A DNA stretch of 64,000 bases. Origin: Anoplopoma fimbria. Its lineage: Eukaryota > Chordata > Actinopteri > Perciformes > Anoplopomatidae. Numbering within the stretch: the stretch's first letter is position 1; every line of letters begins with the position of its first letter. The notes under the pieces are model-generated. The model was not told where the DNA came from. It searched no databases and saw only the letters and a program-made list of their open reading frames with translations. The translations under genes were made by a program, and so were the position numbers. Positions 1 to 64,000 of the stretch are shown in pieces. The stretch is from positions 1-64,000 of the forward strand of contig NW_026553339.1 of the NCBI RefSeq assembly GCF_027596085.1, read 5' to 3'.

Positions 1-796
1 CGTGCCACCGACTGAGGCCCTGCTGACACCCACTACTACTACCACTATCATTATTAGTCACATTACTATTATTATTGCCTGTACTATTACGCTTATTGAC
101 TTGCTTCTACCCTGGAGTCTTTGTGCTTTCTCGCTTCGCAGGCTTCTATAAATCGTGGCTGTACCTGGACCGTGGATGTGCATCCTGCTACGGCCCTGCT
201 GACACCGACTGCTACCACCATTATTATTATTACTAGTCACATTACTATTACTATTACCTGTACCATTAAGCATTTTAGCTTTACTTCCACCCTGAAGCCC
301 TTTTGCTTTCTCGTTCTGCAGGTTTCCATGAAACGTTGTGGTACCTGAACCGTAGTCGTGCCTCCTGCTGTGAGCCGACTGACACCCACTGCTACTTCGA
401 TTATTATTATTAGTCACATTACTATCCCTATTTTCATGGCTATAATTCTACTGTAATAATTGCTGCTGTTATTATATGTAGTCTTATTATATGAATCATT
501 TATGTCATATACATTGAATGTGTTGTATCTAAGAACTGTTATGCTGCTCATTCTGTACACATGACATCTATTGCATTCTGTCCATCCTGGGAGAAGGATC
601 CCTCCTCTGTCGTTCTCCCATAGGTTTCTTCCTTTTTTCTCCCTGTTAAAGGGGTTTTTTAGGGGAGTTTTTCCTGTGCCGATGTGAGGGAAGGACAGAG
701 GATGTCGCATGTGCACAGATTGTAAAGCCCTCTGAGGCAAATTTGTAATTTGTGATTCTGGGCTATACAAAATAAACTGAATTGAATTGAATTGAA
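1..796 (+). repeat. 3' end of an L2-type LINE (copy 1, cut by window edge)
   Basis: This block is almost the same, base for base, as 43253-44048, which is the 3' end of an L2-type LINE with a recognisable reverse transcriptase upstream. It holds two of the roughly 178-bp tandem units that begin GCTTTCTCG, then the common 3' tail (gaggcaaatttgtaatttgtg) and a terminal run of ATTGA pentamers at about 776-800. The 5' part lies off the left edge. It sits downstream of the last zc3h18 exon seen here, so it is intronic or 3' to that gene. Confidence 0.85.
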
Positions 797-943
797 TTGA
801 AATCCCACAGGAATTGCAAACACTGTATAAAAAGGTCTGCGGCTTGAACAGAGGAAAGACTGTATGACTGTGCTAGTGCAAATTCATAGGCCAAGTGTAG
901 TGAGATACACATAGATAGAAACCGACACACAAACACGGTGTAC

Positions 944-1069
944 CTAGAGCGGCTGCCACTGAAGGAGCTGCGCTGGGAGGAGTGGCTGGAGTAGGAGCTG
1001 AAGGAGGAGGAGCGGCTGCGGGAGCGAGATGAGCCAGAACCTGTAAAGGATGAAGAGCGAGACGAAGAC
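944..1069 (-). CDS. zc3h18: zc3h18 coding exon 10 of those visible (RS domain)
   Basis: The acceptor is TTGCAG and the donor is GTACAC; it enters and leaves in phase 2 (126 bp). It encodes a serine/arginine-rich stretch (SSSRSSSFTGSGSSRS, then SSYSSHSSQRSSFSGS) that closely matches the mammalian ZC3H18 RS region. No further exon is visible between here and position 1. Confidence 0.93.
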   Translation of the reverse strand, partial: VFVSLFILYRFWLISLPQPLLLLQLLLQPLLPAQLLQWQPL

Positions 1070-2917
1070 CTGCAACACAAAGACAAAGCACAATAGTTAA
1101 GATAAATGTACGACTTTTTAAAACAGACCTGCAAACTCTAAAACGAATAAGTTTCATTGAATTACAATGTATAGTAACAGGTTGATCGGGGGAATCAACT
1201 GAAAACTGGACAGATATGACACTAGTACCACTTGTCAGCTTGCTATAAAACCAGCTGTTTAGCCCACATTTTCATTGCATCACAGCCACCCTTATACTAT
1301 GCCTGAATTACAATCAGAGTGAATGGTATGGCTGTACTGCACAATCACTCTGCATTGGTGTATCCGTCAATAACTGTTGTTGCAACACGTAGCAAGGCTG
1401 TGGCTGTTGTTCGGTTTACTGTAAAAAAGAAAAATCACTATACATCGTCTTTGGAAATGCATTCAGATCTTTCATTAAGATTATACCAAATTGATGTTAT
1501 AAAAATGATTAATAAATGACAGCTCAAGTGACAAATCCCCCTCATGGACTAATTTGTTACTTATCTATCGGCAAAGGATTATGAATTAATAACTTGGGTG
1601 ATTATTTATTCAATAGGAACCACAATTAATTATTGAACAAAGGATTTATCTTCATCTATTTCTTCATTATGTTTTAAGTGGGAACATACCTAACTTCTCC
1701 TGTAAAGTAACAGGCAAAGTTCCCATTGAATACCTCGATTCTGGAGGCCCACCAAAGTCTATTTTGACTCGCCATAGTTTCACAGTGAACTTAAAATAGT
1801 TTTCAACTTTTACACTCAAACGGTGGGCTGGCTGGCACTCTGGCTGTGCATTTTCTCTGCCGCGGTGCGCAGCGACTGACTCGAGTTGGCCTCTGAAAGT
1901 GAAACTCGCTTGCGCCTCCAGCCCTGTCAGCTTTAGACTTTGCTGCTTCCCCGGGCTGCTAGCTGCGCGAGTTAAAAGATGTAACTTAAAAGAACAAAAG
2001 TATTGACATCAACATATACTTTAAGTACTAAAAGTTAATACATCGCAGATTTCCATGAATCGTGGTTATATCTGGGCCGTGGTCGTGCCTCCTGCTGTGG
2101 CCCTGCTGACACCCACTGCTACTACCGTTATTATCATTAGTCACATTACTAATACTATTCCCTATATCATTGTTTTAATTCTACTCTATTCATTGCTGCT
2201 TTTATTATAAGTAGTCTTAATTTTTTCGGTTATTATTCTGCTTATTAAATGAATAATTTATGTCATATACATTGAATGTGTTGTAACTCTGTTATGTTGT
2301 TCATTCTGTACACATGACATCTATTGCATTCTGTCCATCCTGGGAGAAGGATCCCTCCTCTGTCGTTCTCCCATAGGTTTCTTCCTTTTTTTCTCCTGTT
2401 AAGGGTTTTTTAGGAGAGTTTTTCCTGTGCCGATGTGAGGGTTCCGGGACAGAGGATGTTTTATGTGTACAGATTGTAAATCTCTCTGAGGCAAATTTGT
2501 AATTTGTGGTTTTGAGCTATATAAAATAAATTGAATTGAACATTTACAGTAGGCCGATATTATTGTATCAAAATTATTGATGCATTGATGTGTTCATCTT
2601 TATAATGTTATGGTAACTGGTAAAGGCAAAGCTAATTTTAACCTTCTTTAATTAGGCTATATCCTACTTATTAATACATCATAGTTTATTAGTTATTTTA
2701 TATTTGGGGCGGCTGTGGCACATGAGGTAGAGCGCTTGTCCCGTAACCACAAGGTTGGTGGTTCAAACCCCTCTACCAGCAACATGCCGAGGTGTCCTTG
2801 AGCGAGACACCTAACCCCAAGTTGCTCCCCGGGCGCTACCATTGCAGCCCACTGCTCCTCCGGGATGGGTTAAATGCAGAGAAATAATTTCCCCATTGTG
2901 GGACTAATAAAGGATTG

Positions 2918-2960
<43 letters not shown>

Positions 2961-5900
2961 TTTGTATTGGGAATCTGAATCTGCAAAATAGTCTAACTAG
3001 TAAGTAATTGGTACTAGTTCTCAAATAGTTGTAATATTTCCTTCTGAGATGCAGTGAACTAGAAGTATGGAGTTACATAAAAAGGAAAGATCATTCATAT
3101 CATTATTCACCCATTCACATCATTATTCACCCATTCACACCTAATCGTAAGGGGCTACCATGCAAGGTGCCACCTGTCCATCAGGACTTTTAACCATTCA
3201 CACCCATTCATACACCACTGACACAGCCTGCCAGAGGTACTTGAACTTGAGTTTTTCCTTTTTATGTGAGTGTGAAGATATTGGTGTCATATGATACTGA
3301 CGACCTAAGAACATGAAAATTATGCGCCATTACAATATAGTGTAATACAAAACCTTGGCTTGACTTAATTCTTAAAAAAACAAAACATTCTCCTCAATTA
3401 GGGCATTCCCTTTCACTTCAAAAAGTATTCACTTTTTTCAATCACTTCTCTCATTCCTAACTTTCATAATTTCAGAAATATTCCACATATTCCAGAAAAA
3501 TAAAAATCACCATTTGGAAATGTTCTGAATTGAAACATTTTCATGCATTTTGAACTCTACTCATTCATACTTCCAGCAAACTCCATTCAAATTTTACAAT
3601 GGGAGAATTAATTCCCCTTCATTGGGAAGCTCCATCAGCAGGCAATTTTCAGCCAAACCCCCACAGCATAATGTGAATGCTTCTTGTTTTTCCACAAATT
3701 AAAACTTATTTCCCCAAACACGATCACACAGAATATCCTATACTGAAGGTGGACTTCCTACCTGGAGGAATTGGACAGAGACACGGAGGAGCCCGAGGGC
3801 CGATGTCTGCGGCGTCCTCGCGGCGGGGATCCCAGCCCAGGGCGTCTCCTGGGGGATTTGGACCGGCGCCAGGGATCCTTCCACTCATCTGGTCGCCTCA
3901 TAACGGGAACAACCTCTTTCTTGGAGGGAGGCTCCATCGGCCTGCTGAGAAGATTGAAAAGATGAGCAATGGTTGGTTAGACACAAGTGGCAGTGTAGCT
4001 GCTGTGCTACAAGCAAGGCTTAAGACTCTTCAGCGACGCTCATAGTTAGGGCTGGCTCACGATTGCCTTGGACCAGCCCCTCCATATGCTGCTATAGACC
4101 TAGACTGCTGAGGGACTTCCTCTCTCTCCATCTCCATTTGTATGCATCAATGTCCCATTATTGAATGTTTTTCATGGATTGTGGTTATAGCCTACCTGAC
4201 ACCCACTGCTACTATTACTGACAATTCTATTACTGCTACTTTTACAGATTTTATCATCATTATCATACATCTACTACTGCTGATTTTATTATAAGTGGTA
4301 ATCATTTTTCCAATTATTTCTGCCATTATTAGTCCTACTATTGTTAATACTACTATCATTGTATGTATAATATCTGTCACATGGATTGACTATGTTGTAA
4401 TTTTATTTATTGTTCATTCTGTACACATGACATTTAATGCAAAATTGACACCTATCGCTTTTCAGTTGATCTCCCTGAGGTTTCTTACATTGTATCCCCT
4501 GTGTGTTAAAGGGTTTTGTTTATGGAGTTTTTCCTTATCTAATGCGAGGATCCAAGGACAGAGGGTGTCTTATGTTGTGCAGATTGTAAAGCCCTCTGAG
4601 GTAAAGTTGTGATTTTTGATATTGGGCTATGCAAATAAAATAAAATTGAAATATTCTTTCCTTCCCCTCTTAACTACTGCAAAATGCAGCCCCTAGAATT
4701 TTTACTAGAACCAAAGATTTCAACACATGATTCTGTCCTCACTGACCTACTATCTACACGTCAGAACACTTACATTCCCCCACATGCACTCAGATCACAG
4801 AAGGCAAACTCTCTCTTTATTTCAAAGAGTCGGTTTATATTTAACATTATCATCTTCCCTCTGTAAATGTATTTTTTGTTAAGTATAATGAGGCAGTGAT
4901 TTTACACTCCCAATAAACGTACTTACATACCATGAATATTTAGCATGAGAACAAAGAGTGTCCTGCTTAAACACTTGCTTGAGGGTTTTTTCTTTGTTTG
5001 GCTTACTTTATGCATCATAATGGGACCCACCCTCAAGAGAAGCAGTAACCTGCTAATATGATACATCAGATATATATACACAAGGGAGTTTTTTTTTTAG
5101 GGGAGTTTTTCCTGTGCCGATGTGAGGGTTCCGGGACAGAGGATGTCGCATGTGTACAGATTGTAAAGCCCTCTGAGGCAAATTTGTAATTGTGATTTTG
5201 GACTATACAAAATAAACTGAATTGAATTGATTTGCAATGTAGGTCTTGATAATTCCCTGCTGCGACATTTAAAATCAACATGTATGGGATTTTCCCCGGT
5301 AGAGAGGCCAATGTTTATTTTACATAAAAGTTTATCTTCAATGGTGTATCTAAATATTTGTTGGAGGAAATGATCAAGATGAGTGGATATTCCCACCCTG
5401 AAAGAAACTGCCCTGCGTTCCAGAAATTCGAAAAATAACCAATTTTTCCCCCCTAAAGGTTCTATATAAGGGATACAGAGCATTAATATAGCAACTATTT
5501 GCATTTGCTGCATTAGGATATACTGTAGTCATGTCAACCTGAGCAGAGAATGAGGTAACTCTCCCTCTGTGTGTGTGTGTGTTGTTATCAGAACTTCACT
5601 GTGCTTTGTTTACATAGCCGGCCGGCCGCCTGTGCATTTTAGAGCAAGTGAGTTTCTGATGTCCCCGACTGGTTAGCTAAAGCCGTGCTGCACCGCACTC
5701 ATAAGGTGCTTTTCGCTGACTATGCCTTCCCGACCCTAGTTGCAGAAGTGTAGAACCCACCTTCAGGTCCCTCATTATCAGATTAACACTTTTATCACTG
5801 TTCAATTCAATTCAATTTATTTTGTATATCCCAAAATCACGAATTTGGGCTTTACAATCTGTAAACTGTCAGCACTCTGCCGGCTCAGCCTTCGCCATGT

Positions 5901-8900
5901 TGAGAGCTGTGTGGAAGCAATAGATATGCTCTCATGTCAATACTTAACACCAAATATCCACTCCAGTGTTTCCCTTATTTTCATACTGCAGTGGTGCAGC
6001 TCCGTGAGTGTTAGCTCAAATATGTCTGTAATGACAGCAGGCAGTCTAGTGTCTTTTCTGTAAACTGCTTAAATCAGTTGAACAAGTGAAGTGATGATAA
6101 CACTGTTGGTAGGGCTAGGAATCACCAAAGGCCCCACAATACGATATTATCACCATAACTGAGTCATTGCAATTCTAAACATTTTGCTGTATAAGTATTA
6201 ATCTAACATATATTGCGCTTCACTACCTGCAAATTAATTGCAAGTAAATATCAACTGCGAATGATGCAGTTTGCCAACTTCTGTTTTATCTGATAAAATA
6301 AAGTTGTCACTCTGTTCATCTCACTTAAGTCATTTTGTTGGCAGCAAAATGCTTTTGTCAGTCAAGCAGACAGACTGACCAACACAGTCATTAAAACACC
6401 AGAGAAAACTCAGAACCCTCTAGCGAATTGGAAAAGCCTTTGTTAATCAATTATCAATCATATCAGAGGGAAATCACAGTTACATGTTTTCTATGATTAT
6501 TAACCAAAATATTTCTAATGGCCGTATAGCTAATGAACTTACATTTTTTATCATCAACTATATCCTTTTACTTTGTTAAATTCATCTTTTGTGGTTATAT
6601 TCATAAAAACACAACTCAAATGACGAGGTAAAAGATTGTATTTTTATTGATATAAAAATCTTGGTATTGGCAGCGTTAATGATGTATTATAAGCGGTTTA
6701 GAGCTAGTGTCAGGAAGTTAAACAGCTCATCATTCACTCTCTTATATTTAGTATATATTGCTGTGAAAACATCTCAACCAAACTACTGGATTTATTCAAG
6801 TTCCTCAGCAAAGCTTAATATTCCAAGATTACAAAGGAACGCACCATAATAAGGTTATTAATAAGCTTTGTCCAATACTAGTTTTTAGTAAATGGAGCTT
6901 GTACGCAGCATAATGACAACTGCTGTTATTTACTATTGTTGGCTCTCCTGCCAATTTCAACACAGATTTGTTGTTCACAATGGAGTGTTATCAGGAATTG
7001 ACGACTTGAAAGGATCAATGCTGATCTCCAGACTGCATATATTTTACTTTATATAGGCTGATAACAATCGGCAGCAATACTTTATTTCACCCTATGATGG
7101 TTAAACTGGGTAATTAATCCGTGGTTCATATGACTCCTTGGTGATTTGCTGCCATACTGCAGATTTAGGGCATTCTTTGGCCGATATAAGACTGGAGTGC
7201 TGGCTCCCTCCGACATTTTTACAGCTCTTCTTCTCAACGCTTTAGTGTGTGGCAAGACTCTCTCACAGACAAAACAAACCGGAACACATACACACGTAAC
7301 ATGACTCATGCAAGAGGAGATTTCACCTCACCCACAAACAACATGTCGTAATACAGGAATCAGGGCAATTCATAGAAAGTGTTACTTTTGAGAATGGAAT
7401 TTGTTGAGATGTTATTGTGTTAGTATTAGTATTAACACACCATTCCCATTGGTTTGCAATGAAAACAGAAACCACCTTTGGATAATGTGCGTAAACTGCT
7501 TAATATCTCAAGGAAGAATTAAAAATAACACCAACATCAATGTGGAACGGGAAACATACTTCGAATAACATAATCATCTACTCAACCACAATTAATGAGT
7601 GGCCGTCCAGAGTAAATAACTGGCACATATCCCCCCAGGTGATGAGAATTTCCGCAGGTGTGATGCAAGAGCTAACAAGTGATGTCAGAGCTAAAAATAG
7701 AATCACAACACGAGAGCTATTATTAGCTCTCAAATGTTTTCTTAACAGAACGTTTCCTTTGAGGAAGGAATGAAAAAAGGAAGTGGGGCAAATAAACCTT
7801 AAGGCCCATAGAGTACAACAAAAGGTAATTTTTGACAGAGCTTTTGTAAGATTAATGACTCTGCCTGAGGAGCCTTCTGGAGAAGCAGGTCCGCAGGCAA
7901 GCATAAGCCAGTCTGAAGGAGAATTCATAGGATTTAGGAAAAGACAAATGCTGTGCTCAGAGAATCCGATGTCGGATGTCACTGATGGAGGTCTGCCATG
8001 GCAAAAAAACCACAACGAAGTAGGACTACAAAAAGCGCAACTAAAACATGACACCATAAAATCTATTATATATAACATGCAGGCTATATAAAGAGCTCCT
8101 TCAGTGAGACTGCTACACTCGTGGTGTGTGAAGGAGAGGAACCAGAGCTCCTTCCTTCCTGCTGCTGTCACACTTAAAAATCAACACTGCTTCAGTAGAA
8201 ACTGACAATTCAATGACTAAGAGTAGTAGTCCCAAGAAATTAGGTATTTGGACTGCAAGGATTTCCACATCGCCTCTGGCAGGTAATATTGCCTCAGTGC
8301 TTTACATCACTCATCATTTAACACAATAGCTCAAGGGTGTTGGTTGTTGACATGAAAAGTGACTAGAACGCCAACATCATCATGTGCTGCCTCCAAGGCT
8401 AATGTGAGAAACTTGTTAAGTTCCACAATTTCATAACCAGACTACGAATGTGGGTGAAACAATAGCAGGCTGGCTTATCCGTCATAGTTTGGTTGACTGT
8501 GATAGTTTGTCAATTCTGAATCACAAGGAGGGAAGGTTAAGATAAGATAAGCCTTTATTAGTCCCGCAGCGGGGAAATTTGCTCCATAGAAGTAGCTTTA
8601 TAGACAACTTGAAATAATGCAGACAGAGTTGTAGTGTTTTGTGGCACATTGAGAGGAATACTTTTTAGCAGTAAGTGGGTTGTCTAATTACAAATTCCCA
8701 TGCCTATTGTGTCAGGGAAAAGCAAATACTGAATATAAAGCCGAGTCTCTAAAAAGGGCTTGGTAAACAAGATAATGTCAGTGCATGATTTGCATTTTGT
8801 GGAACCTGGTTTTTCCGTGTTAAGTCTTAATTGTCTGTCATACAATATAAAAATAACTTTTCCATCAACTAGGTTTAGGTTATGTGAAGATATCCAACTT

Positions 8901-11900
8901 CAGAATGTCAACTGCCAAATATTTTTTGCTATACCATTTACACTATCCAATATCTCTGGAAGCTTTTTTGCCATTGTGGACAATGTTGCAAATAAATGAG
9001 CGCAACTGATTTATGTTTGTACTGGGATTTTTTTATGATTTAGGCATCATTGAGATGACAATTCCTTGACTCGCCAGATGATTTGTTTGTCACACTAGAC
9101 TCCTGTAAAACAGAAGGTCTTTTACATTGCGTCATTGGTGTCAGCTGTTTCAGTATATAGTCAGCTCAGTGGAGATGCTTCTTTCCCCATTCTTGTATAT
9201 TTAAAAAATATATAATATAATAATACAGAATACCCCCAAATGTTGGGGTTTCATCAAAGTACCATTACATTAAGGTATAATAGGCCTTGAAAGTTAGAGA
9301 TGAATACATTTTACATTTTTGCCAAGTCATAATCACAAAGTCAAAACGTTGGGGCGGAAAAGCAGAATAGCTTACTACCAAGAAATATAACATGAAGACA
9401 ACCATTCTTTATAAAGAACCTGCAGAAATACAAAACTAAAACTCAAACAGCAAACATTAAATACCCTTCTTCCAAAAGAACTCACCAAAATTACAACAGT
9501 TTCTCTGGAATCATATTCATGGATGGAAAAGCATCTACATTTTGTCCCAGCAATTTGACAGTGCTTCACTGAAACCCAGGATATGGGAACATTAATTAAT
9601 ACTTTTTTGGTACTCAACATCCCACAGACAACCTTTGTATTACCAATTGCTTAAACATCTAAAGGAAAAAAGGACTATCACTAAAGGTTTCAAACATTGT
9701 CTTCTGCCATTCTTCTACTTCTCATTGGCACTCAAACCGCCAATCATCATTGAATCTCTCTAGCAGGTTTTGGACAGCTACACACAATCTGCGTCAACAA
9801 ATTTAACAACTTCTTCAAAATATCCAGAAGTAGTGTGGAAACTTCCTTTGTAACCTAAAATAGATATACCGCTTCCCGACTGTATGCCTCTGCCAACCAG
9901 TTAAATTCACATCATTTCATTATTGTATTCGATCACACATTTGTGTAAAATTCTAATAATTAGCCTATTCATTTTGAGTAATGGGAAAAAGTGTGTTTTT
10001 TTGAGTTCTCAATGACCTTGATCATTGACCACCAAATTCTAAATCAGTAAATTCTCCTGAAGGTGCTCCTGAGATATGTCATTCACAAGGACTGGATAAC
10101 TTGACCACCAAAAAAGGAAAAAGTTCATCCTTGAGTCCGGTCGGACGTTTGTGCCAAATTTAAAGAAAATCGCTGCTGGCTTTCTACAGCTATCAAGTTC
10201 ACGAACGAAATGAAAGAGGTGCATTAGACACCATAACACTTCCATTTCTGAGCTTAAGTCCCTATTATATATTAAAAAGTTTTGCTCTTTTTCCTTTTTA
10301 ATGATATAGGCTGAAACATAGTCTGTCTTTTCGTAGTTGTTGCCTTTTTACATTTTTTGTTCTTCCTTTGAATGTGGGTTGTTTATTTGTAAATTCGTTT
10401 GTAGATGTTAGAAAGGGAAAAATACACAATATATACAATGAATAAACAAACTCATGGTCTCCATTTTCATTGTGAAGGACAAATAAAACAAAACCATATA
10501 TGTTAGCTATCACTTAGAGCGATAAATGAGCCAGGCTGATACATCAGCATTAGTTTGTCTTAGATTGATAAAAAGATTTTTCAACTGTAATATGTTAGTG
10601 CTTAGAAGTTTATATATCTTGTTCACAATTCTTAAAATAAAAAATAGATTGAAGGGAAAATTGACTATCACTGACATTAACAGATTCTTTAAACTACCAA
10701 ACACTGATACCAGTATTGACAGTGCTACAAAAGTGATGCATGCTTGTCTGCATCAACCACAACCAATAATCACAGACATAACTGTGCCACATAAAATAAA
10801 AACATGCTAAGGACCGGGTTTTACTGTCCTCGCTCGTTCCTGGAGTATCACAACATGACATCACACATTTCTGCATAAAACAACCATCAACCTAAAGCCA
10901 AAAAATTCACTTACTTTGGGGTCAGGCTGAGAGGAGAGTGTGGTTTCAGTTTGTCTTCGTCTTTTTTCTCCCTGGGGTCTCGAGGAGGACGCATCCTCGG
11001 CCTCTCCTTCTCATCACGCTTCATCCGGTCCCTCTCCCACTCCTCCTTGCGCCGCATCCTCTCCTTCTCGCGCTCCCGCTCTCTCTCCCTCTCTCTCTGC
11101 CGGCGTTCCCTCTCCCGGTGATCCCTCTCCCGCTCTCGGTCCCGGGGCCGCTCCCGAGGATCCCGGTCGCGTTCACGCTCCTATCGAGATGGATGCGTTC
11201 AGTTTGGTCTGTGGCAATTCAATTTTTATGATTCACAAATATATAGTTTCATTCCTAAAGAAAAGGCTCAGTAATTACAAACAAAACAAAAAAACTGGGG
11301 ACTACTGTTTTTAGCAATTACTCCAACAGGACTAAAGGGTGAACTTATTTTGCGACTTTTTTGTCGGTATAACCGTTCTCATGTCTTTGTGCTATCCACT
11401 GTACTATTCACTTCTTGTAGCCTGTTTGGACTTTACGCTTTGGCATTTTTGCTTTACTTTGCACTGTTGAAGAACCCCCTTTGGCGATGTAAATTTGAAT
11501 GTTAGTGCGCATATTTTGAGACTGTGCAGGATACTCACACTGTAGTGGTAAGGAAGCGGAGCTTCTGTGTACTGCACTCTGAAGTTTTCATACTGGCCAC
11601 CTCGCCAGAGGGCCTCCATTTCATAGTCATAGTATGGATCAGCGTATGGGTCACTGTGGAGGAAAACACAATTGAATTGTACGATACCTCATAAAAGTGA
11701 CATAGATGTTTATTCAGCACAGAGGGTAAAGCGTTTGTTCAGTTATAGGTCTGGGTCCAGATGTGCCCACTGTACGCTGATAAGTAAACTCTGGTCTACA
11801 CTATGGCCTAGTTAGGAGTTGTATGAAGGCTGGCTAAGTTAGTATATACTTACCTATAAACAGGATCTCTAAAGTCCATTTCACTGAAAGAAGAAAACAG

Positions 11901-14900
11901 ATAAGTATCAATGACTAAATATCAATCATATCATATTTAGTACATTTACTACATACTTATTCTGAGTATGCATTTTGCGGCAACATTAGAAAGTTAAATC
12001 TTTTCTAAAAAGGGGAGGAAAGCCAGTCATGGTCCTTACTACAAATACTTAAATGGAGATTTTATTATAGTTCACCAGCATGTACAGATAAACTGGTGTG
12101 ATTAAACTTGTATGTGGGGGGGGGGGTAATCAAATGTAAAAACGTAACTAATGACAAAAGGCATTTCAAGTTGTTGAAAAAGTAAAATAATGATAATTAA
12201 AAAAAAATCTTTCCCTAAGCTGTAGTTTCATGGATCTGTTATGTGATTACAAAAGATGTCCTATGATGTCGCGTAATGGAGATTAAATACAACAGCATCT
12301 CTCAATAAACTATTACACAGGACAAAAGGTCTGGACTATATTAAAAAGGTCCTGTAGTTGTGTTTGACTTGAACCACATCCCTGTCATGTATGGTCTACT
12401 GGAAGAAAGATGCTATTTAAACAAACTGATAACTAGTGTTGTATGTGGAAAACTGTTGACCTTGGATCTGAGGGGCCTATACGCTCTTACATACTCTATG
12501 TGCCTACTGATGATCACCATGGACACTGACTTCTCTATGCACATTATTACTTTGCATTTTTGTTGTCACTCATTAATTGAATTTTATAGATTTATGTATA
12601 GTAAATGTGTTTCCCTTTTGTAAATGTTAAACTTGCTAAAATGAAAGATTTGTTGAAATACAAAAAGAAAGCATCTCTCCATCACATTAATACAGATATT
12701 CTCATGAAGCCTTCCTGCTGCCTGAAAGCTGTTAACTAGTAGTGGAGGTGTGACAGGTGTGCCACCCTGGCCTAATCTCAGATGGAGCGTTTCTTATGAT
12801 TATCATTGTTTGATATGTTCAATGGAGGGAGTTATTACTCTCTGATGATGCGGTAGCTGCGTTCTCTGAAGAAGTCATTCTCTTTGTCAAACTCTCTCTC
12901 GTCCTCTCCGATGGTCACGTTGAAACGCTTCTCCTCAAAGTCTGGCTCCTGCTCCTTACGGATGGTGGCCTTTTTCAGCACCTACGGGAACCGGAACAAC
13001 TTGATTAAAACACTGATATGAATGACTGTAAATGTGAAATTCAGTTCACTGAAATCTGCAAGTTTTTATATTAATGTGAAAATAGGTAAGTTAAGGGCAT
13101 GTCTTTGGCTGCCTTCATCGTTTGTGTCTATGTTGCTGTATATGTAGTGTAATGCTGGTCCTATTCTTCAAAGGAAAACCTTCTGTGACAAGGTAGAGAT
13201 CAAAACCCATTTGGATCTCAAAATAGGCTTTAAGAATATATCAGCTTTCAAAACAGGTAACAGTAAAGAGTAGTAGTGCAATAAAACAGAAAAACTTCCA
13301 ATTTGCAAGCTCTCTCACTTGGTCTGGAGTGTAAATAAACAAAAAGGTCTACAGTCACAGTTAGTTTACACACTCTTAGCAGCATGACAGCTGGTCAATT
13401 TGCCACAAGCTTATTTTTTTCTGGGAGATCCAGTGAAAGGGTTTACCTCTTTGGCATGCCTTAGGCCTCGCTCCCAGGCACTTTCCACAGGAGGCTCCAC
13501 TGGAGGAGGAGGTGGAGGAAGCTCCTCAACTGCAGGTCCAGCCTAAAATAGCGACAAAATTAATTCAATAGATTCTCTGTATTACACACATGCTCACAGA
13601 GAGATACAGAGGCCCAGCGATACCATCAGTAGAACTGCAGACTGAGTAGATCTATATCCTGAGCATTTGCCTATTTGTTTTTATGCATCTTGTTCATCTG
13701 GGTTCATGTGCTGTAACAATGTTACAGCAGTGTGTGCACAATTCAATATTACAGATGTTATACACCGCTTTTACTGTTTAACAAAAGAACAAGACGTACC
13801 CAAGGGTTATTGGGTATGAGTGGGTGAGGTCCTCCAGGAGGGGCTCCGTTGGGTGAGAAGAGGTCCGGCTTACTGATGAGGGAATAGTTACCTTTGTCAT
13901 TTACTCCGGGGTGGATGAACCTACAGTTCATACCCCAAGTGCAATTTCCTGGAGAGAACAAAATGTTAAAATGATTACAGGTAGTTGATGACACAGTGAC
14001 ACAGAGAGAGTAACAAAACATATTTTTAGGGATTAAGACAATATGAAAGGGAGACATTTTCATAACCGTTTTTAAAATTGCAAAAGCCAAATGTATTCAA
14101 ATAGACAAATGCCAATAAGATATATCCTAAATTATATCAATAAACCATATTGTAAAAATCTGTGTGTGTGTGTGTGTTTATTGAATACATGAGAACAACA
14201 GATAAACCAAATGAAATCTATATTTATTACAACAGCTCCCCCTGCTGTAGACATAAATATTCTGAGCCTCTGAATTTCAAATTCAGCACTTTTAAAAGAA
14301 GAAATTTACCAAGTAAGACATTTTAGTGTTGAAATATAAACTAATCAGAGCATTCTTGTGGACAACCCTTGTAAAGGCTGCACTAATTATGTGCAATTTC
14401 TTGTTACGCACCCAGTTACATAAACAAATATACCAATAAGTCTGACATAAGATAAAATTGGCAAATAATATCAACCTTGCTGATGTATTAGTTTGGCTCT
14501 GGGGTGAGATATTTTTCACCACCTACATACCTTTGATGAAGAACCTGCAGATGGGACGTGGTCTGATCTTCCTGTCCGAGGGATCTTTGACCTCCCCCTC
14601 CTCCAAGTCATCGTCCTGCACATTCAAAAGGGAAATCATGACATCTTAGAGCACCTTATTGTATCCTAGAAACATGTCATGCTTAAATAAGGTATTTGAA
14701 AGGTGTCTTATTTAAATTTCATGTAATAAAAAAAAGTTGATACAACATTCAGATGCAGGTTTGCATTGCATTGCAATGCATTTAGAATTATTCATTATAC
14801 CCAACATAAAATGGATGAGTGACGACATTTTCAGAAATGAACCAATGTGACAGCCTTTATCTTTACATCAGGAACAGTCAACAGTATGAGACACTGCGCT

Positions 14901-17319
14901 GTCAGCTGACATAAATATGGAAGTATATTAACAGCAAAAGATTTGAAAGCGAACAGAACCAATTCTTAGTTCTACTCAGTCTACAAGTCATCATTGGAAA
15001 AGAGCAGAATCCGGTTTGAGAGTGCAATCCCAATCGTGCAGACGTTCGTTACTGAATGCTGCTTTGGCAGATTATGAGCATTTGTGATTGCAAGAAGTTA
15101 CTTGGGGAAAAATGGGTTACTAGCAGGCTGCAACAAGACACACTTGCATCCAGATGTCCGAGTCATGTCTTTATGAAAGTTAAAATCGGTGCAAAGAAAA
15201 AGCTTTGCCTCTGAAAATATTGCCCCTCTGTAAAGAGCGACTGCCCATCATACCACTTTTTTGTAATTTACATTTTTCTTGACTATACATCTTATTGTTT
15301 AACCTTCAAATTTACATATTGTGGGCACTGTAGCTTAAAAGTTTAGTCAAATTGATCCCCTTATCGTCACATAATTCACATCAAAATGTCAGATTTGCAC
15401 CAAGCCTATTTTGAAAATGCAGTCTTTCGGAATGTAGCCACACCACATAATACTGTTATTAGTTTGAAAAAAATGTATGTGAATAGTAAACAATAACAGC
15501 AAGTTTGAGTAAAGTTTGGAGAGCTTGTGTCATCGTCGTCGTCCTCTCCCCTCCAACTGTTTTAACACACAGGCTTACCGGCGGCCGAAACGGCATGCCA
15601 CACGAGTTCACACACACAATGGCAGTTTTTTCCCTGCCAGGGGAGGAAAAAACTTTTTTCCCAGGAGCAGTATATCTGACTGAGATCTGTTTTCTCACTG
15701 ACTGACTGTGGGAATGGGGACGGGATACTGATACTTATAAAGAGGAGGTTCTCGTTCTCTCTCTTAGTGTAAGAGTGCATTATGTCTGATAGAGGTTGAT
15801 ACAGTGAGCACCAGACTGTATATTTGGTGATGTTATTTTGGTGACTTATAGTCATTTACCAATTGTAATTCAAAATATTGAATGTACTGCGAATGAAGTA
15901 TTGACCAAAGATAGTTATACAGGGGTGATTCAATATTTATCTTGCACATTTAAATAGGGGTGGCCTACTGACTTTGTCACTCCTGTATTTCACAAGTGAA
16001 TCCAAATACCAAATTTGAAAACTTTTAAGTTCATAAGGTTAAGACAGTCAGCGCCAGTAAAAAATGAGTAGCTGCTACATAATGTTAATGTTGTAAACTT
16101 TGCTAGGGAGAAAGTGGTATCTAATGTTGAATGTTAATTTGCCAATCTGGTAGTCAGAATTCAGACACACATGCAACAGTGTTCGTATCACTTGAATTTA
16201 AGGGTGCATTGTAGGCCGCAGAGCAGGAGAGCAATGCTGCAACTTTGACTAGTTTTGATTATCTCTATTGTCCAGCGATAACTACATACATTCAAAATCT
16301 TTTTTTTGTTTTAATCACAACATAACATTAAAAACCAAACTATGATCACTTACATCAATCTCTCCTTCATCAATCTCTCCATCATCCTCATCCTTCTTCT
16401 TGTCTCTGAAGGAATCTCTGCGCATCCTCTCAGGCCCTTTGGAGTCACCCGACCTCTTGAAATCACTGTCTTTAGGAGACGGGGGAAGGATGGGTTTCTT
16501 TTCCTTCCTCTTATTGCTCTTGTCCTCAGTCTCCTCCTCTTCTTCTCCCTCCGCTTTTATGTCTTCATCATCTTCCTCTTCTTCGTGTGCAGGGATACTG
16601 GGTTCCTCTGGGACCTCCTCGTCATAATCCAGCTCATGCTCGTCCAGCTCCCGGGAAACAGACACCGGGTCATCCTTCATCTTCATCTCCCTCACCACGA
16701 CAGCTCTCCTCCTCTCCTCTGCTCTCATCCCTTCTTCCTCCTCAGCCTTGATTTTGTCTTCTTCTCCCTCATCATCATCCACCTCAGCTGTCTCCCAATC
16801 TGCATAGCTGTTCTTTCTGTGGTCACTGTATTCTTCTTCCCCGTCTTCTCCATCCTCTTCAGGAATGAAGCTCTTGCCCTGTTCTGAGTCTGGAGACTGT
16901 GGGGTGTCAATGACTCCATCCTCTTGCTCCTCTCCTTCCTTCTCGTCCTCCCCATCCAACTGTTCCCCCTGCGGCCCATCTTCGTCCCCATCCATCAGCA
17001 AAATGGTCCCATCCTCCTGTCCCATCCCTTCTGTTTCTCCTACAGGCTCCTCATCCTCTGGGTCAGAGACAAAGTCGGGCACCACCTCATTGTCTTCTTC
17101 TCCATCCTCTTCTAATTTCGAATCTCTTCTTTGGCTCCACAACACCTCTTCCTCCTCCTCAACAAGCTCCCCATTCTCCTCCTCATGGAGTATCTCACTG
17201 TCAGAGATGACCCCGTCCTCCTCTTCATCAGGAGAATCCAGCAGCTCACTGTCAGAAAGGCCCTTCTCCTCCTCCTCAGGAGACTGAGGGGACTGGGTAG
17301 GGCTTTCAGGAGTATCCAT
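944..17319 (-). CDS. zc3h18: zc3h18, zinc finger CCCH domain-containing protein 18 (3'-incomplete, 10 coding exons in window)
   Basis: ZC3H18 (NHN1) is a nuclear protein that links the cap-binding complex to RNA export and exosome decay. Coding exons, 5' to 3' on the minus strand, are 17319-16354, 14615-14531, 13948-13800, 13542-13447, 12981-12839, 11883-11854, 11653-11539, 11180-10915, 3944-3762 and 1069-944. All junctions are GT-AG and every phase agrees, giving about 720 residues before the left edge. Seen in order: an acidic N-terminus with the family signature RELDEHELDYDEEVPEE; a CCCH finger C-x7-C-x5-C-x3-H at about residues 345-363; a proline run (PPPPPP) near 410; the segments WERGLRHAKE and DFEEKRFNVTIGEDEREFD; WRGGQYENFRVQYTE; an Arg/Glu coiled region (about 530-600); DEWKDPWRRSKSP; and an RS domain. 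The start is the ATG just after an acceptor at 17331-17332, as in mammals where exon 1 is also non-coding. The remaining C-terminus lies left of position 1. Confidence 0.96.
2043..2540 (+). repeat. L2-type LINE 3' end fragment
   Basis: It matches the last part of the L2 tail seen at 1-796 and 43253-44048: one CTGCTGACACCCACTGCTAC unit, the TCCATCCTGGGAGAAGGATC block, the GAGGCAAATTTGTAATTTGTG tail and a final AATTGAATTGAA. It has many point differences and small gaps, so it is an older copy. Confidence 0.8.
2707..2960 (+). repeat. tRNA-derived SINE (family A, copy 1)
   Basis: It starts GGGCGGCTGTGGCACATGAG with an A-box-like block (tggcacatgaggtag) and a B-box-like block (ggtggttcaaaccc), as in a Pol III tRNA-type promoter. 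It ends with a tail (ccccattgtgggactaataa) followed by (ATT)n. A nearly identical copy lies at 46752-46982. The tail resembles the reverse complement of the LINE tail at 8538-8590 and 45826-45895, a usual SINE/LINE partnership. Confidence 0.8.
3105..3245 (-). repeat. SINE fragment (family B, reverse)
   Basis: The blocks cattcacaccta, caaggtgccacctgtccatc and cattcacacccattcat match the reverse complement of the body of the family B SINE at 27052-27348. Head and tail are missing. Confidence 0.6.
3762..3944 (-). CDS. zc3h18: zc3h18 coding exon (DEWKDPWRRSKSP segment)
   Basis: This 183-bp exon is isolated between introns of 2.7 and 7.0 kb. On the minus strand it runs from acceptor TCTTCTCAG to donor GTAGGA, phase 2 in and out. 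It encodes EPPSKKE, then RPDEWKDPWRRSKSP, and ends SLSNSSR, in the same order as mammalian ZC3H18. Its last codon joins the next exon to rebuild SNSSRSSSRSSS, a strong check on both boundaries. An open frame on the plus strand (3677-4045) is a shadow of this exon. Confidence 0.95.
4012..4652 (+). repeat. L2-type LINE 3' end fragment
   Basis: It begins GCAAGGCTTAAGACTC, matching the end of the L2 coding region, continues with TAGTTAGGGCTGG and CCAGCCCCTC, and ends with the gaggtaaagttgtga tail and AATAAAATAAAATTG. It is an old copy, starting only about 70 bp from the acceptor of the zc3h18 exon at 3762-3944. Confidence 0.75.
5091..5231 (+). repeat. L2-type LINE extreme 3' end
   Basis: It matches the final 140 bp of the L2 tail (GGGGAGTTTTTCCTGTGCCG to AATTGAATTGA) and little else. 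This is a strongly 5'-truncated insertion, typical of target-primed reverse transcription. Confidence 0.8.
5797..5872 (-). repeat. L2-type LINE extreme 3' end, reverse orientation
   Basis: TTCAATTCAATTCAATTTAT followed by a stretch ending TTTACAATCTGTAAA is the reverse complement of the last part of the L2 tail, about 75 bp with one internal gap. Confidence 0.7.
8538..8590 (-). repeat. LINE tail fragment (GATAAGATAAG type)
   Basis: The block agataagataagcctttattagtcccgcagcggggaaattt is shared with 45826-45895. It is the reverse of a non-LTR 3' tail that ends in repeats of TTATC, common in teleosts. Confidence 0.6.
10915..11180 (-). CDS. zc3h18: zc3h18 coding exon (Arg/Glu-rich coiled region)
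   Basis: This 266-bp exon has acceptor TCGATAG and donor GTAAGT, phase 0 in and phase 2 out. It encodes alternating R/E/D repeats (RERERDHRERERRQRERERE), then RRKEEWERDRMKRDEKER and a proline-rich end. The plus-strand frames here (10938-11231, 10940-11314) are shadows. Confidence 0.95.
11539..11653 (-). CDS. zc3h18: zc3h18 coding exon (WRGGQYENFRVQYTE)
   Basis: Acceptor CTCCACAG, donor GTGAGT, 115 bp, phase 2 in and phase 0 out. It encodes DPYADPYYDYEMEALWRGGQ and continues with YENFRVQYTEAP, nearly the same as in mammalian ZC3H18. Confidence 0.96.
11854..11883 (-). CDS. zc3h18: zc3h18 30-bp micro-exon
   Basis: It is flanked by TTTCAG and GTAAGT and encodes EMDFRDPVY between the split codons. 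It keeps phase 2 on both sides, so it could be skipped without a frame change. It was inferred from phase and splice sites, since it is too short to see as an open frame. Confidence 0.85.
11884..12838 (-). other. zc3h18 intron
   Basis: AT-rich intron of 955 bp. A G-run (12115-12126) and an A-run near 12200 are the only low-complexity tracts. The 87-codon plus-strand frame at 12360-12623 has no recognisable features. Confidence 0.6.
12839..12981 (-). CDS. zc3h18: zc3h18 coding exon (EEKRFNVTIGEDEREFD)
   Basis: Acceptor CCCGTAG, donor GTAATA, 143 bp, phase 0 in and phase 2 out. It encodes VLKKATIRKEQEPDFEEKRF and NVTIGEDEREFDKEND, strongly conserved with mammals. The donor GTAATA is weaker than its neighbours; reading on would meet a TAA one codon later, so unspliced message would truncate the protein. 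Confidence 0.95.
13447..13542 (-). CDS. zc3h18: zc3h18 coding exon (proline run, WERGLRHAKE)
   Basis: Acceptor TTTTAG, donor GTAAAC, 96 bp, phase 0 on both sides. It encodes AGPAVEELPPPPPPVEPPVE and then SAWERGLRHAKE, matching the mammalian order. Confidence 0.95.
13800..13948 (-). CDS. zc3h18: zc3h18 coding exon (second half of CCCH finger)
   Basis: Acceptor TTCTCTCCAG, donor GTACGT, 149 bp, phase 1 in and phase 0 out. It encodes the rest of the zinc finger (NCTWGMNCRFIH) and GVNDKGNYSLISKPD, ending PNNPW. The intron splits the finger after the first Cys. Confidence 0.97.
14531..14615 (-). CDS. zc3h18: zc3h18 coding exon (first Cys of CCCH finger)
   Basis: Acceptor TGCAG, donor GTATGT, 85 bp, phase 0 in and phase 1 out. 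It encodes DDDLEEGEVKDPSDRK and RPRPICRFFIK, the lead-in and first zinc ligand. Confidence 0.96.
14616..16353 (-). other. zc3h18 intron (1.7 kb)
   Basis: No repeat or RNA gene was recognised. Open frames at 15459-15855 on both strands overlap each other, have no coding character and are treated as chance. Confidence 0.6.
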
Positions 17320-17330
17320 TAGAGAATATT
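16354..17330 (-). CDS. zc3h18: zc3h18 exon 2 (start codon and acidic N-terminus)
   Basis: It runs from acceptor TTTACACCAG at 17331-17332 to donor GTAAGT; translation starts at 17319 (MDTPESPTQSPQSPEEEE). It encodes 322 residues dominated by Glu, Asp and Ser, with casein-kinase-2-like SD/E sites, and the family signature RELDEHELDYDEEVPEE near residues 240-256. It ends DDGEIDEGEID in phase 0. The acidic domain is longer than in the mammalian protein. Serine-rich frames on the opposite strand are shadows. Confidence 0.97.
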
Positions 17331-18503
17331 CTGGTGTAAAAAGAAAAACAGCAGTCTGTAAAAACAATCAACATGTTATATCCTAACTGAGCCCATCCTT
17401 TGATAGTAAACTTCTGCATTTCTATGCAATTAAAATACATCATGCCATACTCCATTCAAATACCTGTCAATGTAACATATGTCATAGGTTACATACAAGG
17501 TAGAATAGGATTTTGAACATTAACTTACCAATAAAATTATGAAAAAACAAATCATGTACCCAAAGAAAATCTAAGCAAATTACCACAACCCAAAGTTTTG
17601 GATGATGTAAAAATACTGATGGTATTATGGGAGTATTACAAGACACTTAATTTAATATTGTAAATATCTTACGTATATACCTACGAATTGAGTTTGGCAT
17701 ATGTAGGACTCTTCATAATAAAGTAGACCAAAGGCGTTGGACTAAATAACACACTACAATGTACAACAGCAAACTAACCGTTTGTAATTGTGTAGCCTCG
17801 AAATTGCCTGAGCAAATAAAACTAGCCAGCTTGCTAACACACTGGCTATGTAAATTGAGAGGACAAAAGCTATATTTTTAAAAAACCGTTTGTATTAGAG
17901 TAAGACATAATAATATGCGTATAATCGAGAACTGTATATGCTTAATGAAAGTTAGCTTCCCGTGCTGCTAATTCAACAGCAAAGCAAAATCCTAGCAACT
18001 AGCAAGCTAGCTAACAACTAGCGATAACGTTATCTGCCGATGGTAGGAGTTTATAAAACCTCATAAAACGTGACTGCAAATGTCTCGTAAGGGTTCCATG
18101 GGGAAGTTCACGTTACCGACTAACGTGAACATACTGAGACAACATGTCCATGTTTGTAAATGCTTAAGTTCAGCTGCGTTGAAAAATGACTGGTATTGCA
18201 CTTCTAATAGCTGGGTCGCAAGAAGGCCCATAACTTCAACGTCAACGCGGAGAGCTTGCTAACCACCGAGCACAATGCCCAGCCCGAACAGCGAATCGTC
18301 CTGGAAGCATATAAACAAATAAACTGGTATTACTAGGTGCAAGGCTAACCGGACACAGCCGCTTTAACAAAGAGCGGACATTGCAGCACACTCGTCCGTA
18401 GTTCGAGAAGCAATACATCCATCCCTGTAGCTAGCTATATGCTAAAAGCGCAGCTACACTCTGTAGCTGCTAGCTGCTAACAACCACACATTTTTTCATT
18501 CAC
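17331..18503 (-). other. zc3h18 intron 1 (in the 5' UTR)
   Basis: It separates the non-coding first exon from the start-codon exon. It is AT-rich, with several CTAGCTAG-like patches (for example 18003-18012 and 18430-18480). No gene or repeat was recognised. Confidence 0.6.
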
Positions 18504-18690
18504 CTTGCCGACCCGGAGCTCTTCAAAGACAGCACTGCTGCGTTAAGAACTGCCCTCTCCTGCTGATGTTCTTTTTTTTTTTGTTAGTCTACAATAAATA
18601 TTTTAGGGGTTTATTTAACAGCTATGGTAGAGAAAATATAACAGTCCTCACGCCACAGCGAGAGCGGCCATTACCTCGACGTCATCAACA
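18504..18690 (-). promoter_or_regulatory. zc3h18: zc3h18 non-coding exon 1 and core promoter region
   Basis: On the minus strand a good donor (GCAAG then GTGAAT) ends an exon at 18504; upstream is GAGCTCCGGGTCGG. A CRE-like TGACGTCG lies at 18677-18684, next to AATGGCCGCT, which resembles the ATGG core common at TATA-less housekeeping promoters. The true transcription start was not determined; it is probably between about 18550 and 18675. Confidence 0.6.
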
Positions 18691-19362
18691 TACGACAATC
18701 CAGTAGGGGAAAAAAACCGCGCAGTAATTGAATAGGGACCGATCTGAGATCATTATGTGGGTCAGATTGTTGGCCCTTGTGATGTGATCATGAGAACTAA
18801 ATCCGATTTACGTTCAGTGACAGCGGCCCAACTGCAGCTTTTATTTTTCGTTATTATGTGATCATGTTATGTTATGTTATGTTGTCGTTTCTGCGCAAAT
18901 TTAAACTTTGATAGGATATTTAACATTTACATTTCATAACATTTTGACAGGGTTTGAATTTAAAATGAATGTGATAGCATTGTAATCTTGGCAGCAGTTG
19001 ACATAAGTATCTCCACTAAAGGTCCACTTACTCACTTAATCATCTGCACATGAAGACTCTACTGATGGAAGCCATACAATCTTGAATATGATATTGAAAA
19101 CATGTTCTAAACCAGAAACGTCCTTTTCTTCCACTTCTGCAAAAATACAGTTAGAAAAAACTTTGGTGTATTTGTTTTTGTGTGTGTGTTTATCTGACAC
19201 AAACAGAACCTCAGTTTTGGACAGAGTTGTATATTATAGTAAGTAGTGTTTATTTTGCGAGCTATTGTTAGGTTTATTACTCTTTAGATCAATAATCCAC
19301 TTAGTATAATTCAACTTCATCCTTTCTTAACTTTAATACATTTTAGCCCACTACACTCACAT
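18691..19362. other. intergenic spacer
   Basis: AT-rich sequence with a short TTATG repeat near 18870-18885. No gene or repeat family was recognised. Confidence 0.5.
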
Positions 19363-19690
19363 TACTAATACATTAGTCACATTACTAATACTATTCCCTA
19401 TATCATTATTGACATTCTACTATAGTCATTGCTGCTTTTATAAGTAGTCTTAATTTTTTTCCTTCGTTACTCTGCTTATTACTGTGATTATATAAATAAT
19501 TTGGCAGGTTCCCAGGAATCGGGGTTATATTTGGACTGTCATCGTGCCACCTGCTGAGGCCTTGCTGACACCCACTACTACTACCACTATCATTATTAGT
19601 CACATTACTATTATTATTGCCTGTACTATTACGCTTATTGACTTTGCTTCTACCCTGGAGTCTTTGTGCTTTCTCGCTTCCGTTCTTGAC
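19363..19690 (+). repeat. rearranged L2-type LINE 3' tail pieces
   Basis: Two pieces of the L2 tail are joined out of order. The piece at 19370-19500 (cacattactaatactattcc, ctgcttttataagtagtctt) normally lies after the piece at 19500-19680 (cccaggaatcggggttat, tgctgacacccactactact). The order suggests an insertion or duplication within the tail. Confidence 0.65.
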
Positions 19691-20895
19691 ATTTGTACAT
19701 TTCTGGACATTTGTTCATTTCTGGACACTTACGTGACTGGATAATGACCTTCCTGGATGATTTACTTTTTGGACAATTTCTGGTTTCTTATCTCTCTGGA
19801 TATTTGTCTTCCTTGACACTTACTTCTCTGGAAATTGACATTGCTGGACACTTACTTTCTCAGTTACTTAACTCTCTTGAGACTGACCTTTCTGGATACT
19901 TAACTGTCTGGAACCTACATTTTCAGATGCCCTCATTCGGGACGCTTCCTCCCATAGACATGTCACACCCAACTCTAAGGCCAACAAACAGAAGCACTGG
20001 ACAGATTTGTGGTTATGGTTAATGCTGCACTAGGCCATCTGCATACAATTCTGCAGCTTTTAATCGCATGCAGATGGACCAACACCATCGCAACCAACTC
20101 AGCTCGCCTCGGTTTAAAAGCATCCACAGGGGGAAAGCAAGTGTTTTAAAATGCACACTTACTTTTGCCCATCAATCTGGAAGGTGAAGCATTTAGAACA
20201 GTTCACCTCTGGACATTGTTGACAAACAGGGCGGAACTGATGCCGATGTACTGGATAGGACTGGCAAGGCCAGAGGATGCATTCATCCAACTTAAGAACA
20301 TCTGGAGTTCAAGGGACCTGGCCATCACAACAAAGATCCTGGATCTTCAACACCAATGTGAGTCAGTTCTGCTGGAGTCGAAACATGGAGAACCTTTCTC
20401 AGTAAACAAAATCCAAACTCTTCATCAATAACTGACCTTTCTGGATACTTAACTGGCCCGACACCATCAGTAACAAAGATCTGTGGCAAAGAACCAACCT
20501 CACCATGCTGAGGAAGAGATCATCCGTTGGAGATGGAGACATCCGCAAACACCCAAATGTAAAGGCCAGTGGAACAAACAGAAGCACTGGACAGAGTTTG
20601 TGGCAGAGAGGTGGAGGCAGAATGCGGATCACTGGGGACATCTGCATACACCGGGATCTGGAGCTTTTAATCGCATGCAGATGGACTATAAGTCTGACCT
20701 GCTCCCAACAGCAGTACCTGGCTCTGCAGTGTTTTCCTATGGTCACTTACCACATGTCTTTCCAGATACTTCACTTTTTGGCCACTTACCTCTCTGGTTA
20801 CTTTCTTTAATGGATACTTACATGTCTGGATGCCTATCTATCTGGTCATTTGTACCTTTCTCATCACTTACCTCTCTGGATCTTCCATGTCACCC
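19680..20895. repeat. degenerate CTGGACACTTAC minisatellite split by an inserted block
   Basis: From 19680 to 19940 and again from 20740 to 20890 the sequence is built of diverged units around TTTCTGGACACTTAC / TCTCTGGATACTTAC. Between them, 19945-20735 is different. It contains two related sub-blocks: aacagaagcactggacaga at about 19985 and 20577, and gcttttaatcgcatgcagat at about 20055 and 20663. Plus-strand frames here (19693-20022, 20165-20431, 20483-20986) follow the repeat and are not called genes. Confidence 0.55.
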
Positions 20896-21835
20896 TCCTT
20901 TTGATTCTTCTTTTTTCTCCCTCTTGTGTTTTATTCTTTTCGTCACTGCATTAATGGAATTTTATCGATCCATCAATCCTAAATGAATGATTCATTAGTG
21001 AAGTTTCAGTTTGATTTACTCATAAAATGGTGGACTTTTAAAGTGTTTTGGTTCTCTGGTTTCTTTCTTCTCATCATCATCATCATATCTGATTTGTAGA
21101 AGTCTGCGTCCTTTCAGCCTCTAGCCACTAGATGGAAGCAGTTACCTTCCATTCATGCATCAGAGGTTGGGTTAATAAGCATCCTGAAGACATGACCCAG
21201 GGCGGATTAAACGAGGGCCTAGTTTTTTTAGATTTAGATTTGAAAGTGTGATAAAACAATAACAAAAATTATCCTAAAGAGGTGCTGAAATGCAAATACA
21301 ATATCATGTAAAAGGTTTCTCAAGCAGGGTTGATAATACTACAGTTTGCATAGCATTTCAAAAAAAAAAATTTAAAGTTGTATTTTCAGACTAATGATGT
21401 GGGTCTTTATTAATTGTTATTGCTATTATTATTTTGGTTATTATTATTATTATTATTATTATTATGGTTATTATTATTATTATTATTGTGGTTGTTGTTG
21501 TTATTGTTATGATTATGGTAATTTATTATTTTGGTTGAATAGCCCCTTACTTCGAGAAATCTAAGCTATGTTTTTGGATTCATAGCCATCCTTTATAGTA
21601 TGGCTGTTCACATGTTTTTATATGAAATTGGGCCAAACCAAATGAAACTGCCTCATCTCGCTTGTTAACTTAAGGAGATATTTAGTATACACAGTGAAAA
21701 CCTTATACATTACACAGAAAGGCTGTGTCTTTTCAGCTTCTAGCCATTCGATGCCAGCAGTGACCTGACACCTAATGGTGACTTCAAATTACAGTTTTTA
21801 ATTTTTTATTTAACTCAAATTCTCATTTAGTGTTT
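20896..21835. other. intergenic AT-rich spacer with (ATT)n
   Basis: It contains an interrupted trinucleotide tract at about 21425-21490 (TTATTA repeats broken by GGTTATT). No gene was recognised. Confidence 0.55.
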
Positions 21836-23240
21836 TTTTCTTTTCTTTCATTATTTTCTACATTGCAGATTAATTACTGAAGAACTATGACTTGACACAT
21901 CTGAAATTAAGTAGTAAACCAAACAGTGTTAAAGGAACCAAAATACTGTATGTTTTATCGTTCAGATTCTTGGATGTAACCACCATTCACCCAGCATTAC
22001 AGTTGTGCACACTATTGGCTTTATCTTAACTATCTCCATGATTTAGTCACCTGGAATCATTTTCAATCAACAGGTGTGTCTTGTCGAATGTTGATTTGTG
22101 GAATTTCTTGTTGTGTGCCGAGGTAGTGTGTAAGTATACAGTAGCCCTATTGGACTACTGCAGTGATCCAGATTATGGCAAGAGCTGTTCACATAAAGAC
22201 AGTCCATTATTACTTTAAGACATGAAGGATCGGGACAAAATTTAAGAACTTTGAATATGTTCAAGCGCAGTCGCTTAAAGCCATCAAAGAAACTTGCTCT
22301 CATGAGGACAGCCCCACAAGAGGAGTTGCCTCTGCTGCAAGGGTTACGTTCTTTACAGTTACCAGCCTCAGAAATCACCAAATAACCTGACAGAGCAGAT
22401 CAGAGCCCAGATAAATACTTCACAGAGTTCAAGTAGCAGACACATCTCAAAATAAACTGTTCGGTGGAGACTACGTGAATCAGGTCTTAATGGTCGAATT
22501 GCTGCAAAGAGACCACAATTAATGGACACATTTTGGCCAGGAAACACAAGGAATTCACATTAGACCTGTGGAAAGCTTTGGTATAATGAGTCATTATTTG
22601 ATCATTTTGAATCCAACCGTCGTCTTTGTAAGAAGCAGAGAAGGTGAACGGATAGATCTGCATGTGTGGTTCCCACTGCGAGGCATGGAGGGGGAGGTGT
22701 GATGGTGAAGGGATGCTTTGCTGGTGAAACTGGTGATTTATTCAAAGTTCAATGCACCCTTAATCAGCATGGCTACCAAAGCCCTCTGCAGCGACATGCT
22801 ATCCCATCTGGTTTGGGCATGAGACCATCATTTGTTTTTCAACAGGACAAAGACCCCAAATGCATCACCAGGCTATGTGAGAGCTACATGACCAAGAGGG
22901 AGAGTGATGGAGTGCTGCATCAGATGACTTGGCCTCCACAAGCACCCGACCTCAAGCCAATTGAGATGGTTTGGGATGCAGAGTAAAAGAGAGCCAACAA
23001 ATGCCCAGTGAATATATTGGAACTCTATCAAGACTGATGGAAAACATTCCAGGTGACAACCTCATGAAGCTGTTTTAGATAATGCCAAGAGTGTGCAAAG
23101 CTGTCATCGAGGCAAAGTGACGTCATTGATGAATCTATCATGGTATGATACATATACACACAAACCCCATGGAAGTAAATAAAATAACAACTTTGTTGCT
23201 GATTTGTTACGTCACTGTGTACACTGAATGCAGGGATCAT
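21836..23240 (+). mobile_element. degenerate Tc1-type DNA transposon
   Basis: The ends resemble each other in inverted orientation: TTAGTCACCTGGAATCATTT near 22043 against aaacattccaggtgacaacctcat near 23041. The centre has a decayed Tc1 transposase C-terminal half. At 22666-22986 it reads FQQDKDPK, then WPPQAPDLKPIEMVWD, which are the second Asp and final Glu blocks of the DDE triad. The N-terminal half is out of frame with many breaks (22080-22640). It is clearly inactive and older than the two other Tc1 copies here. Confidence 0.8.
22666..22986 (+). pseudogene. Tc1 transposase C-terminal remnant
   Basis: A 106-codon frame keeps the Tc1 order: HGGGGVMVKGCFA (usually GGGSIMVWG), FQQDKDPK and PDLKPIEMVWD. 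It lacks the helix-turn-helix and the first catalytic Asp, so it cannot encode an active enzyme. Before it, matching codons can be followed only in shifting frames. Confidence 0.75.
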
Positions 23241-23895
23241 GAAAATTACTTTTTATGAGGGAAATCTTCTCTGATTCACACCTCACGTTTATTCACTCAT
23301 ATTCATACTTATATTATAGATGTTATCTCTTGACAGCAAAAGGAAACACAACAATCGCAAAGAGAAAATGTAAACTTATGGTGACCCAGTGTAACTGTCA
23401 TGTAAACGACAATAAGAGATTACTGAAGAGTTTTACTTTTTTCAGAAGACTGTAAACTGCAGTCATTCTGATACCAGTAGACACATCAATTGCAGTAATG
23501 TTGGTTTTAATTTGAAGTTCAGTGATGTTTAAAAGACTGTTGTCAATAAAGACTGTATTTTATCATTAATATCTTGCTGTGTAAATGAATATAGCAAGTG
23601 AAACAAATTCTCATTTTGCTTGGATCTCTTATACTCCTCTTGATGTCTCCAGATCTCATTGTGGAGTAAGCTAAATCATGATGACCAAAGAACTGGACCC
23701 ACAAGAGGCAGCCACTACCAGAAGGTGAGGGCAATTCCTCAAGCTGGAGCATTGACAACACATGACTTCCTCTCACAAAATTTCAAAGTAAAACAATACC
23801 ATGTTCCAGTTTTGACAATTTGGGTTCCCTCTCTGTCATTGCACTACATAGAGCATTGGAGAGGAGAGATGAGACAAAAGCTAAGCTAACCCATC
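23241..23895. other. intergenic spacer
   Basis: No recognisable gene or repeat. Frames at 23543-23776 and 23659-23889 overlap on opposite strands without coding features. Confidence 0.5.
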
Positions 23896-24400
23896 TAGGA
23901 TCTCAGGCTACTCAACTATCCTTCCTCCTGCTGGCAGTGGCAGAAAAATAATGTGGATGAAAGCAGCTGGAGGTCGGTGACTGTTGAGCCCACATCTTCA
24001 CAGAGACCTGGATACATCGTTCATCCTGGATCAAGCTGTACTTGACGGGCGGACAGCAGGACAGAGAGCAGGACTCGGATGGGACCAGAGGAGCTGGACT
24101 CTGTGTTTACATCATGATGCTTGGTGATCAAACACAGTCAAAGTTGATGGACAATGTTTTTACTCATGTTGAATTTTTAAAAGTGAAGATGTCGGCCATA
24201 TTATCTGACCAGAAAATTGTTTTTGTTGCTGCTGTTTACATTTCTTATGGTGCTAATTGAGAAAATGCACTACTGGAATGTACAACTGTTTCTGTTTTGT
24301 TTGTTTGTCATGTGCTTGTTGTGTTACAAATGGACTACAGTTGAATTTGGTTGTCCATCCCTGTGTTGCAAAATGACAATAAATGATTGTTGATCGTTGA
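23896..24400 (+). repeat. degenerate non-LTR retrotransposon fragment (endonuclease part plus 3' end)
   Basis: Around 24000 the plus strand reads like a LINE apurinic endonuclease (FTETWIHR, later a GTRGAGLCVYI-like block), then jumps to a 3' end with TGACAATAAATGATTG at about 24373-24388. The reverse transcriptase is absent, so it is internally deleted. Its clade is uncertain. Confidence 0.55.
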
Positions 24401-25360
24401 ATCCTTGAAAGCTCTGCCCTCTTCCGTCAGGGGTGCAAGCATCATTATGAAGTATGGTGTTGCACTTCATTCCTCTCCTTCAGGGTATACATCTCCTGGG
24501 TGTACATTCCTTTTCTGCATTATTCACTTTTTATTTTTGTATTCAATTCCATGTTGCTATATGAATATAAATGTATGTATATTTATAGTGAATATGTAAT
24601 GACCTTAGTGAATAGACTTAAATGTGTTTTGCAATGTCAACTCAATTTCTCTACTCCATAATCAATGAAAAAGGGGGGGAAAGGTAAACCATAATAGTTT
24701 GCTCACCTTGTATTGAGACGTATTATCTTAGTATGACTTTATCATATGCTATATTAGTACAATATGTTCTTTTGCAGATACTCAACTGTGAGTTTCTGAT
24801 GTTCTCATCATATATCATAGGGAATATCAGTCAGTGTGTCTTTTCGAAATTTTCTGTGTTGATAATAGTTGAATGTTTACTGATCTTTCTTCAGCTTTGT
24901 TCTCCTTGTTTCAGCCATCATGTCTAGTTCTGTGGAAGAACATTGACAGCAATAAAAAAACAAGTCAAATTCCTTGTTTGTGTTTGGCAAATAGGGGGGG
25001 GGGTGATTCTTTCTTTTTTTGCTAAATCACATTTTAATTCAGCAACAAAAAATGTCACCCTCAATGTCAACGATTTGATGACAATATGAATAAAATGAGC
25101 AAAATTTCCGTCTTATCCCACGAAGATTAGCAGAACCGTTTGCAACCACAAATCCACCACACTAAACTGTTACTGTCACGTTTCCGTATACAGACAAATG
25201 CGCATTAAAAAATAGGATGTTGTTTTAACTTATCTAGCTCTGTGTTTCTCAGTGATGCATGGTTAAACATCAGTGATGCATGGTTAAACTACAATCACAA
25301 CAATCCCCGGCTGGATAAAGAACAATATGGCTGCCAAGAATTATCAATATCAGAGCCTTA
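24401..25360. other. intergenic spacer
   Basis: AT-rich. It contains a 21-bp tandem duplication (cagtgatgcatggttaaac twice, 25250-25290) and a G-run near 24990-25003. Nothing else was recognised. Confidence 0.5.
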
Positions 25361-25365
25361 CCCCC

Positions 25366-26995
25366 AGTGAGCACCAACCGGGAATTCAACGTTGAAATCT
25401 GGTAGAAAACTGGGTGATATTGGGTCTAAACGTCTAAGACGTAGTTTCGCTGTCTTTTCAACTGGCTAAAATGCGTTTACAACATCAACTTTCACAAAAC
25501 ACTTATTTGTTTGAAAATGTTGATGATTTGTTCAGTTGTAGGTTGAAAGAGAGATGATATTACTTATTTTGAACGTATTTCTCCAAAGTCATATAGCACT
25601 GCTCGTTGAAATGTGGTCTACACGGCGACGTGATTTAAACGCTTTTAATGTTTCACGTAAAAAGGCATAAATATGGAACTATAGACGTTTTGCTGCCGTT
25701 TTGCTGCCAACAAAATGCTCACAGGACATCGTAACGGAGCAGTTTACATTCTGTATGTACATTCATGTAAAATACGAGTGAGTGCCTACTGCTGGAACAC
25801 GCATGCGCAGGAACTTAGGCTCAGACTGCATCTACAACTTTGAAAGTAGCACAGGTCGAGAGACTCGGCATCGGACTTGCGGAGCGAAGTGAACGAACTG
25901 ACGGAATAAACGTGAGTCTTCACGCTAATTTCAAAGCGAAATTAGCATCATAAATATAATTTTAAGGTGCTCACGATGCAGGCAAGGCTGCTAGCTTGTA
26001 GCGTTAGCATGTTAGCTTGTAGCGTACTGCTACATGGACCAACAGTAAACATTAATATGTGTGTAAGTTAATGTTGGGGACTTTATGAGCTCACTGATAT
26101 AAAGTGAGTTTTAGGCCATTTTACATCCAAAAAACATTACAGAAAGTTAGTTGGGCTGTATACAGTTTAAATGGGGAGGAAGTTAGTCAATTTGATGTAC
26201 AAACAAGAAGACGGTCAAAACATTGTTGTTTAGCATACAACAATTTATAAACAATATAAAGTATTATAATGTGTAATATGCCAGTGAGCATCTTTCCGTT
26301 GAAAAGACGTTTAAAAAACGACTATGGTCACTAGTGAAAAGACGTTCAGGACTGGTTCAAGTGTGAATATGTTTTTCTAATGCTTATTTAATTTACAGAT
26401 ATCCATCTGAATTATGGCAGATCATCTGAAACTGGCTCCTGGGAGGCTTTGACAACGACATTTACAGAAGAAAATGGGAGATTTTGTTGTTTGTATTTTC
26501 AATTTCATTGTAGTTGTATCAATAAAAACAAATTAATTACAAATGAATTTCTTCTCTGTCCTGTCAGTGTAAACTGTTAATGTTTTACCATGACTACGTA
26601 TTTAATTGCTACATATTTTACTGTGAGCAGTTTAAGGTTCAACAGACGTTTAAAATACGGTGACGGTTAAAAGACGTTCAGAAGTGGTTCAAAAGTGAAA
26701 GTTTATTCACCAACTATGTGAAGACGTTGATTATACGTTCATGTTTAGACCATATTTCCCCCGGATTTGAAATTTTTGCTTTCAACTAAGAAATGTGGAC
26801 GTCTTCTGAGTTGGGTTCTAAAATTATGATATACCATTATTAGCATAATGCAGAGAATTAAAAATATCATTATTGCAAATCCCGTTGAAATGTGGTCTAA
26901 ATGTGAACGTTCAATCAACGTCTACAAATAGTCGGTGATTTTTTTTTTTTTTTTTTGAATGCTTTTCAACGGTGGACATAGTCGTCTTTTCAACA
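25366..26995. repeat. unnamed repeat rich in GTTGAAAAGACGTT motifs, with embedded small transcription unit
   Basis: The ends are loosely inverted (CAGTGAGCACC at 25366; reverse complement CTAGTGCGCATTTTT at the right end). Inside, AGACGTTTAAAA.ACG...AAAAGACGTTCAG occurs at about 26303-26350 and 26643-26680, and CGTTGAAATGTGGTCTA at about 25607 and 26884. A candidate exon 1 ends at 25911 with donor GTGAGT. It follows a GCATGCGC-type NRF1-like site (25802-25811). A candidate last exon starts after TTTACAG at 26398 and has AATAAA at 26522. The spliced RNA would carry no long frame. Most likely it is a non-autonomous DNA transposon that kept promoter and poly(A) parts. Confidence 0.45.
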
Positions 26996-27051
26996 GAAAA
27001 ATGCGCACTAGGCCGTCAGTTACATTTTTATTTTATTTTTTTACTTATATC

Positions 27052-27348
27052 GGAGAGCAGGGTCGTCCTCCAATCAGGATTGGCGGTTCAATCCCTGGCT
27101 CCGGCAGTCAATGTCGATGTGTCCTTGGGCAAGACACTTTACCCCGAGCTGCTCCCGAAAGCTGTGCCATCGGTGTATGAATGGGTGTGAATGATTAGAT
27201 AGATCCTGATGGGCAGGTGGCACCTTGCATGGTAGCCCCCTGTCAACAGTGTATGAATGGGTGTGAATGGGTGAATGATTAGTAATGTAAAAGCGCTTTG
27301 AGTGGTCGGAAGACTAGAAAAGCGCTATACAAGTACAGTCCATTTATG
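27052..27348 (+). repeat. tRNA-derived SINE (family B)
   Basis: It has a B-box-like GGTTCAATCCC at 27086-27096 and the body tgtccttgggcaagacactt. It continues with cctgatgggcaggtggcacc and ends aagcgctatacaagtacagt. Reverse-oriented relatives lie at 35026-35245, 41413-41575 and 3105-3245. Confidence 0.75.
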
Positions 27349-27483
27349 TCAGTCAGTGGAGTTACAAAGCGCAGAGAGCCCAAGTAAATACTTAAACTGA
27401 AAACTTAATGTTTCATCCACACACTCCTGTCAAAGTAGGAAAGCACATTATCGCCAGATGATTGACAACTGCGGCTCAGTTTC

Positions 27484-27597
27484 TGCAACCAGTGTAGCAT
27501 TGAAGCATGGTGGAATTAACAAGCTAGCTAGCCAACTATCAGATACCTTAGCTAGCTTGATAATTCCACCATGCTTTAATACTACACTGGTTTTGCA
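27484..27597. repeat. long near-perfect hairpin
   Basis: The arm 27484-27532 (tgcaaccagtgtagcattga onward) pairs with 27547-27597 (ending atactacactggttttgca) with only a few mismatches. The stem is about 48 bp and the loop about 14 nt. Both arms contain AAGCATGGTGGAATTA and CAAGCTAGCTA. It may be a foldback transposon or a small-RNA precursor; neither is shown. Confidence 0.7.
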
Positions 27598-28249
27598 AAA
27601 TGAGTGGACACAGTTGCTGGTGGTCCAAGGGTCCCCTCACCTCACTCCATTCTCTGGAGAACGAAGCTATCTAGCTAACTAGCCGGTCATCTGCATTTGC
27701 TCTCTTTGCCGGGAGCTGCAACAGCTTAAGTCCAATGACCATGGAAAACACTTAAATGTCCATTCTTCTCCAATTCAATATTTAGATAACAGAATCTGCT
27801 TTTAGTTCTAGAACTAAGGGTAATTCATACTAACTCAGTTTGGTCACTTAGCAGTGCACCCAAGTGAAATTAAATCATCAAGGAAAACTATGAACGAAAA
27901 CATGTATTTGTAACCAATATATTTATTTTAGTCATACCTGTAGCAAGCTAAACATCAACCTATACTGTAAATTATCTAATAATTTATAACATGGAAAATT
28001 ATTTTGTTTCCAAAATAATTGGAACCATCTGTGGCAACCCACCAAAAAACCTATGTTAAAAAGGGGGATGATGATAACCTCCATTCAGTGATGAGCATGA
28101 GGCAAACATCCACCTAAACAAAAACATAAACGTTGAATATAGCCCACCACAGATTTGGATGAACTTAATTCTGAAAAGGTGACGTTGCCAAATTCCTAAA
28201 TAGGAGGTGCTCTTTTATTTTGAAGGCACAAGTGCCGCCTTAGTCGTTA

Positions 28250-28431
28250 ATCCGTGTCAGTGTGACGGAGCTCAGCGGTGAGTGCGCTGTGTTGTACAGT
28301 ATGTAGAAGACAGCATGGCCACGCTGACGACCGGCTCTCACCAACCACTTACACGATAAATAACGCATCTTAATTTGGGAAGAGAGATAGTGGCTTGAAG
28401 AGAATCCCGGAGGAAACTGACATGGCGCAAA
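28250..28431 (+). other. candidate 5' exon, possibly of trhr2
   Basis: A CpG-richer stretch (tcagtgtgacggagctcagc onward) ends GGAAACTGACATGGCGCAAAG followed by donor GTAATT at 28432. It lies upstream on the same strand as trhr2, whose coding exon is preceded by an acceptor-like GTTAGCAG (36485-36492). A 5' UTR exon is therefore possible, but there is no direct link in the sequence. Confidence 0.3.
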
Positions 28432-30410
28432 GGTAATTCATTATTTTTCACCTGCAAATGAACAATAATAATTAGAAGTTTACAATCAGTTATATCTGTT
28501 TATCCCTATTGCTGCCTTCATTAGCCATACTGACACAAATGTCATCTATCCATTTAGCCCACTGTGTAACAAAGGTGTACATGAAGAAAGAGAAGATAAG
28601 AAAGGAGAAAGAAGTGTTAATTATGATTTATTTAAAAATGTTTTTCAGATCATTTTAGAACTGGAAACAACAGAATGTAGCACGAATACAACATAACATA
28701 AGTTGTGTCATGGGGAACTCACACATGTCCATTCTCATCTCATTTTTTCATATTTGAACAGTTAAGTTGCTTTTCTTCATTTTGGCAATAATCCATTTCT
28801 CCTAATGTCTGTCAAAAATATTTCCCTTGAACTATCAACCGAATACATTTCCTGAGCAATATCTAGCTTTTTGTGTTATTGACAATTGTCTTATAAGTGT
28901 GTAGGCTGTCAGATAATCTCCACACTCTTTCATTCTCTCTGTATAGTGCTTCACCTGTTACACCTCTGCCACACAGTAACGTTTACTAATGGCCACTGAG
29001 CAGTGGAACAGCTGTAGGTTTGGTGCCTTGCACAAACCAGGGGCGCGTCCAGTGGTCCATGGCCACAGCCCCCCCTGAAATCTGATTGGCCACCCCAGGT
29101 GCCTCCTCATTATCTTAAATTCTGATGGGCTATCTGACAAGGCATATTTTTAAAATTTTGTAGGTACTTTATATTTTTTTCATTTTCTTCTGTATGTATC
29201 CTTATTTTGAAGGTAATTTCCTTTTAAAGACTTAAAGAATACCGTAGGGAAGCTTTTTATTACATTTGTATGGTGCCACTGTGTTGTGTTGTGATAGTTA
29301 GGTCTCTTTTAAATTAAAATTAAAATTTAAAAGAGTAAGTTATGAACTGTAAGATTGCAATGTTAGTGGTTGAAGTAGATATGAGTAAAGGAGACACAAA
29401 TGGTAAATAAATGCTATTCCGTCATGTTTGTGTGTTTGTGTACATGGGGCACATATAATATGCCACCCCTGCAGTCAGTGACCCACTTGAGCCAACCAAG
29501 TTGAAAAAGTCTGGATATGCAACTGGCTCAAACTGTCCAACTCTTAACTGCTAGGGGTATCCTGTTCCATTTCTCTGACAACATTTTCCAGCTTGTCTGG
29601 CAACTTTGAGGCTGCTACCTTTAACAAAGTTGCAGATATCTGTAATCATTATATCTTGAGAGGACCCAGGCAAGAAATGATGGGGCTTATTAATGACAGC
29701 CGTGTTAGTTTAGCGTTTACCTCGTCCTTTTAGATTTTACATTCCGCTAGTCCCGAGCCCGATGATACTATGCTTCCTGTGATACTGCAAAAAAAGGTAC
29801 TGCAGTACTGTCATGTTTTCACCAATCTGCCTACCAGCAACTCTAAAACTCACAAATTAACACGTACTGTTTTATCTGTACAAAAACAGAAGTGTAAAAA
29901 TGTGTTGTTTTGCATGTCTTTGCACAGATAAAATAAACAAGATATCGTGTTAATCACTGAGTGTGGATTTTGTGGATTTTGTTAAACCAAAAAAAACATA
30001 TTCTCAAAATGTTCCTGACATTCTTTCTTGCAAAGAGTTAGATGAGAAGATTGATACCACTTTCATATCTATCTGAGAAATATCTAGCTGGAGCCAGCTT
30101 GATAAGCTGCAGTTTTTTTAATATGTACAAAATTGAAGTGTAAAAATGACGATGATATTTCTTGGCCAGGAACAGTCTCTTTGTGGAGTTCCGCTGCTTG
30201 TCTGTCAACCTGAAGGTGAAGATATTGATCGTACAGATATGTATTTTCCTTCCACGCTTGTGTCATTCTTGATATCTAAGTTGTCCGAATGTGAAAGAAT
30301 GCTTTTTTTTCCGAACCGTAGTGCTGGCCCTTTCGCTGGCATGGTGGAAGACGTAGGCTTTACTTCCCAGAACGTTAAACTATTTCTGTAAGAAAACATT
30401 CATCAATATG
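28432..30410. other. spacer or possible 5' intron of trhr2
   Basis: AT-rich. A hAT-terminus-like CAGGGGCGCGTCCAG lies at 29037-29051 without a visible partner. No gene was recognised. Confidence 0.45.
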
Positions 30411-30412
30411 TA

Positions 30413-31768
<1,356 letters not shown>

Positions 31769-34350
31769 TATATGTTTATGTCAGAGCGTTAAGTGATAAG
31801 TAGTGCATTTCTCCTTTATGCATATATGTATGTAAACAGCAATACAGCAAGAAGCCTCCAGCTAAATAGAGGTACTGAGGCAAGCCCGATGGATGGTCAG
31901 AAATGTGCAGAAGATCAGCTTTACTCAGTCGCTGTGCGTGTGTGACTGAATGGAGAGTGGATGCAGTCTGATTGATGGCCAAATTGTGCAACTAAATTAC
32001 TTTTCATTTCGTGTGCACCTCAATTTATTAGAGGCAGCCCTCAGGAGAGGAGGTCCAATATGTGTGTGTGTGTGACCGGGCTGGGAGATGAGTGAAAGAG
32101 CAACAGATGCCCCGTAGAGTTTCACAGTGCTGCACGCTGGTTAATTAGCTTTCTGTGGAAATTCTTTAGATGAAAAAAGAATGTTTCCAACTTTGTCCCC
32201 TTATAACCCTCAAAATATATAGTATTTATAGTTAAAAAAATGACTTTAATCACAAATGATTTTGCCATACAGGACTTTAGGATTGTGGCTGTAACTTTAC
32301 CAGAAATGCACTAGGAGGCATCATAAGTGCATTATAAGGAGTGTGTTTTGTCAGAATATTATGTTAAAATAATCTTTATGCACTCATTGAGTGTGTTTAC
32401 GCCTCAAGTGCTGGGTTAGGGGTTATTTTATATGCTCAGCAGCACCAGAATGGCTCATTTGAACATTGCCTATTAATGCCTATCCACATGTAAACTTATT
32501 AAAGCTCTACCAGGAACAGTTTTTAGCTCCCATAAAACTTCCACTGGTGATTACTGACATTAAGACATTTATTTCTTTGTGTTATTTGTATCGTTTACAA
32601 TTTGCATATGTTTCCAGAACAGAAATCTGATGGATGAAGCCAGGTTTAAATTTCTTGTATCCTTTGGTTGACATGTTAGGAAATAATGGATATCTGTTGT
32701 TATCACTCTGCAATCAGAAAATACTGTCAACAGCCTTTAAAAAAAAAAAAAAAAAAATACATTTCAATGATTTTAGGTGTAAAATGTTCTATAAATCACG
32801 CTATTAATGATTTATGATCAACTCTCTCTGTTACAGCCTAAAGCATGAGAGAGAGTATGAAAAAAAAATGATTTTGAGAAAATAGCCTTCAGAGAATGTA
32901 TTGTAAAATTACATACATTTTGAAGACACAACAGGTGAATTGGGTAAAATGATATATTTAACTAATATATATCATCATGAAACTTCCCCAGTCCATTTCT
33001 TACATTAAGGCAATTATTTTATACTTGAAGTTTTTTGAGATGTTTAAAGATGCAAAAGAGACACAATCTTATGTGCATTTTTCGTGAATTTAGGAGAAGC
33101 AAATAGAGAAAGTAGTGAAATAACACACTGGCCATGAAGGGAGTCCTTTCTGATGCAATTTCAAGATTTCCTTCTGTGCAAAAATGTGCTGTGAAGGTCA
33201 ACCTAAAGTAATAAGAGGCTGCAGCAGTATGAGTTAGACCAGTGAAGTGCCCCTATTTATATCTCAGAAAAGACCCATTCCCTACAAAAAACAAAGATAA
33301 GAAATCGTTCATCCAAACCACTCTGGATTACAAACATACATAAAAAACACAAATCCAGACTAATTGCCAGGAATAAAAAAAATAAAAAGTACTTCTAAAA
33401 CATATGATTTAAGGAATAACTTTGTGGGCATGATGTTGTCGAGTAAGCAGTTGAAAGAGAAAAGAGAGAAAGATAGAGAGAGAGAGCGTGTGTGTTGGTG
33501 AGTATGAAGTTAGCAGTAACGTCATTGCTGTAAATGTAGCAGTGCAGTGTGAGTACAGCTTAGGCCAGGGGTCCGCAACCTTTCTGATATCAACTAAAGA
33601 GCATATGAAGTGGGGTTGTCAATCAAAAATTTTTAAAAACATTATTCTCTCATAATTAGGACATTCTTATTATATATGAGAGCATTATACAAGAAGACTG
33701 CCGTCCTTATGGAAACATCCACACATGAGTTGAAACGTTTAACCCTACCAACCCTCCACCTATGGGGTTGCCTACTTTGCAGACTTTGATAAGGTTATTG
33801 CTTATGAATGAGCAGAAGCCAACCAGAGGCACAGGAGGGCGGGTCTTTGCAGAATGCTGGTGCGAAAAAATATTAAATCAAACTATTGCAAATATGAGGT
33901 CATGCAGCTTCCAACAGCTGTGATAGAGGTAATTTGGAATGAGGAAGAGAGGACATTTTAAAAGAACTCCTCTTCAAACGTAATTGCTAGGGTGCGATTG
34001 GTTAGCACCTAAGGTTGCTACAATTCCTCAAGACCCAAGGTTCCCATATCCTGCTTGCCACATGCTGATTAAAGTGAAGGGGGTTAGCCCCTAAATTCAA
34101 CAACTTCTGCCCAGGCTCATTGGAGGTGGACTGACTTTTGAGGTGGACCTCCCTCTGTGTTTGCAGCAGCAACACAATGAGGGAATTTGGTACTGAAAAC
34201 ACAGTAACTTTGGAAGATACTTGTTTGATTTGTCTAACTCAGACTCAGCCTTGCGCAGTTGTTTTGGCTGATGGAAATGGTGTAATTTCTAAGTCACATA
34301 AAAAAGTATACTTCCTGACGCACAGTGACTGACTTACCTGGTCATTACAA
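31769..34350. other. spacer or possible 5' intron of trhr2
   Basis: AT-rich with an A-run at 32738-32757. A CAGGGGTCCGCAACCTTT sequence at 33567-33584 looks like one end of a hAT-type element; the other end was not found. Segment 33720-34200 differs in base composition but is unidentified. Confidence 0.45.
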
Positions 34351-34431
34351 GTAGGGTTGGGTTGATGTCCTGTTTTGCCGTTTTGGTCCGGTGTATGAGC
34401 TTAAACCGGTTTGATCTCATGCAAAGCAGCT

Positions 34432-34598
34432 GACAAGCCGTTAGCAGATATGACCGACAACGGGAGCTCCAGAATTGACACCCCCACCAACATCTCTCTG
34501 AGTCCCAGTGACGCCATCTCCGAGTCGTTGGAGTACAAGACGGTGTCGGTGTTCCTGGTCCTGCTGGTGTGTGGCTTGGGCATCGTTGGGAACATCAT
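34432..34598 (+). pseudogene. partial copy of trhr2 exon 1
   Basis: These 167 bp appear identical to 36477-36643, starting 18 bp before the ATG and ending within TM1 (GIVGNI). After 34598 the sequence departs and the frame stops at once (GNIIA then TGA). It can encode only a truncated N-terminus of about 52 residues from the copied ATG at 34450. The absence of visible changes implies a very recent duplication, gene conversion or an assembly artefact. Confidence 0.9.
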
Positions 34599-35025
34599 TG
34601 CCTGACACATTCTGGCAAATTAAAAGTAGCCTTCATCAGCAACCCATGCCAACACAGTCACAGTGCTAAACTTGTTTCGCAGTAGTAATACGCAATATGG
34701 CAATGTGATTAAGATTGCATTATGATTGTTTATAAAAAAAGACTAGCAGAGCCACTGATGTCTTACAGGCCACATGAGGGAGACATGAATCGTTGTTGTG
34801 AGAAATAAGAACACTGTGTCTGTTGTCCTGCTAATTGTGGTGTCGCTTTACTCTCTGCTTTTTATTCTTATTCAGTGTTTTTCTTCTTTTGTATTTCATG
34901 TTAATTGGCGGTTGGTAAACCAGTTTAGAGTTGGATTACCTCCACCGAGTGGACTGGAGTCTCTACACCTTCGTCCATGGGCTCCCTCAGGGTCATTATG
35001 TCCAACCTAGTAAATGGGTGGTTAA

Positions 35026-35245
35026 TGGACTGTACTTGTATAACACTTTTCTAGTCATACAAACTATGCCACCTGTCCATCAGGAATATCTAAGCATTCA
35101 CACCCATTGATAGATTGCAGAAACAGCCTACGGGAGCAATTTGGGGTTAATTGTCTTGCCCAAGGACACATCGACATGGACTAGCGGAACCAGGGATCAA
35201 ACTGCCGATCCTTTAATTGAAGGACGACCCGCTCTACAAAGAACA
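35026..35245 (-). repeat. tRNA-derived SINE (family B, reverse)
   Basis: It reads in reverse from ggactgtacttgtataacac, through ccacctgtccatcagga and cttgcccaaggacacatcga, to gaaccagggatcaaactgcc (B-box side). It is diverged from the copy at 27052-27348. Confidence 0.7.
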
Positions 35246-35320
35246 GTTTGGTACACTAGTCCGGTCTCGTGACTTAATATCAATCCGGTTTGACATATTA
35301 TTTTCACACCCTGGTCTCCC

Positions 35321-36476
35321 CTAATATTATCCCAGATACATGTGCAAAGGAAAATTAAAGATTATCAGAAGAAAAATCTTAATGATGGAAATTGTTTATG
35401 TTCAGTAAAAAAAATCAAAACTACAGTTAACACAAATCCTGTAGATGGTGAATTGAAATAACAAATACCATCTAAAAATTGCAGTATTGTGTTGATGACG
35501 TTTTGAAGCTTTGCAATCAGATGTAGTTACCAACAGATTACAGAACAGATTATTATGTCCTCACCAGATCAAGGACAAAAGAACAATCAAGGGAGTTCAG
35601 ATAAATGCAAGGTAGCAATCAATAATGTTTTCATTGATCGGAGAGAATAAATCCTACCAATTTCCCGTGACCCGCTTTTCTTTAGCACCCTGATCCAGCC
35701 AATCACATGAAATATGAAAATGTAATGCTCAGAGTGCCGTGAACGGCACATGCATGTGTACTCACCAGAGGATGAAACCTTTGCACACTTCATGAGCTTT
35801 ACTCTAGAACCCCCCTCAGGACAAAACTTTGTTTCACAAGATATTTCATAAAAATGTTCCAGGGAAAAATGAACTTCCTGCTGATCTCTATCTTTTATTT
35901 AATATTGTGCAATCACTGCATCCCATTGCCATTTCTAACCACCATCTTATGGTTTTGGAACCAGTGACTCTGGCAGAAACCTCAGGGAGAGAGAGACAGA
36001 TATCCTTGGTGTGTTTGACATTGGCATATAAAATAATCCAAAGCCTATTCAAAGGTTATTTTTGATTTAATTCCCTGTCTTTCTGTTTCCAGGTGACTAA
36101 AGGGGGCCCGAGGGGAAGTCCTGAGATCTTATTCAACGTGTTATTCATTTTCAATCTTAATTAGTTTAAAGGAAGATAGAGAGTGGGGCGGTTAAGGTGA
36201 AGGACAGTGCTTTTCTCCCTTTTGCAGTAATTAAAGACTTGGAAAAAGCAAAATTCACAACTGTTACTTCCTGTGCATTGATAACTCAACCAAACATGTG
36301 AGCTGCTAAAGCTTCACAATGGTCAATATCATGCTACCTTTAACTGGACTGGTTTTAAATAATAGTTAATGCTGTAAATGAAGGAGGAAAACCATGGCGA
36401 CACTTCAGAGTCATGTAACTTATCACTTCAATCAAGTGAACACCACCTGTGATTAACAAACACTTGGGGTATAAAA
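35321..36476. other. upstream region of the trhr2 coding exon
   Basis: No repeat was recognised. A TATAAAAG at 36471-36478 lies only about 17 bp before the ATG at 36495. It is too close to serve as a TATA box for a normal 5' UTR unless the leader is extremely short. GTTAGCAG at 36485-36492 could instead be a splice acceptor. Confidence 0.5.
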
Positions 36477-36494
36477 GACAAGCCGTTAGCAGAT

Positions 36495-36877
36495 ATGACC
36501 GACAACGGGAGCTCCAGAATTGACACCCCCACCAACATCTCTCTGAGTCCCAGTGACGCCATCTCCGAGTCGTTGGAGTACAAGACGGTGTCGGTGTTCC
36601 TGGTCCTGCTGGTGTGTGGCTTGGGCATCGTTGGGAACATCATGGTGGTCCTCGTGGTCCTCACCACCCGTCACATGAGGACACCAACCAACTGTTATCT
36701 AGTCAGCCTTGCCATAGCCGACCTTACGGTGCTGGTGGCTGCAGGGCTGCCCAACGTGTCGGACAGTCTGACAGGCACATGGGTCTTTGGCCACGCCGGC
36801 TGTCTGGGGATCACTTACCTTCAGTACCTGGGCATCAACGTGTCCTCCTGCTCCATCACTGCCTTCACTGTGGAGAG
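36495..36877 (+). CDS. trhr2: trhr2 coding exon 1 (N-terminus to ICL2 boundary)
   Basis: 383 bp, ATG at 36495, donor GTGAGG, phase 2 out. It encodes residues 1-127: the extracellular N-terminus, TM1, TM2 and TM3 up to [10 protein letters not shown], with the Arg of the ERY motif split across the intron. Its first 149 bases are duplicated at 34450-34598. Confidence 0.96.
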
Positions 36878-39800
36878 GTGAGGATGGATGAACAACCAAC
36901 TACAACTACAGCTTTTGCTAGATTGTGCTGTTTTGAGCTGGTATTGGCGTTCATTTGACTTTTACTTATTTGACATACAGGAGAATGCTTTGTCTTTTAA
37001 TTTGCATATGCGAGCAAGGTAAACAATGTGGGGCTCGGTGATGTTGTCTGATGCAAGCCAATGTCTTGGCCAATTTTTATTTAAAACCTTTTTCTTTTTT
37101 AAAGAAAACCACTGCCAACAGATTGCTGTACTTCCTCCAGCAAAGGAGGAAGTATTGAGACGTTGTTGAGCACAAAGTCTGTGTAGTGAGGAGGTAATGG
37201 ATGAATAAGACTACAAACATGGAACTGTAACGTAGGAGACTGGTGTTTGTTTACTCGTTTGCTACTGACAGTCAATGTTACTTTAACCATGACCCAGATT
37301 CCATTCCCTTAACTAAACCATACGTATGTTTATTTTTATAACCACAGCGACAAAGGGTCTGTGCCCCTCAAAAGGTTTTGAAGATACAGACAAATGACTT
37401 CCTGCTGATAGGGGCATCAAATGGTGGCCCTTAAAGCCTAACCGTTGTAACTTAATTATTGCAAATAATAACCTGCGTCATCATTAAAAACACAACCGAC
37501 GTAGTACAATGAGCGAGTCCACACAGGTTGGAGGGGTCAGACAAACACAGGACTTTCTTCACAGGCAATACTGTCCGTATCGCATGCGAAAATAAAACAA
37601 CCTTTTCTCACGTTACACGTTTGTAACGCAGTGTGTTTCTGTATTTGGTTGTATTTTTCCGTATTTGAAGCTCTTTTCTGTATTTGCTTGCGTTTTCTCT
37701 ATTTGCAACACGTTTCTATATTTGAATCAGGAGAGACGAGTCAGATGAGGAAAAGATAATTGTTTATTATAAACACATGATGTGTGATAAAGTCTTCACA
37801 GAGTCTTTGGCTCTGGGACTTGTAATCGAGGGACATTTGCCCTGAGCAGCAGGAAGATAAATCCCTCCCGTGGAGTCCAGACACTGGTGGTGGTGGTGGC
37901 TGATGAGGCTGATAGAATGATGAGCTGATAGAATGAGTTGATGAGGCTGATGAATCTGATGAAGGCTGTGCTGTGATTGGGAGGTGGAGGGGAGCATGTA
38001 GCAGCAACAGTCACATACTAAAGGCAGAGAGACAATAATATTTAAACGACAGCATGCAAAAGTATAGTCTTCCTGACTGAGCTTACGCTAGAGCTTCATT
38101 TTGTTGAGTTTTCACATGCTTTTTTTTTTCTGTAATTGCAGTGCGGTTCTGTTACAAACTCAAGGACACCTAGACGCAGACACAGACAAAAGGGATGCAA
38201 GGGAAAAGGTTTAAATAGTTTCATTGTAAATTTATGTAGAGGGGAATTGGGGATCTGGGGAAATCCGAAGAAGCTGGTGGTGTTGTGGTGTTGAAGGAGT
38301 GAGGCAGGGAATATGGTGAGGTAAGATGATGTGGCAGTGTTGTCAGAGAGTGGCTGGCAAGTTGGCGTGGCAAGTTGGCGTGGCAAGTTGGCGTGGCCAG
38401 TTGAACGGCGATGAGTGGCTGGTCTGGCAGGAGGGAATGGTGGAGAGTACGGGCAAGGCTAAGTGTTGATTTGCAGGCTTGATGGTGTGTGATGAACCTG
38501 GCAGAGTGGGTGAAGAGCGTAAGGAAAACCATGCCCCGAAGAGAGCCGAGGCAGACAGACACAGGAGGGAGGGGGAGAACACCGGGAAACAGGTCGACAA
38601 AACTTTATTCCTAACTATTTCTTTATTTGGTTGTGTTTTCTGTATTTGCAGCCAGATTCTGTATTTAGTTGTGTTTTCTGTATTTAGTTGTGTTTTCTCA
38701 AAATGCTAAGCTAGCGTTTTCAAGACGTTCTCTTCATTTGCCAGTGTATTGTCTATTTGCATGTGTACTCTTTGTAGATCAATTTGTTCTCTGAGGGCCA
38801 CCAAAGCGACAGATCAGAAAACTATGGTCCACTCTGGATGGACAAACAATTTATTGTTTAACTTTAGGAAAACTCAGCACTGCGTACAAATTTTCTTTTT
38901 ACAGCCTCCAGCAATGGGTTGTAATTTCAAAAGAATATTTGTGACCCCACAGACATCTACAGTTTGCTGGAAAAAAAAGAATATATATATATATATAATG
39001 GATTTGCATCCAATATTTCCACAGACTGTGCCGGTCTCTGCAATGGCCCGTGCAGCAGAATTTAACATATAAATAATAACAGTTCAACAAAGTGTAAATA
39101 GTACTCTCGTAGATGTTACCCTCTGTATATAGAGGGCTGGTAAACAATTGCGTTTTGACTTTGGATCAAGTAGTTATGAACTGTTGGGACACAACCCAAA
39201 TGACAAAAAAACAACATGTTTTCTTAATTATCTGCAGTAATAGTAGTATCTATCAATGCAGATAGTTTGGGGTTTACTTATCTACGTCTTGAGATACCTA
39301 TATCTAAAATGTATTCCACCACACCAGTTCAATGGAGGTTAATGGAATTAACTTAGCTGCTTCAATCAATTCAATTATCTTGAAAAAAAAACATATCTCT
39401 CAAAAAAACGACGCCCCAGTTACTATGGATAAACCTTAGTTTTGATTGGAACTGTTCGCTATCAAAGAAGTATTTCCTTCTAAACCAAAATTCCATTCAC
39501 CTTCACTGAATCCAGATGCCAGCAGAAAGTGAGAGGGATATCCCCAAATTTGCTTCCTGTGCAACAAACTATACTTCCAAACCATGCTGTAGTGTTTTAT
39601 ATTTCTCAATGCATTTCTACCACCTAAACCACCTGAGTCATGTGAATAAACTAGACTTTAAAGATGGTTAGGTAATACATCACATACAACGTGACTGCTC
39701 ACTTTACTAGTGGCACAGTTACATTGCAGTAATGACATTTCACACATTTCACATTTCACCAAAAGCACGTCTCTCCCCTCTCAACCCCCCGACGTCCCTG

Positions 39801-42800
39801 GGCATCTGATTGAATTCGGCCCCGAACTGTATCACTTTTTATGGCTGTCATTGACAACGCACTCCAACACACACACCGTCCCCGCCCCACCTCTGCTAAA
39901 GGCTGTGGGCCCGAACGATTATGATAGTTTAAGTGGTCACAGCAGTGCTGTTTCATTTCATGAATACTTTACTCGCCATTATGTTGTCAAAAATCACACC
40001 TCACCTGATATAGTGCAGTACAGTCTCCTTCAACTCCCCAAATGGAGACAGGAGGAAAACACAGTGACAGGCCAGCTGCTGTGTTTACAGGCAAGCAGGT
40101 GAAGCATCACGGAGCATATCACTGGCTCGGCCATTTCCATGTTCCCCCTCACTGATATCCACACAGGAAATGGGAGAGAGTGAAAGCAGTGCCTTGATGT
40201 CTGTTGCTGCTTTAAAAAAACCAGGAGATTCCTGCGTTTCACCTTCTAGGGAATAGGTTACGACTACAGTCTGCCGTTCAGCTGTGCCCTGGCCCTTCAG
40301 CAGATGTGTGGACACGGCACTTCAGCTGCTGCGAGATCGAGCCATGAGGGTCTCAAAGGCCTCATCGCCATGGCTGATCTTACAACTAACTAAGTTGGGG
40401 TTCACAATAAACTGGAAGGGGTGCAGTCTCCTGCTCCCTGAAGAATCAGATAATTATGCTGATAGATGAGTCTTTCAACAGTGAGCGCTGAGTCAACGCC
40501 AATTTGCCTACGACCTCTGGATTTTGTTAGAAAAGCTCAAAACAGCGGCTCGTGGAAAAGTGTGTACTATACTAGCTATCTCAGAGGGCCTCTCTGTGTG
40601 CAGGAGCTGAGCCTTGCCCTCAGAGACCAGTGGAGAGAACAGCGTGCCCGTAAATTAAACCAAAACATGAAGGCATAGCTTTCGTCTGTTCATGCATCCT
40701 AGTTGCTGTGTAAAAAATATCACAATGGTAGGGAAAACCCTAATTTTCATAAATTGCATCCACATTTTGGCAAATTCCTTGATATTTATTATTCCACTCA
40801 TGTCATCAAATTCTGCTTTTCCATTTGTTTGTTTTTTGCATCACAGAAAAGTGCAGTCTGCTGGCCACTCTGTCGGACCACAGATGGACGGCCTTTCTGC
40901 AAGCAGTCTGCAACTGTGTCGCAGTGTTATGTGACGCTGGGGTTTGTGGCAGTTGCACATCCGGTGGTACCACTGGGGCCCCTGCACATGCAGCGCCTAC
41001 AGAGGTGGTTGCCAGCCTTTGCTTGGATGCCAGGAGACTCAAGCAGAGCTTGGTTACCATTCCCCCTGCCTGGTTAGAGTGGTAGGTGATGTTTGGCCCC
41101 GATGGCTCTCCACATTCTTAGGAAGGAGAAGTTGATCTGTTTGCCAACCAGGCAACACCCACTGCCTGCTATGGTTTTCGCTGGTACAGTTGCACGATCC
41201 ACCCCTTGGGTAAAAGGATTTTGCACACATGCAATGACCAAGAAAGCTGCTTTATGCCTCTATGCTGTTTCATCTCATCCCTTTCCTGTTGGAGAGAGTG
41301 AGGCGGGAGCAGTTGTGTCTGCTAGGTGCCGTTGTATGCAGTAATGACCCTGGACTGTCCCCCAGATCTGGGGTGTCCTCTATAGGCTTTAGTTCTGAGA
41401 GGGACAGCTTTGTGTATAGCGCCTTTCTAGTCTTCCGACGGCTCCAAGTGCTTTTACTGTACATATCATTTACCCATTCACACCAATTCATACACTGATG
41501 ACAGGAGCTACCATATAGGTGCCACCTGCCCATCAGGACTATCTAAGCATTCACACCCATTCACACGCCAATGGCCTTTGGATTTCCTTTTAGCCTCTGG
41601 AGCCCTCCTCTCTCAAGGCGTTGTACAAGAACTTGAGGAGTTCTTTCAGGTCACGGGTCATGCAACTGGAGGCTTTTTGTGTTCCACCCCGTGTGGGAGA
41701 AAGAGAGGCAAGGTTGCTTTGGCAAGTTATGGATTCAGGATTTAGAGTGAATCATAGCACAGAGACGGCACTGGTGAAAATTACCAATGACCTTCTAATA
41801 GCTTCAGACAAAGGACTTGTCTCTGTACTTGTATTGCTAGACCTTAGTGCTGCATTTGATACCATTGATCACCAAATCCTATTACAGAGATTGGAGCATC
41901 TTATAGGCATTAAAGGAATCGCACTTAGCTGGTTTAAGTCGTATTTATCAGACCGATCTCAGTTTGTATATGTAAACAATGAAAGCTCGATGAAAACCAG
42001 GGTTAGTCACGGAGTTCCACAGGGGTCTGTTCTTGGACCTATTTTATTTACCTTATATATGCTTCCCTTGGGGAATATTATCAGAAAACACTCAGTAAAC
42101 TTTCATTGTTATGCAGATGATACCCAGTTATATCTATCAATTAAGCCAGATGAAACTAACCAGTTCTCTAAACTTCAAGCATGTCTTACGGACATAAAAA
42201 CCTGGATGACCTGTAACTTTTTAATGTTAAACTCTGAAAAAACAGAAGTTATCCTACTAGGTCCAGATCACCTTCGAATTCAATTATCTAACGATATAGT
42301 TTCTCTAGATGGCATTGCTCTAGCATCCAGCACTACCGTTAAGAACCTTGGAGTTATCTTTGACCAGGATCTGTCTTTTAACTCTTATATAAAACAGATC
42401 TCAAGGACAGCCTTTTTTCATTCACGTAACATTGCGAAAATCAGGCAAATCCTGTCTCAAAGTGATGCAGAAAAACTAGTTCATGCATTTGTTACCTCTA
42501 GACTAGATTACTGTAACTCCTTATTATCAGGCTGCTCTAATAGGTCTCTTAGATCTTTACAGTTGATCCAGAATGCTGCAGCACGTGTTCTAACAAAAAC
42601 TAAGAAAAGAGATCATATTACTCCAGTATTAGCTTCTCTGCACTGGCTCCCTGTTAAATCAAGAATAGAATTTAAAATTCTTTTACTTACCTCTCATCTC
42701 ATCTCATTTTCGTTATCCGGGGTCGGGTCGCGGGGGAGCAGCTCAAGCAGGGGGCCCCAGACTTCCCTACAAAGCTCTAACTGGTCAGGCACTGTCTTAT

Positions 42801-45800
42801 CTTAAGGAACTTATAGTTCCATATTACCCAACTAGAGAGCTGCGCTCAATCAATGCAGGGTTACTTGTGGTTCCTAGAGTATATAAAAGTAGGATGGGAG
42901 CCAGAGCCTTCAGTTATCAGGCTCCTCTTCTGTGGAACCAGGTTCCAGTTTCAGTCCGGGGGCAGACACACTCACCACTTTCAAGAGCAGGCTTAAGACC
43001 TTCCTTTTTGATAGCGCTTATAGTTAGGGCTGGTTCAGGTTCGCCTTGGTCCAGCCCCTAGATATGCTGCTATATGCCTAGACAGCCGGGGACTACCTAG
43101 GATACGCTGAGCTCCTCTCTCCTCTTCTCTCCCTCCTTCTTTATGTATTAATCTCCTATTTATGCACATTACTGATTTTGCTTCTTCCCCGGAGTTCTTG
43201 TGCTTTCTCGCCTCGCAGGTTCCCAGGAATCGGGGTTATATTTGGACTGTCATCGTGCCACCTACTGAGGCCCTGCTGACACCCACTACTACTACCACTA
43301 TCATTATTAGTCACATTACTATTATTATTGCCTGTACTATTACGCTTATTGACTTGCTTCTACCCTGGAGTCTTTGTGCTTTCTCGCTTCGCAGGCTTCT
43401 ATAAATCGTGGCTGTACCTGGACCGTGGATGTGCATCCTGCTACGGCCCTGCTGACACCGACTGCTACCACCATTATTATTATTACTAGTCACATTACTA
43501 TTACTATTACCTGTACCATTAAGCATTTTAGCTTTACTTCCACCCTGAAGCCCTTTTGCTTTCTCCTTCTGCAGGTTTCCATGAATCGTTGTGGTACCTG
43601 GACCGTAGTCGTGCCTCCTGCTGTGAGCCGACTGCCACCCACTGCTACTTCGATTATTATTATTAGTCACATTACTATCCCTATTTTCATGGCTATAATT
43701 CTACTGTAATAATTGCTGCTGTTATTATAAGTAGTCTTATTATATGAATCATTTATGTCATATACATTGAATGTGTTGTATCTAAGAACTGTTATGCTGC
43801 TCATTCTGTACACATGACATCTATTGCATTCTGTCCATCCTGGGAGAAGGATCCCTCCTCTGTCGTTCTCCCATAGGTTTCTTCCTTTTTTTCTCCCTGT
43901 TAAAGGGGTTTTTAGGGGAGTTTTTCCTGTGCCGATGTGAGGGAAGGACAGAGGATGTCGCATGTGCACAGATTGTAAAGCCCTCTGAGGCAAATTTGTA
44001 ATTTGTGATTCTGGGCTATACAAAATAAACTGAATTGAATTGAATTGAATTATGATGAACTCACGGCCCCCACCAGATAAATTGGACAGCCTGAAAATGT
44101 TCAGGGGAGATTATGACCTACCTCCAGTAGAGGGCTCCGTCTGTTCTTATAGAACCATGGTTACAATATCGTAACCTTCGATAGCAGACTGTACAACCTT
44201 TCATGATGTATGGAAATAAATGTCAACCAATAGCTGCATGAAAGGTAGTAAAACCAGACATCAGCAGTTAAGTTAAAACATGCAATGAGAGAGGAATGTG
44301 CAACCTGTTCCGTCTTCTAACATCACCTTATTTCTCTTATGATAGAGGAAATTATCTGTTTAATGAATTACAGTGAAAGAGTCGATATTAAGTCGAAAAA
44401 GGATATTCTTCGCATATCACATCAGTCTTTTTTTCTCCTCTTGGTGTGACCTGGACAGAAAAAAAATTCTTTACCGATGGTCGGTGCTCTACTGAAGATT
44501 TTTATCTAAAAAATGGAAAAACATTGCATAAATAACACATTGATATCTTCTTACCAACAGATTGTCAGTAGTTGAAACATTGACAGCTACGTTTGAGTTT
44601 GAACCCTCCATTTCCTCTTTGCATGCAGGTACATAGCTATCTGCCATCCAATAAAGGCTCAGACAGTGTGCACGGTGTCCCGGGCCAAGCGGATCATTGC
44701 CGTGGTTTGGATCTTCACCTGTGTCTACTGCATGCTGTGGTTTTTCCTGGTGGACATTCAGGTTAGATAAATACACTGCATTTTTCCATTACATTTTGTC
44801 TGTTACTGGTTTAACCTGGGACGGCATGGTGGTGCAGTGGTTAGTACTGCCTCACAGCAAAAGGGGTTCTTACTTTGACCCGCTGATTGGTCCTTCTGGG
44901 TAGAGTCTTCTTTCTCCTGGGTCAGGGTAATTGTTGACTCTAAATTGCCTGTGGGTGTGAATGTGAGCATGAATGGTTGTCTGTCTCCATGTGTATTCCC
45001 TGTGATAGGCAACTTGTCCATTGTAAACCAATCGTCTCACCCAATGTCGGCTGTGATTGACTCTAGCCCCTCGCAACCCTGTAAAAGATAACTGTTACAG
45101 ATAATGGATGGTACAATCATTTTTTTAATGTAAAATTACACTGAATAAAGCGAACGGTACAAATGTCTGCTGGTGAGAGCTGTGCCTGGAGGCATTATGT
45201 TTTGGGTTGTCCATCCATCCCATTTCATTTTTGGTGAATGCAATATCTCAGGAACGCCTCCCTCAAATTTTGCATAAACATTCACCAGGACTCAAGGATT
45301 AATTTAACTGATTGGATCTTTGTGGTCAAAGGTCAGGATCACTTTGACCTTACTGGAGCACCTGGAGGGAATTATATTACATATCACACAAACATCCAGT
45401 TGGACTCAAGGTTGAACTTATCAGAATTACGTGGTCAAAAGTCACTTGACCTCACAAAACACCGTAACTACAGTATTTATAGTTAACTATGACAATTTTA
45501 CACAAATGTCAAATAGGATAAAATGTGATGACATTTTGGACAGACATGCAACTTACATACAAGGTCAGTGTGTATGTATGTATGTATGTATGTATGTATG
45601 TATGTATGTATGTATGTATGTATGTATGTATGTATGTATGTATGTATGTATGTATATATATAAATTCTTACATTGCTTCATTTCTATTTGAACACACTTT
45701 TGGGCTATATAAATAAATAGCACCCTTCACAGGTACTGCATAGTGTGATGATATAAATGAGAGATGAGATAAACAGAGGAATAAAACATTTGTGATTACC

Positions 45801-48800
45801 TAGCCTCTTTTGTCCGTATGCTGGTTAAGATAAGATAAGATAAGATAATCCTTTATTAGTCCCGCAGCGGGGAAATTTGCAGGCTTACAGCAGCATAGAG
45901 TTAAAGTGCACACAAGAGACATAGTAAAGAAAGACAAGATTAAAAAAAAAAAAATGAAAAGAAAAATAAATAAATAAAAAAAGTATTATAAATAAGCAAT
46001 AAAACAGTAGAAAAACACAATAACTGAAATATAATATTTACAGACAGAAAAAAAAAAAAAAAAAAAACTGCAGGGGGAATGGGAAAAGCTTTTTAAGAGC
46101 TCTGTGCCATTTCTGAGAGTAGCATCATTGTAAATGATTGTATAACTGTGTGACATTCAGGTCAGCCAGGATGGACATGTGCAGTGTGGCTACAAAGTGA
46201 AACGGGAGCTCTACCTGCCCATCTACCTCCTCGACTTTGCCATTTTCTACGTCATACCGCTGCTCCTCGCCATCGTGCTGTATGGCTTGATAGCACGGGT
46301 CCTCTACCTCAGGTACTGTAAAAAAGGTCTTTCAAACTATAATAATACATACAGTAAATTTGTTCATATATAAGGGTCACTCTACCAATTTTATGCATGT
46401 AATATATCAGTTTATCCATCATAAAAAATATGCACAATGACTTCTGGGCCTCTGTTAGAGCCTTGTCAAGCCTGATAGAACAACCTTGATGATGTCAGTG
46501 TTTTTTTTTTTTAATGTCAGCTTGGCCTTTAAGATTTATATCAAAAAGCGTTACAAAACTGGAGGCATGGAGCTTGTAAGAGACAGGTGAAATGGAAATC
46601 TCTTTAGGTTCCAGTGGTTTTGGGCTCCAGTGGTTTTGGATATTGACCCATAATAGGGACACATCAGGATGTCTCTTACTTTGTTTATAGAGTTGAAAAC
46701 TTGCTTTAGATTAAAGATTAAAGATTGATGACATTTATAACCGACACTGATGGGCGGCTGTGGCACATGAGGTAGAGCGCTTGTCCCGTAACCACAAGGT
46801 TGGTGGTTCAAACCCCTCTACCAGCAACATGCCGAGGTGTCCTTGAGCAAGACACCTAACCCCAAGTTGCTCCCCGGGCGCTTCATTGCAGCCCACTGCT
46901 CCTCCGGGATGGGTTAAATGCAGAGAAATAATTTCCCCATTGTGGGACTAATAAAGGATTGATTATTATTATTATTATTATTAAATACACTGTGTTTATG
47001 ACAACAAATATCAAGGTCCAAAAAAGGTTTGTTGTTTGCATTCAAAAAATCAGTTTAGCCTTTCTGCAGGATTTCGAGACCTGTTAAAAAACCCTATAGG
47101 GCATGTTAAATCAAACCACGTCCTAATATCTTTATCTAATCAAGAAACCAAACCAACCAACACATCTAACAACACACTTATGTCCCTCCAGCCCTCTGCC
47201 CAACCATTGTGACAACAGCGCCACCACACTGCGTCGGAGCTGCAGGGAAGCCTCTGAAGCGGGGAAGGGAGGTCGCCCGGCCCGGCCAAAGAGCGCACTC
47301 TCCTCCAGGAAACAGGTTTCTGACTCATCCAGCACTTACCCCGCGCCCCCTTTCGCATCAACCCCTTCTGGGCTCCTCTTTTCTCGCTGTTACATTCTGT
47401 CTTATCTATCAGTTCATTTCTGTGCGATAGCTTTAGTCACATTTGACCCCGGTCACGTCTTTGGCTGTGTGTGTGATATGCTGGGAACATAGAGGCCGTG
47501 ATTCCCTCTTTACAGCATGTTGACGATGTCCCTGCTAGCCATTTCCTCAGAAAAGTGGCCTCTTGTCGGCTCGCCGTCCTGGCTGTTACAAGGCCCTGAT
47601 GGCAATGGTGGTGGTAATGGCTTTTCTTCCACAGGCTAAGTAGTCAAAGAGCCTTCTTACTGAGAAAAGCCCCTCTCTCTCCTGGGTTGCATGCTTGCTG
47701 CACACTGCTATCAGATGAAGAATATATTCTCTCAGGCGTTGAAAGAATCTACCCTCAAACGCCACTCAGAAAGGTTAGTTATTTTTAGCCCAGAAAGGAG
47801 TCGTTTTGTCTACATTATTATTACTTAAAAGTTGTAATTGAAAAGCCAAAGTACTAAACATAGATTTTTTTGTATAAAAGTATTCACATATTCTAGGAAA
47901 AATTAAATAGAGATTGGTCTATAAATGTACTTTATTTCTTTCCACTCCACCCAGGTAGGTCATGTCCAAATGACTGTAGTTGTTTGTTACTCTTAAAAGT
48001 GCAATGTGTAAATCCAGACCAAATTTTTGTTTAAAACATTTAGAAAATAACTAAAATGTTCATAAGAGTGTAAAGAAGTATCAGTTTTGACCTTATGCCA
48101 AATACATAAATGTAAATTTAGATTGTATGGACCCAGTACAAAAGGTGAAATGCTGGCACTTATTTTCTTTGGAACAGGTGGCCAGTGACTACACATTGCA
48201 CCTTTTTATTATTATTACATTTACAAGAAGACAAAAGTAGCTCTATCTCCTCCATAATTTTCTTCCAGCCATGGAGCTGGATTGGGCCAAATTTATATGC
48301 TCCTATTGAATCACGGCTATCCAATAAATCGAAGTCAGTCTGACAAAGGATTTTTAAACCACGGATCCAAGATTGAGTGTCAAATCAGGAGAGTGGAACA
48401 AGAGAGAGGCAGAGTTCAGATGTAGAAAACATCTGAACTCTATGCAAAACAATGGTGCGTAAATTAGCCTAAAGCTGAAGTGTCAAATGCAAAGGTTCAT
48501 TACAGTTTCTGTGTGTGTGGGTCTATAATAATAAAGCACAGCAGTACAGACTGATTAGAAAAGAGACAGCATAAACAACACATTTTTTTGTCTATAAACA
48601 TAGGCATCTACACAGAAAACAGCTTGAGCTTTGAGCGTTTGGCCAATTCGAGGTAGATAGGATGGTTCACAGAAAATCGTTATCCCACAGACTTTGAATA
48701 ACATTTTTCAATTTAGACTACATCAGTGATAATTTCTCCAGAAAGCAATTCTCAACTCCAAACAAAAAAAAAACGTCCATGCATTATTCTTTGATTAGAA

Positions 48801-51800
48801 AATATGGTCTAGCCCTTGGGGTCACGGTGAACGGCTGATTTTGAGGCAAACAGTCAAGTAGTATTCATGTCATATCTGACCTGTTTTCAGCCTATTTCTC
48901 AAGTGAAACGCTGTGTACATAACCATTGGTGGTTTCGATTTTGAACCCTGTATGAACTGCTGTAACACCAGGCTTTTTATGACCAAAGTCACCTGGTCTA
49001 GCTGCAGCATGTTCTGGATGTGATGTGGCTGCTGGAGCTGTTGTGGCCACTCTAGACTATGCTTGTGATTCCACCAGATGCACCACAGCAAATTTCAGAA
49101 GTGCTAGTGGTTGAACCTCAATAGTTCTAGTCTATTTTTGATGGAGCTGCGGAGTGTCTCCTCTACTGGTTGAGGTGATGCATCCAAAACAGGCTCCTTT
49201 TCCTGTACCCCCTATCTGTGGTCTTTAAAGTAAGCATTCACCTTCTGCTAACAGGCATTATGTGTGAAATAAAGACAATAAATAATGAGGATGCATGTAT
49301 TTGTAACAAGGAAAACACTGCCAGAAGTTTTCAATGCATGTTCATAACTGGACTCTATTAACTTGGTCTGTAGGCTAGAACACATCAAAAAAACTACTTG
49401 CAGATTTTGATCTGTAGATGCCAATAAATTATTTTGTGAAATATTTGGTTTTCATTTTTTATTTATTTCATTGATAATTATTTTAGCCTATGTTTTCAAA
49501 ATTAAATCACCTTTGACCCTTAAGTTAAATGATACCCTGGACTTAAAATCCTTGTTTTATTTGATGGCCTTGCTGCCGAAGTAACAACATTAATGGCCTT
49601 AAACAGGACTTCTGAGTCCTGTTTATATCCACCTGATGAATGCATGTCCAACATTGACTCTCCTATTAGCTCTGTTTTGGTCTCCACCGACTCTAAGAAA
49701 AAAACATGGCTCTTTAACTACTAGATGCTCCACTATTGTTCAGCAGCTAGGTGCTAACATTTTTGCTTTAATGTTTGGTGCTGTACAGTGAGACATTTTA
49801 AATTACTAATTTTTACATTGTTGTTATAAAACCATTTGTTTTTGCAGCTTTTAGGTTTTAACGGATATAGGCTTGTAATTTTAACAAATAACAAGATATT
49901 TTCTAACACAGTTGCTCATGTTTTGTAGTTATGATACAGCTCGGAGGGTTTTATACCCATCTGAGCTGTGTTAGAAATGAAACGTGATGAAATTAAAGCA
50001 CATTTCAAGTCCCTTAAACAATGTCTGGACTGCTGGATGCCTTAAAAGGACTTCTCCCTTGTTCCAACCAAGAATGATTGTGTCTGCAGGTTGTGCAAGG
50101 TCACAGATTATACGATAACCCTTTAATTAAATGGTTGTTGAGTGCTTTACCTCCCCATGCAACCTTCAGCATTGGTTGTTTCTGTGTCACTGAGTGCGTC
50201 CTGAGTGTCTCTGCATGAACACGGCCTCGGTGAAACTTAACTCTCATGCGAGAGCAGAGAGAAGATCCTAATCTCTTGTGTTCAAGGGGCTCCATCAAGG
50301 AGCAGAAGATTTGCATAATGTGATTTGGGATTTACATTGAAGTTTTCTTAATACCGCAGATGGTTTCGCTCTCTCAGTTCTTCAATGGGCACTTCATGCT
50401 CTTTCATTCTTTTGATAGGCCAACTCAATCTGATAGGAGTTTGATAAACTTGTGTATGCCAAAGAATGGCACTTTTATGATTAGATTTTAATACAGTGTG
50501 GTTTGAGATTGTATAGTTTTAATCTCTGAGAGTCTCTTCATGTCTGTGATCTCCTCAAGTGTATGTCGAGGAGGACAGATGGGGAAGCACTGTTGATAGC
50601 ATCGGAGGCTAAATGTGAATTCTTTGGCTCAGTGTGCTGAACTGTGCATCCGTTGAAATCCTGGATTCGGTCTGGGAGGATGCTGTTTGCCAGCTAAAAA
50701 AAAAATCTGATTTGTTTGTAATGCCGGAGTCAAGTCTCCTTTAGCCACATAATTACAGTGTTAATATGCATATTCAAAATGTCATTGCAACACTTTCTGT
50801 CTCATCATGGCAGCGGAGAGATAATTAGAAAGCTCTCCTCCTTCGTATTCAATTAAACGCTTTGTTGTTTATGAGTTTATCTTTTTTAACTTCCTGCCGA
50901 GGTGACTGTCACTGGCTCAATGCTTAAGGCACGGATACTGACCCTTATCTCAAATAGCATTTTGCTGCGAGGAGGCGTGGGCATGATACCTGGTATCAAG
51001 TGAGAACGAGGCTGCAGGGTGAGACTAGGGGGGTAGGTGTTATTGGCCACTGATAAGACTAATCACTTGAGCCTTACAGAATGACTTGCTCTTTTCCCCT
51101 TCCCTGTCTCGAAGGGGTTCAGAAATTGTCTGAGCCGTTACCATGGTAACCAGCCAATGGAGTGGTGGGTTTGGGACACCTTTCTGAGACGCTACAGTGC
51201 TTTGCCATTTGAGGTTGAATGTCCTTGCTGTCCATTTGCATCTCTTGGTTGGCTGCCGTTTTGTGTGTTGTGTCATCATAGACTGTATAAAACATGGACA
51301 TAGTCTGTCTGACTACCAAGCCGGCTAAGAGCAACACGCTAGTGTAAGAAGCTAGGCTAGCTCTTTCATTTTATGCTTTAACATTAATGTTATCCACCAT
51401 AAAGAACATATAAAGCCTCTTTCTTTCGTGATCCCCTAGCTTTTCTTATAACGTCACTATGAATCAGATTTGTGGTTTTTAGGTGAATATCTTAACATAC
51501 AGTGGGTACGGAAAGTATTCAGACCCCTTTAAATTTTTCACTCTTTGTTTCATTGCAGCCATTTGCTAAAATCGAAAAAGTTCATTTTTTCCGCATTAAT
51601 GTACACTCAGCAACCCATCTTGACAGAAAAAAACAGAAATGTAGAAATTTTTGCAAATTTATTAAAAAAGAAAAACTGAAATATCACATGGTCATAAGTA
51701 TTCAGACCCTTTGCTGTGACACTCATATTTAACTCACATGCTGTCCATTTCTTCTGATCCTCCTTGAGATGGTTCTACTCCTTCATTGGAGTCCAGCTGT

Positions 51801-53290
51801 GTTTAATTAAACTGATTGGACTTGATTAGGAAAGGCACACACCTGTCTATATAAGACCTTACAGCTCACAGTGCATGTCAGAACAAATGAGAATCATGAG
51901 GTCGAAGGAACTGCCCAAGGAGCTCAGAGACAGAATTGTGGCAAGGCACAGATCTGGCCAAGGTTACAAAAGAATTTCTGCAGCACTCAAGGTTCCTAAG
52001 AGCACAGTGGCCTCCATAATCCTTAAATGGAAGAAGTATGGGATGACCAGAACTCTTCCTAGACCTGGCCGTCCAGCCAAACTGAGCAATCGTGGGAGAA
52101 GAGCCTTGGTGAGAGAGGTAAAGAAGAACCCAAAGATCACTGTGGCTGAGCTCCAGAGATGCAGTAGGGAGATGGGAGAAAGTTCCACAAAGTCAACTAT
52201 CACTGCAGCCCTCCACCAGTCGGGGCTTTATGGCAGAGTGGCCCGACGGAAGCCTCTCCTCAGTGCAAGACATATGAAAGCCCGCATAGAGTTTGCCAAA
52301 AAACACATGGAGGACTCCCAAACTATGAGAAATAAGATTCTCTGGTCTGATGAGACCAAGATTGAACTTTTGGCGTTAATTCTAAGCGGTATGTGTGGAG
52401 AAAACCAGGCACTGCTCATCACCTGCCCAATACAATCCCAACAATGAAACATGGTGGTGGCAGCATCATGCTATGGGGGTGTTTTTCAGCTGCAGGGACA
52501 GGACGACTGGTTGCAATTGAAGGAAAGATGAATGCGGCCAAGTACAGAGATATCCTGGAAGAAAACCTCCTCCAGAGTGCTCAGGACCTCAGACTGGGCC
52601 GAAGATTCACCTTCCAACAAGACAATGACCCGAAGCACACAGCTAAAATAACAAAGGAGTGGCTTCGGAACAAGTCTGTGACCATTCTTGACTGGCCCAG
52701 CCAGAGCCCTGACCTAAACCCAATTGAGCATCTCTGGAGAGACCTGAAAATGGCTGTCCACCAATGTTCACCATCCAACCTGACAGAACTGGAGAGGATC
52801 TGCAAGGAAGAATGGCAGAGGATCCCCAAATCCAGGTGTGAGAAACTTGTTGCATCATTCCCAAGAAGACTCATGGCTGTACTAGCTCAAAAGGGTGCTT
52901 CTACTCAAAACTGAGCAAAGGGTCTGAATACTTATGACCATGTGATATTTCAGTTTTTCTTTTTTAATAAATTTGCAAAAAAATTTCTGTTTTTTCTGTC
53001 AAGATGGGTTGCTGAGTGTACATTAATGCGAAAAAAAAAAATGAACTTTTTCGATTTTAGCAAATGGCTGCAATGAAACAAAGGGTGAAAAATTTAAAGG
53101 GGTCTGAATACTTTCCGTACCCACTGTATATTGGATGGATTGCAGTGAAATTTGGTGCAGACATTAATGCTCCCTTTAAGATTAATTGAACTTTCTCCTG
53201 ACTTTTCATCTTGCGCTATCATCAGGTCAAGCCACTTTGGCTTGTGGCTAAATACTTGCATAACTAATGATACTCCCATCAACTAACTAC

Positions 53291-53325
<35 letters not shown>

Positions 53326-56300
53326 TATTATTATCTTAAGCCCCAAAACAGCAACATAAAACTCAAATGGGTTGAGTCAGACCCTTGAATTCCTTCAAGG
53401 AACTTGATTATTTTTCTTAAACCATCTAAAATGGCAGCCATTTTAAAAACTAAACCTCCCCAAGTGTAAGTTTATACCAGATCACATTAAAGCTAGGGTG
53501 GGCGATTTTGGAGAAAACAGCCGTTGAGATTCCGTCGCGTGCTCTCTGGCCTCTCCCTGCCACGCTACCTGCTGTAGCTCCTCCCACCGAACGTCAGTTA
53601 TGCGCGTTCATGTGAATTCAGTTACATTGATAGGAAGACGAAACACCATGTCCGATTCCGAGGTAATTAAACATTAGTGCTGATAGCTACATAAGTACAT
53701 ATATAGCATCAACATCTTACTCACAGACATAACATGTATGTTATCTTAAAATCATTGCAATTGCGCTGGTAGGCCTAAGAAAGGTAGCTGTATCAGCCAA
53801 GCAAGATAGCAGACTAATTGCAACTGTAGTTCGTTAGCATAAGCTGCCAGAGCTAGTAACCTGGTCATCAATATATTATATACTGACGTTTTGAAGTCAT
53901 GAATTGTACTACAATAACGCTAATTTTTTGCATTATAAGAGTGTCCAAGAAGAGAGCCAAGCTGGCTCTGGGGACGATTATGTCCCAGGTCCTAGCAGCA
54001 CAGGACGTGGGATATGTAGGGTCAGCGGACGTCCTGCTGCTAGAGGCAGGCAGCCTAGGGGCAGAGGCAGGGGCAGAGGAAGGGGACGAGGTCGCGGTCG
54101 GAGAGGTCTTGACACGATAGGGCAAGAGGACATGGCCCGTGTGGAAACAATCAGGATTCAACGAATCACAAATGAGCAGGTATGTTTATTTCATGTCATA
54201 CTTTTAACCAAAAAAATCAGGCGAGCCAATTTTCAGTATAAATGTGTAATAAGTAATTGTACATTTCCTGGCCAGGTTCGAATCAGAAACCTGAACCTAG
54301 AAGCTTCCCACCATCTACTGGAGCTGTGTTTGGAACGGGAACCATCCCTCATCTTTGACCTCCTGGCCATGTCCATCCCTCATCCCACATCTGACCCACA
54401 ACATTAGGCCTTTTTTTTCTGGTCTTTGGCAAACCCTTGTCTGATGTCAGCCGGGCTTCTAGGATAGCACTCTGCAGGTCTGCCATGTATCCGTAGTCCT
54501 TCTCCACCTTCACTGTGTAAAGACTCCAAGTCTTTGACTTTTTATTGTAGAGCTTGCAGTACCTGACACAGGATGAAATAATGTCTCAATGTATCCACAT
54601 CAGTCATGCAGCTTAGAATATTGTAAATCTGAAATATATATATATGAAAATTATTGAAAACGTACTCTATTGAGCCATCAGCCTTCCTCTTCACCGGTCT
54701 GTGAACATGATGGTTATAGTCCAACGCTGCTAAGAGGGTGCGAGCCTTGTAAACAGGTGGGCTAAAGCTGAATCGCTTGCTGGCATACATCAGGATATGA
54801 TTATGGAAGGATTCCAGCTCAGCGGTTGACCTTACAGAATAAAAGAAACAGATGATTGAGCTATGACCCCATATCTATACACATATAATATAACTTTAGT
54901 GCTCATTTGAAAGTGGCCATGAATACAGCGTTATAGATATGCTTGTAAGAGCCATTACCATGAATAGTGTTTATAACACCATGTGCCCAGTATTGTGACA
55001 AGTGTAAGACAGTGTATAGCAAGCACCTCAGCCAAGTCATTAGCCTGAGCACTGTATCTCAAATGCCCATATAGCAGGACTTAGCCACTTACAATAACCT
55101 TCTTATGAAAACATGTTTACTTACCTGAAACTCAGGAACTTCTCCACATTCTTCAGCCAGTGCTCATCCAGCACTATTTCTGACAGAACCTGAAAGGCCT
55201 CAGAATCACTCTGGATCCACTCCTTCTCCCTGTCGGCCGACAAGGGGCCATGTTCACAGCAAGATAGGGCCCACTCATGCTCTCCTTGAACATGGTGGAG
55301 AAGACCTGTCCACATATCCTACAGTAGAACAGAACTGCATCATTTCTTATTGTGTTTTTTTTTTTACACAATAAATAATACCTATTTTGTCATTATATAA
55401 ATGCTAGTACAAGTTTTTAAAATAAATATAAAATAAAATAACCAAAGTCAATTTATCAATAAAATCAAAATGTAAGAAATGGTCAGGAATCGCAAAGTGA
55501 AATCCAAAACAGAACAATACTTACACCGAACTGATTAGTGTTCTGTGCAGTCTTACAGCAATACCAGAAATGGTTGCATATCTCCTTACTCCAGGTAAGG
55601 AGAATTGAACATCCTTTCCGAAGGCCTGCCTTGACACGGAATGGAAAATAACATTTAAATAAAGCTCAGACTTTGTCATCAATGTTGATTTGGCAAATTC
55701 TCTGGAACCAGGAACCTGATGTAATCACCATCTGTGTGGTAGACACCTGGCTTATAACTGATAACTGCCCTCAAAGTGAAATATATGATCCTACAGTATG
55801 TCTTTATTGCTAACTAAGTACTCACCCATTCCACGACAACTGATGTGCCCCTGGAAGTTATTTTCACTTCAAATGGTCTAAGTGCTCCACATTCAGCATC
55901 AGTTACTGGGTCCTTTGTGTTGCACTTGGGGATTGGTACGACAAGATACTGAGCCAGCTGTTTAAGACAGCTATGGTAGACAATGGAAGCTGGTTGTCCA
56001 ATTATATCTTCCTTGCAGAGGACTTGGGTCTTCTCTGGTAGCGGTGGTATCACTTCTGAGGAATTGTGTCCATCATCAATGTCATGAACAGTCTCCTCCA
56101 GACCAACAGCTGGTAATGTGTCCAGCCATTTGCTCTTTTGGAGAGCTCCACCAGTCCTGTGATAACAACATATACAAACGCTACAGAGTTTAGGAATAAC
56201 ATTTGCGTATTGAAAGGCCTGAACCACAATACAGATATATCAAACATGCAAGTTGCTGGAGCAATTATACTATTGTTTTTCGTGTTATTTGGGGAATATG

Positions 56301-59234
56301 CCGTTTTATGTGACTACTGCGTGGATTAATTGTTCATGGGAAGGCATTTAGGTTATCACCTGGCATGGTGTATGTAATTCGGGGCAGCTGACAGTTTTGT
56401 ACCGTGTCCCAAGTCATGGGAATTGTTTGCTTTGTATTGAACTGAATTGAATACCTGATATGGCAAATAGACGTAATTGAGTTGCATGTTGTAATTTAGT
56501 TGCATCATGTGCTACGGTGAGCAAGAACCAGCAATGGATAAACGGGTCACAACACTCAAAGATATTTGATTTATTATACATACCGCACACAGAGATAAGG
56601 CACGTAATCGATGTCACTGTCATCACTGCATTCGCTGTCTTCCCCCATCATTTCTTCCTCCTCTGAAGATGACCCATCGTCCATCTCCATTTCTGGGTGC
56701 CAACTGTCATCTTCTCCACTGTCATCTTCCCAGGTGTTATCGGCCCAGCCAATTCTATGAAGGAGATTTTTTAGAGGGCTAAGTTTAAAAAGTGTATTGC
56801 ATCAATAATACAGGGATTTGATGGAACATACAAGGGAACACTAGAGCCGAGGACACACTTACGTAGAGTTCCGGATGTCATTAAATTCTTCTTCAGTTAT
56901 GACTTCAATGTCAGTTACCTGTGGAGAAATACTACAAATACAAAAACAATAAAATACAATATTAACATATTGGAGTACTTGAGAAGTCAATAAATGGAGA
57001 GGTATTAATGTTGATTAGTTGATACAGAAGTAACTTTTTCCACTGTTCTTTCTTTACCTTGTATCCATACTTTGAAATGTAGTGGCAGGATTGGTGTCCT
57101 CTACATCTTCAGCATCCAAGAAGTCATCGGCTCTGAGAATATAAATAGTGTTATGAAATAAAGATCTTTGAAATTAGTTATTAGGCTATATTGTCTTCTA
57201 TAAAGGTGGAAGCTGAAAATAAATGTACACAATTGCATAATTTGGAAATGTTAATGGAAAACGGTGGTGGGGTAGTGATCACCTGTCTAAGAGGGTCTCT
57301 GAATGTATGCTTGAAGCTGGGGGAAGAGGCAGGTTTCTCCTGCGCTTGCATGGTGTGGATGAAGTAGGGGATGTGAGGTTCTCATAACTGCCAAAACAGG
57401 TGAAGCACAACAGTGATTGGTCAACAAAGAAAAACGTTATCGGAATTAAAAAAATATATATATTTGTTAAAATAACACAGAAAGCCAGATTACACACAAG
57501 GAAACCGTCACTTCAAAGCGATCGCGAAACTGAGCTAGGCTGCTGCTAGCTTGCAACAACGTTATAACAATACATGGAATATCTTATGCTAGACTTCCTC
57601 GCTGTGCTTATCTTGGCAGTTGTGTCAAAGTAGCTTTTACACAAACGTGACTCGGACATTATCCACAGTTGAGTTGAGGCCTAGGCCACGTGTTAGCACA
57701 ATCTCTGTGTTATTCCGACAGGGTTGGTGTGACCATAACTAACCTATAAAACGGACCGGGAAAAGAACCATGGGCTGATGCAAGACATCCTACAGAACCG
57801 TATTGAAATGGTTACATTACAGAACCGTAATATAACGGTTATCATGGCTTTGCTTAGTAAAAACCATACCAGCCGACACTTTACATATTCATCACAATAT
57901 ACCATGGAGAGATAACACAATTCCTTACCTGTCTATAAGAAATGTAGCCATCTCAGCGTCCGATTTTAAGTTTCTCAGGTCACGTAACTCTCTCCATCGC
58001 TCATAAGCCACGCCGATGTTTACTCTGGTTTTATTTCGAGCTCTCTCCGCCTCCCTTTTAGTAGCTGTCCTTTCAACAAGTGTCTTTCCTCTTTTTTTCG
58101 CTGTCTTAGTGGTGTTAGTTGATGGTATCCGGGGAATGGGAAATTTATGGGCCGTTGATGAAGACATGGCTATTCATTTGTTGTCCGCCGTAGTAGTAGT
58201 ACAAAACTGTCAGACCGCTAGGCTCGTGAACGCTCACGCAGGGACGCACCAACGTCGTTGCCAAGGTGACCGGACAGTCCCACAGCCAATAAGAACGGAG
58301 AATCGGAGCCTCGCTCTGATTGGTCAAAGTGTACATGAGCGGTGGCAATTTTTGGGTGCGGCCCACAGAGGCAGGGGAGAGCAAAGTTATGAGCAGATAT
58401 TCTCAGAGCACTTCACCTACATATAGCTGACTGGCTATTAGGACAGTTTTGCCAAATATTACAGTAAAGAAATTACCCACCCTAGCTTTAAAACATTTAC
58501 AGTATAAATTTCATCTTTTTTCATTTTAAGCTAGTTTTAAGGTTTGGTGCAACCCAATTTAAAGTTAAACCATAATTTAATTAGGTATAATTAAAATGTA
58601 ATTATTATTAAATTAAAATGAATCATCGTTGTTGCAACTCAGCCTTAGAGGCTTTATTTACACAATAATTCCTATTCCATCTGCTTTAAATGTTTTTTTA
58701 ATGGGCTGTATCTCTCTTTTTTCCCTACAGGTGACAAAGATGCTGGCAGTTGTGGTGATCCTATTTGCTCTACTGTGGATGCCCTACCGGACTTTAGTTT
58801 TGATCAACTCTTTTGTGTCCACGCCTTATCTGGATGCCTGGTTCCTCCTGTTCTGTCGGACATGCATCTATGCCAACAGTGCTATAAACCCTGTGATATA
58901 CAACGCTATGTCTCAGAAGTTTCGCTCAGCATTTCGCGGGCTTTACCGCTGCCAGCGACCAGAGGGAAATCAGAGGACGCTGTCAATGATCCAGACAGGC
59001 TTCGGCACCATTAGAGACCCCCTAGCCGCCCAGGCCAATAGCAATGGAACCAATGAAAACGCAAGGAGAGACCTCTTTAATACTGCCACTGATATGAATT
59101 CAAAGCAAAATGGAAGTGGTCGTCAGGAGACAGCAACAGCCAATAGCAAGAAAGTAGACCGTCCCATCAACATCAGCCCAGCTACTAGCTTTGGTGTGTG
59201 TCCAGCTGAGACGACGTCATCTGGTGATGAGTAA
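36495..59234 (+). CDS. trhr2: thyrotropin-releasing hormone receptor, probably trhr2 (5 coding exons)
   Basis: This is a class A GPCR of the plasma membrane that binds the tripeptide TRH and normally signals through Gq and phospholipase C. Exons 36495-36877, 44629-44761, 46161-46312, 47192-47315 and 58731-59234 join with phases 2,0,2,0 to give 431 residues. Visible in order: a glycosylatable N-terminus (NGS, NIS); TM1 with [14 protein letters not shown]2 [21 protein letters not shown]1 Cys in [15 protein letters not shown]; the ERY variant of DRY split by intron 1; ECL2 Cys in VQCGYK; TM5 [15 protein letters not shown]; a third loop rich in Arg/Lys; TM6 [22 protein letters not shown]7 [18 protein letters not shown] blocks closely match mammalian TRHR. 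The trhr2 assignment rests on adjacency to zc3h18, the arrangement I recall around mouse Trhr2; sequence alone does not separate the paralogues here. Introns 1 and 4 (7.8 and 11.4 kb) are filled with mobile DNA. Confidence 0.92.
37620..38760. repeat. CTGTATTTG minisatellite interrupted by an 880-bp insert
   Basis: Diverged units of TTTCTGTATTTGGTTGYGTT occupy 37635-37720 and resume at 38615-38705. The block between (about 37730-38610) has different composition. It contains GGTGGTGGTGG and GATGAGGCTGAT repeats (37887-37965) and three perfect copies of the 13-mer GCAAGTTGGCGTG (38358-38396). I do not recognise the insert family. Confidence 0.55.
40846..41730 (+). mobile_element. DIRS-type retrotransposon pol relic
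   Basis: Frames 40703-41077 and 41093-41344 read [21 protein letters not shown]. Later come a WLST-like block and [17 protein letters not shown] (LLERVRREQ at about 41269-41295). These resemble the RT/RNase H segment of DIRS-like elements in fish (PLGLLHMRPLQ.W, later LLxRVRR). Frames shift and stops intervene; no tyrosine recombinase part was seen. A SINE (41413-41575) and then an L2 LINE interrupt it. Confidence 0.55.
41413..41575 (-). repeat. SINE fragment (family B, reverse)
   Basis: agcgcctttctagtcttccg, then gccacctgcccatcaggact and gcattcacacccattcacac, match the reverse complement of the 3' two thirds of the SINE at 27052-27348. Confidence 0.7.
41731..44050 (+). mobile_element. L2-type LINE, 5'-truncated (copy 2, longest)
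   Basis: It starts inside the reverse transcriptase ([20 protein letters not shown]) and runs through RT, a C-terminal domain and a 3' UTR. The 3' UTR contains three tandem units of about 178 bp, beginning at 43202, 43378 and 43558, and ends in (TTGAA)n. A foreign piece of about 75 bp breaks the C-terminal frame at 42690-42768. Copy 1 at position 1 shares the last 796 bp almost unchanged. Confidence 0.88.
41733..42695 (+). pseudogene. L2-type LINE reverse transcriptase (partial)
   Basis: An open frame of about 320 codons contains the RT motifs in order: [15 protein letters not shown] (motif A, catalytic Asp), [18 protein letters not shown] (motif B), [11 protein letters not shown] (motif C, YADD at 42110-42121), and [11 protein letters not shown] with [11 protein letters not shown] (motifs D/E). 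The endonuclease and the beginning of RT are missing. The frame is destroyed at 42690 by the inserted piece, although matching C-terminal sequence ([15 protein letters not shown]) resumes after it. Confidence 0.88.
44629..44761 (+). CDS. trhr2: trhr2 coding exon 2 (ICL2 and TM4)
   Basis: Acceptor TTGCATGCAG, donor GTTAGA, 133 bp, phase 2 in and phase 0 out. It encodes [20 protein letters not shown] and the TM4 segment [20 protein letters not shown], ending DIQ. Confidence 0.96.
44821..45114 (+). repeat. teleost interspersed repeat (SINE-like)
   Basis: ggcatggtggtgcagtggtt at the left, ctaaattgcctgtgggtgtg and gaatggttgtctgtctccat in the body, and a gttacagataatggatgg end are typical of a very common fish repeat. 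It is moderately diverged. Confidence 0.7.
45180..45545 (+). repeat. common teleost repeat (aatatctcaggaacgcctcc type)
   Basis: It contains aatatctcaggaacgcct, then cattcaccaggactcaagg, gtggtcaaaggtcaggatca and caaatgtcaaataggataaa. These blocks recur in many fish genomes. The family was not resolved. Confidence 0.5.
45571..45655 (+). repeat. (GTAT)n microsatellite
   Basis: About 21 uninterrupted GTAT units followed by a short TATA run. The frames that read MYVC repeats here are artefacts of the repeat. Confidence 0.97.
45826..45900 (-). repeat. LINE tail fragment (GATAAGATAAG type)
   Basis: aagataagataagataatcc followed by tttattagtcccgcagcggg matches 8538-8590. An A-rich tract with two long A-runs follows (45940-46068). 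Confidence 0.6.
46161..46312 (+). CDS. trhr2: trhr2 coding exon 3 (ECL2 and TM5)
   Basis: Acceptor TGACATTCAG, donor GTACTG, 152 bp, phase 0 in and phase 2 out. It encodes [20 protein letters not shown] with the conserved ECL2 Cys, then TM5 and GLIARVLYL. Confidence 0.96.
46752..46982 (+). repeat. tRNA-derived SINE (family A, copy 2)
   Basis: It is nearly identical to 2707-2960 (a few differences, for example cttcattgc against ctaccattgc), ending in the same LINE-like tail and a shorter (ATT)n. The high identity implies recent activity. Confidence 0.8.
47192..47315 (+). CDS. trhr2: trhr2 coding exon 4 (third intracellular loop)
   Basis: Acceptor GTCCCTCCAG, donor GTTTCT, 124 bp, phase 2 in and phase 0 out. 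It encodes [20 protein letters not shown] and a basic stretch ending SALSSRKQ, which continues into VTKMLAV of TM6 as in mammals ([12 protein letters not shown]). The exon is GC-rich and poorly conserved apart from its end, as expected for this loop. Confidence 0.93.
47316..51470 (+). other. first part of trhr2 intron 4
   Basis: No gene was recognised. 47631-47780 is a 45-codon open stretch with splice-like edges, but joining it to exon 4 gives an immediate stop. The rest is AT-rich and unassigned. Confidence 0.55.
51500..53126 (+). mobile_element. near-intact Tc1-type transposon
   Basis: It is flanked by TA (51498-51499, 53127-53128). Terminal inverted repeats of about 210 bp start CAGTGGGTACGGAAAGTATT. 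Each carries an inner copy of the motif (ataagtattcagaccctttg near 51693 and its complement near 52920), giving the IR/DR layout. The two terminal repeats are almost identical to each other, differing mainly in A/T runs, so the insertion is young. It landed inside an older teleost repeat whose continuation is visible at 53128. Length 1,627 bp is full size. Confidence 0.95.
51875..52914 (+). pseudogene. Tc1 transposase with one frameshift
   Basis: A Tc1/mariner transposase is covered almost end to end. It has the bipartite helix-turn-helix with a GRPR-like hook (PRPGRPAKL), then SDETKIE (first Asp), FQQDNDPKH (second Asp) and [10 protein letters not shown] (Glu), with DD34E-type spacing. The frame is broken once: the T-run at 52368-52371 after SDETKIEL appears one base short. 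The first frame therefore ends at 52447 and the rest continues from 52393 in another frame. Everything else looks intact. Confidence 0.92.
53128..53335 (+). repeat. old teleost repeat followed by (ATT)n
   Basis: ttggatggattgcagtgaaa, then ggtgcagacattaatgctcc and tatcatcaggtcaagccac, match a widespread fish repeat. The Tc1 element at 51500 appears to have inserted into it at a TA. An ATT microsatellite occupies 53289-53334. Confidence 0.6.
53491..53508 (+). repeat. left terminal inverted repeat
   Basis: AGCTAGGGTGGGCGATTT, preceded directly by TTAA. It pairs with 58470-58487 at 16 of 18 positions. Confidence 0.9.
53648..53662 (+). CDS. accessory gene exon 1 (15 bp)
   Basis: ATGTCCGATTCCGAG followed by donor GTAATT. 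It codes five residues, phase 0. Confidence 0.6.
53648..54407 (+). CDS. transposon accessory gene: RG-rich, possible P2X7-ballast-like protein (3 exons)
   Basis: Exons 53648-53662, 53940-54179 and 54276-54407 join in phase 0 to give 128 residues starting [19 protein letters not shown]. Residues about 30-60 are a dense RG/GR tract ([13 protein letters not shown]), typical of RNA- or nucleic-acid-binding disordered regions. The C-terminal part [20 protein letters not shown] with PHPTSDP recalls the segment before the cysteine cluster in fish proteins related to the cytosolic ballast domain of P2X7. The cysteine part is absent because a TAG follows at once. The last 59 bp overlap the antisense end of the minus-strand gene. 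The function in transposition is unknown, and the family assignment is from memory and tentative. Confidence 0.7.
53940..54179 (+). CDS. accessory gene exon 2 (RG-rich tract)
   Basis: Acceptor CATTATAAG, donor GTATGT, 240 bp, phase 0 on both sides. An alternative acceptor two bases later would not keep the frame. Confidence 0.7.
54276..54407 (+). CDS. accessory gene exon 3 (C-terminus)
   Basis: Acceptor TTTCCTGGCCAG; 44 codons including TAG at 54405-54407. It encodes [20 protein letters not shown] and the proline/His end. Confidence 0.7.
   Translation, partial: VRIRNLNLEASHHLLELCLEREPSLIFDLLAMSIPHPTSDPQH
54349..54562 (-). CDS. transposase-like exon 10 (C-terminus)
   Basis: Acceptor TGTGTCAG, 214 bp including TGA at 54351-54349. 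It encodes [20 protein letters not shown] and ends WTWPGGQR. The last 19 codons are antisense to the accessory gene's exon 3. Confidence 0.8.
54349..58167 (-). CDS. transposase-like gene of the TTAA element (10 exons, 555 residues)
   Basis: Exons: 58167-57929, 57387-57283, 57132-57058, 56931-56863, 56754-56584, 56156-55826, 55629-55525, 55318-55125, 54830-54666 and 54562-54349. All junctions are GT-AG, the phases agree throughout, and no internal stop occurs over 1,668 bp. Visible: a basic N-terminus with [20 protein letters not shown] (DNA-binding-like helix region, about residues 50-75); a long acidic Ser/Glu/Asp linker (115-220); [15 protein letters not shown] and [18 protein letters not shown] (about 280-330); [35 protein letters not shown] with clustered His/Cys; and [20 protein letters not shown] near 435-455. 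These C-terminal blocks resemble uncharacterised proteins repeated many times in fish genomes. In longer relatives I recall a central block with catalytic Asp residues between VVEW and the HFWYCC exon. Here only a 196-bp intron separates them, so catalytic competence is doubtful. Confidence 0.82.
54666..54830 (-). CDS. transposase-like exon 9
   Basis: Acceptor ATTCTGTAAG, donor GTACGT, 165 bp, phase 2 on both sides. It encodes [20 protein letters not shown] and [14 protein letters not shown], the most family-typical block. Confidence 0.85.
55125..55318 (-). CDS. transposase-like exon 8
   Basis: Acceptor TACTGTAG, donor GTAAGT, 194 bp, phase 0 in and phase 2 out. It encodes [20 protein letters not shown] and then [15 protein letters not shown]. 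Confidence 0.85.
55525..55629 (-). CDS. transposase-like exon 7
   Basis: Acceptor CGTGTCAAG, donor GTAAGT, 105 bp, phase 0 on both sides. It encodes [20 protein letters not shown] and [15 protein letters not shown]. Confidence 0.8.
55826..56156 (-). CDS. transposase-like exon 6
   Basis: Acceptor TTATCACAG, donor GTGAGT, 331 bp, phase 2 in and phase 0 out. It encodes [40 protein letters not shown] and [13 protein letters not shown]. Confidence 0.85.
56584..56754 (-). CDS. transposase-like exon 5 (acidic linker)
   Basis: Acceptor CTTCATAG, donor GTATGT, 171 bp, phase 2 on both sides. It encodes a tract very rich in Asp, Glu and Ser ([20 protein letters not shown]). Confidence 0.8.
56863..56931 (-). 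CDS. transposase-like exon 4
   Basis: Acceptor TATTTGTAG, donor GTAAGT, 69 bp, phase 2 on both sides. It encodes [21 protein letters not shown] nearer CCACAG acceptor would create an immediate stop, which fixes this choice. Confidence 0.75.
57058..57132 (-). CDS. transposase-like exon 3
   Basis: Acceptor ATTCTCAG, donor GTAAAG, 75 bp, phase 2 on both sides. It encodes [20 protein letters not shown]. Confidence 0.75.
57283..57387 (-). CDS. transposase-like exon 2
   Basis: Acceptor TTTTGGCAG, donor GTGATC, 105 bp, phase 2 on both sides. It encodes [20 protein letters not shown] and a serine-rich end; the KRRR cluster may be a nuclear localisation signal. Confidence 0.78.
57929..58167 (-). CDS. 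transposase-like exon 1
   Basis: ATG at 58167-58165, donor GTAAGG, 239 bp, phase 2 out. It encodes a basic Lys/Arg-rich start and [20 protein letters not shown], ending MATFLID. Confidence 0.85.
58470..58487 (-). repeat. right terminal inverted repeat
   Basis: The reverse complement reads AGCTAGGGTGGGTAATTT, followed outside by TTAA (58488-58491). It pairs with 53491-53508. Confidence 0.9.
58731..59234 (+). CDS. trhr2: trhr2 coding exon 5 (TM6, TM7, C-tail)
   Basis: Acceptor TTTTTTCCCTACAG; 168 codons including TAA at 59232-59234. It encodes [20 protein letters not shown] (TM6), [20 protein letters not shown] (TM7 with NPxxY) and a C-terminal tail rich in Ser, Thr and Asn. The tail holds possible phosphorylation and palmitoylation sites (Cys in GLYRCQRP) and ends TTSSGDE. 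The tail differs from mammalian TRHR, as expected for a paralogue. Confidence 0.96.

Positions 59235-64000
<4,766 letters not shown>

Follow-up and report, generated by a model that had tools for sequence, protein, structure and literature searches.

A probable Kol0-type Kolobok element, internally deleted and non-autonomous, inserted at TTAA in a TRH receptor gene of Anoplopoma fimbria

A 64,000-nucleotide stretch of DNA from the fish Anoplopoma fimbria (the window; NW_026553339.1, positions 1 to 64,000) includes a 4,997-bp element, 53491-58487, that is bounded by two TTAA sites and carries two convergent spliced genes. The question raised by this locus is whether the element is an intact two-gene transposon, as open reading frames and matching ends had suggested to an initial sequence-only reading. 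Comparison with database proteins points to a different answer: with a probability of about 0.88, a Kol0-type Kolobok transposon that inserted at TTAA in a TRH receptor gene has suffered internal deletions and is non-autonomous.

The boundaries of the element are well defined. At the left end (53487..53508, plus strand), the TTAA target site is followed by a terminal inverted repeat beginning with AG, and at the right end (58470..58491, minus strand) the corresponding inverted repeat is followed by TTAA, so that the 4-bp target is found on both flanks (53487-53490 and 58488-58491). The element ends (AGCTAGGGTGGG...) match in inverted orientation at 16 of 18 bases after the TTAA; with TTAA counted in, 53487-53508 on the plus strand and 58470-58491 on the minus strand are 91% complementary over 22 nt. 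When the terminus pattern with TTAA was scanned for, allowing up to three mismatches, only two sites were found in the whole window, both of them ends of this element, and there were no matches in 100 shuffles. In 60 Markov resamplings of the window (a mean of about 35,600 TTAA pairs each, spaced 0.5-12 kb apart), no TTAA pair reached 16/18 and the best reached 14, confirming the TTAA flanks and inverted termini that had been described at the outset. The real window holds 32,248 TTAA pairs, five of which match at 16/18 or better, this element included; three of the other four lie at 51,529-53,097 and one at 30,562-31,619, and they surround ORFs of Tc1-like appearance, judged by eye. A blastn search of the window at E 1e-3 gave no further copy of the element or of any part of it.

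Other repeats are present in the same window. About 0.4 kb to the left of the Kolobok element lies a Tc1-like-looking element (51529-53120, judged by eye) with matching inverted ends, whose transposase-like ORF is split over two frames, 51875-52447 and 52393-52914. A second piece of Tc1-like appearance, also judged by eye, is located at 30562-31619, with inverted ends that match at 18/18 and adjoin TTAA and with a partial transposase-like ORF at 30983-31513. The ORF at 41621-42805 may encode a LINE reverse transcriptase, which it resembles by eye (YADD-like motif). A tandem repeat of about 180 bp forms two arrays, 16-432 and 43178-43685, which are 43 kb apart and have related-looking consensus units.

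The proposed insertion within a receptor gene is supported by a TRH receptor exon outside the element and downstream of the insertion (58731..59234, plus strand), which matches TRH receptor chains in the PDB with an E of 9e-36. Further exons that resemble the receptor were located inside 36,453-36,878 and near 44,630, giving a TRH receptor-like gene that is split over at least three exons and apparently has an intron directly after the TVER motif. Given the positions of these three receptor-like exons, the element would lie in a receptor intron between the exon at about 44.6 kb and that at 58,731, a stretch in which an intervening exon is possible.

The family assignment follows published rules. 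The sections available of Kojima and Bao (2022; PMC9587614) give TTAA duplication together with RR/YY ends as the Kolobok rule and describe the Kol0 lineage, with Kolobok-1_XT as its type; the Kolobok families that were reported first, which make up the Kol0 group, are said there to code for KolX in addition to a transposase. Excerpts of PMC6004289 likewise describe Xenopus Kolobok elements as AG-ended and TTAA-flanked, except at one end. The ends of the present element read AG...CT after the TTAA, fitting the 5'-RR/YY-3' rule. Six of the eight transposase relatives scanned match the Mutator-like Pfam model PF20700, three of them (P0003, P0009 and P0037) above the curated cut-off; the remaining two, P0001 and P0005, gave no PF20700 match, and neither P0001 nor the 555-residue window protein reached any Pfam transposase model. 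Together with the DxxH motif of the relatives, the TTAA sites, the ends and the Mutator-like matches support the reading as a Kolobok-type element. The two-protein layout, which had been called unusual, is not a novelty, since transposase plus KolX is the Kol0 plan already described in the available part of PMC9587614. Placement in Kol0 would follow from the published rule and descriptions.

The larger of the two genes (54349..58167, minus strand) was identified from its gene model and homologue alignment as a truncated Kolobok-type transposase gene, with 10 exons encoding 555 aa and a stop. All nine introns are GT..AG, and their phases are consistent. Among the 99 homologues returned by a protein search, the top match is the 775-aa uncharacterized protein LOC132464840 of Gadus macrocephalus (P0001), whose 90% cluster holds 24 sequences. 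The two proteins align in two blocks, with 323/330 and 206/211 identities, and 529 of the 538 residues that they have in common are identical. P0001 is the sole close relative, as the next ones are about 60% identical or less. Because the Gadus protein reads on across them, eight of the nine splice joints are supported; the ninth, at residues 330/331, is the site of 204 missing residues. With nine differences in 538 residues, divergence from the gadid relative is small, in agreement with the youth that had been proposed for the element. This near identity and the open frames fit a recent loss of function, for which selection need not be assumed.

The missing residues, 331-534 of P0001, make up the DDE core and have no counterpart in the 555-aa protein. 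In their place is a 196-bp intron (55630..55825, minus strand, from the gene model and the alignment with P0001), which marks the first internal deletion and cannot hide the core, because 612 coding bases would be needed. A tblastn search of the window with the absent piece gave no match of note (best E about 0.24-0.27). This block carries the DxxH motif and two of the catalytic acids, the first and the second, all of which are lost with it. Across 26 aligned homologues, with gaps counted, D427 is conserved in 23, H523 in 25, and D494, D520 and E640 in all 26. The window protein keeps E640 alone, in exon 9 (54666..54830, minus strand; ELESFHNH), and lacks D427, D494 and D520xxH523. Two alignments were made from 26 longer proteins each out of the 99, of which 25 are common to both and P0031 and P0090 occur in one each; the core region is incomplete in P0031, P0045 and P0029, and gaps therefore enter the conservation counts. 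A conserved Cys/His set, which may bind zinc, is halved in the window protein, with C298 and C309 kept and C332 and H336 gone. The predicted structure of P0001 (mean pLDDT 69.9; blocks in 421-540 at about 77-97) shows an RNase H-like core fold; this core is absent from the window copy.

The second gene (53648..54407, plus strand) was recognized from its gene model and its match to P0100 as a truncated KolX-type gene of three exons (53648-53662, 53940-54179 and 54276-54407), encoding 128 aa and a stop, with two GT..AG introns. Its product has an RG-rich N-terminus and ends before the ballast zinc domain. Up to ...SDPQ, 57 of 58 residues are identical to those of a KolX-like protein of Boreogadus saida (P0100), which is probably an N-truncated gene model; beyond this point the window protein has one histidine and then a stop, whereas P0100 continues with WCICTKCKEMPTDIERKCC and extends into a P2X7-type ballast. 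The Pfam cut-off for P2RX7_C (PF20478) is passed by P0100, P0101, P0102 and P0104, and P0105 and the 128-aa protein remain below it. When the window was searched with P0102 and P0104 (tblastn), no ballast was found beyond the 25-30 residues retained. The RG-rich partner protein with P2X7-ballast likeness that had been proposed thus stands as regards its longer relatives, which have PF20478, and falls as regards the window protein, which stops before the ballast. A P2X7 chain (9e3q) matched a five-sequence KolX profile weakly, at E 0.11. Another B. saida protein, P0105, opens with KolX exon 2 read out of frame and passes from there straight to the ballast, which is perhaps another deletion or a gene-model error.

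The two genes meet at their tails. The final exons of both, lying tail to tail, have 59 bp in common (54349-54407), and the 555-aa protein parts from P0001 after residue 742 to end in 17 residues that are antisense to the KolX gene. Alignments to the relatives place the junction of the second internal deletion, where KolX exon 3 is fused to transposase exon 10, at 54395..54410. The ballast region and the last 33 residues of the transposase were lost here, and the sequences on both sides are best read as one deletion that joined the convergent tails near 54,402. Judging from the codons, both sides of the break could share the bases CA. The numbers first given for the two convergent spliced genes, 10 exons and 555 aa and 3 exons and 128 aa, are correct, with GT..AG and phases in order; of the description as fully open genes, the open frames and usable splice sites hold, but the genes are not intact, one having lost the DDE core and the other the ballast domain.

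Set against Kol0 Kolobok elements, the window copy shares the TTAA target, the 5'-RR...YY-3' ends, a relative with DDE and DxxH, and a second protein with ballast-bearing relatives, and it differs in that its transposase is without D, D and DxxH and its KolX without any of the ballast. A DDD/E transposase with C/DxxH between the second D and the E is found in P0001 and not in the window copy. The KolX-type gene beside the transposase is present but truncated, P0100 passing PF20478 and the window protein not, and the ballast with its conserved cysteines is absent. Pfam places the longer KolX relatives in the P2X7 ballast family, short of which the 128-aa protein stops. Since P0001, at 98% identity and with the same exon joins implied at eight of nine positions, has all the catalytic residues and differs in having residues 331-534 and a C-terminal end of 33 residues of its own, the window copy is classed with deletion derivatives and not with intact members; intactness is read here from database proteins, P0001 being a predicted gene model. 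No description of this copy was found in the open-licence literature by titles and abstract starts. As for related proteins outside transposons, the available sections of PMC9587614 trace the origin of P2X7 to a fusion with KolX, from which its ballast is proposed to come, and the likeness of zebrafish Nanor to KolX and the ballast is drawn from the comparison in that paper alone. The idea of capture had been proposed earlier in a paper on the ballast domain, as excerpted (PMC7016195), the text of which has neither "transpos-" nor "Kolobok".

Beyond the observed ends, gene models, missing domains, apparently intact close transposase relative and ballast-bearing KolX relatives, the arrival route and present mobility of the copy may be pictured as follows. 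In an intact relative, the DDE transposase would bind the inverted ends, excise the element and insert it at TTAA, with aid from KolX, which is RG-rich and bears a zinc ballast of the P2X7 type. Two internal stretches would then have been lost, possibly by interrupted gap repair or by end joining after excision. The first deletion would have taken the catalytic core, and the frame would have survived because the core lies between two phase-0 introns; the second would have brought the convergent genes together at their tails. As both ends are retained, an intact copy elsewhere could mobilise the window copy in trans. If it moves, it would rely on such a relative, because catalysis is missing on any DDE reading.

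Other origins of the same structure have to be weighed. Repeats are commonly mis-assembled, and an intact element at the locus whose missing parts were dropped in assembly would look much like the present one; this is very unlikely, as the window has no N and there are two separate breaks, one of which is a clean fusion of two genes. Nor is this at all likely to be a complete element of a separate, lean Kolobok type that works without the missing domains, as its open frames and matching ends would allow. Two of the three catalytic acids are missing from it, acids that are present in 23/26 and 26/26 homologues and in the 98% identical relative, and the large protein ends in sequence that is antisense to KolX. 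Assignment to piggyBac has to be considered on account of the TTAA flanks on both sides, as piggyBac also uses TTAA; its termini would differ from the AG start. A KolX-like protein is also carried by a few piggyBac families, according to the available part of PMC9587614. Membership in piggyBac is nonetheless highly improbable, given AG...CT ends that follow the Kolobok RR/YY rule of the same source, homologues with the DxxH motif, PF20700 matches in 6/8 and no piggyBac domain in any of the proteins scanned with Pfam.

A further alternative is that the core-less 555-aa protein, with its N-terminal region kept and catalysis lost, represses intact copies, by occupying their ends or by forming dead complexes, as the KP element might among P elements. 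KP and other internally deleted P elements give rise to proteins with a possible repressor function, and deletion derivatives of P elements can arise and spread, according to excerpts of PMC12393704. The likeness to KP-type elements lies in a deletion derivative that keeps both ends and an open truncated gene; the superfamily differs, and any repressor role of the window copy is hypothetical. Within Kolobok, excerpts of PMC6004289 present domesticated Xenopus proteins without DDE as proposed transposon suppressors. Both truncated genes of the window copy are open, with usable splice sites. Against this, a chance deletion keeps the frame one third of the time, the copy appears recent enough to have had little time for decay, and half of the conserved Cys/His set (C332 and H336) was lost as well. 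Self-limitation by this copy is therefore unlikely, and an ordinary crippled copy is the most likely reading.

Core-less relatives count in favour of the repressor reading. Of the 99 proteins scanned for the core, 95 match some part of it, and 63 match both flanks. Among these 63, P0046 and P0056 have no core match, P0030 (from Cyprinus carpio) matches 15/204 residues, and P0019, P0081 and P0093 keep 103-141 core residues; joints were inspected in P0046, P0056 and P0030, and for P0019 the beginning of the joint. In P0046, from Larimichthys crocea, ...VEW runs straight into AAKKKGQSILLTW, the same join from W330 to about 535 as in the window copy, in a quite different sequence. P0056, from Epinephelus coioides, departs at this W too and picks up again at residue 571, which corresponds to the next exon of the window copy. 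As the croaker model joins the same exon ends without the core, it suggests that the core is an exon block between phase-0 introns that can be lost or skipped without a break in frame. Lack of the core at this joint is thus not peculiar to the window copy, and an explanation other than decay private to it is conceivable. However, both the croaker and the grouper model may have been wrongly annotated: P0046 contains a repeat of its N-terminal part and could be a faulty or merged gene model, and the join of the window copy occurs at close identity in none of the 99 proteins.

For the Kolobok family, the internally deleted Kol0 copy shows that open, well-spliced transposon genes need not be intact, which corrects the first-pass reading. 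The Kol0 two-protein plan was already known, and the window copy probably adds a further, internally deleted case to the Kol0/KolX elements, from whose KolX the P2X7 ballast is proposed to derive. The pairing of an apparently intact, near-identical transposase in another fish with a copy that lacks catalysis would make the roles of KolX and of core-less proteins testable, although the copy itself is most likely ordinary. It is also conceivable, though improbable and argued from the P-element analogy, that core-less forms are a recurrent, built-in, KP-like repressor product of Kol0 elements, paired here with a ballast-less KolX. If this were true, it would be, to our knowledge, a new self-limiting system in Kolobok, and would provide a natural test of the role of the ballast in transposition.
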